Under the pieces are notes generated by a model. It made no database searches and was not told where the DNA came from. It was given only the letters and a program-made list of their open reading frames with translations. A stretch of 64,000 bases of DNA from Spinacia oleracea (lineage: Eukaryota; Streptophyta; Magnoliopsida; Caryophyllales; Amaranthaceae). Location of the stretch: the NCBI RefSeq assembly GCF_020520425.1, contig NC_079487.1, forward strand, positions 67,634,398 through 67,698,397, in the 5' to 3' direction. Of the stretch, positions 1 through 64,000 are shown piece by piece (positions within the stretch are counted from its first letter, which is position 1; each line of letters opens with the position of its first letter). Made by a program: the position numbers and the translations under genes.

Positions 1-622
1 GAGCATTGCTGCAGCTCGTGTGGGCTTGTAGCTCGCGTGGGCCGTGCGGCCGTGTGGGCTGTGCGCGGGCATGGCCTGCACGCTTGCGGGTCATGCTCGT
101 GTAGAGTTTGTGTTCACATACGAAACCTAAAGAGTACAGGATTTGTTTAATGATTAAAATTCCTAATCCTAAAAGATAAATTAATTAAATAAGAATTCTA
201 CTAGGATTCTAATTTAATTAATTCGTATCCTAGTAGGATTCGATTATTTATTCCATGGTCTATAAATATGAGTTAAGGGCTCATAATTTATATCGAGTAT
301 TCAAGTATTCAAAGTGATTTTTGAGAGCAAAAATTCAGTCATATAATTGCCTACAATAGCCGAAAATTCTAAGTACCTTAAGGGCGATCCTAGTTGGTCA
401 AGCTTAAGGCGGATCCGGACGTGCTGTGGACTATCTACGGAGGGACGACACTTGGAGTCCTAAAGACTTGTTCTTGTTCGGTTCGGGCGCAGCTAGAGAA
501 GGCACGCAACAAAGTGTATGCATCTAAACTATGCTAAATGATTATGTGTAAATAATATGCTTTCCTGGCTTTATGGTTTTTCCGCATGATTTATGAATTG
601 TCATATGTATCATAACCTAACA
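1..622 (+). mobile_element. Copia-type LTR, 3' portion (cut by window edge)
   Basis: The stretch from about 360 to 622 matches 45061-45328 and, in reverse, 62005-62300, including the shared blocks GGCGGATCCGG and GCATGATTTATG. It ends in CATAACCTAACA, so its last bases are CA as expected for an LTR 3' end. No tRNA primer-binding site follows at 623, so this is a 3' LTR or a solo LTR, not a 5' LTR. The GC-rich beginning corresponds to the middle of the full 1.4-kb LTR seen at 62005-63409. The start lies outside the window. Confidence 0.8.
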
Positions 623-2419
623 ATTTCGAACTAGCTTATATTAGCATTTCTAGCTACAAAACTCGCAATTCTCTGTGGATATCGATCCTTGCTTGCCACT
701 CTACTTGTTTCTAGTGGTTAGTTTAGGTATTTAAATTGATTTGGGTGTGAGATTAGCAACGACCTAGTTTTTTCCCTTTATCATGGACCACATTGAAGAC
801 CTTACTATAGATAATTAAAATAAGGAGGAAGATAATACACAAAATCATGGAGGTGAGACCTTTTCCAAGTGACCAATTTACTGCTGCTTTGCTTAATGAA
901 GGGAGATTTTATGATATTTTTATGGAACAAGCAAGTAATTCTACTTTGGGAGGTAGTTCACAAGTACATGTGACTCGTGAGGCCGCAAATGACATGCGTG
1001 CTTCTAAGAAGATACATAAGCAACTTCTAACAAAGCAAAATAGTGTCTAAATTAAGCGTTCAAGAAGACGATCAGGTGGATCTGCAACGTTGTCTAAAGG
1101 ATATTGATATGATAGAGTGTATTAAGCAAATGAGTCAAGGTAGTACACCTAGTCATAAGTCTATTGAGAATGAAAATTCCTATACAAAATGAACTAATAA
1201 ACTTTAAAAGTATTAATCAACTAAGAACATAAAAAAGAACATTCCTAAAGCACTTACTTAGTGTGTGTTTTCTCAGATTCTCCTTCAGCACTATGAAAAC
1301 TTCCACTTCGACTACTATTAAAAATTTAGGAAAATCATTAGACGACAAAAATGAATATTACTATAACAAAAAATTGATATTATTAAATTAAACAGAAATT
1401 GATCTACGAAAACTTTAAATTACGTACTAGATAGTTTTTTTTTTTTTTGCCTTTCAATGCTGATTAAGACGCATGCATCGATTTTTCAGTACTGCAGCAA
1501 AAAATCAAAAGTTAGGGTTTGGAAATGTAATGAAAGAATTTGAAAAGAAATCTCAGTAAGACATTTTTATGTCTAATAAAATGAACAATACAGATGCATG
1601 TAAGAATTTTGATCAGAAATCACTTAAGCTTGTTGTTTTACCTTCGGTTTCGGAATTTCCGAAGTAGATTTTGAACTTCTGAAAATGAACAATTTAAGAG
1701 AAAATAGGTTTAGCTTTTAGTTCCAAGACAAAATTAAAGCAACGAAATCACTTGTAATTACTTACTTCTTTGTTCTTTTTAGATCTTCTAGCTTCTTCAT
1801 GTCAATTGCAAACATCCATTTTTTCTCCTCTCTTTTAACAAAAAAACGGACGGAATGTTTGGCTTTGAAATTTCTCTGTAATTGTTGTGTTAACTTGAAC
1901 TTTAATTGCAGTTTGAAGAGAGGGAAAGTAAATGCAGGTGCTTGGAGGAAGTTTAATGGTGGTTTCTAGGAAAGAGAAAATCATTGTGGGCGGAGGAGAG
2001 AGAAAATTTTAAGCGAGCAGGGAAAATGAACAGGTTTCGAAATGAATTCTCTCTGTTTTTTTACGTATTTATAGGCATTTACGCGTGTGGCGCTCACGTG
2101 CAATATTTTTTGTTCTTGTTTGCTGCGCTTGCGCTCACGCGCATTTTTGCTTATTCCAAAAACGATGTTGCGCGTCTTTTTTTTGTGGGGGGGGGGGGTG
2201 TAGCTAGTAATGGTTATTCCCCGGTATAGCCATAACGGATATAGGGAATCCTTAACTCGGTTTCGCAAAGAGCCCTATTAAGACTTGATTTTGAGTCAAA
2301 AATTCACATAACAAACTTGTATTGATATTTTCTTAGTGGCAACTCAAACCTTCTACAAATGCAATTATAAGTTTATAACTAAGGCAACCTTATATTTTAG
2401 GTAGCTATAATAGGCACGA
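623..2419. other. Intergenic stretch, no supported gene
   Basis: A short open frame (847-1050, plus, 67 codons) starts near AAAATCATGG but resembles nothing I recognise and lacks splice or neighbour support; it could be a remnant of the retroelement that donated the LTR. A run of 13 G/GT bases lies near 2188-2200 and T-runs near 1438. The part next to 2419 should hold the 3' UTR and polyadenylation region of the transporter gene. I see no other structure. Confidence 0.5.
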
Positions 2420-5400
2420 TCAACATATCATAATTTGATCTACTTTAGTATTCTTCCACACAAACCATTTAGCAGCCAATACATAAATAACCAAATCCAA
2501 AGCACACAATCCAGCTAGAACCCAGTAAAATTGATCAAGGTGAGCGCGATTGAGATTATTAACCAACCATGGATCTCCCCACTTCGAGCTCATCTCTTGA
2601 ACAACAGTTATAACCGCGCTACTCATGAGTGCTCCAACGCCTATTGCGCCGTTAGTCAAGGCAGAACCAATGCTTCGCATGTCATCTGGCATTTGATCAT
2701 AAAATAGCTCTTGCATTCCAACGTATGCAAACATATCACTAAGTCCCATTACTACAAATTGTGGGACTAACCATCCTACGCTCATGGGGACTATTGCCAC
2801 TGGATCGTCGATGATTCCATGTTTACTAGCTGCACTTATCCGTGTGGACTCTACTAGAGCTGCTATCACGATGGTGAGGATGGATAATCCCAATCCAATA
2901 CCGATCCTCTGGAGCGTGTTTATCCCTGGAGAATGTTATAAATCCATCAACTATGTACATATACCTTTTGTTAAAACCAAATAAAGGGATACTACAATAT
3001 AGATTGAATAATCTTCCTAATACGTAAAAATATTCATGTAGAAAATTGACAAGGAATAGATCCAAAAATAAATACATCAATGCATACGGATATAGCAACC
3101 ATCTTCAATTCACTCGTGATTCCCCTCTTACGAGGGCGTTACTTGTTGGCTTACTTTGGTTGACGGATACAATGAAAAATGATTTTCCACAGGAAAAATA
3201 CAATTATAAAATAGTGTTTCTATGTTGATTCTTTACAAGAAAAATCACATCGGAAAGGAACATAAGATTGGGCGGGTACGTGAAGATTGATGGGAAAAGA
3301 GAAGACATATGTAAGGAAAGTAGTTTCCTTTTTTCAAGTTATTTCCAATCGTTGGGAAATTATTTTTCATTCCTTATACAAACAAACAACATAAAGTCAT
3401 TGAAAGGGGAAGAAATTATTTTCAAAGAAAACATTTTACACCAAATCAAACACTCTTATACGCTACTATGGGAAACACCACGACCATCCTCATTTAGTTC
3501 TTTTTTAGGACAAAATCAGATACCAATTACATTATTGTAAATTTTTGTTAGGAACCAACAAACAGAAACTTTTGGCTAGCTATCAGACTTTAAACACGTG
3601 AAGAAAACATAATTCATCAACAGCATAAACTTTTGGCTATTAGACTTTGCACGCATTATAAAAATTTAATCATGAACAGCATAAACTTTTAACGATCCAG
3701 CTGAGAAGTGTCCATCAAAGAATCCGTCAAGGCTTTGAATTTGAGAGGGAAAAAAAAAGACAAGTTTGTCTTCATTCAGCATAAAGTGGATTCCTAAATA
3801 TATTTTTTTCTATTTGTTTATTACTCCTAGTCCTCCCCCACTTAATTGTTTTATTACTTTGATTAGATTCAACTCTTATCCCTTAATACGCCGCAGGCGC
3901 GAAGCGTGGTTAGAGAGGGAGTAAGTGATAACTAATACTCCGTAAGATGTTTAGACAATCCATATAAACACATTATGAAATGATGAAACAAGCCGTTAAG
4001 AGTAAATGGAAATGTTTATATATAATTAAGAGATGATTAATGTTTTGAAGTGTTAGAAGTTAAAAGTCGTACCTGAGGGGATATTGTTGATGTTTCTGAT
4101 ACTAGGAACAAAGAGTCTATCATAGATAGGAACACAAAGTAGAATAGTAATCCCAGGGATAACTTGTAAAGACGCAGGTGGGATTTGAAACTTAGGGCCA
4201 ATTGATCGTTTCATGGTGCTAGCTTGCTTGATGAAGAAGGTGTGAACTTGTGCAACTATTATCGCGTATGCAAAAGTGCATATCCAAATTGGGATTAAGC
4301 CAAGTATAAGCTTTACTTCTTCCACTTGATTTACCGAGCAAAGTCGCCATGGATTTCTTGATTTCATCCATGAATCTTTGTCGTCGATAATCATTGCTTT
4401 GTCTAGACATCTGAGAGTTCAATTGCAAAAACTTAATACTGATTTTGCTTAAGTGTACACTTTTCACATTTCTTATAACTACTCTGTATATGCTTGACAA
4501 ATTTCAGAGTTCAATCGATGGACGAAATTTTATTTTTGTTTCGGATATACTCATAAAGTTAAACAATCAATCAATTAATTGAGATATAAAAAAAACTATA
4601 TTGTAAGATCCACAAAAATATTACTACCACTACAAAATTATGGATTATTAGAGACGGAATTTGAGACGGAAACTATAAGCATCTCAAACTTGAGACGGAT
4701 TACTAAAATTTCGTCTCTAAATTATAATTAAGATGGGATTGTATATAGAGTTTCAAACTTTTCGTCTCAAATTTGTAATGGACTTGCCAAAATTCCGTCT
4801 CAAATTTTTTTTGAGACGCCCCATTTCGTCTCAAATCCGTCTCCAATCATCATTTTGAGACGGATTTGGACTATTTAATGACGAAATCCCTCGTCTCTAT
4901 AAAATGATTTTTTTGTAGTGTACATACTTAGTATTTAACATGAAAACCTTGTTATAAATTATGTAGTACTCTTTCCGTCTCAATTTATTATTCACATTTT
5001 CTGTTTCTAGTGTTCATTTTAATCTTTACACTTGTAATCTTTTCTTTTATATTGTACTTCGTAGTATAAAAGTCTATTCTGTCAAAAATCATGTCAAATG
5101 ATTATTTCAACTAATCAAATTATTGTGTTATTTAACTATTAAATATCTCTCACACTTTTCTATTGGAACATTAAATATTTCTCATTTTTTCAATGTCAAA
5201 TTTTTGATAAAAGTAAAAATATTATTAATAAACGTAATTTGCATTGTTTAAGTTAAACAATAAGATATACATTAATCATTTGTTAAATCACGTGTATGAT
5301 ATCAAACGTAAAAAGAATAAAATGGGGCGGAGGGAGTATATTGCGTTACAATAGTAATTTTCACAATCTATACTATTATTAAATCTCAATGGCATTTCAT

Positions 5401-8400
5401 GTCATCTCGCCATATATCGCCACCATGGCAAGTGACATATATGGCATAGCCACATTGACATAATAATATTTTCTTACAAAAATATGAAAAAAATGCAAAC
5501 ATCAATGCTTGAGCCCCTAACCTCATGTTTATAAGTTAGAACTTTAACCATTAATCCAATAATACCATATGAGTTATGTTTATTAATACCATGTATTAAA
5601 ACTTTAATGCCTACCATAATTATATACATTTTAATAGTTTTCTTATGAATTTCATTTACATTTTCATTTAGGTCCATTTATGATTACGTTCTTTTAGCAG
5701 ACCAATTCATGTAAGTTTACCTAGAGCAATAAAAAGAGAGTATTACACATAACAAAAGACTACTCCATTTTAAATTTAAATTTAGTTTACTAAGATGTTT
5801 AACCAAATTTAATATTGAATCACCCTTACATAAATAAAATATAAATTATGCACACACATTTATCTCATATTATATGTAAGTATTTAATATCAAACTATTG
5901 TAAATATTTTTATTTAACTCAAATTTTATCAAGATTAGTTTTAAAATTACATATAGTCACCGGGGCATCACCAGGGGCAATAACTAGTTAGTTTAGAAAA
6001 CTTTTTGGTAAAATCTTACGTTATATATTAGCAAATCGAGAATCGAGAATCGTAAAATCTTACGTTATACATTTAATTCACTTTTTTCTTTTCTGTTTTA
6101 TAACAAAATTTGTTTCTTACCGATTTAATAACAAAAATGTCATGTTATTCACATTATTCGCAAATTACATTTATGGATCGATTTTCAATTTCCCAGTCCA
6201 GTACTTACGCATGATAGTACATATACAATTTCAAGTAGTTCCTAGGTGCATTTTGAAAATTCTCCTAATTTAGAGAGAGATCAATGAAACTAAGTATATT
6301 GGATGTTAGTCATATTTTCTTGTTGAGATATTCATTTTGTGTTTGTTATTTTTGTTTGGTTTCTTTCCTTTTTCAGCCAACATTTTCCCCATTTTACCCT
6401 CATACAAATATTTATAATTTCAAGTGTGTCCCAAGTTAATACCTTATGTCCCTCTTGTTTTTTTAATTAATTAACTGTCATTAAACACCCACTTACGTTT
6501 AACTATCATTAAATCTCTTCCTTAATTATTTTGTTCTCTTATCCACGTGGGTGAGAAAATGTTAATGCTAAAGTAAAATGCATACAAGTTAAAACACAAA
6601 TAAACACTAACAAAGATACCATTTAATTTCATCAACCAACAAAAGTTGAAAGAGATCGGTGGATGAGTTCATCTTCAAAAATACAGGTCGTTTGTCCTAT
6701 TGCCTTTTACGTCTCATCAATCACATAATCACATGCATTTTGCTCAATTTCCTCAGGTGTTTCACATACACTTTCATAAAGGTCGTAAAGATAATTATCT
6801 TTAGAAAATGCATTCATATTATAAATCATGGGAGATAGTATCATGGAAAGCAACATCATAACGGATGCATTTCCACTCCCGACTTTCACAACCTCTGTGG
6901 ACTACGGGGAGTACTCCGTGCGTAGGTAATAAAATTGCCCTACCAAATCGGAAATTCACATAAAACGTACTATTCGATTCAGATCAGTGGATTAATTAGG
7001 CCGTTTTAAAGTGGAAATAAAACTACCCTACCAAATCGAAAATCCACATATATCTATTCGATTCAGATCAGTGAATTAATTAGGTCGTTTTAAAGTGGAT
7101 TCTTAGATCTCCATTCCTTAAGTATCCCAAATGGATATTGAATAACCCTCAACTTTGGGGGGTTAACTCAAGTTTGTATGGTGATCAAAACTAGCCTCTG
7201 TGGTCACATGTGTTGTGCAGAGGTATTTAATTTTAACATTATTAACACAAAGAAAATTGAATTCTTTGAATAAGTTCTCGATCAAGTCCACTAATTAAGG
7301 TCACAAGTCAAGCTTTATACCCCGATTTGACCAAAGGAAGGAATCACATACGTTCACACTATTGGAATAATGGTAGAAACTCAAACATTATGGACAATTA
7401 GGACAACTTCATTCAGAACTTGTGGCCAAGTTGTAGAAACTGCAAAGGTGCATGCACATTATTAGTGGGTTTCTGTATTTTTGGTTTTGAGTGTACTAAT
7501 CATTCAATCACCATATATGCATATAATTCAGACAAGGTTTTTTTGCCAAAAAGGACCTTTTATAAACGTTTTTTTGCGAGAAAGGACCTTTTATGACGAA
7601 ATTGGTGAAATGGGACCTAAAATATAATTTTTTTTGTTGATTGGGACCTTTTACCGGTTTCTTGGAGTTGATCCAAGATTCCGGCAACGACTTTGACACG
7701 TGGCAACCGGAGAAGGCCACGTGTCCATTTAATGATTAAAAAAAAAAGTTTGCCCCCCGAAAAAAAAAATTATCGATTTTTTTTTTGCCCCAAATAGATT
7801 TTTTTTTTTTTTGGCCCCAAATCGATTTTTTTTTTGCCCCAAATCGATTTTTTTTTTGCCCCAAATTGATTTTTTTTTTTTTTTTTGCCCCAAATCATTT
7901 TTTTTCCCCAAATCGATATTATTTTTGCCCTAAATCGAATTTTTTTTTTGCCCCAAATCGATTTTTTTTTGCTCCAACTCTCCCTCCAAAATCCCAATTG
8001 CCTTAAAGTTCGTCACTGAAATTGTCTGCCACGAATGAGGTGTGCTATTTTTTCCCCTCAAATTCCTCCTCAATTGTTCTAATTTTTGCGTCGAAAAAAT
8101 TAGGGTTCTTCGCAAAATTGGGGCGAAAAAAATCGATTTGGGGCAAAAAAAAAAATTCGATAATTTTTTTTTTTTTGGGCAACTTTTTTTTTTAATCATT
8201 AAATGGACACGTGGCACTCTCCGGTTGCCACGTGTCAAAGTCGTTGCCGGAATCTTGGGTCAACTCCAAAAAACCGGTAAAAGGTCCCAATCAACAAAAA
8301 AAATTATGTTTTAGGTCCCATTTCACCAATTTCGTCATAAAAGGTCCTTTCTCGCAAAAAACCGTTTATAAAAGGTCCTTTTTGGCAAAAAGTCCTTCAG

Positions 8401-10215
8401 ACAATGAACCTTACCAAGTAAAAGTAGTACGTGTGTCGAATATGCAATACTCTTAAGTCATAATCTTATCTTTAACAGAATAACAGTTCATGTTCCATTA
8501 ATTGCACACACAAAAATTTAAACTTATTAAGAAGATTTTCAAATGTTAAGGCATTATTGAAGCGCGCTTGAATTCTCACAAAGGGACATAATACATTAAT
8601 ACGTACAAAAGGTACGCCATGAGACCATAGTTAAGAAAATACTCGTGATGCTTATTATAATCCATATATCACCCATCTACGCATTCCAACCATAATGCTT
8701 GTTGATGGTGCTCGAATTTGTGAATTCTCAACCAACTTCACAATACATGTTTGGTTATTTTGACTACTACGGCGTACTTAGTTAATGGTTTATGAACGAT
8801 ATATATACATAAAAGAATAAAGAATGGGATATGGAAATGGTCTTTAATTAGATGGATATGCACGATTGGACCAAAGATTAGTGCAATTCATGGGAAACGG
8901 TGTGTTTAGAATTGAAATGTCTTATCAATACCCCTCCGTATTTATTTAAGAGATACACACTTGACCGGACACGGATATTAAGAAGAAGAATTGAATGAAA
9001 TAATAATAAAGCAAGTGGGGTTAGGTAGATATTTTAATAAGTAAACAAGTGGAGACCATGTTATTTAATGGGATGGGAGGTGGGGTGGGTAAATTAGATG
9101 TATTATTTAATTAGATGGTGGAGTTGATAAGTTATTAAAAATGGCCAAATGTATCTCTTAAATAATACGGCTGGAAAAGACAGGTATATTCCTTAAATAA
9201 ATATGGGGGAGTATTAGATTTGTTATTATCATGATAGATAATTAGATATGCTTTTTTTTATGAAGAAAAGTTTTAATAGTACAAGTCATCAACAAATCTT
9301 GTAGAGCGTCTTAAAGACAAGTAATGTGTTTCCTTTGTGCCTTTGTGGAGCCTTGCAAGATTGATTTTACCCAAATTTTTCTCTTTACCTATATATGAAA
9401 GGGGCCCTATTTTGTTTGTTTCTTAGCTTCCTAGTCCTAGGTTGATGCAATTACTTTTAATTTTCAATTGGATGAAATTCATGAAAGATAAATTGGTGGG
9501 ACAAATTATAATAAGTACTTGTATTTCTAATTGTTTGCCCTATGTTTTATAATTACTTTATTAAGAATTGGTTTTGTGGAATTGAGACTATATAAAATTG
9601 AAGGAATATGAGAGGAAAGAAAAAATTAAAAGTTGTCATTTATATTTCTTTTCTTTTCCCTTCATTTACTTCTCTTAAACCAAACACAGGAAAATAAAAT
9701 CTATTTCCTTTTCCTTTTTTACCTTTTTTTTCCGGCTAATTTGTTAAAAATGACATTTTATAATCCAAATTTTGCGAGAAAAGACCTTATATAATTTTTT
9801 TGTGAAATAAAACCTTAATGTAAATTTTTTTTGCGAAAAAAGACCTTATATAAATTTTTTTTGTGAAATCACACATTAATGTAGTTTTTTTTGCGAAAGA
9901 CAACCAAAAGTAAATTTTCGGCATTGACTGAGCTTTTACGGCCATTGACTTGCACGTGAGAAGCACGTGTGGCTTTATTTTGCTAATCAAACACAAATTT
10001 CCTCCAAAATTCTAAGCTTTAAAACCTAAAGTTGAAAAATAAAACCGAAATAAAATCAAGTTTGAAAATTCAAGAGTCGGGAAAATCAGTGTCTTTAGCC
10101 AACGTAAGCCACACGTGCTGCTCACGTGCAAGTCAATGGCCGGAAAAGCTCAGTCAATGCCAGAAACATCCCTTAGGTCCTTTCTCGCAAAAAAATTACT
10201 TTAAGATGTGTTTTC

Positions 10216-10246
<31 letters not shown>

Positions 10247-11548
10247 TATAAGGTTCTTTCTCGTAAAATTTGAGTTATAGAAGGTCCTTTTTGGCAAATT
10301 TGCCTTCTTTTCCCTTCCTTTCCTTTCTCTTCCTTTAATAATAATGAACCAAATAGACCTTATGGTAATGAAGTAATCTTTTAGGAACGGACTAAAATAG
10401 CAAATGAGACAAACAAAATAGATCATGTATTCACTTTTTAAAAGGATGTGTTTTCTTTTATATATCTACTTCTACTTTATTCTATTTTTTGCAATCATTT
10501 TTACCATCTTACCCTTTTTCCATAAATAGTTATACTTTTTGATCATCCCTTTTCTATTTTATCCACTATTATTCCCTTTGTATTTATTTAAGGGATACAC
10601 TTGTCATTTTTAGTAATTTATCAACCCCACGATCTAATGAAATAATATATCTACACCCCACCCCAACCCCCACTTCCTAAAATGACATGGTCTCCACTTG
10701 TTTTTCTTATTAAAATATCTACTCAACCCCACTTGTTTTATTACTTTATTCCATTCAATTCTTCTTCTTAATAACCGTGCCCGACGAAGTGTATCTCTTA
10801 AATAAATACGGATGGAATATCAATTAATTTATTACGTTTCTCTTAATTTTTCCACAATTTTTTTAGCTCAATTATTACTTCTTGATACAAGAGTCTATAA
10901 AAATTGAAAACATAAAAATAAAAAAATAATAAGAAAAAAAGGTGGAGTATAAAAAAAAGTCGGCCATCCCTCTGAATCCTTTTCAATTTATATGGGCTGA
11001 CTTTCAGCAGAAGTTGGGTCCCTTAGATAAGCAAAAGCAGGGAACTCGAAAAGCATCTTACTCCGTATTGGCTTAGTTTTATAGATGGATTAGGCCTAAC
11101 ATTTGTCTGATTACTACAAATATAAAGTATGAGTATGTGAGCCAAGTACAACAAAGCCATCATCTTCATTTTATGGGTCCAGCTCTAATACCATGTCAAA
11201 TATGGGTCTGGACCGTATCCGTCACCAAGAGAAGAGTTCACTTAAAAAGGTCGTAGCAGATTCCATCTTAAAACCATATGGTTATAAGGGGAGTAGACCC
11301 TTGGCCTTATTAAGTGGTTAACTCTTTCTTCTTTTATCAATGTGGGACTTTCACACGTGATGTTTAATGGGTCAGATCTTAACACTTCTCCTCATGTGTG
11401 ATGTAATCTTTTCAATTTGGGTCTCATGTGATGTTTCATGGGTCAGAGTGTCTTTATCACTCCCCTTCACATAGATCCTGTTTAATTGGTACAGAACACA
11501 ATTACCATATTTAGTTGGTCATGTGTGATGTTTAATGGATCATAGCGC

Positions 11549-11628
<80 letters not shown>

Positions 11629-14600
11629 GATTGTCTCTTTAGACTTTAGTCACTTCAAATAATATACAGTATCGACTAATAGGCACCAAGTAATAAGAGT
11701 TGGAATCCTCTCGATTATCTAAAAATAATAGATGGTCTGTTTCTTAGATTAACCATTATGAATATGATGTTAATTTTATTTTTTTATTTTTTATTTTTTA
11801 TTCACGTATATGTTGTCAATTTGTCATCATCATAAGATTGAAAATGCTCGTCAAAAAATAAATCTTAAGATAGAAATATTTAATGCAAGTTTTGATAAAA
11901 GTAAGAAGTAATGCGATGCAAAGAGCATCCCCAATTCTTATGTTAATTAATTAAGTGATAATGAGACAAAAGGTAATGGCGAGAATGTTTTCCACAAAAG
12001 ACACATTTTTTTTTTTTTTTTTTTTTTTAGTATTCAACCATACATGATACAACGTACTCCCTCCGTCTCTTTTTGTTTTTTACGTTTGATGTTTTTCACG
12101 CGATTTAACGACTATTTAATGTGCATTGAGATTCCTCTACTTTTTTATTTAAACAAGAAAAATTACGTTTATTTATAATGTTTTCACTTTTATAAAAAAT
12201 CTGACATTGGGAAAATGAGAAATATTTAATGTCAAATGGATTTAATTGATTAAAATAATATTTGGACACAAATTTTGATAGGATATTAATGCATTATGTG
12301 ACAATATAAAAAGAAATGTAAAGAACAAAATGAAACACCAAAAATGGAATACGTAAAAAACAAAAAGAGATGGAGGAAGTAACTTGGATGGTTTTGTCGT
12401 CCCTCGTCATTCTCATAGAGATGTACTAAACCCTGTGTGCTAGTTTTTGCAGATAAATTGCTCTTGGCATATTAATTGCTCACACTATCTCATTACCAAT
12501 AATGTTGGGTTCAATTTTATCCTTTGTGAATGAGAAAAAAAAAACCTTAGTTAGCCCTTTTCCTTAACTGAATTATTCGGAATGAGAAGATTAGTCATTA
12601 CTATCAGACATCTTAGTAGTATTTTTTTTAAAAAAAATATTTATTTCGTTTTTGAATGTTTCTCTCTTTTGGATTTTAAAACAATCCTACAATTATCACA
12701 TAAATATCAAGAGAATGTAATCGTGTGGGTACGTAGGGGATAAATAATTAAGTGACTTAATAAGGATAAATGTTTATTTGAGAGTAACCAGAAAAATTAT
12801 TTAGATAACTAGAAGGATATAATGGAGATAAATATTAAACAAATAAGAAAAATTTCAAAAAAGTCACAAACAAACAACTCAATTCAAAGATAGGACTCAC
12901 AATCAAGCACGCCGGAACTGCGGGAGTACTATATAAAGGAAGTATTTTCGCATATTTCTATGTGTTTGCTAATGCATATCATAATAAAAGACAAAATAGG
13001 AAAAAGAAAAAAAAGAAATCGAGTGATACTTTTAAAAAAAAAATGGTATTCCCTCCGTCCCTTAATACTCGCACCGGTCAAATACTCGCACCGATTTGAC
13101 CGGTGCGGAGTTTAAGACATTTGAATTGACTTATTTAATTTAATGGGTGTTAATTAATAATGAGGTATTTTTTTAATATAGTTAGTGGGAAATTTGTAAG
13201 GGGTGGAGAGTGGTGAGTGGGGAGTGTGAATTTTAAATGATTTTTTGTAGGGAGTATGGGTGTAGGTGGGTAAGTATGTAAGTATGAGAAATAATATAAC
13301 ATTGGTAAAAAATTCCATTTATAAAAGCGGTGCAAATATTAAGAGACGACTCGAAAAGGAAAGCAGTGCGAGTATCAAGGGACGGAGGGAGTACTTTTTT
13401 GTCAGAATGATAGTAATTTTTCGGAATAAGAAGATTAGTCATTACTTTTTTTAACATGAATTGTACTTCTTTTTTGCCCTATTTTGTCTTTTAACTATTT
13501 TTCTTTTACTCTAATATGTGTTGCCACACATATCAGATATCCGAAAATACTTACTCATACTATATATGCTTGATTTTGTCGTTATATGACTATTGTTAGA
13601 TGCTAATAATTAATGATATGGTTGTAAAGTTAAAAGTAACAAGTAACGTGATCGATGCACCAACAAAGAATATAATTTTCACCATACTCTTTCCCGAATC
13701 GTGCATATTAATCTAATTAACTATCTCATTATAATGTGTTAATTTTATAAAATATACTTAGTACTTTGAGTCTACTCAAGTATTGCCATCAAGTGGATTT
13801 ACTAAAATTTAATATTTACCTCATATCCTCCATGTACCCAAAAGATAGGAAAAAAATTATTTATCTCAATCATTAAGGCTAGTTCGTTACTACTGTCAGT
13901 TTTTAATTTTTGATTTTAAAAGTCATATGATTTAGATTAAATTACGAAGCAAAAAAAAAAGAGTAAAAGAAAAATGAATTATGAAACATATTGATTTTGA
14001 AAACTGTCAAATAAAATACTGAAAACTATTTTTTTGTGATTTCCATATTTTTATTTAAAAAAAATAAAACAGTGAAAACAAAAACGATATTAGGCGGCGC
14101 CTAATGGCCAACACTATATAGATTATGGTGTATTTTACACACCTTATATTGACTTTATCTATTTCTAAAATTTATTTTAACTGAAGTTATCTTTATGAAA
14201 GCAAGTGAAATGAATAAACTAAAATGGAGCCTAAAATACAATACAAAAGTAGCCGCCTAGTCCAGTAGTCCCATATTTATGTCAAATGTTATGTTAATCC
14301 AAAATATATTTGTAATTATTAGCATCAAAACATAATTTACTACTAGTCCGTATAAATATGCATTAGTTTAGGAGTAATTAATTATGCGTGAAAAGTGGAT
14401 CCAATTGTCCTAGCTGATGTGGTATCATCAGATCCAACATCCAAATGGGTATTTTTTGTCCTTTAGTGGAGTAGTATCGTACGTAAATAGTGCAAATTAA
14501 TTTGTTCATATTCGAACAGGTAATACCAAGTTTTGGTCTAATGCTAAACATTAACGATCTACTTCGTATATACTAGTGTACATATCATAGATCACACGTT

Positions 14601-16632
14601 TTATTCTCCTTTTTTCATTATTCATCTTAAAACAAGAATTAATTTGTATATTTTATGATTGTAGAGACGGACTAGGCAACTAGCTAGCTCAAACAAAAAT
14701 GCAAGGTTTGGAGAGTTGAAATAAAAAGACTACTTTGTATTAGAGTTTAGTAAATTTAAAAAAAAAGAAGAAAAAGAAAATTACCTGAAGTGGTTAGTAC
14801 GAGTCAATTCATGTCCACCAACAACGTGATCATCGTAGCACAATCCTCGACCGCTGTTCGACTCAATCACGTGCCGCTTTCGAGTAGCGGCAACAACCAC
14901 CTGAGCCATGCTAGTAAAGGGGCTTCCTACGGGCCGCTCCTTTCTATAAGTGGAACTTCCAACGATAAAAACTGTTAAAGCCAAGCCGACGGCTATAGTA
15001 GGAATTGAAAATCCCAGAGTCCAACTGATGTTATCCTCCACATAAACAACTCCAAGTACAGCAATTGTTGCACCAACAACAATTCCAAGGTACCACCAGT
15101 TAAAAAACGAGCTCTTCGCTTTTCTTTGGGAGGGGGTATTTTCGTCAAATTGATCAGCAGCAAAGGTTTGGACACATGGTTTATGACCACCTTCTCCCAA
15201 AGCCGTTATATAAAGCGCTGAGAAAAACAAGGGTGTACCAACGTTTTCTGGGATTTTCGTGCTCGTTGATATTGTCAATAAAATCAATCCCTAACAAACA
15301 AAATTTAATCATAATGAGACTTCAACAAAACCCTTTTACTCATGCAATTTGCAACATTGTTTTACTCATGCAACTTAATTGCAATATTGTTTTACCATCT
15401 TTTCAAATAATCTTGTCCAAGAACACGTATTAATGTATGAACGTTTTACAACGGATTATTATAAGTGTGCCATTATATTTCAGCATAATTCCAAACACAA
15501 AACATTTACTAGTACTCCCTCCGTGTTTTTTTTTTCTCTGAAACAAAAAAAAAGCCAAAGTAAAAAGATTAAAAGGAGATGAATCGATTTCTTGAATCAA
15601 ATTACTGGCTCTACCAGTAACTTATTAGTTTGTGTATTCATTAAATGACATACTGTATGATTTTTCCCCTCGAGAAAGTATAAATCAATATCTGATATTT
15701 ATTTCAAGATATATATCACCCACTAAATGATAAAATAGGCTATCACCCACTAAACGATAAAATAGGCTAAAGACAAACACTAAAGGAAAACATGACATCG
15801 GTTTTTGAAAAATGGCATCCATTAAAAAAATGACATCTATTTTCTGAAAATGGCATCTGTTCTTTTAAAAAATGGTACCTATTTTAATGTTTATTTTATC
15901 GTTTAGTGCGGTGATATATATCTTGAAATATATCTTTCCCCTCCTCACATACCATGAGCACTTCATGAGGGAGTGAGCAAGCAATGACCTGGATTGACAA
16001 CGTACTTCAGTCTCTTCAGTATAAATTAGCTTTTACCAAAAAAAAACACTTATAAAACACGTACTTTTTGGCATTATTTATTGAATTTCCTACGGGGAAA
16101 GAAATTATATGAGGTGTCAACAAATGCAATGTTCAAGGGATGACTACAAAACAACCGTTGTCTTTTAATGGACAACTATGCTACCATATTCAATCCAGTT
16201 AGTGGTGTCAAACGAAAAAAAAAAAACATACCATGAGAAAAATGGAGGAAGAAACGAGAGTAGTCTTGAAGCGACCAAGATAAGAATCAGCGAAGAAAGC
16301 GCCGATAAAAAGAGCAAGTGATGATACACCATTCCATGAATTCACATACTTAGCTGCACTTGCAGTGGGTTCTTCCATCACTCTATTTAAGTACACCATT
16401 AAGTTCCCTGCTATTCCATAATACGCAAATCTTTCCGCCATTTCCACAACTTTTTTTTTTATTCCCACCAAAAAAACAACCATTTAATTAGTAGTAGTAA
16501 ATTTTAAATATATGCTTACTTTATAATTTCAATTACCTTAAAAAATACAAAAATAAAATATGGCTTACAGATGATGAAGATGGCAGATTTCCATCCTCCT
16601 TTAATTGGCTGTAGTTGATCATGATCATCCAT
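2420..16632 (-). CDS. NRT1/PTR FAMILY (NPF/POT) proton-coupled transporter, 5 exons
   Basis: A membrane symporter of the plant NPF family (nitrate, peptide or hormone substrates in various members), probably NPF5-like; the substrate cannot be told. Exons on the minus strand: 16632-16569, 16449-16232, 15290-14785, 4410-4073 and 2925-2420. All junctions are GT-AG and the phases fit, giving 1632 nt, 543 residues plus stop, normal for the family (about 550-600). Seen motifs: GGWKSAIFII at the N-terminus, the proton-coupling ExxER motif as EMAERFAYYG across the first junction, GEGGHKPCVQTFAADQFDE in exon 3, CLDKA at the start of exon 4, and the C-terminal LVPQ, QELFYDQMPD and NLNRAHLDQFYW blocks. 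Hydrophobic segments throughout fit about 12 membrane spans. The oddity is intron 3 (4411-14784, about 10.4 kb), full of transposons. A TATAAATA box lies about 215 nt upstream of the ATG. No frame damage seen; expression is untested. Confidence 0.9.
3541..3720. repeat. Diverged direct repeats in NPF intron 4
   Basis: The block AACTTTTGGCTA with a following CAGACTT/TAGACTTT and the block AACAGCATAAACTTTT recur three times within about 180 bp. This looks like local duplication in the intron; no transposon ends were seen. Confidence 0.45.
4628..4920. mobile_element. Short non-autonomous CACTA element (MITE-like) in NPF intron 3
   Basis: The ends are CACTACAAAA and TTTTTTGTAGTG, inverted to each other, and flanked on both sides by the 3-bp duplication TAC (4625-4627 and 4921-4923), as CACTA elements make. 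The 293-bp interior carries many copies of GAGACGGA/CGTCTCAAA in both directions, the subterminal repeats typical of the superfamily. No coding capacity. Confidence 0.85.
4969..5336. mobile_element. Stowaway-type MITE in NPF intron 3
   Basis: Left end CTCTTTCCGTCTCAATTTAT and right end GGGGCGGAGGGAG are imperfect inverted repeats, flanked by TA on both sides (4967-4968 and 5337-5338). AT-rich 368-bp interior with no gene. Confidence 0.75.
5367..5987 (+). mobile_element. Small non-autonomous Helitron in NPF intron 3
   Basis: It begins TCTATACTATTATTAAATC after an A and ends with a GC-rich foldback region (CACCGGGGCATCACCAGG) followed by AATAACTAG and then T. A 5' TC, a 3' CTAG and insertion between A and T are the Helitron signature. 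It is 621 bp with no Rep/helicase coding, so it must have depended on an autonomous partner. Confidence 0.75.
6925..7105. repeat. Two-copy tandem repeat of about 80 bp
   Basis: Two adjacent copies share CCCTACCAAATCG, ATTCGATTCAGATCAGTG and ATTAATTAGG(C/T)CGTTTTAAAG. They differ by scattered substitutions and a small indel, so the duplication is not very recent. It lies in NPF intron 3. Confidence 0.7.
7536..8395. mobile_element. Mutator-like non-autonomous element with long TIRs
   Basis: An inverted repeat of about 200 bp pairs 7536-7745 with 8190-8395 (shared blocks GCCAAAAAGGACC, GACACGTGGCAACCGG, ATTTAATGATTAAA). It is flanked by a perfect 9-bp duplication TTCAGACAA (7527-7535 and 8396-8404), diagnostic for Mutator-like elements. 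The 860-bp interior holds a tandem array of about ten units of TTTTTTGCCCCAAATCGA near 7770-7975. Reading frames over this array are low-complexity artefacts. Confidence 0.85.
7755..7980. repeat. Minisatellite of 18-22 bp units inside the Mutator-like element
   Basis: About ten tandem copies of a unit ending GCCCCAAATCGA followed by 7-18 T residues. T-tract length varies between units, suggesting replication slippage. A few reverse-oriented units lie at 8120-8160. Confidence 0.8.
8931..9211. mobile_element. Stowaway-type MITE in NPF intron 3
   Basis: Left end CCCCTCCGTATTTATTTAAG and right end CTTAAATAAATATGGGGGAG are inverted repeats with TA on both sides (929-930 of the 8-kb block and 9212-9213). 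281 bp, no gene. Confidence 0.75.
9734..10304. mobile_element. Second Mutator-like non-autonomous element
   Basis: The ends GGCTAATTTGTTAAAAATGA and, in reverse, GGCAAATTTGCCAAAAAGG begin an imperfect inverted repeat of about 60 bp that contains the GCGAGAAA and GACCTTA blocks also present at 7536-8395. Further inside, CACGTG and TCAATG blocks pair as well. The flanks TTTTTTTCC and TTCTTTTCC form a near-perfect 9-bp duplication. It is a relative of the element at 7536 but much diverged. Confidence 0.65.
10572..10817. mobile_element. Stowaway-type MITE in NPF intron 3
   Basis: Left end TTCCCTTTGTATTTATTTAA and right end TTAAATAAATACGGATGGAA are inverted repeats flanked by TA. It is the same family as 8931-9211. 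Its right half is also part of the larger repeat shared with 37435-38084. Confidence 0.65.
10633..11288. repeat. Dispersed duplication, copy 1 (matches 37435-38084)
   Basis: About 650 bp are nearly identical in the same orientation to 37435-38084, including GTCGGCCATCCCTCTGAATC and GGCCTAACATTTGTCTGATT. The shared part starts inside a Stowaway MITE and runs into the short LTR-like unit at 11194. Similarity stops after CCATATGGTTATAAG in both places. Confidence 0.85.
11182..11384 (-). mobile_element. Short (191-bp) LTR with adjacent initiator-Met primer-binding site
   Basis: On the minus strand TGGTATTAGAGC (11193-11182) matches the common plant primer-binding sequence for initiator tRNA-Met except for one base. 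It directly follows a 191-bp unit (11384-11194) that begins TGTTAAGATCTGACCC and ends TTTGACA. That is the layout of a 5' LTR of a TRIM-like or other small LTR element on the minus strand. A truncated second copy is at 37978-38084. The 3' LTR was not found. Confidence 0.45.
11553..11624. repeat. (AT)n microsatellite
   Basis: A nearly pure run of about 36 TA dinucleotides in NPF intron 3. Length is likely polymorphic. Confidence 0.9.
12057..12379. mobile_element. Stowaway MITE in NPF intron 3
   Basis: Left end CTCCCTCCGTCTCTTTTTG and right end CAAAAAGAGATGGAGGAAG are inverted repeats with TA on both sides (12055-12056 and 12380-12381). 323 bp, AT-rich, no gene. Confidence 0.85.
13049..13391. 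mobile_element. Stowaway MITE in NPF intron 3
   Basis: Left end TTCCCTCCGTCCCTTAATAC and right end AGGGACGGAGGGAG, with inner blocks ACTCGCACCG and GTGCGAGTATC, are inverted repeats flanked by TA. Reading frames at 13150-13457 in both strands are artefacts of this element. Confidence 0.85.
15694..15936. mobile_element. MITE-like inverted-repeat element in NPF intron 2
   Basis: An inverted repeat of about 40 bp pairs TTTCAAGATATATATCACC and ACTAAA(T/C)GATAAAAT on the left with their reverse complements at 15893-15930. The interior has four short repeats of AAAATGGCATC(C/T). No clear target duplication was read. Confidence 0.55.
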
Positions 16633-16844
16633 TTTATTTTATTTTATTTTCTTGAAATTTAAGAGGAACTTATGTCTAAGATGAATAAGAATTTATTCTT
16701 GAAAGTTTGGAGTTTGGAAATGGGACACGTAAATAAATAAATAGGGGGTTGTATTTTGTCTATATATCAGGTTATATGCTGAGGAGGGGTGGTTGGGGAA
16801 GATTACTCTGTGTTTTTGGGTATTGCTCTGTTTTTTTGGTTGGA

Positions 16845-16852
16845 TATTTATA
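16845..16852 (-). promoter_or_regulatory. Likely TATA box of the NPF transporter gene
   Basis: On the minus strand the sequence reads CTCTATAAATATCC, a canonical plant TATA box, about 213 nt before the ATG at 16632. A weaker TATATAG at about 16760 is an alternative. The position gives a 5' UTR of about 180 nt, usual for plants. Confidence 0.5.
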
Positions 16853-16979
16853 GAGGAATTTTAATTTTTGAGAAAAAAAAAAATATAACAATAAAGTTGT
16901 GGATGTTGATTGAATGGTATCACCGCCTCAAAAGTGTGGAAGGGCCGAAGGGGTGATAGTCCTATAAGTCTTACCTATA

Positions 16980-18070
16980 TAAAAAAGCCCGATGGTGTTA
17001 CAAGTTTTGCGTAATTTTTGTTCCAATTCTGCCCCTTCACTCTTTTATTTATTACAATTTTATTTTATTTTATTTTATTTTATTTTATTTTTAATTTTTT
17101 TTTTGCATGACTGCCAACTGTTAGATCATGGACAAAACAAACCCCAACAAGGCAACAATCCAAAATCTAGACTTGTTATCAAAAGTATAGAGGAGAAAGT
17201 AGAGGAGATGAAAGAACGGAGAAAGTGAAGGTGTCTTCGATGCATGCAACAAGGTATTACCTATCCATCTTGATCTTCTTCTAAATTCCTTATTCTATTC
17301 ACCTTGATCTATCACCTCTCAATTTCAGTTTTTTTTTTGTTTTTTTTTCTATTAATATTGGAAGAGCAAAAATATTTGAATTTCATCTTGATCTTGTGGA
17401 GGTTTCCTCGGTATTTCTATGACAATTACAGGGTTTTTTTTTTTTTAATTTTATTGTGGGTCTTTAATCCCAATTTCTTCTTTTGATCTTCATTCTTTCA
17501 TCTTCATTTAAATTTTATGGCTTGCTTATTAGTTGCATGTCGATTGTCTTTTAGGCATTGTCTTATTTAATTGAATTCATAGTTATGCTTTTGTCTAATT
17601 TGGAGTTTTCTTGATAAATTAGTCTTTATACTAATAATGTTCATTTGCCACTTGAGTAATTGATTTGAATTGCACAGGTTTATAGAATGACTTTTTTTTC
17701 TTTTTTTCTTTTTGCAGGTGGTTCTTGATTATCCTGGTAAGTGTTTTTCCTTCTTTTTTTCTTCTTCTTTTTCCTTGTTGAGTAAATGCATGAATATAAT
17801 GTTGCCTGATTTTTCCAAATTGGAATTTTCTTAATAAATAGGCATAACGTGCATCTTCTAATTGAGTAGTTCAATTCTACCATTACTTTGGGCGATTATT
17901 TGAATTGATCAATAAGTTATTAGGAGTATTTGAATTGTTCAATTACATGTCCTTTTTTTGGGCGATTATTTGGGTATTAATTGGGAGTAGTTCACTAGCT
18001 TTTTTTTTTTTTGATGCAAGGTTTACTAGCTTGATTCTTTTCTTTTTATTGTATCTCACTAGACTTTTTG
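16980..18070. other. Region upstream of the NPF gene, no supported gene
   Basis: It holds a (TTTTA)n microsatellite at about 17059-17093 and a weak exon-like signal on the plus strand. There GCATGCAACAAG is followed by GTATTACC, and TTTTTGCAG precedes a 22-nt segment followed by GTAAGTG at about 17740. The coding content is too short to identify anything. Confidence 0.4.
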
Positions 18071-18076
18071 GATATA

Positions 18077-18118
18077 CTAGTTGGTGGTCCGTGCGCGCAC
18101 GACCCCCAAGATATAAAA
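18077..18118 (-). mobile_element. Helitron 3' terminus (minus strand)
   Basis: The minus strand reads ATATCTTGGGGGTCGTGCGC, then GCACGGACCACCAACTAG with T following. The palindromic CGTGCGCGCACG core plus CTAG end is a standard Helitron 3' end, and it resembles the end at 47365-47410. Confidence 0.65.
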
Positions 18119-18119
18119 A

Positions 18120-19677
18120 ATTATTTCCCAAAATGTCATATAAATCACGAGCTTAATTACCGGACAATGATAGAGTAACCCTAAGGGTTGGTAACCTTTT
18201 CAATATTGAATTTTAATTTTGATTGGTTACAAATGCTTTGAAACTTTACAATAACACATTCTCTCTCCAATTAATTATGTTTATATATTATTTTATGTTA
18301 TATGTATCTTAGGGGTTAGCCAACCCTTAGGGTCAACCAAACATTTTCCTTAATTACCCTATGAAAGTAGTTAAAAGCATGGATATAGTAAATGATAAGA
18401 AATGTAGTTATTTCCTAGTAACATAAAACTTCAAGCGGTTTATGTTCATATGAAACACCCTGAAATCCTAGAGCACGTAAGATAATATAAATACTAAATC
18501 ATTCAACGTAAACAATATATGGTTGCTTTCAAAAAGCATATACTACTAAAATTTCACATATACACAATATTGATTATAAAAGAGGAGTATAACACACTGT
18601 ATCAAAAGTTCACTGTAATATAATTATTTCAACATACAACCAGTGATTTGATTCATGACCAAATCTTGTCCAACTACATATTGGCGGTTACAAAATAGTC
18701 GAGGTTTTGTCGACAACTTGGAAAAGGTAATTAAATGATTTATCTCCCTTCATTTTTCACATGTCTCCTCTTTTAATTTATTAAATGATCTGGCGCGCAA
18801 GGTCCCCCGAGATATAAAACTCTATTATGAAAAAATGTGTAGTAAAAGATCGGTGCAAAAAACTTATGGCAAATGCTGTCAAACATATTGTTAATGATCT
18901 GACTTGGACTTAGGGATAAATACGCATACAAATGATATTTAGGCCTTGTTATCGTCAATGAGAAAACTCATAATTGGAAAGTCGGAAGTACAAAATAGAC
19001 AAAAAAAACAAAAAAACTTCAATTTGAAGGTTGTTCAGCGTTAACTACTCTGTAGTCTGTACATTGTTTCATGTATGTACTCAGAGAGTCCTTTCAAGAA
19101 TACGTATTATCAGACCCATCCTCTGTCACTGCGAAGTAAAGGTCATCTCTTTGTTCTTCTTAACTCATCAAACAAGAAGCTACCTTGTGAATATTAACTA
19201 TCTGCTGGGAGAACATAAAAAATGCAGAAGGTAGACAATTAGTCAATTAACTATTCAATATGGAAAGCAAAGCAACTACAAGAGTACAAAGAACATAATC
19301 CATCAATGAGCATGAATGAATGGAATTAACTTTAGATTAAAGGGCCAACTAAGTAATGCATGGAGTATAAGAAAAATGATCTGCTAATATTACTCAATAG
19401 CAAGTTGATAAGAGAGAGATGTTGGCCTGAGTACATTACTCATTGTATACTTGTTGTCAAACCCTTCTAAAAAAACATAGTACGGAAGATGCATCTTTAA
19501 ATATTAAGCAGTGGTAAACATGGTAAATATTAATGGAACATCGAATAAACTAAAGAGATGTTATGTGATCCTAGTCGCTGCTCAATACCCAAATCCAGAC
19601 ACATCCTAGTATGTCAGATATGTTTTATGAGTAACTTGTCATGTGTAAGTACCATTAGTCCTTAACATTACCAATTG
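18120..19677. other. Unassigned sequence inside the Helitron-bounded region
   Basis: AT-rich DNA without a coding region I can support. Apart from the second terminus-like block at 18785 I see no transposon ends or repeats here. Confidence 0.4.
18785..18822 (-). mobile_element. Second Helitron-3'-end-like sequence lacking the CTAG terminus
   Basis: The minus strand reads TTTTATATCTCGGGGGACCT and TGCGCGCCAGATCATTTAAT. This is the same block as at 18118-18077 up to the hairpin, but the terminal CTAG is absent. It lies 0.7 kb inside the real end, in the same orientation. Confidence 0.5.
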
Positions 19678-20205
19678 CACTACAAAAAAATGTTAAAAAC
19701 CAATGCTTGGTTTACCAACGGTCTGGAACTGGAACTTTTGCTACGGCATTTACAACCCTTACCTTAATCACACACACTGAAACACGCACAAATGCACAAT
19801 CTAACTTCCACACTCACTAACTTCCCACTTCTCCAAATTCTAAAAAAAATATAAACCACCTGGTCGGTTTCATTTTCCATAGAGTATACTTTTCTCTCAT
19901 GGATAGCTAGTTGAATGCCATTTTTACAAAATCTCAAACCTTTGATCTTTTTTTCTTTTTTTTTTTTGATAAAAATCTCAAACCTTGATCTGATAGTAAG
20001 TTCAGCAATTTTTGAAGGTTTATTGCTGAAATTATTTCGGTATAATTGAAATCTATTTAGATCGACAATCACTTTGATAAAAATCAGATTTTTGTATAAT
20101 CGCCATATCGCCAAAATATCTGTTCCCAGCAATTTTATAACTTTTTTGTTTGATCGGTTCGTCATATATGGTATTTTTGATTGTTAATCTGCGGTTCAAT
20201 GATTT

Positions 20206-20866
20206 ATGATGCTAGGTTCTACTCATTTACAATATCAGAAACTTTCAATTGGTCTTTTCCAAACTCTCTATTCATGGTTTAAGGTAATATACTTCTTTCA
20301 CTCTCCATGGATTGATTAAGGGATATGTTGAATTCTGTATAAATTGATTCTAGAAAATACAAGTTACGAGTTTAATAGGAAGTTTTTTTTTCCTTTCTAC
20401 TTTTATACATTTGTGGAATTGGGTTAATTTATTTTAATTTTTATGAATTTAATTAATTGATTAGAAAATGAACATTCATATGTGTTCAGTTCATTGATAT
20501 TCTAGTTTTGAATGTCTAGCTACTATTCTGTTTGGAGACCTTGCACTTTTCTTTGATGTCTACATGTACTTCTCTTATCTGTCGCCACCTCCGCTAGCCA
20601 AACAACTCCCACCTCCGCCCCTTCTAACACCGGTATGCCTTCTCTGACATTTTTTGGGTTTTTCTTATTGAAGTTCGTAAATGTCAATTGGTTTTGTTTC
20701 TGTTTTTTATGTAGGGTTGAATAATCGGTGGAAAGCAGCAATTGATTTCAAGTTTGTTAAGGATAATGCGCGAAATGCAGTTTCTGCTAACATCAATAAC
20801 AGGAATTCTACTACTAATTTGGAGTTGGTTCTTGAGCTTTATGACAAAATGCTTTATGTTTAGAAG
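20206..20866 (+). pseudogene. Organellar seryl-tRNA synthetase 5' fragment, captured and broken
   Basis: Exon 20715-20866 (AG before, GT after) encodes [22 protein letters not shown] and [13 protein letters not shown], matching the N-terminal region just after the transit peptide of plant organellar SerRS, which charges tRNA-Ser in plastids and mitochondria. The exon contains an in-frame TAG at 20861-20863, where family members have Gln, so the reading frame is closed. Upstream, an exon ending at 20632 (frame reading SVATSASQTTPTSAPSNTG, donor GTATGC) joins in phase. A possible first exon with ATG at 20206 ends at 20283 with GTAATA. All catalytic motifs of class II synthetases are missing. 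It sits within the CACTA candidate, with a mariner element inserted in its next intron. Confidence 0.7.
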
Positions 20867-21483
20867 GTTAAGCATCTCTCTTTTAATTTGCCTCTATTTT
20901 TTTTCTGTTAGCTGAAAGATAAAATAGTGTTTGGAGATTGATGTACATTGTACTCCCTCCATTCCTTTTTGTTCTTCCCATTTCCTTTTTTAGCATTTCT
21001 TTTTGTTCTTCCCCTACTGAATCTTTACTATTTTTGGCCATAGTTTTTTTACCAATTTACCCTAAGATTCCCCACTATTTACAAAAAATACCCTAAGATT
21101 CTACCCTTTCCCACCCACTTTTACCCCACCCACCTTATTTAATTAATTAACCTAACCCTACCCCCCCTCCCTTTATTACCCGTCCCTATCTCACAATCCC
21201 TCCCTCACCTCTCATTCTGATTTCTCTCTCTCACCTCTTCGGATCTCTCTCTCTCTCTTATTTCACTCTCTCTCTCTCTTAAAATTCCTCCCCTGTTCTT
21301 GAGAAAACCCTAGGTTTTCCGCCTCTGATCTGGGTTTTCCTCTCCAAATCTCGCAAATCTGAAACGTTTTCGCAGAAAAACGTTCATAAAAATTACTCGG
21401 AATCATTTTCCGATCAGATCCCCTCTATTTTTGTCCCCTTTTTGGTCCCTAATCGTCGCTGATCTCTGTTTTTCTGGTACTTT

Positions 21484-22721
21484 ATGGGTTCTTCTTTGTC
21501 TAGAACTCGAGGTGATTCTGGGGTGGGAACTTCTGGTCAAAGAATCCCCGATTCCAACTGTGATTGGGGATCCAAGTGCAACTGTCCCAATAACGAGCAT
21601 TCCTACTCCGCCGAATATAAAAACAATCTGTATTTGGCCCAAAAAGAAAATACGAGTACTCGAAACTATTTGGAAGAATGGTTTCGGAAGAGGGAAGTGG
21701 AGCCAGGAGAGGAGGTTGAGTCAAAATATGACGATCGGAAACCCACTCCCTCAGATCTGCGTTTTTTCGGTGAAGGAGATTCCGATGAGGTATTAATTTT
21801 GATTTTTTGCGATTTATTTAGGGTTATTGATGTCGGTTTTATTAAAATGGTTTGATGAATGTTTGCATGTCTAAAAAAGTGGGATTTGATAAATGTTTGA
21901 TTTATTTGGAGTATTGTTCATTAAACTCGGATTATTTTCTGGAGTAGTTGCTCTGATTTCCCATTGCATGTGTTAAAAATGCAGATCTGGTATTTTTTCG
22001 AATTTTTTGGGAATTTTTTGGAGATTTGTTGGATTCATTCGGGCTTTTTATGTTATTCTTTGCTCTGTTTTCTCATTGCATGTTGTTAAAATTGAGTTCT
22101 GATTTTATTTTGTGCTCTGTTTTTTCATTGCATGTTGTTAAAATTGAGTTCTGATTTTATTTTGGGCTCTGTTTTTTCATTGCATGTTGTTAAAATTGAG
22201 TTCTGATTTTATTTGGAGCTATTTGGAAATTATTTGAAGAAAATCGGAATATTCATGTGTTTTGTTGATCTGTTTTCCCATTGCATGTGGTTAAAAATGG
22301 GATCTGGATGTATTTGGGATATTATTTCACATTTTTTGGGTAAAAATGGGATCTGGATGTATTCCGAAAATTAGTTGGATTTTAATGGAATTATTGTGTG
22401 ATTTGCTTTCATTTATCTCATTGCATGTGGTAACCATGGTGATCTGAAATTATTTGGAACTTTATTTTGAGTTGTTTGATTAAATCTGATTTTAATTCAT
22501 GGTCCCCTGTTATTTTATGATGGCACTAATCATGTTGTTTGTCCCCTATTGATTGCAAGGAACCAAGTGGGTCTGATTCATTTGATCTGGTGTATGTTGG
22601 AGAGTGTGAAAATGAGAATGGTGATGCTGTTGGGTCTCCAGGACAACTTTCATCTGGTTATCCCTCCTCAAAGAAAGGAGAAAAGGGAAAAAAATCGGCT
22701 TCAGCATCTGATGATGCTTAG
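21484..22721 (+). CDS. Possible two-exon accessory gene inside the mariner element (unknown)
   Basis: Exon 1 (21484-21789) starts MGSSLSRTRGDSG, and exon 2 (22560-22721) ends KKSASASDDA and stop. The donor GAG|GTATTAATT and the acceptor TGCAAG|GAA keep the frame, giving 155 residues. The product is hydrophilic, rich in Ser, Glu, Asp and Lys, with a CDWGSKCNC cysteine cluster in exon 1 and a lysine stretch near the C-terminus. It has no domain I recognise. It is convergent with the transposase gene, about 0.5 kb from the left TIR. A T-rich 770-nt intron contains 52-bp tandem repeats. It could be a captured host fragment or an unspliced chance frame; another frame over exon 1 is also open for 121 codons, which weakens the case. 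Confidence 0.4.
22062..22217 (+). repeat. 52-bp tandem repeat, three copies
   Basis: Three consecutive copies of a unit containing CATTGCATGTTGTTAAAATT and GAGTTCTGATTTTATTT, nearly identical, with partial further copies to 22300. It lies in the intron of the possible accessory gene. Confidence 0.85.
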
Positions 22722-23039
22722 ATAAGTCTGTCTCCTTTCTCCCTTTTTTCATTTTATTGAATGCTGGCTAGCTGTGGAGTCATAAGGTGGATGCCAACAA
22801 CTGTGATCTGTTGTTGGCCAGGGGTGTTGTTGTTTGGATGATGATGTTGTGATTAGTTGTATGGATGTTGATGTTAGATATTTTAAGTTATGATATTGAT
22901 ATTGATAATGATGATTGGATGATGGTGTTTCCATATGGTTATGAAATTTTGTGGAATGTTGTCTGTGTGATGAACATGATTTGATGGCTTAATGTCCCCT
23001 GTTTTATGGTATGTTTTGTGTATGATAAATATGATGCTT

Positions 23040-24675
23040 TGGTGAGTATGAGATTTGATCAGTATAACTATGTTTTGGATTAGTAAAGGCATGAAATGAA
23101 TATAATTTGGGGATAGGGTTTGAGTTATTTCAGTCCTCTCAGTGTGGCCTGGTGTTGAATGCTTAATGTCCAAGCATGTCCCTTTAGGATACAATAATGT
23201 CCCTTTATTTATTGTGATCGATGATGAGTCTTTTTTTTGCTGAGGAACAAGTCCAACTAACCACAAATGCTCGTGCTGCCATTAGTATCAGTAATGATAT
23301 TTCTCGGGCGCTAAGTGTTTGTGGTTTGGAGTTGTTTTAATGATGCTTGGGGACATTCTGAGATCAATAATATGAGGTTTGTGATCTTCAATGATGTGAT
23401 TGTTGATATTCTGAGATCTTTGTTTTGATAATTGTCCTTTAACTTCTTTTGTCGAACGGAGTGAATGTCATTTCACACAATGGAATGTGAATATCAATCA
23501 TTCCGTTCGGCAGAAGAATGTTAAAGATATGATAGTATTGAAACTACTTGATCAATGATGTGTGTCAATATGTCTGAGAAATGAAACCCTACATGTTAAT
23601 GATCTGTTTAATGCTTCATGTCCCATTAATCAGTGGAGGTCTGTGATGAGTCTTTCATTTGATGAGGTTCAAACCCTATGTTTTGATCAGTTCATGGTGA
23701 TCTGATGCATTGTTGATTGTTATTGTTATGCTTGATCTGTGATGAGTCTTTCATTTGCTGAGACTCAAACCCAATGTTCCAATAACACTTGTGTACCATT
23801 AGCATCATTGATGCTCTTCCGGAGCTAAGTGTTAGGGGATAGGGTTTGTGTCAATGATGCTTGGGGACATTCTGAGATCTTATGTCAGGTTAGACAGGAG
23901 AGGCAATTCATGTATTGCAAAACATGTATAATGTGTTTCTGATATTCAATGATGTTAGTGTTTCTGATCTGTGATGTATGTGTTGATAACCTGAGATATT
24001 TGATTCTAAACATGTCCCTCACCACCAATCACCAAAGGGAATACAGATCATGTCACATCATTGATTGATCTAGTATCCCCTTTGGTGAATTGGTGGTGAG
24101 GTTGTAAATCATTTAGAAACAAATCTGTCAATGATGTAAAACAACTAAACTGAGAGTCAATGATGTTGCCTTGTTCATTGCTTCCTTGTTTTTGCTGCTT
24201 TGTTCTTGTTTCCTTACCATTATATCTTTTGGCACATCGGCATCCAATGGGGAAGAATTTCCATCTGAAAATGATGTGATATGCATTCTTTCCATTTGGA
24301 TGCCGATGTGCTTAGAGATGTGATGTGAAGAAGTTTTTGTACTTATGCCTTGTGATCTGTGATGAGTCTTCATTTTATGAGTGTCAAAACCCTTTGTTTT
24401 TCAATCAAACTCATGCACCATTAGCATCCATGATGTTTTTCAGGAGCTAAGTTTAATTGGAAAGGGTTTGATTCAATGATTTTTGGGGACATTCTGAGAT
24501 ATTTATGAATCTTTGTTTATGTGAGGCATATTCCATGTGTTATCAATGATGAATTGATTGTTTTTGTCAAAATTACATCTTTTGACGCATCGGTTTCAAA
24601 ATGGGAATAATTTCCATCTGAAAATGATGTGATATTATTATTTATTTCCATTTTGAAGCCGATGTGTTTAGAGTT
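23040..24675. repeat. Array of foldback units with conserved flanks and variable arms
   Basis: Two kinds of hairpin alternate. Type A units (23215-23366, 23638-23720 truncated, 23733-23880, 24353-24500) share TGATGAGTCTT, CCATTAGCATC, GGAGCTAAGT and TTGGGGACATTCTGAGAT, yet their pairing arms differ. Type B foldbacks are 23437-23526, about 24004-24118, 24228-24318 and 24577-24672, with stems of about 30-36 bp. The last two share the loop TTTCCATCTGAAAATGATGT but have compensated arm changes (CATCGGCATCCAA with TTGGATGCCGATG, versus CATCGGTTTCAAA with TTTTGAAGCCGATG). There is no coding potential. This could be microRNA-like precursors, C/D-RNA-like units or cruciform-forming DNA. Confidence 0.7.
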
Positions 24676-24684
24676 GTGATATTG

Positions 24685-24800
24685 CAAATGCTGCCTTGTT
24701 CTTAAGAACCCAATGCTGCCTTGTTTATAGTGTTGCCAATGCTGCCTTACCTCTTGTGCCCTGTACTTTTTCTGCCAATGCTGCCTTGTTCTTGTTATGT
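24685..24800. repeat. Repeated AATGCTGCCTTG(TT) motif
   Basis: Four copies of AATGCTGCCTT within about 110 bp, with a related GTTGCCTTGTTCATTGC at 24165-24182. It lies just downstream of the transposase gene's stop, possibly in its 3' UTR. Confidence 0.7.
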
Positions 24801-25051
24801 ACTCATTTGATGTTTATTGCCTTGCCTTGATTACTCTACATTGATGTGAATAAGAATGATGGAAAAAAAACTTTACTAAACTTAAACATGAGATTCATTC
24901 ATTGATGCTTCCAAAAGATATGCTTACAAAATGTTTTGCCTACATGTTATGCTTGCATTTAAGCTTACAAAAGTGACAAATTGGTTTTACTTGTCAATTT
25001 AAAAACATGTCCCCAAAACACAAAAAGTTATCTAATTGTTTTCACCTTGCT

Positions 25052-26698
25052 TCACTGGTTTGCTTTCCATTCATCATAGAGTTGCATGCATTCATTAACT
25101 GCCCATATAGGTGCCTTGACTTGCTCTGGCAGTCTGCCTTCATCTTCTAAAATCTTCTTCTTGTTGTGTGGAAGTTGGTAATCATTGTTGCCTTTGTGTT
25201 TTAGAATCTCATTAGAAACAAACTGTAATGTCATCCACACATTAGACAATGTCTTAGGATGCAACTCATTAAAAGAATCATACACTGCTCCACTTAAGTC
25301 CTCCACAGTTTTAGGCATTTTCTTGTGCATAAGTGATTGTATTGACCTGAAAAATCCCAAGTCCAAGATGTTGCAATCTGGACTGTTTGCTGGCTGTTGA
25401 GTCAACACAAAAGTGAACCCATCTTGTTTGTAGTGTAGTTGCCATTCAGGATCATTTTGCAATATATGTGCCTTTGCATTATCTTGAATGATATAGATGA
25501 CCTTTTCCCCTTCATGTGGTGGCCACTTTGCCTTGATTGCTGGAATTAGCATGTTGATCATCATTGCCCTTGTTTCAATTTGATTCACAGACTTCACTGG
25601 CTTTGTTTCAATGGTCCCCTTTACTCTGTTTTTTGATGTCCTCTTGGCTGCAACTGCATTTGTGAATGGAAATATGCCTATTTTACCATCAAATTCACAA
25701 TTCCCATTTTCACCCCACCTTGGTCTGGCTACTGCTGCCATGAACATGAATTTTTGTATCTTGTTTCTTGAACTTGCACTTCTATGTGGATAGGGTTCAT
25801 TGTTTGCAAGATAAACTCTCTGGTTTTTTTGAGTCAAATAAAACCACTTCTCATCAATATGAATGAAGTCATACATGCTGTAATAAGTTGGTTCCTGTGG
25901 TATAGTGTAATCCATTATTAGTCTGAGTACCCACCTCATCCTTGCCATTTTGCATGCATCTGAAATGCCTGGATGCAAGGGACTTGAGTGTGGCTTAATA
26001 ATTTTCCTCTTGATGAGCCTCCATACTGTTGTTGGTCCCAAATTGAGCATTCTTGCAAGATCTACAATGCATGTTCTGTCCCCCATGGCTATTTGTGCAA
26101 TAGAGTCATATGTGACTTGAACCTTTTTCCTGCCACACTTGTGATACTTACTTTCCACCACATATGAATTCATTGCTGCCTTCTGCTTCTTTGCTTTGTC
26201 CCATATTGACCCTATGGTTTTTCTGTTGTAATCAAATTCTATGGCTGCATCCCTTATTGTCCCAAACAAAAGAGTTTCTGAATCTGGAATTTTTCTATTC
26301 AGCAGGTACACCAAAATTTCAAGCCTCAATTCATTATTTATTCTAGGAGTCCTAGGCTTATGATGATCTGTTCTGGGTGTTGCTGTTTGATGATGAATTG
26401 GTGATGCATTTTCTGATGGTGGTGGAAAGTTCAAATCAAAAAGAAATGGTACCTCTTGAAAGTTGGTAGTTTGCTGGTGCCCTTCCCCTTCTACTTCTGG
26501 TACTTGCTGTACATATTCAGTGCTGTTTGGTACATCTTCATTAAACCCAATGTCCCCAAAATCAGCAGCAGTATTTTGAGAAGCTTGTACCAAGTCAGCA
26601 GCATCATCACCTACCTCTGAGTCAGAATCGGAGTTAATGCCATCGCCTTCATCATCAGAAAATCCGAGGAAATCGTCATCCTCTTGATCTGAAGCCAT
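25052..26698 (-). CDS. Plant mariner-like transposase, DD39D
   Basis: The 548-residue single-exon product catalyses cut-and-paste transposition by binding the element's TIRs and cleaving DNA in the nucleus. Residues 1-65 are very acidic. Residues about 120-240 hold helix-turn-helix-type segments (TIRDAAIEFDYNRKTIGSIW; LARMLNLGPTTVWRLIKRK). The catalytic triad is complete: Asp282 in HIDEKWFYL, Asp406 in IIQDNAKAH and Asp446 in NILDLGFF, with 39 residues between the last two, the plant-MLE signature. No stop or frameshift occurs, and length is slightly above the usual 450-500. The start is the first ATG, in the context of the acidic MASDQEDDDF. It reads from near the right TIR (547-bp leader). 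It may also mobilise the Stowaway MITEs in this window, whose ends resemble its TIRs; that is inference. Confidence 0.92.
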   Translation of the reverse strand: MASDQEDDDFLGFSDDEGDGINSDSDSEVGDDAADLVQASQNTAADFGDIGFNEDVPNSTEYVQQVPEVEGEGHQQTTNFQEVPFLFDLNFPPPSENASPIHHQTATPRTDHHKPRTPRINNELRLEILVYLLNRKIPDSETLLFGTIRDAAIEFDYNRKTIGSIWDKAKKQKAAMNSYVVESKYHKCGRKKVQVTYDSIAQIAMGDRTCIVDLARMLNLGPTTVWRLIKRKIIKPHSSPLHPGISDACKMARMRWVLRLIMDYTIPQEPTYYSMYDFIHIDEKWFYLTQKNQRVYLANNEPYPHRSASSRNKIQKFMFMAAVARPRWGENGNCEFDGKIGIFPFTNAVAAKRTSKNRVKGTIETKPVKSVNQIETRAMMINMLIPAIKAKWPPHEGEKVIYIIQDNAKAHILQNDPEWQLHYKQDGFTFVLTQQPANSPDCNILDLGFFRSIQSLMHKKMPKTVEDLSGAVYDSFNELHPKTLSNVWMTLQFVSNEILKHKGNNDYQLPHNKKKILEDEGRLPEQVKAPIWAVNECMQLYDEWKANQ

Positions 26699-27247
26699 TA
26701 AGTCCCCTGTTTTTTTGCTATTTAATGCTGAATTGAGGAAGAAATTTTGGTGTTTTGCTTGTATTTATTGAACTTGGTAAAAGTCAGATTTTGGTCTTTT
26801 GTGGGGGGAAAGTGACCCTATTTATAAAGGGAATTCACTATGTCAACCCCTCAAAAATTTGGAGGGAAATTAAAAATCCCCTGTTTTTTTATTTGGGGGG
26901 AAAATTTGGAGGGAAAACTGAAATCAATTGTTTGGGCTTAATTTCCAGCCAAAAAAAACGTGAGTCATTGTATGATTAAATCTGATTGGTCCATGTAACA
27001 GCTGATGGGTCCCATACCCCATGTGACTGAATTTTTTTTCTGATTTCTTTCATTACTTTAATAAAATATCTACTTTTCTCCCTATTAATTAAATACTTTC
27101 TCTCTCTTTATTTTATTCAATTTCTTACACCCAATCATTATTCTTACACCCAATCATTACTCATATCCCAATACAAACCAAGATTCAGTTTTCTTAAACC
27201 ACACCCAACATTCTTTAGGGGAAGAACAAAAGGGAATGGAGGGAGTA

Positions 27248-28135
27248 CAATTTAAGGTCTAATTAAATTCGACAAGTGTTTGATTGATGACTTCGAAACA
27301 TGGGATCCGTATAGAATTTTATTAACCATGGCAATCGAAAGTGAAATTGGTAGAGTGTGTAGGGAATAGCTATGAGGCCATTTGCCCTGTTTAGTTATGT
27401 TGCTTGATTAGTTGTCTACCAAGTAATGCTTCATTACCATTGTGAGGTATGATTTATCGAATTTGATTGGGATGCTTAGGGAATGTTGTTGGTGTTGGCA
27501 GAAAATCAAGGTGTAATGAATAGTTGAAGTGTGAAAGAGTTAGCTGTTAGGTATTGCTTCCTTGTTTAAGGGTTGGGGTTGTCCTAGTACATAGCATATT
27601 TTTCTGTTACAGAGTGTTTTTTAGGAGCCTTTTGTATTAAATTATACTATTTCAATGTTGTTGATGTACTTAAAGTTTGCAGTAATTTTAATCATTTCTT
27701 ATGTTGTCTGTTGATTGTGCTGAATTTTTTTAGAGTATATCTTAGAAAAACATGCATATCATGCTTTACTTTTATGATTATTTCAATTATCCATTTTATG
27801 GATGGATTTTTCTTTTCTGGATTGGCAAACCCATGGTGACGCATGAGAAGGATCGGATATAGAAACGAGTAGCTAGACTTGTTACTAAACGACTCTTGAT
27901 CATGATATTAAGGTTGGTTTCTCACATTTGTGAGAATTTTTTTTATTGGAAATCTAGAAAAAATATTTTTCGTTTAATGAATATAACGAAATTAATGTAA
28001 ATCCTATTAGCTCAATTGGTAGAGCCATGTACAACTGCACAATGATATAGGTTCGAATCCTATATAGGCTATGAAACTTGTAATGTTTATGGGTTGCTAA
28101 ACTTTGCTAATAAAATAAAATTATATAAAAAGAAG
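27248..28135. other. Continuation of captured DNA inside the CACTA candidate
   Basis: Probably the intron of the captured SerRS fragment, split by the mariner insertion, since it directly follows the TA duplication. I see no coding exon. A tRNA-like stretch lies at 28006-28072. Confidence 0.4.
28006..28072 (+). tRNA. tRNA-like sequence, probably a pseudogene
   Basis: It shows a D-arm-like TAGCTCAATTGGTAGAGC and a perfect T-arm ATAGG-TTCGAAT-CCTAT, with acceptor halves CCTAT and ATAGG that pair. The anticodon stem is poor (CATGT against ACAATG with a bulge) and position 33 is not T, so no anticodon can be assigned. It is best read as a degraded tRNA gene. Confidence 0.4.
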
Positions 28136-28406
28136 GTACATTTAACAACGGTTGGGTAAACCGTTGTCAAATGGTAACCCCCTCTATAACAACGATTTCA
28201 TTTTGTCAACCGCTATCTATTGTTATTTTCAACCGTTGTCTACTGCAACCTTTTTAGTAGTGTTGATAAGCACCAAAATTAACAATGTTAATGATAAACT
28301 AAAATAATTATTAAAAAAAAATAGGAAAAAAGGCTTGGGACAATTCATTATTCTCTGTACAACAGAAATATTAAACAAATGTAAAGAATTTCAAGATCAA
28401 GCTTAC

Positions 28407-28720
28407 CGGACGTGGAGGCAGACTTAGAGGTCCAAGATAACATGATGCAACAGATTCACCTTGGTCTGGTGGGTGATGATATCTACAAGGGGTACCAAAT
28501 TACAATTCCCTTTTTTCAAACAATATTGACACTCAGGTTCACCTGGTTTCTCTGGAAACTTATGGTCTGCGGTAATAGTGACTGACTTCCCCGCAGAATA
28601 TGGCAGAGCGTAAGATTCAGGTAGACCAGGTGCAGAAGGTGACAGTGGTGTCACTCCATATACAGAACCTCCTGCAGCAGCAGGTTGACCACCTGGTGAT
28701 AGAACAAGACTTACAGGTCC
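28407..28720 (-). pseudogene. CCCH zinc-finger (ZFN-like) gene fragment, one exon
   Basis: The exon has an acceptor (GATGTAG before 28720) and a donor (CCG|GTAAGC at 28407). Its frame reads VSLVLSPGGQPAAAGG, GVTPLSPSAPGLPESYALPY and FPEKPGEPECQYCLKKGNC, which matches plant nucleic-acid-binding proteins with several C-x8-C-x5-C-x3-H fingers. Near 28494-28505 a single missing base shifts the frame. The rest of the finger, CRYHHP, and a following SCYLGPLSLPPRP are readable in the next frame. The fragment is flanked on the left by the CACTA candidate and on the right by a LINE, and no other exon was found. It is a broken copy; the orientation agrees with the Helitron candidate and with FEN1 at 34.6 kb. 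Confidence 0.75.
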
Positions 28721-28799
28721 CTACATCAATCAAGAAAACACATCAGTAAAGAGTTTAGTAACTCCTGCCAGTAAGCCATATAACTATACAATATTAATA

Positions 28800-31700
28800 A
28801 CTTAGCCACTATTTCGGAGGACATTAATGATTCCTATATTACTTTAATCCCTAAATCAGATCAGCCGGAAAGCATGGCGGATTTTAGACCAATAGGGCTG
28901 TGCAACACGATATACAAATTAGTGACTAAAATTATCACAAATCGACTTAGACCCATTCTAGATAATTTAATAAGCCCTCTTCAATCAAGTTTTATTAAGG
29001 GGAGGGGTATTGAGGATAATGTGATCGTTGTGAAGGAAGTTGCTCATCACTTTCATAAATCTAGAAAAGGAAAGAACATAATGGCATTGAAATTAGATTT
29101 AACTAAAGCCTATGATAGTCTTGAGTGGAGTTTTATTAGAGATACATTAATTAGCTATAATTTTCCTTTAAAATTATTGATTTGATCATGTGCTGTATCA
29201 CTACCCCAAATATTGTTGTTTTATGGAATGGAGAAATCACGGAGAATTTTAGACCCTCTAGAGGCATACGGCAGGGTGATCCTTTGTCGTCTTACATTTT
29301 TGTGTTATGTTTGGATAGACTTTCTATGCTTATTGAGGAGAGAGTGAAAAAAGGTGAGTGGAGTCCGTTAAAACTAACTAAAAATATCTCCCTTTCTCAT
29401 GTTTTTTATGCGGACGATGTCTTTTTATTTGGGACAGCCACTGCTAAGAATATGGAGATTATTATGCAAACTATTGAGGATTTTGGAACTATGTCAGGGT
29501 TAAAAGTTAATATGAGGAAATCTTCAATTATTTTCCCACTAAAAATGAATCATACTATCAGAAACACTATTGCTCAACCTTATGGGCTTCGCATTTCAAC
29601 TTGTTTTGGAAAGTACTTAGGAGTGGATATAAGACCAAACAAATTAAAAATAAACAACTACTTTGGACTCCTAGACAAGACTATGGATCGAATAAAGGGT
29701 TGGCAAGCTAAGTTATTAAATATGGCGGGAAGGTGTACCCTTATTAAATCAGTTTTAAATACCTACCCACTTTATACGATGCAGACTAATATTATTCCGA
29801 ACAATGTGATAGATAGATTAGAAAAATCTTGTCGAAAGTTTTTATGGAATAAAGTGGATAGAACCAGATATCTAGCCCGTATTTCTTGGAATAAAATTAC
29901 AATTCCTATGGGATTGGGGGGTTGGGAATAAAAAAGTTAAAGGAGTGGAATATTTGTTTTATGGCAAAATTGGGATTGAAATTATTAACTTTGTCGGATA
30001 AACTGTGGGTTCGCATTTTTAAAGACAAATACATTAAAAACGGATCCTTTTTTGACTGTATGTCTAACCCAAGGCATTCCCCGATATGGAGGGACATTTT
30101 AAAGGGACGAGACCTTTTAAAAAAGGGAATAAAAATTGGAATTGGGGATAGGAAATCCACTTCGTTTTGGTATCATCATTGGGTCGGAGCTGAACCATTA
30201 TACAAAGTCATAAATAGGGATATTCCGAATGCTGTGGGACATTTATATGTGTGTGATATTATAAAAAATGGAGTCTGAAATTTTCAAAGAGTGGCGCATA
30301 TCCTCCCTGATCCTATTAAAACTGATATTCTAGTTACTCCATTGGCCAGAGTGTCTCAGGGAAAAGATTTCTACACTTGGGTAGATTCAAAGACTGGAAA
30401 TTTTAGTATTAAGTCTGCTTATTCCCTCCTTTGTAATTCCCTTTCACATTTCCCTATTAACTCTAATACTGTTTCTTGGAAATCTTTGTGGAAAATTCCA
30501 TCACCATTTAAGTATAGAATGTTGTTATGGAATTGCGTTCACCAAATCTTGCCAGTTGCTGATAGTCTATCAAAATATATAGAATCCATTTCTGGACAAT
30601 GCTGTAGATGCTCCTGTGATGCAGAAACTCATCTGCACTTGTTTCGAGATTGTGGGGATTCTAGCATCCTTTGGAATTTTATTTTCCAACGTATTTCAGT
30701 AGCTAAGGAAGTGTGCTTACATTTTTTTTTTTAATTCTAATTGGCACCAATGGATGCAGTACAATCTAAGTTTAAGCACAGACTGGAAAATTGTTTTTAT
30801 AGTGGCTGTGTGGCATATTTGGAAGGCTCGTAATAGAGCAGTTTTTGAGATGAACATGATCAAGCCATTCTCCGTTTATAATGCATTCTATGTGGACTAT
30901 AGGGAAACTAACTCAATGGTGCAGGCTAAGGTTGCAGGTAACTGGTTGCAGAAGGCTCCAGCTTGGAAGCCTCCAGCACCTGGTTTTCTGAAACTTAACA
31001 TTGATGGCAGTTGGAAAGAAAAAGACGAAGCAGGGGGTGGTGGTGTTTTTAGAAGTGAAACAGGGAGCTGGTATATTGGATTTGCAAGTAAGTACAATGC
31101 CATCACTCCACTGGCAGCAGAGTTGTATGCACTAAGGGAGGGTCTTCAAATGGCACTGGATTATGGGGTGCAGAAATTGGAAGTGGAGACTGATGCAGAA
31201 CTATTGATTAAGTTGTTAACAGCTATGGAAGATTATTATCATCATGAGTTAGCTCCAGTTATCAAGGACGTTGCTTGTCTTATGACAAGGTTCAGTTCGT
31301 TTTCAATTACTCATCTTCCAAGGTTGTTTAACAAGCTTGCACACTGTATGGGACAATATGCAATATCTATGGCATTGGGTCATAAAGTGTTTCTCAACCA
31401 TCCACCGTTCACAGACGTGGTGTATCAGACACAACTTAAACAAGCAAAAGATAGTTTGGGGGAGATGGGGGAATCTTCATCAGGAGCACAACGCCATACA
31501 CAACTCATTGATTTGGAGATCCCACCACCACCAGAGGCAGCGCCAACCACAACAATAACAACAGAGATCATGTTTGGTACAATCCCAACCAAAGTCACAA
31601 CCCAGTTGATCAATGTCAAGAGGAAATCGGATGTGCAGCAAGGAGAGTCGTCGAATGTTAAGGAGTGAGTTGGGTGTTTTAGTGATCCTCCTTTCTTCTT

Positions 31701-31897
31701 TAGATGAAATCAGTTAATGGGCAAATAGTCAGGGGAGGGGGCACTGTTTTTTGGGTAGAAATTAGGGCTTGTAATTTTACTAGTTTTTGTGATTACGGGC
31801 TACAAGTTTTTGGTGTTTCGCCTGTAGCTTTTGTAACGATCAAATTGTGCTTTAACGGTTAATATAATATAACATCTTCGTCTTTGCGTAAAAAAAA
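28800..31897 (+). mobile_element. 5'-truncated L1-type LINE with RT, zf-RVT and RNase H
   Basis: Reading frames in order: reverse transcriptase start (ADFRPIGLCNTIYKLVTKII, 28874-29185), RT core with RGIRQGDPLSSYIF and the catalytic FYADDV (29182-29931), connection region (29922-30278), a zf-RVT-like segment (30291-30734: FKYRMLLWN, CRCSCDAETHLHLF), and an RNase H domain (30754-31668: KLNIDGSWK, AELYALREGL, VETDAELL). Frames are separated by frameshifts or stops (about 29180, 29925, 30278 and 30734), so it is dead. The endonuclease and ORF1 are missing through 5' truncation. The 3' end is an A-run at 31890-31897. No target duplication could be read. It lies next to the CCCH fragment, apparently in its upstream intron. 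Confidence 0.88.
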
Positions 31898-33319
31898 CAT
31901 TTGCCAATTACTACCTACGTCAGTTGTCCCTATGTCACAAACCTCAAGTATCCGGCCACATGCATAATTTATCAATAAACTAAAGAACACCCTTAGAATG
32001 GAATACTTGGCTCAGAAGAAGCCTCTTTTAACATCATTTGTCTTTCCTTCCCACTAAAAAGGGCATTGGTTTAGAAAAAGATAGAAGACTATAGTACTTG
32101 TTCAATGGTGTCTCTTTCAAGATCAATAGAGATGAAAACTGGCACAATTTCAATTCCTGATTTTTCTTCTGCACAAGATCATGATATATTGAGTATTAAC
32201 ATCTGCTTTGAGCATGGTATACACAATTACAACTATATCCTAGACAAAGTGTCATACTTCTACTGAAGATTTGCACAAGAAAAATCCTATTCTTGGATAG
32301 TCAAGGAGACAGCTTTTACTAAAATTGTACTCCCTCCTTCCCGGAATACTTGACCTGTTTTCCTTATCGGGCCGTCCCTTAATACTTGACCTGTTTCTAA
32401 AAATGGAAATATTCTAACAATATTATATTATTTCTCATTCCACCCCTATTAACCCACCTACCCCCTACTCCATACAAAAAATAATTAAAAATTCAACCCC
32501 TACTCTCCCCCAACCCCACCTCTTAACCCACTTCCCACTAACTACATTAAAATAATACCCCACTATCAACTACTACCTATTAAATTAAATAAGCCAATTC
32601 AAGTCCCTTAAACTCTGTGCCGGTCAAACCGGGTCGAGTATTCCGGGACGGAGGGAGTACACAACCAAAAAGATGCAGTCACATCAAGACTCCCAGAAGG
32701 TCAGAAGGGAGTTCCCAATAACTAAATCGTACTATTATAAATTTTAAAAGAACAGAGAAGAAAAAAAGAGCAGTGCGGTCATTACCTTTCAATGATAAAA
32801 TGATAAAATACAGAACAATAGGCATTATAATCAACTATAGCTCATAACAGGCATTTTTAAGGAATAAGTAAAAAATAATCAAGTCAAATCAAGTCAATAA
32901 TAATCAAGTCAAATCAAGTACGAGTAAAAAAATGGAAAAGGGGCCTAGAGCTTTTATGCTTTACCACACAACAAATGCTCAGATCATGGTTAATTCTTTG
33001 GTCAATTTTCAAGGTCTTTAACTCTTTTAACATCAAAAGTCAGTCCAATTCCTTAAGAAAAGAAAAATTTGATAATTTGTTGGAATAAAAGATGGAAGAA
33101 ATACCTCTTTCCCACCAGTATTAAAGCTCTGCTGGCATTGGGAGTCTTAATGGTGCTTTATAGAAGGAGTTTACCACATTTATCTCTCTTGATCTACTTC
33201 ATTCACATAAGTTTTCCAGTAATAAGGAAGCTGGATCATAGAAACAACTTATTTCATTCTCTGAAGCATAAAAATGTGGTAATGTTCAGTTCATTCTCAA
33301 GAATAGGCAGACATCATAC
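31898..33319. other. Non-coding captured or intergenic DNA with one MITE
   Basis: Apart from the Stowaway element at 32330-32657 and short direct repeats of AATCAAGTCAAATCAAGT at about 32875-32920, no structure was seen. Parts may be introns of the captured fragments on the minus strand. Confidence 0.4.
32330..32657. mobile_element. Stowaway MITE
   Basis: Left end CTCCCTCCTTCCCGGAATAC and right end GTATTCCGGGACGGAGGGAG are inverted repeats with TA on both sides (32328-32329 and 32658-32659). 328 bp, no gene. Confidence 0.9.
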
Positions 33320-33600
33320 CTGAAAAAAATGGTTGACGAAACGTCGAAATCTGGAGTTTGCCATGAATCTTTTTCCTCATAAAAATAGGAATGTTGAGGA
33401 TCAGCATATGAACCCCTCTCTTCTGTAACCACTGCATCCAATTCACAAGACCAAGCTGATTGTTGAGACTGCAGCCTAATTCGATCTCGGCAACTGGAAC
33501 ATTTTCAGATACCTTCTTTTGAGATCTCAGTTTTATAGAGCTAGAAGGCTCTAACTTTTGGAAGAAAGTCTCTTCTTGGTCTGCATTGCCAACGTCTGGA
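33320..33600 (-). pseudogene. Unidentified exon-like fragment
   Basis: On the minus strand a frame of more than 90 codons without stop ends TTTTTTCAG|GTATGATG at 33320. It reads for example QKKVSENVPVAEIELG; a second frame in the 3' half reads SYADPQHSYFYEEKDSWQTP, so a frameshift inside one ancestral exon is possible. I recognise no family. Orientation agrees with the FEN1 and CCCH fragments on either side, so it may be a third captured gene piece. Confidence 0.3.
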
Positions 33601-34566
33601 TGCTTTGGACTTAATTATTCACCCCACTTCAGTAAGATTCCAAATACGGAGGTTGATTGCAAATCCTAACAAATGTGATATGTGTAGATGACAATTATCT
33701 GCAACACTTGATAAACTAACAAGCAATGCAAATTGATGAAAAATGTGGCAATAAGATAGTAATGTTTAGAGAAAGATGAAGCGAGATGAAAAATAATTGG
33801 ATGTAAAAAGCTATTCAAGCACTCCAGCCAGTAGAGTGAGTATGAAACTACAGTTTAGAGTCAATTCTTATGATATACTTCGTAATAAGTTAATAACTAT
33901 GAATTGTCAGTAAGGCATGGCAGATATGTCTTAATCTTATGACTTGTTCTGGTTGATCAGTTGCTCGAAATCTTTATTTTCTACCGAAGGCCGACATGAA
34001 GGATCACATCAATATTAAAACAAACAAATATTAAAGTCAAAATGACACCTCATATGATTTCAATTATCTAATCCAGACATTTAAAATTCGTACAGTTGAG
34101 GAGACGGAAACAAACAAAACCAGCTAACATGGGGCAAAACCTTGTTAAACACTTCAGATTACTGTCTATGTATTTTCCAGTAATCCTGGGAAAAGTCTTG
34201 ACACAATGAAATTTTGGCAGCTTACTGAACCACCAAAAACCAAAAAAGAACATGATCCAAACATTGTTGATTTATTTATAACTTCCTTTAAAAATAAACA
34301 AAAAAGACATGCAATTTGATCCCTTCTACAAAAATATATATGCAGCTTTTCAGAGCTCATCTTCAAACAATAAAAGAGACTCACCTACACGGTTAGTTTA
34401 ATGAACTTCTCAATACTTTATCACCTTTCTGCAGCAGATATTAAAGCATCCTATTTTGGTTAGAGAAGCAATGTACAAGCTGGGCAGGAATAATATAGGC
34501 AATTTGCTGCACTTCTTTTTTTTGAGACATTTTTATTTGACGGGGTAAGATTTTGCATGAATATAC

Positions 34567-34766
34567 CTCAATTGCCTCCGTCAAATCCTCAGTGGCATCT
34601 GCTCGTTTGGCATAACTATCACGCAAAGTTAAATTAAATCAATACAATCACTTGTTTGGATCAGTTCAAATGACAAGTAAAGAGCACCCATACCGTTTTG
34701 CAAGTTCTTTTTTCTTCAAATCAGGTGGTGGCCCATCAAAGACATAGCCAGAAGGAAAGATGTTCA
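34567..34766 (-). pseudogene. FEN1 (flap endonuclease 1) gene fragment, two exons
   Basis: Exon 34766-34694 encodes GYVFDGPPPDLKKKELAKR and exon 34615-34567 encodes YAKRADATEDLTEAIE. The split codon (CG|T), donor GTATGG, acceptor GATAG and second donor GTATAT are intact. This is the conserved segment of the FEN1 N domain (YVFDGKPPDLKKxELAKR) used in Okazaki-fragment and base-excision repair. No Mg-binding exons before or after were found within several kb. The first exon's 5' border is unclear because its first codons do not match the family. I read it as a captured fragment; it could be spliced into a chimeric transcript. Confidence 0.7.
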
Positions 34767-34799
34767 CTTGAATAAGATAAAAAAAAAAGATCAACCATC

Positions 34800-37430
34800 A
34801 TAGATATGTCATCCTTGGATTAGGGCGGTGGATGAGATTACACGTGGCATAAGAGAGATGCCCTTATTTCCCACACGACACTGATTTCTAAATTGTCATC
34901 CTTTGTTTGGGAGTTAGGATGGAGGGAGTAGCTGAAATTAACAAATGCTACCAGTCTACCATATTTAACGAAGTGACAATCAATATTCCCGAAAGAAAGG
35001 GATAATCACTACTGATAATTCGCCACCCACAGGACAACGCGAAGACAACCCAAAGCTTCTTAATTTTACGAAATACTTCACATGTTGTCATATGGGTGTT
35101 GTAATCTATTAATTCCACCCAAAAAATGTCAGCTAAAACCTATGATTTTTAATATCATTTAAATGAAACCAGATCATAGAAGAAGTCGATTGATGGATCC
35201 AATTGAAACAAATTCCAGATCTTTTAGGTGTGTAAAATTCATTTCTAATAAAAAATTATAAAGTCACTAAGTCAGTAACAATAAACAATCAATTACATCA
35301 AATTAAACAATGCAATTGAGTAGTTGAGAGATCAACCATCAAAAGTTAAGGATGTCATACCTTGTGTTCTTAATCATAGTTCTATAAACACAAATACTCT
35401 AATGAAATGTAGGGGAACTTTGATAAGAAAAACGCATGAATTCGGGACCATTTAGAACAATATAAGAAACAAAGGACATTAATTCAGGAACATTAGAACA
35501 AGAACACATGAACATCTGAATATTAATTTCTACTGAAGCTGTTGAACCCAGAACACAAAAACGCAGGAACTAAAATTGCTGAACCAATATCATATTTTAA
35601 ACCGATAATTAATATGAATATGAAAATTTAAATAACAGCATCAAGATCTCAAGAATATTAAAATGGGAATACAAACTTCAGGAATATTAGAACAGAAACA
35701 CAAACTTCAGGAATATTAGAACACTAAAATTTAACCCATATCTCTTTATTAAATCAATCGATAAGTGCCTTACACACAAACAGACTCCACTTGATACGAT
35801 CACCAACAACGAAAACCCAAACACACAAACAAATTGGGGGAAAAAAACAACCATATGGCATATCCATGAATACAAGAACAGTAAAATCACATATCGATCC
35901 AGATTAAAACAAAGAAACCCCAAAGAACCATCGAATCGGAAAAAAAGAAAAATCCCAAAAGAAAACAGACCAGATGCACGAGTACAAGAAACGAACTGAC
36001 TTACCCAAATCGCCGGAATCGCAATCATTGCAGATCTGAATAAGAATGATTCCAATAATTCTAAGACTTCCAATAAGACCTTAGAGGATTCCAAAGCCCA
36101 ACCGATTGTTGTCAATTGGATTTTGCATTTGAATCCTCTAAGGTGTTATTGGAAACCTTACTATGGGGAATTTTGAAGGCAATGGACAACAAACGCAGGA
36201 AAAAAAAAACTAAACTGGAAAGGGACGGGACGGGAAGCTCAGAGATGGAGGGACAGGAAGCTCAGGATCGAGAGGACGAAGAGGAGAGGGAAACCCTAAA
36301 AAAAGAAAAAGAGGAAGGGAAGCAGTGAAGAGCTGAAGACCGAAGAGGGAGAAGTGGCGAAATAAGGGCGGTGGATGAGATTACACGTGGCACGATCCGA
36401 TAGAATGGCAAAGGAGTAGTAAAGAGATATGGGTGGGGGTAAAATTGGCAGCACACTATTGCTGCAATAGTAACTTGAAGTTTGTATGTTTTAAAGTGTT
36501 AGGATATGAAGAATGTTCATTAGTTTTTAGTTGCCACTATACCTAACATATTACTTGATTCATCAAGCAAGAGAGAGTAAAAGAAATAAATATTTGTAAT
36601 AGTAATTGCAATTTGAATCCTGAGAATATGAAAACAGGAAGTAAGAATTCAATGCTTACATTTCCTCGAGCAAGCACATTGGCGACTATTCAGGAAATAA
36701 TCCATTCTCTTTTTATCATTTCAATAGTTTTGTGGCTTGAACTCCATTTTGTAGTTGTTGGAATTAAAGCTTTAAGCATCCCTCTTCGTTTACCTCGTAA
36801 CTAATAATTATATATGTGTAGATCAAGAGAATTTTTTGTACTCCATCCTATAATTTTAGTCTGTTATACTCTAAATTTTTCATTGTAGCATTTCCTAGGA
36901 GCCTGTTCATAGGTCCCATCTGTTATAGGATGAAGATTTGGGTCATCTTAACTCCGTGTTTTTGAAGATACTTTCCGTCTTTTGTTAATTTATAGGGATG
37001 GGTAAAGGCTATTATCGGCTTAATACATCATACCAAACATTTATCATTGAATGATATTGAAAGAATTTATTTATTAAATCAACTATAAGTTTTAAGTCTG
37101 AAAAGAGAATAGTCATGAATTACGTTGTTAACTTCTCTGAAAATACAATTACTTCAGCTCGCTATAATGAGATTTGATTTTGGATTTTCTAAAACCTATT
37201 AAAAAGACTGATAGAAGTCGTGTTGCTTTTGGGCTTTTGGCCTTCTATTCTCTTAGCATTGGTTGTTACAATTTCATGATTGTGGTTAACAAGGAGGCCC
37301 CGGCCCGTGCCTCTCCCACTTTCATTAAACTTCCAAGCAGTACGTACAAAATCTTTTAAATGGAATTAGATTGAATAAGCAATTTCTATCGTTCACAACT
37401 TTGGCTTTTGTAGCATGGTACCCTTCTCTA
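34800..37430. other. Mosaic DNA without an identified gene
   Basis: Two copies of GGGCGGTGGATGAGATTACA (about 34823 and 36366) mark a duplicated block. A 28-bp inverted repeat pairs 36067-36095 with 36128-36156 (CTTAGAGGATTC). On the minus strand an ATG-containing segment ending ATTTGG|GTAAGTC at about 36002 looks like a first exon with donor, but its protein is not recognisable. Nothing else can be supported. Confidence 0.4.
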
Positions 37431-37434
37431 ATTA

Positions 37435-38084
37435 AATAATATATCTACACCCCACCCCCACCCCCCACTCCCTAAAATGACATGGTCTCCACTTGTTTTT
37501 CTTATTAAAATATCTACTCAACCCCACTTGTTTTATTACTTTATTCCATTCAATTCTTCTTCTTAATACCCGTGCCCGACGAAGTGTCTCTCTTAAATAA
37601 ATACGGAGGGAGTACCAATTAATTTATTACATTTCTCTTAATTTTTCCACAATTTTTTTTAGCTCAATTATTACTTCTTGATACAAGAGTCTATAAAAAT
37701 TGAAAACATAAAAATAAATAAATAAAAAGAAAAAAGGGTGGAGTATAAAAAAAAGTCGGCCATCCCTCTGAATCCTTTTCAATTTATATGGGCCGACTTT
37801 CAGCAGAAGTTGGGTCCCTTAGATAAGCAAAAGCAGGGAACTCGAAAAGCATCTTACTCCGTATTGGCTTAGTTTTATAGATGGATTAGGCCTAACATTT
37901 GTCTGATTACTACAAATATAAAGTATGAGTATGTGGGCCAAGTACAACAGAGCCATCATCTTCATTTTATGGGTCTGGCTCTAATACCATATCAAATATG
38001 GGTCTGGACCGTATCCGTCATCAAGAGAAGAGTTCACTTAAAAAGGTCGTAGCAGGTTCCACCTTAAAACCATATGGTTATAAG
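37435..38084. repeat. Dispersed duplication, copy 2 (matches 10633-11288)
   Basis: Same order and orientation as the copy in NPF intron 3: right half of a Stowaway MITE, the block GTCGGCCATCCCTCTGAATC, and the short LTR-like unit with primer-binding-like site at 37978-37989. Similarity ends at CCATATGGTTATAAG, exactly where Copia-derived DNA begins. Confidence 0.85.
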
Positions 38085-41000
38085 TGACCAATTTTTAGTC
38101 ATAAACTCTTGATTAGGTCTACAAATCCTTTAAGGTTAAACAACTTGATTAGAATTAATAAGGACTGAATAATTGGTAGATTATTGGTGCCCTTGATTAA
38201 TTGCTGCAAATGTTTATATGATGCATACAATGTGTTTTAACTAACCAATTATGTGGGCCATTCATGATAATGAATGGATGAATGGTATATATTGTATATG
38301 TACTATTTTGCAGGTTATGAAGTGACTAGTATGGCCCAAATAGATAGAAAATATGGTCTGCGTACCATTAATTTGAATGTAATTGGTCTAATGCACCAAA
38401 TTTGTTTTTCAGTTTAAATATGGTCTGCGTACCATCAAATAGTTGTAATTAGTTTTAATTATAGCTTATCCTATGTGGAGAAAATGGCGCCTCCCACGGT
38501 GAAATTCAAGACGAAGTTTCCATTTTCGAGACGGACTTTGAAGTTGGAGCTTCAAGATGAAGTCGGGCCATACTAGATCACATTTATCTTATGCATGCTT
38601 TAAGTTATTTATTGCTTTAAATATGTCTTAATTATGCATGAGATTGTGGCTTGATTATGTTGCATGATTAAGGATTTTAGTTCACTTAAAATCTAACCAA
38701 CATAGTAAGAGCCTTAAGTTCTAAACTTAAAAATTGAGTTAAAAGGTGCCATGCCAAAATAACACTTACTTGGATATCCTTTACATCGATCTTAGTAATA
38801 GTTTTCCGCCATAGCGAGGTGTTACTTGTCGATACTAAAGGGGTAAGGTACACAAATAATTGTGAGTACATGTTAGTTTTGGTGAAACTCAACGATATAA
38901 GTAAGGAGTCCTTTTATGTCGTGGCAAAATCGATAGGTTTACCTAATAAGTTCTTAGACGTACCTATCAACCAAGAGCAGTTTCTAGACTATTAGCAAAA
39001 GGTTTTTGCTTACCTAAAATGTTTTAGAATTGAGTCAAAATACATTATGTGCTTAATTCTTCAATGGTTTTAGGATCTTGGAATCATTTTATTCACACCT
39101 GCCGGAACATTAAATTCGAAGAAAATACTAATAACTTGTTTAAATTGCATGAATGCTTTAATTTTCGAGTTATTACTCATGATAAATGTTTAGACTTTGC
39201 ATGCTTCAATGTATGTTTTAATTATTGTTTATAATTAAATATCTTGCACTGCAGTAAACCCTTTTAGAAAGGTAACAGTAAATTTCCTCGATTGGTAGTG
39301 AATCCAAGAACGATTCACGGAAATGAGAGAAAATGAGCAATTTAAAATGTACGTTTCTTATAGCGACTTTTATGGTTGTTTTCGAGTATCAAAATCGAAT
39401 GGCAAACCAATTGGTGCTTGTGAATTCAAAATACACTGTAGTTTTGAGTTCATAAAGCATTGAGCTTAAACGCTCAGCTTTACCAATGGTTAACAACCTA
39501 ACATCTTTGTCCATTTAATTCTCGAATGAGTCTAGTCCCTAGACATTCGAATAGATCGATGCTTAGAGAACTTTAGAAGCTTCTGGTAAGATCATCTAGT
39601 TGAAACAAAATATTCAACATAAATTAAAATGGTAATTAAGAACCTTGTTGGAGTGACATTGGACATGTCTAACAAAGTATAAAAGTCAACACTAAAGAAT
39701 TCAATTCTTAAGACTATAAGAAAGGGTACAAGAAATAGGAAAACAAGGAACAAATAAAAGGAATTTACGATTCCGTTTCTACCTATAAGTTTATGTTTAA
39801 AGAGAAGTGACCTAGCAATCAAACTTCCTTGGTATCATATACCGCTTGAGGTTCTTACTTCGGTAATAACTCAAACTATGGAAGCTAGGATACACTAATG
39901 GCCTACAAGTGGGAAATGAAGCATGGCAATGCTACATTAGTTGTAGGGTCATCTAGTTTGTTTTAAGTCCTTTCATAGGCTGGAACTTAATGGTTATTTT
40001 GTTCCACAATCAGCATACCTAATTTCTGTTTTCAAACACATAAAGACTCACATTCAGAAGAACAAAAACAATGTTTGTTTGTTTATTTGAATGAAATGGT
40101 CATTTACGGGTTGAGTCAATATGCTTGATTAAAACAAACAAATCTTTAACAATAAAACTTTACTAGGTTCAAATCAATCTCTTGATTTGAGTTCCACTAA
40201 CCTTTAGCATTGTTGCTTAGACCATATCAACAAGTTAACATTCAAAAGCTCTATTTTGATGGACTTTTGAAAGTTGATTGATTTATAGATCAATTTAAGA
40301 CAACTAGTCTTACTTGTTGAAAGTAACAAAAGATATGAACTATTGTTAGAACTCCTAGACAATAGAGTTCAAAGCTAAAGAAAGATTTTATGACTTTATT
40401 ATTTCACATGGATTTGAGTGAATATAGGTTTATTTACTCAAATGTGATATAAGTTGAATCTGTTTGACTAGTTCAAAGATTCAGAAGTATAAAATCCACT
40501 TGGCAAGAAATCATAAAGATCTAGGTTAGATCATGTTGTTGATTACTTATACCAAGAATGATCATCAATGATTGTGTGTTGTAATTTCACGATCTAGCTC
40601 CATAAGATATGGTATATCTAAGTTGGAATGATCGAAGTCGGTTAGTACTTGATTCGATCAATGATGGATCATAAAGACTTTTCCTATAATTTCTAAACAA
40701 AATGCTCAACTACCACCAAACTAAACCAAATTCGTCAAAGCTATTGAAAAGTAATTTCAGAATATCTTTTCATAATATATATCTAGAGAGTTGCCAAACT
40801 CAGTGGGAGCTTAGCGTTTGTTATTCAACAAACTAAGGCCCAAGTATATATATATGTTTCATTGTGATTTATTCAAATGAAACACAAGGGTATTGTTTCT
40901 ACCACGAATTTTTGAGAACATAATGTTTGTTTGCTCGAAATAATGTCCTTTTGGAGATTCGTTTCCAAAATGACAAGTGGGAGAAAATAGACCTCGAAAG

Positions 41001-41441
41001 TCTTCGAGGCGAACAACAAACATAAACGGACATTCAGGAGGCTTTTCGAAGTTCTTTAGAAAATCCGAACATGTATTCTTTAAGGAATTTAGAAGTGGCT
41101 TTAAAGAATAGACATCTCTTAGAAGACTTCACAAGTGCTTCAAGGAGAACAGAATATTCAAAGGACTTTCAAGTGGCTATTAATATTCTATTTGCTTGAT
41201 GTTCTATACCCAAGTAGGCATAGAGTTCAAGTCACTGAAACTATGAGATTCTTCTATTAGATAGTGAAGAAACCTACAACTTGCAGTCAAACTATTATCA
41301 TGTAGATTAATGAGTTTGTGACCTGTGAGAAAGCTATGACGAAACCCAGATTCCCTAAAAAGGTTAGAGGCCATATATAGACTCAAATGTTTTAAATGGT
41401 TAGAGGCCATAAAACAATGTTTTGATGACAAAATTGAAATT

Positions 41442-41741
41442 TTGTTGATTTGCAAGAATAGTTTCACACCTATTGGTTGCAAGTTTGTTTTAAGGATAAA
41501 AACCATCAAACATAGAATTATTTTCACACACAAAGCTAGATTAGTTGCTAAAGGTTACAAGCAAATTCATGGCATGGATTGTGTTGAAACCTCATGCATA
41601 ATCATAATGCTCAAGTCTATAAATCAAGCAATAATTGCATATTGGTACATATGGCAATTGGATGACAAAACGTATTCCTCAATCAAATGTTGGAAGAAAA
41701 CTATGTACATGGCATGTCATAGAATTTGTGAATCCAAATAA
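41442..41741 (+). pseudogene. Copia reverse-transcriptase remnant
   Basis: The frame resembles the start of the Ty1/Copia reverse transcriptase: PIGCKFVLRIKTI, then HKARLVAKGYKQ and IWQLDDKT. Conserved residues are partly lost and the catalytic YVDD region is not found; downstream pieces appear only in scattered frames with many stops. Non-functional. Confidence 0.7.
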
Positions 41742-43932
41742 ATGCTTGAAAAGGAATGCTAGCTTATGAAATCTAAGTACAGATTTAAGCAAGCAATTGG
41801 GAATTGGAACAGTACTTTAGTGAAGCTAATAAGCATTTTAGTTTCATAAAATGTACATGATTCTTATAGATGTATAAGAAGTTTAGTGGGAGTACATAAA
41901 AACTTAATTGGTCCTATGTGTATCACACACATATCTCTCTATTGTGAAATAACATTCAAATGCTAATGACTTAGATTTGAAATTATTCATCAATGATGGA
42001 CCAAGGCGAAACTCAGTGCATACTGGGTATTAAGATCCATTCACAAAGATCTTATAATATTGTTCTGGATTAAGTAATGGCATTTACTAAATCAAACACG
42101 AAAGACTCCATTGGAGACATTCGACCCATATGAATAAATCTAAGTAAAGGATGTTTGAACTATGTATAAGCATTTACTAAGTTAAACATCAAAGGATCTA
42201 AGTGAGATTCTTAACCTATATTGTATGTCAAAAGAATTTAGCTGGAATTAGTATCTACTGAAACTATATGAGCTAAAAGCTACATGAATAGAATTCAATT
42301 GAGAATTATTCTGCAAAAGAATTTATCATGTATGATATAATATGAGGATCGCCAAAAACGTATCGTATGACTTTAGGCATGACGAACATATACCAATCTC
42401 TATTGATCTAAGTGAAGATCAACTAGATTGAGACCAAGAATACTTATGGTACTTGAAAAAGTACATAGGAATAGTTCTTGATTCAAGGAAATAAAGATAT
42501 GCTAAATATTGATGCTACACGCAGAAACACTGGCAAAGGATCAAGCAAGATCCCTTTGGAGTTAACCATTGACAAAAACGAGCTAAAGAGAATCGTGTTT
42601 TGAAATGGCAACATGGATCGGAGACCATGAGTTGTTGCGTGGGAAATTAAATATTAATTTCTATGTTCTAAGATACAGTTGGAAAGTCTTCCACATATCT
42701 GTGAACTGCTTGGATAAGCAAATCCAAACAAAGCATCACTAGCACCCTAAATAGTTGAAGTAAAAGTAATTATTGCCTAAGAAGCAATGAAACAGGGTTG
42801 TTTAAGTTAAAGAGTTCTTCACAGAACTTGGGTGGATCACATGTCTGCTAACTTGATGGTTCTTCATTGCAAAATGCGTAGAACCACTATCGAAGTAAGA
42901 AAGACTAGATCACATAATAAACAAACTCAAAAGATCTTATCATCATATCTCGAATATTATTCGATGAAAAGGATATTAAGATTGGCAAAGCATGATAACT
43001 AAACCTATGCAACAAGTGAGAAGCAACACTCACGTTGTAGCACTGGAAATCAAGCATAGCTTTGAATTCCATGAACTGTTTTAAAGATGGGTTTGAGGCC
43101 CACGGTTGTAAAACATTGGGGTTGAACATTTATCATATATGAAATGTATTTTCATATTCCACTTAATCTTGGTTTAGTATTAAATGATGAGTCCCTTCAA
43201 TTTGACGAAATATTCAAGATAGACTGTCAGGACCAGTCCTGTGACTAAGAAATGTCTATCAAGTGAACTTGAATGTTAAAAGTTGAAAATGGTCCCTGGT
43301 CGGAGTTTTCTATAAAGATGGACGCATAGAAAACGTTAGACGACTAGAATGCAAGATGACTAGTAGTTCTGTTTCTTGAACTATGTGGACATGGCAATGT
43401 CGCAATCATTTGCATAGATACTTACTTTGGGAAGACTAGTATCGGACAGACCTATGAAACTTTACTGTAAGAGATGAAAATCTGTCATAAGTAAATTTCA
43501 TTAAAATTATTAGACACTAAATCCTCAATACCTGAGTGATTTGAGATTACTTGTTTGAGAACTGGTTGCTTTGACGTTGACCAACCGTCGCACCGTAAAA
43601 GGAGGCTATAAAGGCAACGCTCAGGTAATCACCTATCAAACGAAGTCTAATCTCAAGATCACAAGATTGGGATTGTCCTCCCATAAATCGGGATGAGATG
43701 CTTAAAAGTTGTACAAGGCCACTCGGAGAGCTAGAAACTGTAAAATGCATGGCCGTGCTCGGATGAATCATAGGCTATGATTATCTGTTTATTTGATTAG
43801 TTGAACTCTGAAACCGAGAAACACCTCTGGACATAATAAGGATGACAACTCTTACCTTATGTTCAAGAGCAAGCATCGAGCGACAAAGGAATTAGGTAAA
43901 TGCACACTTGTCCCTAAGGACAAGTGGGAGAC

Positions 43933-45328
43933 TGATGGAAATAATGCCCTTGGTCCAAGTATGCATATAATATTAAGTCTAATAAATGCGGTTCAGTATT
44001 AATTAAACAAGTTAATAATTCAGTGAGATCAAGTGAGCTGAATGCCTAGCTAGAGGCCGCTTCAGTTCAAGTGGAATTAATGATATTAATCCACAGCTTA
44101 CTCTTGACTGAACCCGTAGGGTCACACAAATAGTACGTAAACGGATCAAGTATTTAATGGCATTAAATACTCCATCTATGGATATTCGGAATCGACGGAT
44201 CTTGGTTTCAGTGGGAGCTGAGATCGTCACAAGCAAGAAATGAATACTCTGGAAACGATGATATTACCGGAAACGGAAATATGGATCGTATCGGAAATAT
44301 AAATATTATCCAAGTCGTAGATGTTGCCGGAAACGGAAACATGGTACGTATCGGAAAATATTATTGGAAATGGAAATATTACCGGAATCGAAAATATTGC
44401 CGGAAACGGAAATATTGTCAGAATCGGAAATATTATCGGAATCGGAAAATAATTCCGGAAACGGAAATATTAAATATTTGTTCGAAACGGAAATTAATTC
44501 CGGAATCGGAAATATTAAATATTCTTCGTATCGGAAATGAATTCCGGAACCGGGAATTTAATCGGAAGCGCATCATACGAATTAGCATCGGACGAGGCTT
44601 GCTAGACGAAGGCCCAGCACGAAGCCAGGCCCGCGCCCAGCAAGCCGAGCGCCCAACATGGAGCTGCCACAGCCTCGCCAGGCCCAGCGCAAGGCCAGGC
44701 CCAGCAAGGCCTTGGCGCGCGCACGCTAAGCGTGCTGTTGGGCTGCGAGCAACGGCTGCTCGTGTGGGCCGCAAGGCCTGCGCGGGTGGTGCGATGCTCG
44801 TGGCCTTACGATGCTCATGTTCGTAACGAATCCTAATCCTATCGGAATTCGTGTATTGATTAAATCCTAATCCTAATAAGATTATATTTATTATTTAGAG
44901 TTCAAGTTGGATTCTAATTAATAAATCCAAATCCTAGTAGGATTATAATTCCTTTTCCATACCTCTATAAATAGGAGCCAAGGGTCATAATTTATAGATA
45001 CAATTGAATTATTCTAAAGGTAAGATTTTGAAGAAAAATCAGCCATACACTTGCACCATTATAGCCGAAATTCCTAAGCTACCTTAAGGGCGATTCTAGT
45101 TGGTCAAGCTTAAGGCGGATCCGGGCGTGCTGTGGACTATCTACGGAGGGACGACACTTGGAGTCCTAAAGACTTGTTCTTGTTCGGTTCGGGCGCAGCT
45201 AGGGAGGGCACGCAACAAAGTGTATGCATCTAAACTATGCTAAATGATTATGTGTAAATAATATGCTTTCCTGGCTTTATGGTTTTTCCGCATGATTTAT
45301 GTTTTGTCATATGAATCATAACCTATCA
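43933..45328 (+). repeat. Copia 3' LTR (1396 bp)
   Basis: TG...CA ends, same family as the solo LTR at 62005-63409 and the partial LTR at 1-622. It contains a minisatellite of ACGGAAATATT/CGGAAACGGAAAT units at about 44250-44570, followed by a GC-rich stretch, and ends with the GGCGGATCCGG block. Confidence 0.9.
44250..44570 (+). repeat. GGAAAYGGAAATATT minisatellite in the Copia LTR
   Basis: More than 15 variants of (C)GGAAACGGAAATATT or CGGAATCGGAAATATT in tandem with irregular spacing of 12-25 bp. The same array, inverted, is at 62780-63100. The apparent Arg/Lys/Tyr-rich reading frames over it are low-complexity artefacts. Confidence 0.85.
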
Positions 45329-47364
45329 CTAACATGCTCCTTGTCTTGCAATTTTCTGTGATTTATTTTCTTCCTTTCCAGAACTGCATACGCGCATTTA
45401 TGGGGAATGACAATTATTCCGAAGTGTATTTTCTTCCTTTCCAGAACTACTTACGCGCATTTATTGGGAATGCCAATTATTCTGAAGTAATGTTGCTTCA
45501 GGTCCAAGATTCATTCCACATATTAGTGATTCATGGTGTGTGCGAGGTAATAGCTTCTACAACTAATACACATTTTTAATTTTTTTGGTAGAAATAGTGT
45601 TGTCTTATTTGGCTCCTTCATTCAAATATATGTATCTCAGTGATAGATGCTGGAAAGACCTCGGCCAGTTTGCCAAATGGGTGGTTTAAAGTGGTCTGGT
45701 GTAAAAATGGTATTAAAAGCAACCATGTACATTTGTATGTGTTAAAGAAAGCCGCTGAATTCCAGGTCAATGATAACTTCCATTAGTCTGTTAATATTGA
45801 ACGAAGAGAATTTCGGTTAATATGGATATTTGAACCTCTCTCTCTTATGTCTATATGATATTATGGTATTAATTTGATTTGTTATTTGAGATATCTGTCT
45901 TTTTTTGTTTAGGTTTGTAATGGTTAACCGAATGCAACACATGTCTATGTCATCTGCAAGTAATGGAATTCGTCTAAAGAAGGTAGGTTCACCACATCAA
46001 TCTGCAAGTGCACCAGTTAATGTGTCAGTATGTTAAACCTAAATTGGAGTGAGATTAGTATGTTCTTGATTAGATATGTAGATGTTTCATTAGTTATAAT
46101 TCTTATAACTTGTTACAGCTTAACAGGTAACCTGTTTTGCTAGGCTGCATGAAATGTGCAAAATATTTCTGATTGGTTTTTTCGATTCCTTGTTATATGT
46201 TTCTTTTCCAGTCTATCAATTTTTAAAACTTTGCAAGCAACAGGGCCAGTCCTGGAGCTAGGCGTGCATACTTGAAATCCGAGGGTGATTTTCCATTCTT
46301 GCCATGACCTGGTGAAGTTAATTTGCATCTTCAGGTACTTTAAATTCTTTTTCTAAGGGTAATTTCTGCCCAGTTCTGATACACCAATGGCCTATGGGTC
46401 AAAGTTGGATTGGGAGGGAGGTGTATCTGACAGTCTGTTGTGTTGGGGTTGTAAAATCCATTTGTTTCAAATATTGGTCATAGAAGTGGACTTCGGACTA
46501 ACATATATAATGTGGACTATCTTGCCCAAATGTCAAACATGTCTAATTAGACTACATCATTTGTTTACATGCAAGGAGACAAAAAATTAGATACATGTAT
46601 CTTGTAATGTGGCAAACTAATCAGCCTGCACTACACGTATTTCAACGGGAACATATACCCTTATCATACTAGAATTATTAGGGACTGAACCGTTGAACAA
46701 AGTGGTTGCTAGCTGCAAGAGATGTTCACTTTGTTAATTTGCTCTTGGTAGCAAGATATATCACATGAGTTGCTCTATTGTGTTTTGTATACTGCATACT
46801 TCTGTACACTTTCCTCACATTACCTTTCATAACAGGCTGATGCAAGAACCTTTGAGGCTCTAAGGAGCTTCTCCACACCGGCATATTTTGTTCTAATGGA
46901 GGTTGAACCAATCACATCTTTGTCCAAGTGCAATGTCTTGCAATGGTGCTTGATGCAAGTGGTTATGGAGGATGACAGTGCAGAGGAATTGAGTGTTTTC
47001 TTCCCCCTTTGTCCAACATACTCATTTTCAAATTACATATACATTTCTTATGGCTATGTATATGCCTTTTGCGAGCGAACTTTCCAAAAACTTATTATTG
47101 TAATCTTAACTTAACTCTAGGTATTGTGGTGAGTGTTTTTTTGAAGGAACATGGAGGAGTTTGGGATCTCATGTTCCTAGGAAATACCTATACCTTTTGG
47201 CTTGTTTTTATGCCTCCAAGCTATCAGTGACATCTACATTGTAACATATTTGTATTTCATGTTGTCCATTACATGCAATTTTACCTTTGGCATGACATTT
47301 TTAGCATTTAATATAAATTTGCAAGCGCTCGTCTTTTACGTAACATTTTTACAAATTAGTTTTT
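45329..47364 (+). other. Exon-like fragments of unknown origin
   Basis: An in-frame 63-bp tandem duplication (45364-45489) reads YFLPFQN(C/Y)(I/L)RAF(M/I)GN twice. A segment after an AG at about 46836 reads ADARTFEALRSFSTPAYFVL with acidic residues following. A segment near 45660 reads SLPNGWFKVVWCKNG. These look like parts of exons, but I cannot assign a family; a DNA-binding B3-like or MBD-like origin was considered and is weak. They lie just before a plus-strand Helitron 3' end. Confidence 0.3.
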
Positions 47365-47410
47365 TATACCTTGGGGGACCGTGAGCGCTAGCACACGATC
47401 CAACAACTAG
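47365..47410 (+). mobile_element. Helitron 3' terminus (plus strand)
   Basis: ATACCTTGGGGGACCGTGAG continues into an imperfect hairpin and CAACAACTAG, followed by T. This matches the minus-strand end at 18118-18077. The corresponding 5' TC end on the plus strand was not found. Confidence 0.6.
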
Positions 47411-47639
47411 TAAAAGAAAAATATTAATTTTAGTTTCCTTCTATATTCATTATTATTATTTAAAATGACTAAATTTTTTAATATTTTCCTTTTTTTAGTA
47501 CTTTTTCCTCTTGTTGATAATTTAATTTCATACTTTGGTAGTTTCCTATTTGGTTCAACTTAATTTAAGGAAATTAAGGGTGATGACGTGTAGTAGGTGT
47601 GGTTTGAGAATTGGGATTTTGAAGACTTCTTATTTCTCA

Positions 47640-47662
47640 CCACTCTACTTTAATAATATAGA
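47640..47662 (-). mobile_element. Helitron 5' terminus (minus strand)
   Basis: The minus strand reads A then TCTATATTATTAAAGTAGAG, a common plant Helitron 5' end. The element would extend to lower coordinates; the best-fitting 3' end seen in that orientation is at 18077. Confidence 0.55.
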
Positions 47663-48390
47663 TTTATTATCGGCGTTGTACTATGTAAAAGCTTGTCATC
47701 TGTAAATAAAAACGGTGTGAGCCGTATTGATCATTGTCTTAATTATTAACTTCCTTCGGGTTCACTAAAATGGTTACTGAGTATATTTTGCTTTTTCAAA
47801 AAAAATTGTGTGCCCCTTATCTACGGTATTTTACTGTACATCTAACCGAACTCTTAAAAAGTGAAAAATAGAATTCATTCAATGTAAAAAGTGACCCAGA
47901 TCAAATAAAAGTGAACCCGACCAAAGATATAAGTGACCTTATTCGATGACTAATATTACTTTACTCAAAGATAAATGTGACCATAACCAATAAAAAATGT
48001 GACCCTAACAATAAACAATGAAGTGACCCTGATCAAGATTTCAAGAGTGATATGGTTGTTGCAAGTTATAACTATGACCAATATATTACCAACAATGAGA
48101 ATACACCAATACACAAGTGTATATATGTAGTAGATTATGTGGGGAACCCATACCATGTACAATATTGTACCTTGCTCTACCATTTGAGCTAATAGCATTG
48201 AAAATAAGGTAATTTATAACTAAAATAAAGAAAACTAATAACACCAATAAGGATAAATAAAAGTACAGAACAGGTGCAAATAACCTTTATCGTTTGGACC
48301 GCCACACAATATATTATTAAAGATCGGCGTTTCTGAAAAGTTTGCGTTACCTTTTGAGTTCAAAGTTTGAATGCTTAGACCAAATATGTA
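47663..48390. other. Intergenic, no supported gene
   Basis: It contains several AAGTGACC(C/T)/AATGTGACC motifs at 47890-48030 as a loose repeat. Nothing else was recognised. Confidence 0.4.
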
Positions 48391-48648
48391 CTCTCTCCGT
48401 CCCGGAATACTCGCAGCGGTTTGACTGGACACGCTTGCCAATGCACAACTTTGACCATCAATATCTTCAGTTATATATTATAAAAACTTATAAAATATTA
48501 ATATTTTGAAAATAAATATTAAGATGAAGCCAACAATATATCATATGCTAACACTTGTTTTCATATACTATCAATAAAATAGAGTCAACGTGAATTATGT
48601 AAATAGTGCAAAAAGTCAAACCGTTGCAAGTATTCCAGGACGGAGAAA
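48391..48648. mobile_element. Stowaway MITE
   Basis: Left end CTCTCTCCGTCCCGGAATAC and right end GTATTCCAGGACGGAGAAAG are inverted repeats flanked by TA. 258 bp, no gene. Confidence 0.85.
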
Positions 48649-48783
48649 GTACCTCATACAACCAATAAAATATGCCGTTACCTCAAAAATCTCACTCATA
48701 CAACCATTAAAATATTTCATGTGGTTACCTCAAAAATCTCGTAGGATTTCGTTTGATTTATTTTACCGCGAGCTATAACTATA

Positions 48784-51540
48784 TGTAACACCCCGACAAT
48801 TCTCTCTTTTCTAAAATAACCTTTTAATATAAAACGTAGAGAATTATCAAGGCATTATCGCCCGTGTGAAAACGTATCGGCTTATTCAGAATTTTGCAGC
48901 GGAAAACATAAAACTAACTTTTAGGTTCATAAATAATCTATTACATATTAGGTCCAAACCCATTTAACTGAATTAAGGAAATACGAATAGTACGACAAAT
49001 TTCAAATCCAAGTTAACAAATTAAATCACTTAATTAAACGAATAGAACTACAAGCTCTCTAATCCCGATCCCAATGATGCATCATCTTCAAACCTGTAGA
49101 TGGTCAACGCTTATTGATCCTTAAAGACTGCTCACCAAAGATGGGTCATCACAGGATCAATAAGGCATAGCCATGATCAACACACACAAACAAGCACGTA
49201 ATCAGCAAAGCTGAGTACTACATACTAAAACAACAACAATCCTAGCATGATACTATCAAACCAACAACCCTAACATGATACTAATAAGTATAAGTAAGGA
49301 CAGACAAAACATAATAAATTGACGATTATACTTGACTAGACTAAGCTAGGCTTAATAACCATAATATTATTTTAGTTGAAATAGACAATGGACCGAGTTG
49401 ACCATCCAGAAGTCTTCACTAAGGAAGACGAGGTACGGGCGCGACTCCGTAACCTCAGTGACCTGCGATATCGAGGAACGTTTAAATAAAAATAGGACAC
49501 GGTGATCAATCCGGTCCGAATTAAAGGCCATGGGCTACCACCATGAACCCCAACTCCTGTTTGTCCGTCACTTCAGACGTGCACAGTCTAAAGCTATTGC
49601 TATTCAGTTTCACTTTACATGATTTACAAATTGAGATTCCGTTATGACTCAACCATTACATAAGACAGACAATTCACATTTGTTCACAACTGTTTTTATC
49701 TTGGAATTAAGTAAGTGATCATAAAAGCATCAATCAAGACTCATTCCAACTTAACCAACCTTTCCTTTAACCATGAGCAACCCTGTATATGGGCATAAAG
49801 TTTCAACTTACTAAACAAGGTCCTCCGCCCTCATAAAGTAGTGAAAAGATAGAAAGGGAACAACAACCAATTGATCCAACCCAATCATATAGAATAATCT
49901 AGTGTTCCCAACCAACATGTTTGTATCAAACATCCATACTAACATGTTACAGTTCTTATAGTGCAAAATAAGTTCAATAAGTTTGTCCAACAGTATTAAA
50001 CATGCACATTCAATATAACCCAGTTCGTCCATAATATCAACATCACCAAGTTCAACAATAGTATCAACATAACCAAGTTCAACAACAAGATTCAACATGG
50101 TTTCAACCATTAGCACACATTCCAAGCACACAGGTATGTACGTACCTTGTGTAAACAAAATGCGAGACCACTTTAAGAATTCAAAAGTCGCCTACGGAGA
50201 ATTCTCCACCTAACAACAACCAATATAGACTCATATCAATTCATATTGAATTTTCAGCAACATTAGGGAGCTTCAAACCCCTCTTAAACATAATTAGAAC
50301 ATTTTCCAATATCGAAACTTGAATATTTGGTTCCCTAGCATCATAATTATTATATTAATTATTGAAATTCGTTGAAAACTCTTCAAAGCATCATACTTTA
50401 AATTTCCAGCAATATAACTACTTTCAAACTGCTCCAAAACATAATTAACATGTTTGAAATTATAAAAACAATAACTTTAATAACTTATAATCATCCTACC
50501 ATGGTTTCAAAACTACAAAAACCTTAAAATTCATGCTTTAAATAATTAAAAATCATTATTTCAAGGCAATTACATAATTTGAAAATTAAATTATTATTCA
50601 AGCATAATATGAAATCTGGAAATCCTAACTAACTCATAAAAAACGTATAATTTAAATTCGAGAACATAATTTAAATTATTAAAACTTAATTAACTTCACT
50701 AATTGGTTTAGGGTTAAGGAAATACCCAAAAGAGAGAGAATAACAGGAGTGATGCCGGCAGTAGGGCGGCGCGGCTGGTGGTGGTTGTCGGCGCTGAGCG
50801 ACGCGGATGATTCTCTAGGTGGTCGCGCAGTGGTGGTTGCACGTGCAGCGATGTGAGAGGGGCAGAAGGAATGAGGGAGGAGAACACAAAACAGACACCG
50901 ACCAGCAAGGGGGAAACGACGTTAAGGTCACAGAAGGCCGACGGTTGCGCGGAACACCGGTGGTCGGTGGTGGCTGGCCTGGTTGTGCGCAAAACAGAGC
51001 ACAAGTGAGGGAAGAAAACAAAGAACAACGAGAGATGAAAGGAAAAACGAAAGAGAAGAGAAGGGGAGAGAGAGTTATCGGACGGGGAAGCGGTGGTCCG
51101 GTGTGGTCGGTTGACCGGCGGCGGCAAGGGTGAAGCTATTCTGCAGGATTACGTGAAGGAGCAATGAGGGTTTGCAAATCTTATTTTCACGTGAAGTTGA
51201 ATGAGAGGAGAGGAGAGTTGGTTCACGTGCATATTGAAATTAGGATGGGGGTTATTTGTTTTGGGCTTTATCAAATTGGGCTAGGATTAGAATTGAACTT
51301 TTACGTTTGAATCCAAAATCGATTAGGCTTATTTTCCAAATTCCAATGTGTTTTCGTAATTCAAATTCTTTTCAACATAAAATTCAAAAATTATTTTTGA
51401 TTTCGTAAATCATTAAAAACATTAAAAATGTAATAAATAAATATACGTTATTTATATATTTATTTCTAAAATTCATAAATTAGTTCTTAAATATACGTTA
51501 AAATATATAAATAAAATGTATAAAATTACGGGGGATTACA
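48784..51540 (-). repeat. 3' LTR of the Gypsy element
   Basis: In element orientation it begins TGTAATCCCCCGTAATTTTA and ends GGGGTGTTACA. The reading frames inside (49811-50158, 50714-51133) recur exactly 8000 bp away in the other LTR and are not genes. Confidence 0.95.
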
Positions 51541-51949
51541 ATCTACCCCTCTTAAAAGAAGTTTCGTCCCGAAACTTGACACGAAAATTCACATATCTTT
51601 CCAAACTTTTCAACTTATTCTTATTGTACAAGTACTTTGTGCCACTCTTGTTCACTCTTTTGCCAACTAAGAGTTACTTGTAATATTCACGAACACATTT
51701 TCTTATGCGAAGAATCTATTTACTTGCATCAACATGTATAAGTTGCTAAAAATGAGCATAAAATGCATAAAATTGCTATAAAAATAGGTAAAAGCGCGAA
51801 TTTCTATCGCATTCTACCCCTCTTAAAGAAAACGAGTTACGCCCTCGTAACTCATCTCAGGGAATAAGCTTGGATATTTCTACTTCAACGAATCATGTCC
51901 CCAATGCTATATTTCCACTAAAATCGTAGCAAGTGGGATTTCTACACTT

Positions 51950-53040
51950 CTTTCCACACAATTCCTCAACAGGTGTCATCTTAAAGCTTGCATACTTTTG
52001 TTGCAAGAAATTCAATAGACTCTAGGTGGTTTTCCCAATTACCCTTAAAGTCAATAACACAGGTTTCAACATAAATTCCGTTAGTAATCTCAATCTGTCT
52101 ATCGGTTGCTGGGTGGAAGGCAGTATTCAACATAAATTCCGTTAGTAATCCCAAGATTCAACTGGACCTTATTGCAAAAATTTCAGACTTTTGTTCTCGG
52201 TAAGGGTCTTACATGTTGCCCTATAAAGGTAATGTCTCCAAATATTCGTAGATAACACCATAACAGCTAACTCTAGGTCATGGGTTTGGTAATTAGCCTT
52301 ATAAGGTTTCTATTGACGCGACAATAGCTAAATCTAGGAAGCTTCCTCACATTTCTCACTTCACTTGAATATCGATTCCTTTTTCAACAAGTTGGTCATT
52401 GGTTTTGCTTTCTTCCAAAAGTATTTCACAACCTCCTATAATGGTCATCTAGGCCTAGAAAACTTCAGATATCAGACGCGTTCTTGAAATAGGTCACTTA
52501 CTCACAGCTTGAATCTTAGTAGGATCTACAAAGACTCCTTCTGGTCAACTTTTCCTTTTTACCAAACCTCATTACACCTTTCATGGATGTATGACTTTTG
52601 GGCTTAACTCTTAGCTCTTTCACTAATTCATATAATTCCTCCCATCTTTTCAAGATGCCAAATGATATCTAACGATCCTGGACCACTTGTATCTTCTCTT
52701 AATTTTATTCCCTTAAGTAACGTAGTTTTCAATCAATTTAGTCTTCACTTTTCCGTCGGTGTCACTTATACACACATGACTTCAAGATTTGTATACTTCA
52801 TTTAATAAAACTAGATTCTTTCTAAGCGTCTCCAAAACAATCCTCAAGTGTTTGTCATGCTCTTTCTCATTCCTTGGATAAATCAGGATATCATCAATAT
52901 AATAACGAACTTAATTCGGAATTTGTGGAAAATCTTATCCATCAAATCCATAATTATGGCAGGTGCATTGGTTAACCCAAAAGACATTACTCTAAACCCA
53001 TAATGACAATAACGAGTCCTAATGAGGTCTTATAGGCCCT
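51950..53040 (-). pseudogene. Gypsy pol remnants (RT and integrase pieces)
   Basis: At 53035-52965 the minus strand shows the RT block [15 protein letters not shown]. About 52910-52800 the catalytic YIDDILIY segment is readable, but in a different frame, so a frameshift lies just before the active site. Around 52150-51950 an integrase-core piece reads FHPATDRQIE with further fragments. Only about 1.3 kb separates RT from the LTR, too little for full RNase H, integrase and chromodomain, so much of pol is deleted. Confidence 0.7.
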
Positions 53041-53829
53041 TATCAGCTATCCTCAATTGGTGATACTTCAAACACAATCAGTCTTCAAGAACACACTCGC
53101 CCAATTCGATTGACCCAATATGTCATCTATCCTAGGCAAAGGATACTTGTTCTTGATGTTGTTTAGCTCCCTAAAATTGATGCATAATTCCATACTCTTA
53201 TCTTTTCCTTAACAAACACACAGGAGCTCCCCACGGTGATGCACTAGGCCTAATACACCCCTTAACGAAACAACTCTTGCAACTGTGTCATAATTAGCTC
53301 ATTTCAGGAGGTGTTATTCTATATGGTGCTCTAGATATATGCGTCATTCTAGGAACTAAGTCTATATGGGACTCAACGGCTCTTAGCAAGTGGCATACCT
53401 GCAATCTCACTAGGAAACACATCCATGAATTCATTCACAATTGGAACATCCTCGATCTTCATTCCGACTTCTTAACTCACATCTAGCTCACACGACCGAA
53501 AAAAAAATAGTTCACAAGGCAAGTTCTTAAACAATTTGGTACACCTTATGGTTACAGCAGTAGGAATACTAACGGGTAAATCAATCACCTCAAAATCTAC
53601 TAACTTCGAACTCTTAATAAGAGATGACGAAGCAAAAGAATAAGCTTTCCCTGAATCAAATAACTTTCTAACTAGCACGGAGTTAATAGAAAAGTAATAG
53701 AAACTAAGTCAACAGGTCGTTCACCTTCATTTCGACTTATCACAGACAGTTTACCCGGGGCCTTGTTATGGTTGTTATTCTAATTAGCAGACTTATGGAG
53801 GTTTCCTTGGCTGTCTTGCGACCCTATAG

Positions 53830-54726
53830 GCTTCGAACTCTAATTTCTTGACTGGTTAAATCCCGACTTCACCCGGTTACCAATCTCATTACCATTTTGT
53901 TCCTTTTTCTGCTTAGTAAAGCACTCATACTTCCTATGCCCCTTTTTCTGACAATAGTTGCAGGTCACTAATTCTCCTTTGCAGTTCTTGCCAGGGTGAT
54001 TGTTATTGCACATCTTACAGTGATACACTCTTTCAGATTGGTTCCTATTGTTGTTCCCCTGATTGTTCCTTCCTTGAAAATTTTCATTTCCATTCCCATT
54101 CCTATTCTCATTCATATTCCTCTTGAAATTCCCTTGGTTTTTCCAGCATTAAACTCTTTTCTTTTCTCCCCAACAACATTTTTCTTGTCCATTCTGGACT
54201 ACAGGCCATAAATATGAGCAGCTCCCCCCATACACAATGTATAAAGACGTAAAGGTTTCCCCACCTAATCCTAAGGTGGTCATGCTATAAGTCTGCATAG
54301 TATTCAGCTATGGTCATGCTCCCTATGCTAAGGTTTATGAATTCCTAAGCTTTTTGCTTTCTCATAAAAGGTAGGGTAAAACTTTCCCCTTAAGACAGTA
54401 ACAATTGAATCCTAATTGAATCTCTCAGCAGCGCTAAGCCTAGCTCTATTTTCTCTCCACCATAAATCAGCTTCATCTTTCAAGTACATGACAACTTGAC
54501 CCACTCTCATGTTCTCAAGACATTTTACATCCCCAAACAGTTTCTCAAACTCTCTAACCTAGTTCTCTAAAAAAGTAGGATCAACTTGCCCCTTAATTCA
54601 TGGTGGCTTAACTTTGGCTAGTCTCTCAAACATGTCCCCAGCAGAATCGGGACGCTCAATTCTCTCTTGGATCATCTTTTCCGTCAAGAGGCGAATAGCG
54701 ACAACTAAGTCATTATTGCTTGACAT
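53830..54726 (-). pseudogene. Gypsy gag, broken by stop codons
   Basis: It starts at ATG 54726 (MSSNNDLVVAIRLLTEKM). It contains capsid-like blocks (VREFEKLFGDV, LKDEADLWWRENRA) and, at 54033-53930, the zinc-knuckle region CKMCNNNHPG and CNYCQKKGHRKYEC (C-x2-C-x4-H-x4-C). At least three in-frame stops interrupt it, two of them TAG where Trp (TGG) is expected, as would follow from deamination of methylated cytosine. Product not made in full. Confidence 0.8.
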
Positions 54727-55361
54727 TCTAGTGTGCGACCTAAAATTAATTACTCTACGATCCATAACTCATATTTCCCCTCTACGAAAGAAATTTAGAT
54801 TTGATCATAGAGATCGCATCAACAAACACTTATTCAAGAATGTACACCAATAATAGAGCAATCATCGTCACTCATTCAAGAAAATATCCCCATCAAGGAC
54901 ATACAATTTGAAAACCAATGAATGGAAGTTCAATCACAACAAATAAGTAATAATATTCCCATTCGGGTGCCCAAAATAAACTCATGATCATTTGGATTAT
55001 CTATAATCTAGCTTTATTCCTCGAAACAAAATGTTGATAACACTTCCTAAATCGTAACATCGAGTTTGTCCTAAAATAAAGTAAAGGTTCTATGATATAA
55101 ATTTAAACTACTGTTGGCGAATTATGGAATTCCCAAATTGGAAAAAAAAATACTTTAACTTCTATTGCTGACTCTATAAAGGTTTATTATATCCTTGAAA
55201 ATAATAAAGAACATTTCAAACTTCAATAAACTTTAACCTTAAACTGTTGTAGCTTTGCTACTTATTCTTTAAAACATAAAAGAGCTAATTAACTATTAAT
55301 GACTTCAAAATATTTGTGGCCTCTTGCCTATCCATTGCTCCTGAAACTTGCGGAGTGAAAT

Positions 55362-56132
55362 TTAGATCTCAAAATCATCAAACTCTTCTTCAGGGTCTTC
55401 ATCGGGGTCTTCCTCAGGGTTTGCATCTTCACCCATGTCTTCATCTTGATTAGGCTCACTTGCCATCTCCTGTTCACTTTCGAGCTCTGCATCCGAATCA
55501 CTAGAGATCTCAATGGTTGGCTCATGAGCCGCTGGGTTAGGATACTCTGCCTCAACACCTATATTCTCATTCTCCACAGCTACATCATTTTCCTCTAGGT
55601 CATTATTTACACTAATTCCCATAGGTTCTTCTGTAACTGAATCCCCAACATGACTCCCTACGATTTTACCGTCTCTAAACCCACTTTCTGCCGCTTCAAT
55701 AACGGTGGTCAGAATTTCTGAATCATATTTCCATCTACCATCCCAAGTCTCATACTTAGCCAAGTTTGGAGTTCCATTATCAGAATGCATGTCTTTAAAC
55801 TTTTCCTTGAGTTCTAGGTATGGAAATTTGTTAGGTAAGCAATTAATAATAGTGGCTGCTATCGTATCCTTTCTCATTAAGATAGGTTGCCCTAGAACTT
55901 TAGCATGATATTCGCATCCAAACACAATTTTCTTCACGTAAATATCAGGGGTTTCTATATCAAGTTTCTCGAAAGATCCTATGTTGGTGTACTTGGAAAG
56001 AAATATTTTATTCCTGAAATAAACAATTCCATGTCTCACTAACGATTTTCCAACCAAATTATAAACAAAGTTCAATAACGCAATAAGTTTGGTGGGAGCA
56101 AACAATTCTTTATGCACATTTAAATGTAACAC
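55362..56132 (-). CDS. Unknown 256-codon ORF between leader and gag of the Gypsy element
   Basis: The only long intact frame of the element. It starts MLHLNVHKELFAPTKLIALL. Residues about 1-150 are globular-looking with aromatic and lysine residues (GKSLVRHGIVYF, IVFGCEYHAKVLGQPILMRK). The last 60 residues are a strongly acidic tail (EISSDSDAELESEQEMA, ending EEEFDDFEI). It is neither gag, protease, RT nor integrase by any motif I know. It stands where some plant Gypsy elements carry an extra ORF before gag. It has stayed open while gag and pol have not, which may reflect a role in trans-mobilisation or simple chance in a recent copy. The N-terminus may be truncated, because no strong start context was seen. 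Confidence 0.5.
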   Translation of the reverse strand: MLHLNVHKELFAPTKLIALLNFVYNLVGKSLVRHGIVYFRNKIFLSKYTNIGSFEKLDIETPDIYVKKIVFGCEYHAKVLGQPILMRKDTIAATIINCLPNKFPYLELKEKFKDMHSDNGTPNLAKYETWDGRWKYDSEILTTVIEAAESGFRDGKIVGSHVGDSVTEEPMGISVNNDLEENDVAVENENIGVEAEYPNPAAHEPTIEISSDSDAELESEQEMASEPNQDEDMGEDANPEEDPDEDPEEEFDDFEI

Positions 56133-56767
56133 TTAAACAATTAGTACACGCACGTTCATAACAATCAACTTCTTATCATTGACTAGCTACTAATGCACAT
56201 ATAATTCTATCTTATATGCCCTTCTTATACTACCCATCTCTCATAAACTAAAGCATTGAAATAATTTAATTAACAAAGTAAAATGACGATAATATAAGAA
56301 AATTATAACATAGAATAATAACATGAATAAAATATAAAAAAAATTAAGTAAAATAAATTAAGGAAATGCGTAGCGAATAAATTAGAAAATAAAGTTATTA
56401 ATTCGAAAAAGATTTATATTTCCTAATAACGAATTCTAACTCTTGAAACAACTAAAAAAAAAATTGAACTTCTTTAAAAAAAAACGTACTCATTTTTTTT
56501 TTTTTTTGTTTTTTTTTTTTTTTTGAATAATAAATAATAAGAAAAATATAAATGTCGAAAGTATCACTTTAATTTTAATAATAATTTGATTTCGAACTTA
56601 AATAAGAAATATTATGTTCTTTCAAACAAGATAAAAGGAAATCGGCCCCCCAAAAAAAAAGTACCAATTTTTGAACACTATAATACGTAGAAGCTCGATT
56701 TTTTAAGAAATTTATTTTAAATAACTAGATAGTTAGGCGCCTAAACTTTATTAAAGTAAAACCTTAG

Positions 56768-56783
56768 CTTCTAGATACCACTT
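56768..56783 (-). promoter_or_regulatory. Primer-binding site (initiator tRNA-Met type)
   Basis: Directly inside the right LTR the minus strand reads AAGTGGTATCTAGAAGC, close to the usual TGGTATCAGAGC priming site for minus-strand DNA synthesis. It fixes the element's orientation. Confidence 0.7.
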
Positions 56784-59540
56784 TGTAACACCCCGACAAT
56801 TCTCTCTTTTCTAAAATAACCTTTTAATATAAAACGTAGAGAATTATCAAGGCATTATCGCCCGTGTGAAAACGTATCGGCTTATTCAGAATTTTGCAGC
56901 GGAAAACATAAAACTAACTTTTAGGTTCATAAATAATCTATTACATATTAGGTCCAAACCCATTTAACTGAATTAAGGAAATACGAATAGTACGACAAAT
57001 TTCAAATCCAAGTTAACAAATTAAATCACTTAATTAAACGAATAGAACTACAAGCTCTCTAATCCCGATCCCAATGATGCATCATCTTCAAACCTGTAGA
57101 TGGTCAACGCTTATTGATCCTTAAAGACTGCTCACCAAAGATGGGTCATCACAGGATCAATAAGGCATAGCCATGATCAACACACACAAACAAGCACGTA
57201 ATCAGCAAAGCTGAGTACTACATACTAAAACAACAACAATCCTAGCATGATACTATCAAACCAACAACCCTAACATGATACTAATAAGTATAAGTAAGGA
57301 CAGACAAAACATAATAAATTGACGATTATACTTGACTAGACTAAGCTAGGCTTAATAACCATAATATTATTTTAGTTGAAATAGACAATGGACCGAGTTG
57401 ACCATCCAGAAGTCTTCACTAAGGAAGACGAGGTACGGGCGCGACTCCGTAACCTCAGTGACCTGCGATATCGAGGAACGTTTAAATAAAAATAGGACAC
57501 GGTGATCAATCCGGTCCGAATTAAAGGCCATGGGCTACCACCATGAACCCCAACTCCTGTTTGTCCGTCACTTCAGACGTGCACAGTCTAAAGCTATTGC
57601 TATTCAGTTTCACTTTACATGATTTACAAATTGAGATTCCGTTATGACTCAACCATTACATAAGACAGACAATTCACATTTGTTCACAACTGTTTTTATC
57701 TTGGAATTAAGTAAGTGATCATAAAAGCATCAATCAAGACTCATTCCAACTTAACCAACCTTTCCTTTAACCATGAGCAACCCTGTATATGGGCATAAAG
57801 TTTCAACTTACTAAACAAGGTCCTCCGCCCTCATAAAGTAGTGAAAAGATAGAAAGGGAACAACAACCAATTGATCCAACCCAATCATATAGAATAATCT
57901 AGTGTTCCCAACCAACATGTTTGTATCAAACATCCATACTAACATGTTACAGTTCTTATAGTGCAAAATAAGTTCAATAAGTTTGTCCAACAGTATTAAA
58001 CATGCACATTCAATATAACCCAGTTCGTCCATAATATCAACATCACCAAGTTCAACAATAGTATCAACATAACCAAGTTCAACAACAAGATTCAACATGG
58101 TTTCAACCATTAGCACACATTCCAAGCACACGGGTATGTACGTACCTTGTGTAAACAAAATGCGAGACCACTTTAAGAATTCAAAAGTCGCCTACGGAGA
58201 ATTCTCCACCTAACAACAACCAATATAGACTCATATCAATTCATATTGAATTTTCAGCAACATTAGGGAGCTTCAAACCCCTCTTAAACATAATTAGAAC
58301 ATTTTCCAATATCGAAACTTGAATATTTGGTTCCCTAGCATCATAATTATTATATTAATTATTGAAATTCGTTGAAAACTCTTCAAAGCATCATACTTTA
58401 AATTTCCAGCAATATAACTACTTTCAAACTGCTCCAAAACATAATTAACATGTTTGAAATTATAAAAACAATAACTTTAATAACTTATAATCATCCTACC
58501 ATGGTTTCAAAACTACAAAAACCTTAAAATTCATGCTTTAAATAATTAAAAATCATTATTTCAAGGCAATTACATAATTTGAAAATTAAATTATTATTCA
58601 AGCATAATATGAAATCTGGAAATCCTAACTAACTCATAAAAAACGTATAATTTAAATTCGAGAACATAATTTAAATTATTAAAACTTAATTAACTTCACT
58701 AATTGGTTTAGGGTTAAGGAAATACCCAAAAGAGAGAGAATAACAGGAGTGATGCCGGCAGTAGGGCGGCGCGGCTGGTGGTGGTTGTCGGCGCTGAGCG
58801 ACGCGGATGATTCTCTAGGTGGTCGCGCAGTGGTGGTTGCACGTGCAGCGATGTGAGAGGGGCAGAAGGAATGAGGGAGGAGAACACAAAACAGACACCG
58901 ACCAGCAAGGGGGAAACGACGTTAAGGTCACAGAAGGCCGACGGTTGCGCGGAACACCGGTGGTCGGTGGTGGCTGGCCTGGTTGTGCGCAAAACAGAGC
59001 ACAAGTGAGGGAAGAAAACAAAGAACAACGAGAGATGAAAGGAAAAACGAAAGAGAAGAGAAGGGGAGAGAGAGTTATCGGACGGGGAAGCGGTGGTCCG
59101 GTGTGGTCGGTTGACCGGCGGCGGCAAGGGTGAAGCTATTCTGCAGGATTACGTGAAGGAGCAATGAGGGTTTGCAAATCTTATTTTCACGTGAAGTTGA
59201 ATGAGAGGAGAGGAGAGTTGGTTCACGTGCATATTGAAATTAGGATGGGGGTTATTTGTTTTGGGCTTTATCAAATTGGGCTAGGATTAGAATTGAACTT
59301 TTACGTTTGAATCCAAAATCGATTAGGCTTATTTTCCAAATTCCAATGTGTTTTCGTAATTCAAATTCTTTTCAACATAAAATTCAAAAATTATTTTTGA
59401 TTTCGTAAATCATTAAAAACATTAAAAATGTAATAAATAAATATACGTTATTTATATATTTATTTCTAAAATTCATAAATTAGTTCTTAAATATACGTTA
59501 AAATATATAAATAAAATGTATAAAATTACGGGGGATTACA
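56784..59540 (-). repeat. 5' LTR of the Gypsy element
   Basis: Same sequence as 48784-51540, offset by exactly 8000 bp. The LTR is unusually long for a Gypsy element and its GC-rich stretch (58740-59130) may be the promoter/leader region; no TATA box was assigned. Confidence 0.95.
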
Positions 59541-59818
59541 CTATACTCCTCTTTTTGTTTCTAAGTTCTTTCCAATTGTTTCGCAAAGTTTTTTGATGCA
59601 TATTTAGAACATTTATATCACCCGGTATTAGTTTAGATTAATTTATGTGGTTTGGGTCACTGTACGTTATTTTAAGGTGCGTTCTATTCAACTTATCAGA
59701 TATAAATTTATTTGAGCTTATTTGCATTTATTAGAAGTTATCTGACTTATCTGAATTTATTGAAACTCAATAAAACTTATTTGAATTTATTGTACTTATC
59801 AAACCTGATTGTGCCTTA

Positions 59819-59833
59819 TTGATAATAATAATA

Positions 59834-59872
<39 letters not shown>

Positions 59873-59945
59873 TGATAATAATAAATAATAATCATAATAA
59901 TAATAATAACAAAAAATTATTATAATAAAAATAATAATAAATAAT
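59819..59945. repeat. (AAT)n microsatellite
   Basis: About 125 bp of AAT repeats with a few GAT and CAT variants. It creates the Ile/Tyr-rich tail of the neighbouring minus-strand reading frame, which is not real protein. Confidence 0.9.
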
Positions 59946-60720
59946 AAAGAGAGACTTGATACGCGAAAGTGTGTCAAGTTCTCCTTTTCTAATTTCTCGA
60001 ATGTAGAGAAAACAAATGGGATGAGTTTGTATCCATTGTCCTCACATTTGGACGTATACTTCTTTTTTATCTTCTCCACAACATTGTGCAAGACCACCCC
60101 ATGAGCCCAAGAACTCACACCTATACTAGCAAAGGGAGAGATGCCAGTCACATCCAAACATGCATCTTTACCTTGAGACCAATTAAAAAGTAAAAGGTCT
60201 GCAAGTCTTATATCCTTCCCAACCCCTGAGAGGAAACCCATTGGAGCTTCCCTACGCACCACGATCCCAACTTTGAAGAAAATATCAACAAGAATATCAC
60301 ACACCATATTATGCCTGAACTTCACACCCACTTCACTAGAACAGTGGACAAGCATGATCTCTCCAAGGAGCATTGCAACTCGGGCAGAGACTACCTTCAG
60401 GGAACAAAGGTATCGTGAGCCTATAACACAATACAGAACGAAATTGACAATAATGGTTCATCCTCTGCCCCAACCCATTAATAGGGATGGTTAACAGAAA
60501 ATCTTGTGCGTGCGGGGCACAAATACAACTGAGAACAACAACCTGTCTTGGGCTTAGCAAGTACTTAGCAACGAGGTTTTTTTCAATGACACCAAAGTAA
60601 CACTTTTCTAGAATTTTCATTGTTCGGGGGGCAGAAGAGCCAATGGTGACAGAGAGGGCATCAACGTTGCAGAAAACCTTGAAATCATCAAGAGCATGCT
60701 GAAAAGAAGAGCCAGAGGAG
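59946..60720 (-). pseudogene. Retroelement RT-associated C-terminal domain, broken
   Basis: Two minus-strand frames follow one another. 60720-60390 reads FKVFCNVDALSVTIGSSAP, FLLTIPINGLGQRMNHY and CPSCNAP; 60373-59990 reads VGVKFRHNMVCDILVDI, APMGFLSGVGKDIRLADLLL and DACLDVTGISPF. A frameshift lies between them at about 60375. Similar sequence follows a zinc-finger and precedes an endonuclease-like part in a class of plant reverse-transcriptase proteins that I recall only in outline. The RT core itself is not present. The frame ends in the AAT microsatellite. Confidence 0.5.
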
Positions 60721-60879
60721 ACAATACATGTCTTCGACAGAATCTTCGCCTACAGTTTTCTCGTTTGCAGGCAAGAAGCAAGAAAAGCATAATGTGAGGG
60801 GGTAAAAAAAAGGGAACGAGGCACTTTTCCTATGCAATGGGTCGAACCACCGTCCTCGGGGATGTGACAATCATATTAA

Positions 60880-62004
60880 GAAAAAGGGGACTAATTATGG
60901 GCATTAGCCTCTTTTTACTAGTCTGAGGAGTCGCTATTCACTTTTCAACGACATTGAGAAAAACTGGCAAAACCCCATTATTGTTATACGCCAGTAAAAG
61001 CCGAAGCCCATGCAAACGTATTCGACCACAACGGTCATAGGTTCCTTGTAATCCACGTCATGGAGATCACTCAACGTACATCTAGTGGAGTAGATATTAA
61101 GAGTTCGGGGGACGTTTACTAATAAGGGGAGTGCCCAATATTAGCCCACGTGGCAGTCCTTACTAGTTCAATGCGACGACGAAAGGGACACGCGTTAGAC
61201 TAAATTACTAATGAGTTGATTTTAATGCACAAATAATTAACTAAACAACGTTAAGGAGTGATTTAAATTGATTTAAGGAGCTTAGCCGTAATCAGATTTG
61301 TCTAGATAAAATCATATTAGGCGTGATCAATATGGCAGATTAGGTGAGCGGATTTATAATAAAGCAATAAAAATATAGATTTCAGGTCACAGTATAGCTT
61401 AGGCTATACTGCGGTTTCCAGGAACACTAATCACTTGTTTCCACTAGTTTTCCCTTTCTGCTTCGAATTACCCGATAACTGACTGACTGACTGCTTTAGG
61501 TTCCTGCAGCGATTTCTACAGAGTTTCCCTCTTAGATTCTTAGATTTAGGCTTGTGAATCGTCTATAACTTTGGCGGTATTTGGGACGGATTGAGTGCTT
61601 ATACGGGCAGAGTCTGCTTAACAAGAGTTAATATGACAGACGATTACAAATACGGAACGAGTTAAAAGCTTCGGTCAATACTCAAGCTTAGGTTTTTTGT
61701 TGATAATTGGTACCGATTTCCGGAGTTTAGAGGGATGTATTTATTGATAATTGGTATCGGTTGAAATAAGATAGATGTTTGAAGAGATTGAGCTTTTGTG
61801 AAACTCAAATTACAGCGCTAGAAGTTTCTAGCGCGGGGCTGGTGAGCGATTGGAAATAACCAGCGCTTGTCAGGCCGCGCAAGATTTGTTAATTGATGAG
61901 TCAGTGACAACTCATTTAGGAATTTTGTTTGTTTCGTGATTGGATGAGAACCAAACTATAGCGCCAAAATAAAGTGGTGCTGGTGTTTGTGCGCTGGAAA
62001 TGAG
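60880..62004. other. Probable LTR/leader DNA of a second Gypsy-like element
   Basis: No gene. Repeated AGCGCTAGAA/TCTAGCGC motifs at 61815-61860 recur at 63418-63445 beyond the inserted solo LTR, so this is leader DNA of the element with gag at 63524. LTR borders could not be defined. Confidence 0.35.
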
Positions 62005-63409
62005 TGTTAGGTTATGATACATATGACAATACATAAATCATGCGGAAAAACCATAAAGCCAGGAAAGCATATTATTTACACATAATCATTTAGCATAGTA
62101 TAGATGCATACACTTTGTAGCGTGCCTTCCCTAGCTGCGCCCGAACCGAACAAGAACAAGTCTTTAGGACTCCAAGTGTCGTCCCTCCGTAGATAGTCCA
62201 CAGTACGTCCGGATCCGCCTCAAGTTAGACCAACTAGAATCGCCCTTAAGGTGCTTAGGAATTTCGGTTATTATTGTGCAAGAGTGTGGCTGAATTTTCT
62301 TTCAAAAACTTATCCTTTGTATACTTCAATCGTTCGTATAAATTATGACCCTAGGCCCTTATTTATAGAGGTTTGGAAAGGGAACTGGAATCCTAGTAGG
62401 ATACGATTTAATTAAACTTAGAATCCTACAAGGACTCTATTTAATTAAATAATCCTAATAGGAATAGGAATTTAATCATACATCAAATCCTAATAGTTAT
62501 AAAAATTATGCATGGACACAAACACACACACGAGCATGACCCGCAAGCATGCAGGCCATGCCCGCGCACAGCCCACACGCCCACGAAGCCCATGCGAGCT
62601 ACCGCAGTCCACGAGGCTGCCATGGCCTAAGCTGCGCGCTAGGCCTGCCTTGCGGTAGGCCTGCCGCAACCTTGGGCTGTGTTGTGGCGCGCCATTGCTT
62701 GCTGGGCGATGGCCTGGCTTCGTGCTGGGCCTTCGTCCGGCAGGCCTCGTCCGATGCTTATTCGTACGATACGCTTCCGATAAAATTCCCGGTTTTCGGA
62801 ATTCATTTCCGATACGAACAATATTTAATATTTCCGATTCCGGAATTAATTTCCGTTTCGAACAAATATTTAATATTTCCGTTTCCGGAATTATTTTCCG
62901 ATTCCGATAATATTTCCGATTCTGACAATATTTCCGTTTCCGGCAATATTTCCGATTCCGGTAATATTTCCATTTCCGATAATATTTTCCGATACGTACC
63001 ATGTTTCCGTTTCCGGCAACATCTACGACTTGGATAATATTTATATTTCCGATACGATCCATATTTCCGTTTCCGGCAATATCATCGTTTCCGGAGTATT
63101 CATTTCTTGCTTGTGACGATCTCAGCTCCCACTGAAACCAAGATCCGTCGATTCCGAATATCCATAGATAGAGTATTTAATGCCATTAAATACTTGATCC
63201 GTTTACGTACTATTTGTGTGACCCTACGGGTTCAGTCAAGAGTAAGTTGTGGATTAATATCATTAATTCCACTTGAACTGAAGCGGCCTCTAGCTAGGCA
63301 TTCAGCTCACTTGATCTCACTGAATTATTAACTTGTTAATTAATACTGAACCGCACTTATTAGACTTAACATAGAATGCATACTTGGACCAAGGGCATTA
63401 TTTCCTTCA
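62005..63409 (-). mobile_element. Solo Copia LTR (1405 bp) with target duplication
   Basis: In LTR orientation it starts TGAAGGAAATAATGCCC and ends CATAACCTAACA. It is flanked by ATGAG on both sides (62000-62004 and 63410-63414). No internal DNA remains, so it arose by recombination between two LTRs. It is the same family as 43933-45328. It interrupts the leader of a Gypsy-like element. Confidence 0.93.
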
Positions 63410-63523
63410 ATGAGTGGCGCGCTAGAACTTTGTAGCGCTAGAATTTTCTTGCGCTTGTCCACAAGGCGGCAAGAACACTATGAGGCCGAGTCCGAATTAT
63501 CATACACTGGATCGACACCCGTC

Positions 63524-64000
63524 ATGGAAGACCGTCCTTTCTACCCCTCCACTCGAGGGCAAACTCAGATAACCTCTCCCAGAATGGGTGTGCGTCACAG
63601 AATGGCTTCCAGTCGTCGTGAACCCACTTATCACATTCAGCAGGGATTGAACAACCTGACGTTAAGGCATATGAGTACTTCTTTCTGCGAGGCTATAATG
63701 AACACCCCCAAAGAGCCAAAAGTAAAGACTCCTACCATAGAGGCCTACGACATCACCTCTGACCCGGATATGCACTTAGTTGCATACCGTCACCATATGT
63801 ATGTGCAGGGGACCAATGAGGCTACATGGTGCAAATACTCTCCGGCCACTCTCAAAGGTGTAGCGTCCAAATGGTTCGAAAGACTACCTGCGGGGTCAAT
63901 TGCTTCCTTCAATGAGCTAGAGACACTATTTTCGACAAGGTTTATGGCATACAAGGAAGAAAGGAAGACGAGTATACATATAGACCGCATTCAGCAGGGA
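63524..64000 (+). CDS. Gypsy-type gag polyprotein, N-terminal part (runs off window)
   Basis: An open frame of 159 codons from ATG 63524 to the window end. It contains the retrotransposon gag (capsid) core: ATLKGVASKWFERLPAGSI, SFNELETLFSTRFMAYKEE and RKTSIHIDRIQQ, a pattern of Tat- or Athila-like Ty3/Gypsy elements. It would form the nucleocapsid particle in the cytoplasm. The frame is also open upstream of this ATG to the solo LTR border, so the true start may be earlier. No damage was seen in the visible part. Confidence 0.8.
   Translation, partial: MEDRPFYPSTRGQTQITSPRMGVRHRMASSRREPTYHIQQGLNNLTLRHMSTSFCEAIMNTPKEPKVKTPTIEAYDITSDPDMHLVAYRHHMYVQGTNEATWCKYSPATLKGVASKWFERLPAGSIASFNELETLFSTRFMAYKEERKTSIHIDRIQQG

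Follow-up and report, generated by a model that had tools for sequence, protein, structure and literature searches.

To our knowledge, few transposons carry non-coding RNA genes of their own. The trans-species miRNA superfamilies of Cuscuta reportedly combine paralogues and compensatory changes between arms, as does the spinach array described here, and are said to have known targets; we know of no description of them as transposon cargo. Hairpin RNAs borne by transposons are already known. In the available portion of PMC3459959, miR820 of rice is described as a proven miRNA gene located in CACTA transposons, with the host gene OsDRM2 as its target and an action against host silencing. The accessible text of PMC4660826 describes plant genes, snoR-miR775 and sno-miR779, in which a snoRNA and miRNA-like hairpins come from one precursor, and also mentions miRNA precursors with snoRNA-like features. 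Box C/D RNAs, as defined in the part of PMC5122169 at hand, have RUGAUGA and CUGA boxes and more variable internal C'/D' boxes, and the antisense elements of C/D snoRNAs are 10-15 nt long and lie upstream of D or D'.

The window, that is the whole 64-kb stretch of spinach DNA analysed, contains a transposon bordered by TA dinucleotides at 20951-20952 and 27246-27247, in which the foldbacks of a non-coding array occupy the 2.1 kb separating the 3' ends of two convergent genes (Table 1). The element has traits of plant mariner-like elements, including a TA target site, Stowaway-like TIRs and a DDD transposase (triad read by eye). The sequence-only reading had assigned the array to a mariner element, and this assignment agreed with the DD39D-type triad, also read by eye, and with the labels of relatives, some of which are named mariner or Tc1-like transposase and many just 'uncharacterized protein'; Pfam gave an HTH match alone, below threshold. 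The closest named relative of the transposase is from Spinacia oleracea (74% identity), with one record of 98% ranking ahead of it. Gene 1 has five relatives in all; two of them are named, and both come from Spinacia; a relative with 70% identity (P0124) is likewise in Spinacia. Its product starts with MGSSxS, which we take to be a myristoylation-like start, and has a Cys-bearing core, CDWGSKCxCP. No U6-type promoter was found within the element with the fragments tried, and no Site II was found upstream of gene 1. Telo-box words occur at 21305 and at four places inside the array. The sequence TTGGGGACATT of the A units recurs in the transposase coding sequence (window 26540-26562 and 23762-23875), and the 5' arm of A2 is partly antisense to the transposase codons holding TTGGGGACATT. 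Outside the element, a tRNA gene at 28001-28071 (+; Rfam 42.2 bits) lies about 750 nt beyond its end, and a direct repeat of 2,770 bp (48784-51553 and 56784-59553), 99.86% identical and offset by exactly 8,000 bases, is a recent duplication or an assembly artefact.

Table 1. Positions in the window of the element, its genes and the units of the array
Feature	Positions	Strand	Description
Mariner-like element, 6,293 bp	20953..27245	.	TIRs of about 28 nt; from the sequence
Gene 1, 155 aa	21484..22721	+	Two exons, 21484-21789 and 22560-22721, as judged by eye
Non-coding array region	22722..24850	+	Between 3' ends of convergent gene 1 and transposase
Unit A1	23216..23365 (foldback 23216-23372)	+	GATC stem, C 23221, D' 23240, hairpin, C' 23340, D 23358, GATC
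Unit H2	23391..23577 (hairpin 23418-23548)	+	C 23391, D' 23411, C' 23555, D 23574
A', partial A unit	23637..23715	+	5' half only (GTGATGAGTCTTTCATTTGATGA)
Unit A2	23735..23879 (foldback 23734-23885)	+	C 23739, D' 23758, hairpin, C' 23854, D 23872, GATC ends
Unit H4	23971..24153 (hairpin 24005-24112)	+	C 23971, D' 23991, C' 24131, D 24150
Unit B1 hairpin	24213..24330	+	Loop with CTGA-AA-ATGATGT
Unit A3	24355..24500 (foldback 24354-24508)	+	C 24359 and D 24494 intact; C'/D' degenerate
Unit B2 hairpin	24566..24684	+	Loop as in B1
Transposase ORF, mariner type, 548 aa	25052..26698	-	ORF, triad, relatives

Seven foldbacks, spanning 23216-24684, were found where at least seven imperfect hairpins had been proposed. 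At least three types can be told apart: A, with three complete units plus a half unit; B, with two; and the single hairpins H2 and H4. When each unit was compared with 200 dinucleotide shuffles, folding was extreme in four of them (z of -9.5 for H2, -9.1 for H4, -10.8 for B1 and -9.6 for B2) and moderate in two (-4.3 for A1 and -3.0 for A2, the latter out-folded by the best of its 200 shuffles). The fold of A3 was not beyond chance (z -1.5). The two arm pairs quoted in the sequence-only reading are both present, in B1 and B2, and its statement that flanks and loops are conserved held: the loops of B1 and B2 have an identical run of 24 nt in common, and the A units have box and spacer blocks in common.

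The hairpins are framed by box C/D-like motifs. RTGATGN followed by CTGA after 10-13 nt was matched eight times on the + strand of the array, always with a spacing of 11-13 nt, against an expectation of 0.24 and a maximum of 2 in 300 shuffles, for a pattern that was spotted first and tested afterwards. Since A1 and A2 are paralogues and the 5' modules of H2 and H4, which both contain GTTGATA, perhaps also share descent, the eight matches represent fewer than eight independent events. No further module was present on either strand elsewhere in the 64-kb window, the minus strand of the array included. Each of four hairpins, A1, H2, A2 and H4, has one of the eight modules on its left and one on its right, and the resulting layout, C-D'-hairpin-C'-D, is that of box C/D RNAs. 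Box C is the full RTGATGA in A1-A3 and one letter off, RTGATGT, in H2 and H4; A3 has kept C and D and lost C' and D' to degeneration, and outer modules are missing from B1 and B2, whose box-like motif is inside the loop. Shorter words are less confined to one strand: CAATGATG occurred 7 times on the + strand of the array (0.21 expected) and twice on its minus strand (0.20 expected), and CTGAGAT occurred five times on the + strand (0.30 expected). A further candidate module at 23949, with an 8-nt spacer, was rejected, its CTGA being lost in 23 of 40 aligned copies of the element.

Within a unit, the left spacer pairs with the right one (P of 0.001 for H2, 0.009 for A1, 0.0005 for A3, 0.056 for A2 and 0.09 for H4), and a terminal stem paired by eye is GATC/GATC in A1 and A2, bulged in H4, and short and offset in H2. 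The spacer length of 11-13 nt matches that of the antisense elements of box C/D snoRNAs. As these spacers pair internally, however, a unit resembles a closed hairpin, at the base of which two C/D pairs face each other, and not an open guide RNA.

The proposal that the two arms change together was evaluated by laying the predicted structure of one unit onto a sister unit aligned by sequence only, and by comparing the pairs kept with a null in which an equal number of substitutions per arm was placed at random, with sites independent and all substitutions alike. From B1 to B2, 44 of 50 pairs were kept (null mean 35.2, P 1.5e-4) and five of seven double changes still paired; in the opposite direction the values were 46 of 52 (P 1e-5) and seven of nine. 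Pair retention was also above chance for A1 with A2 and A1 with A3 in both directions (P 3.8e-4 or less), and double changes that still paired numbered 7/8, 8/12, 7/9 and 8/8 in these four directed tests. Between A2 and A3 the values were P 0.13 with 2/5 double changes pairing, and P 0.04 with 2/4 from A3 to A2. At a third locus (C1:11231216-11232250), where three A-unit matches were found, unit T1 folds and has retained both D' and C', only its C and D having been demanded by the search pattern. Retention between A1 and T1 was slightly above chance (P 0.02 and 0.002), with just 1/4 and 1/3 double changes pairing. Concerted change of the arms was thus clear in six of the ten directed comparisons and weak or absent in the other four. 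G-U intermediates occur in the stems at 24232/24311 and 24599/24653.

In order to follow the array within its own family, the array was used as a query against the spinach genome, giving 291 candidate places, of which the best 40 were scored; all were full length with 98-100% identity. The 40 aligned copies, the window element and 39 others, were selected for their similarity to the array. Of the others, 36 align to both element ends (L009, L017 and L028 do not). All eight modules were kept in 36 of the 40 copies and seven in the remaining 4. The reading frame was intact in 29/40 copies for the transposase and in 35/40 for gene 1, indicating a young family. Mean pairwise difference was 0.0074 in the array, compared with 0.035 at four-fold sites and 1.1% at second codon positions of the transposase and 0.025 in the gene-1 intron, a contrast that is inflated, and an array value that is biased low, because the copies were picked by array likeness. 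Upstream of the transposase, the copies differ by 11% at 26700-27200; 26650-27100 varies by 6-17% per 150 nt compared with 0.1-4.5% in the rest of the element, as if this stretch had been swapped between subfamilies.

Stem variants among the 40 copies were few. Those present in a single copy kept pairing in 20 cases and broke it in 19, and those shared by copies kept it in 4 and broke it in 1, three at the base of B1 being excluded. These counts are suggestive and not significant for kept pairing. The idea that the structure and not the arm sequence is kept is supported between units; within the family, the variants are too few for proof.

A sample free of this selection bias was obtained from 15 own-family copies on C1-C2 that were found by the transposase alone (73-75% identity to P0003, the transposase of the sister family). 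A lack of the foldbacks in other copies had been named as counting against the sequence-only reading, and this was not what was found: the 21-nt B loop was present exactly, twice, in 14 of the 15 copies, and once in C2:77298216. Some copies of the family carry an additional, fourth A unit, as in C1:102302629-102304462, where 558 nt separate it from the adjacent one; C1:124583701, 129817332 and 133033170 and C2:74105910 are similar.

Judged by its motifs, the array is not confined to this family. In a sister family with a transposase about 75% identical to that of the window element, 12 copies on C1 and C2 with at least 96% identity to P0003, two of them partial, were analyzed. The B loop was exact twice in 11 of the 12 and once in C2:63912598 (control pattern 0). 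An A unit with exact ends, one per copy, was present in 7 of the 9 copies within the listed range (control 0); C1:109122509 and C1:134418454 had none. In the sister family 213-218 nt separate the two B loops, compared with about 353 nt in the window family, and the difference of about 135 nt corresponds to one A unit, A3, between B1 and B2. Together with the fourth A units, this indicates that units are apparently gained and lost as cassettes. The 27-nt union of the B1 and B2 arms matched the transposase-proximal B unit of the sister family with 0 mismatches in 7/12 copies and the distal B unit in 0/12. The arms are thus not wholly free, and fast arm drift is not supported for the sister family. 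P0003 had no relative among the viral contigs searched.

Taken from sequence, these results lead us to consider it somewhat probable that the transposon encodes, in the array, a structured non-coding RNA in which the hairpin bases are kink-turn-like and the double-stranded arms retain their pairing; our confidence that it is a functional RNA as such is higher than for this whole statement. The C-D modules on one strand, the kept loops and pairing, and the fixed place behind gene 1 argue for RNA. The array would be read on the + strand, as gene 1 is, perhaps as a long 3' part of the gene 1 transcript. Each A or H unit would fold as one closed hairpin. At its base, box C would lie opposite D and D' opposite C', forming predicted kink-turn sites for a protein of the 15.5K/SNU13 type; the C/D pairs would be joined by a short helix that the two spacers form, and the long double-stranded stem would stand above. 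The boxes and loops may do specific work, such as protein binding, stability or nuclear retention, and the letters of the arms may drift as long as pairing is kept, because the arms would be needed as a double strand. The stems might in addition be processed by a Dicer, a plausible step that would be compatible with a structured RNA. In its furthest form, which we put forward tentatively and regard as rather unlikely, the mariner family would encode the C/D-framed hairpin array as an RNP scaffold that presents arms to a Dicer, and duplication, insertion and re-arming of units would give rise to ever new small RNAs, or to decoys that counter host silencing.

A doubtful alternative, and the main one, is that the hairpins are MIRNA or hairpin-siRNA loci whose stems are cut by DCL and whose arms act in trans, for example on host silencing genes. 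Stem size and the near-perfect pairing of H2, H4, B1 and B2, which have the near-complete duplex of about 21 nt that is a trait of plant MIRNAs, fit plant precursors, and the match of the B1/B2 union to the proximal B arm in 7/12 sister copies is what kept arms would give; miR820, CACTA-borne and acting on OsDRM2, is a precedent in the part of PMC3459959 cited above. Rfam matches in the array at a loose cut-off were to MIR families only, all sub-threshold, whereas at the curated cut-off nothing matched in the array and the tRNA was the sole match in the whole window. In plant MIRNA genes the arms are usually conserved and the loop is free. Between B1 and B2, the loop is constant and the arms vary, which is the reverse, and the box C/D-like frame of the hairpins also speaks against an ordinary MIRNA family. 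When 12-mers from the arms of H2, H4, B1, B2 and A1 were searched in paper texts, nine stretches written with U matched 10 papers and three written with T matched 5, none of them recognizable by title and abstract start as a plant small-RNA paper. The words 'transposon' and 'mariner' had 0 occurrences in the available main text of the spinach miRNA paper PMC9029227. When the arms were compared with the mRNAs of the element itself, the best complementarity score was 4.5 for the transposase (A2 5' arm; 5 to 8 for 12 shuffled targets) and 6.0 for gene 1 (inside the shuffle range of 5 to 8.5); with gene 1 within and the transposase just past the controls, nothing was rested on it.

It is improbable that the units are true box C/D snoRNAs, enlarged in their D'-C' linkers, whose spacers guide methylation. 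The boxes, their spacing and the partial terminal stems agree with the definition of C/D RNAs and with antisense elements of 10-15 nt upstream of D or D' in the consulted part of PMC5122169. However, pairing of the spacers within a unit leaves little free guide, and the length from C to D is about 140-190 nt. No snoRNA family of Rfam matched in the array at or below cut-off; two sub-threshold C/D matches were both inside the transposase gene.

Copying within hairpins, by template switching or gene conversion, might instead have produced arm complementarity without any function. Such copying would yield double changes, and exchange between units seems to happen, since in one copy a variant of the H2 module bears letters of the preH4 module. 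The boxes, the loops that are exact across families and the G-U intermediates would be left unexplained, and we judge this origin quite improbable. Foldbacks can also form in DNA, but a cruciform or transposase binding array, i.e. the structured DNA needed for transposition that had been offered as a second possibility, is disfavoured to the point of being very hard to credit, as the C-D modules are confined to a single strand and occur nowhere else in the element.

Among the matches listed, no paper paired snoRNA and mariner in plants, and no C/D-framed hairpin array in an autonomous mariner element was found in print. An array that is conserved beyond a single family, keeps its pairing and has a snoRNA-like frame would offer a tractable case of structured RNA use by plant DNA transposons. 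With miR820, as presented in the part of PMC3459959 cited, it has in common a hairpin RNA gene borne by a DNA transposon; miR820 is a proven miRNA with the target OsDRM2, whereas the spinach locus, known from its sequence alone, is an array of unlike hairpins in a C/D-like frame. With plant box C/D snoRNAs it has in common, going by the available text of PMC5122169, the RUGAUGA and CUGA boxes and the more variable C' and D'; unlike them, the spinach units have a long D'-C' hairpin, mutually pairing spacers and no Rfam match. The snoR-miR775 and sno-miR779 genes, in the sections of PMC4660826 consulted, are cellular genes that give separate snoRNA and miRNA products, whereas the spinach hairpins are enclosed by the D' and C' boxes of each unit, are repeated, and are carried by a transposon.
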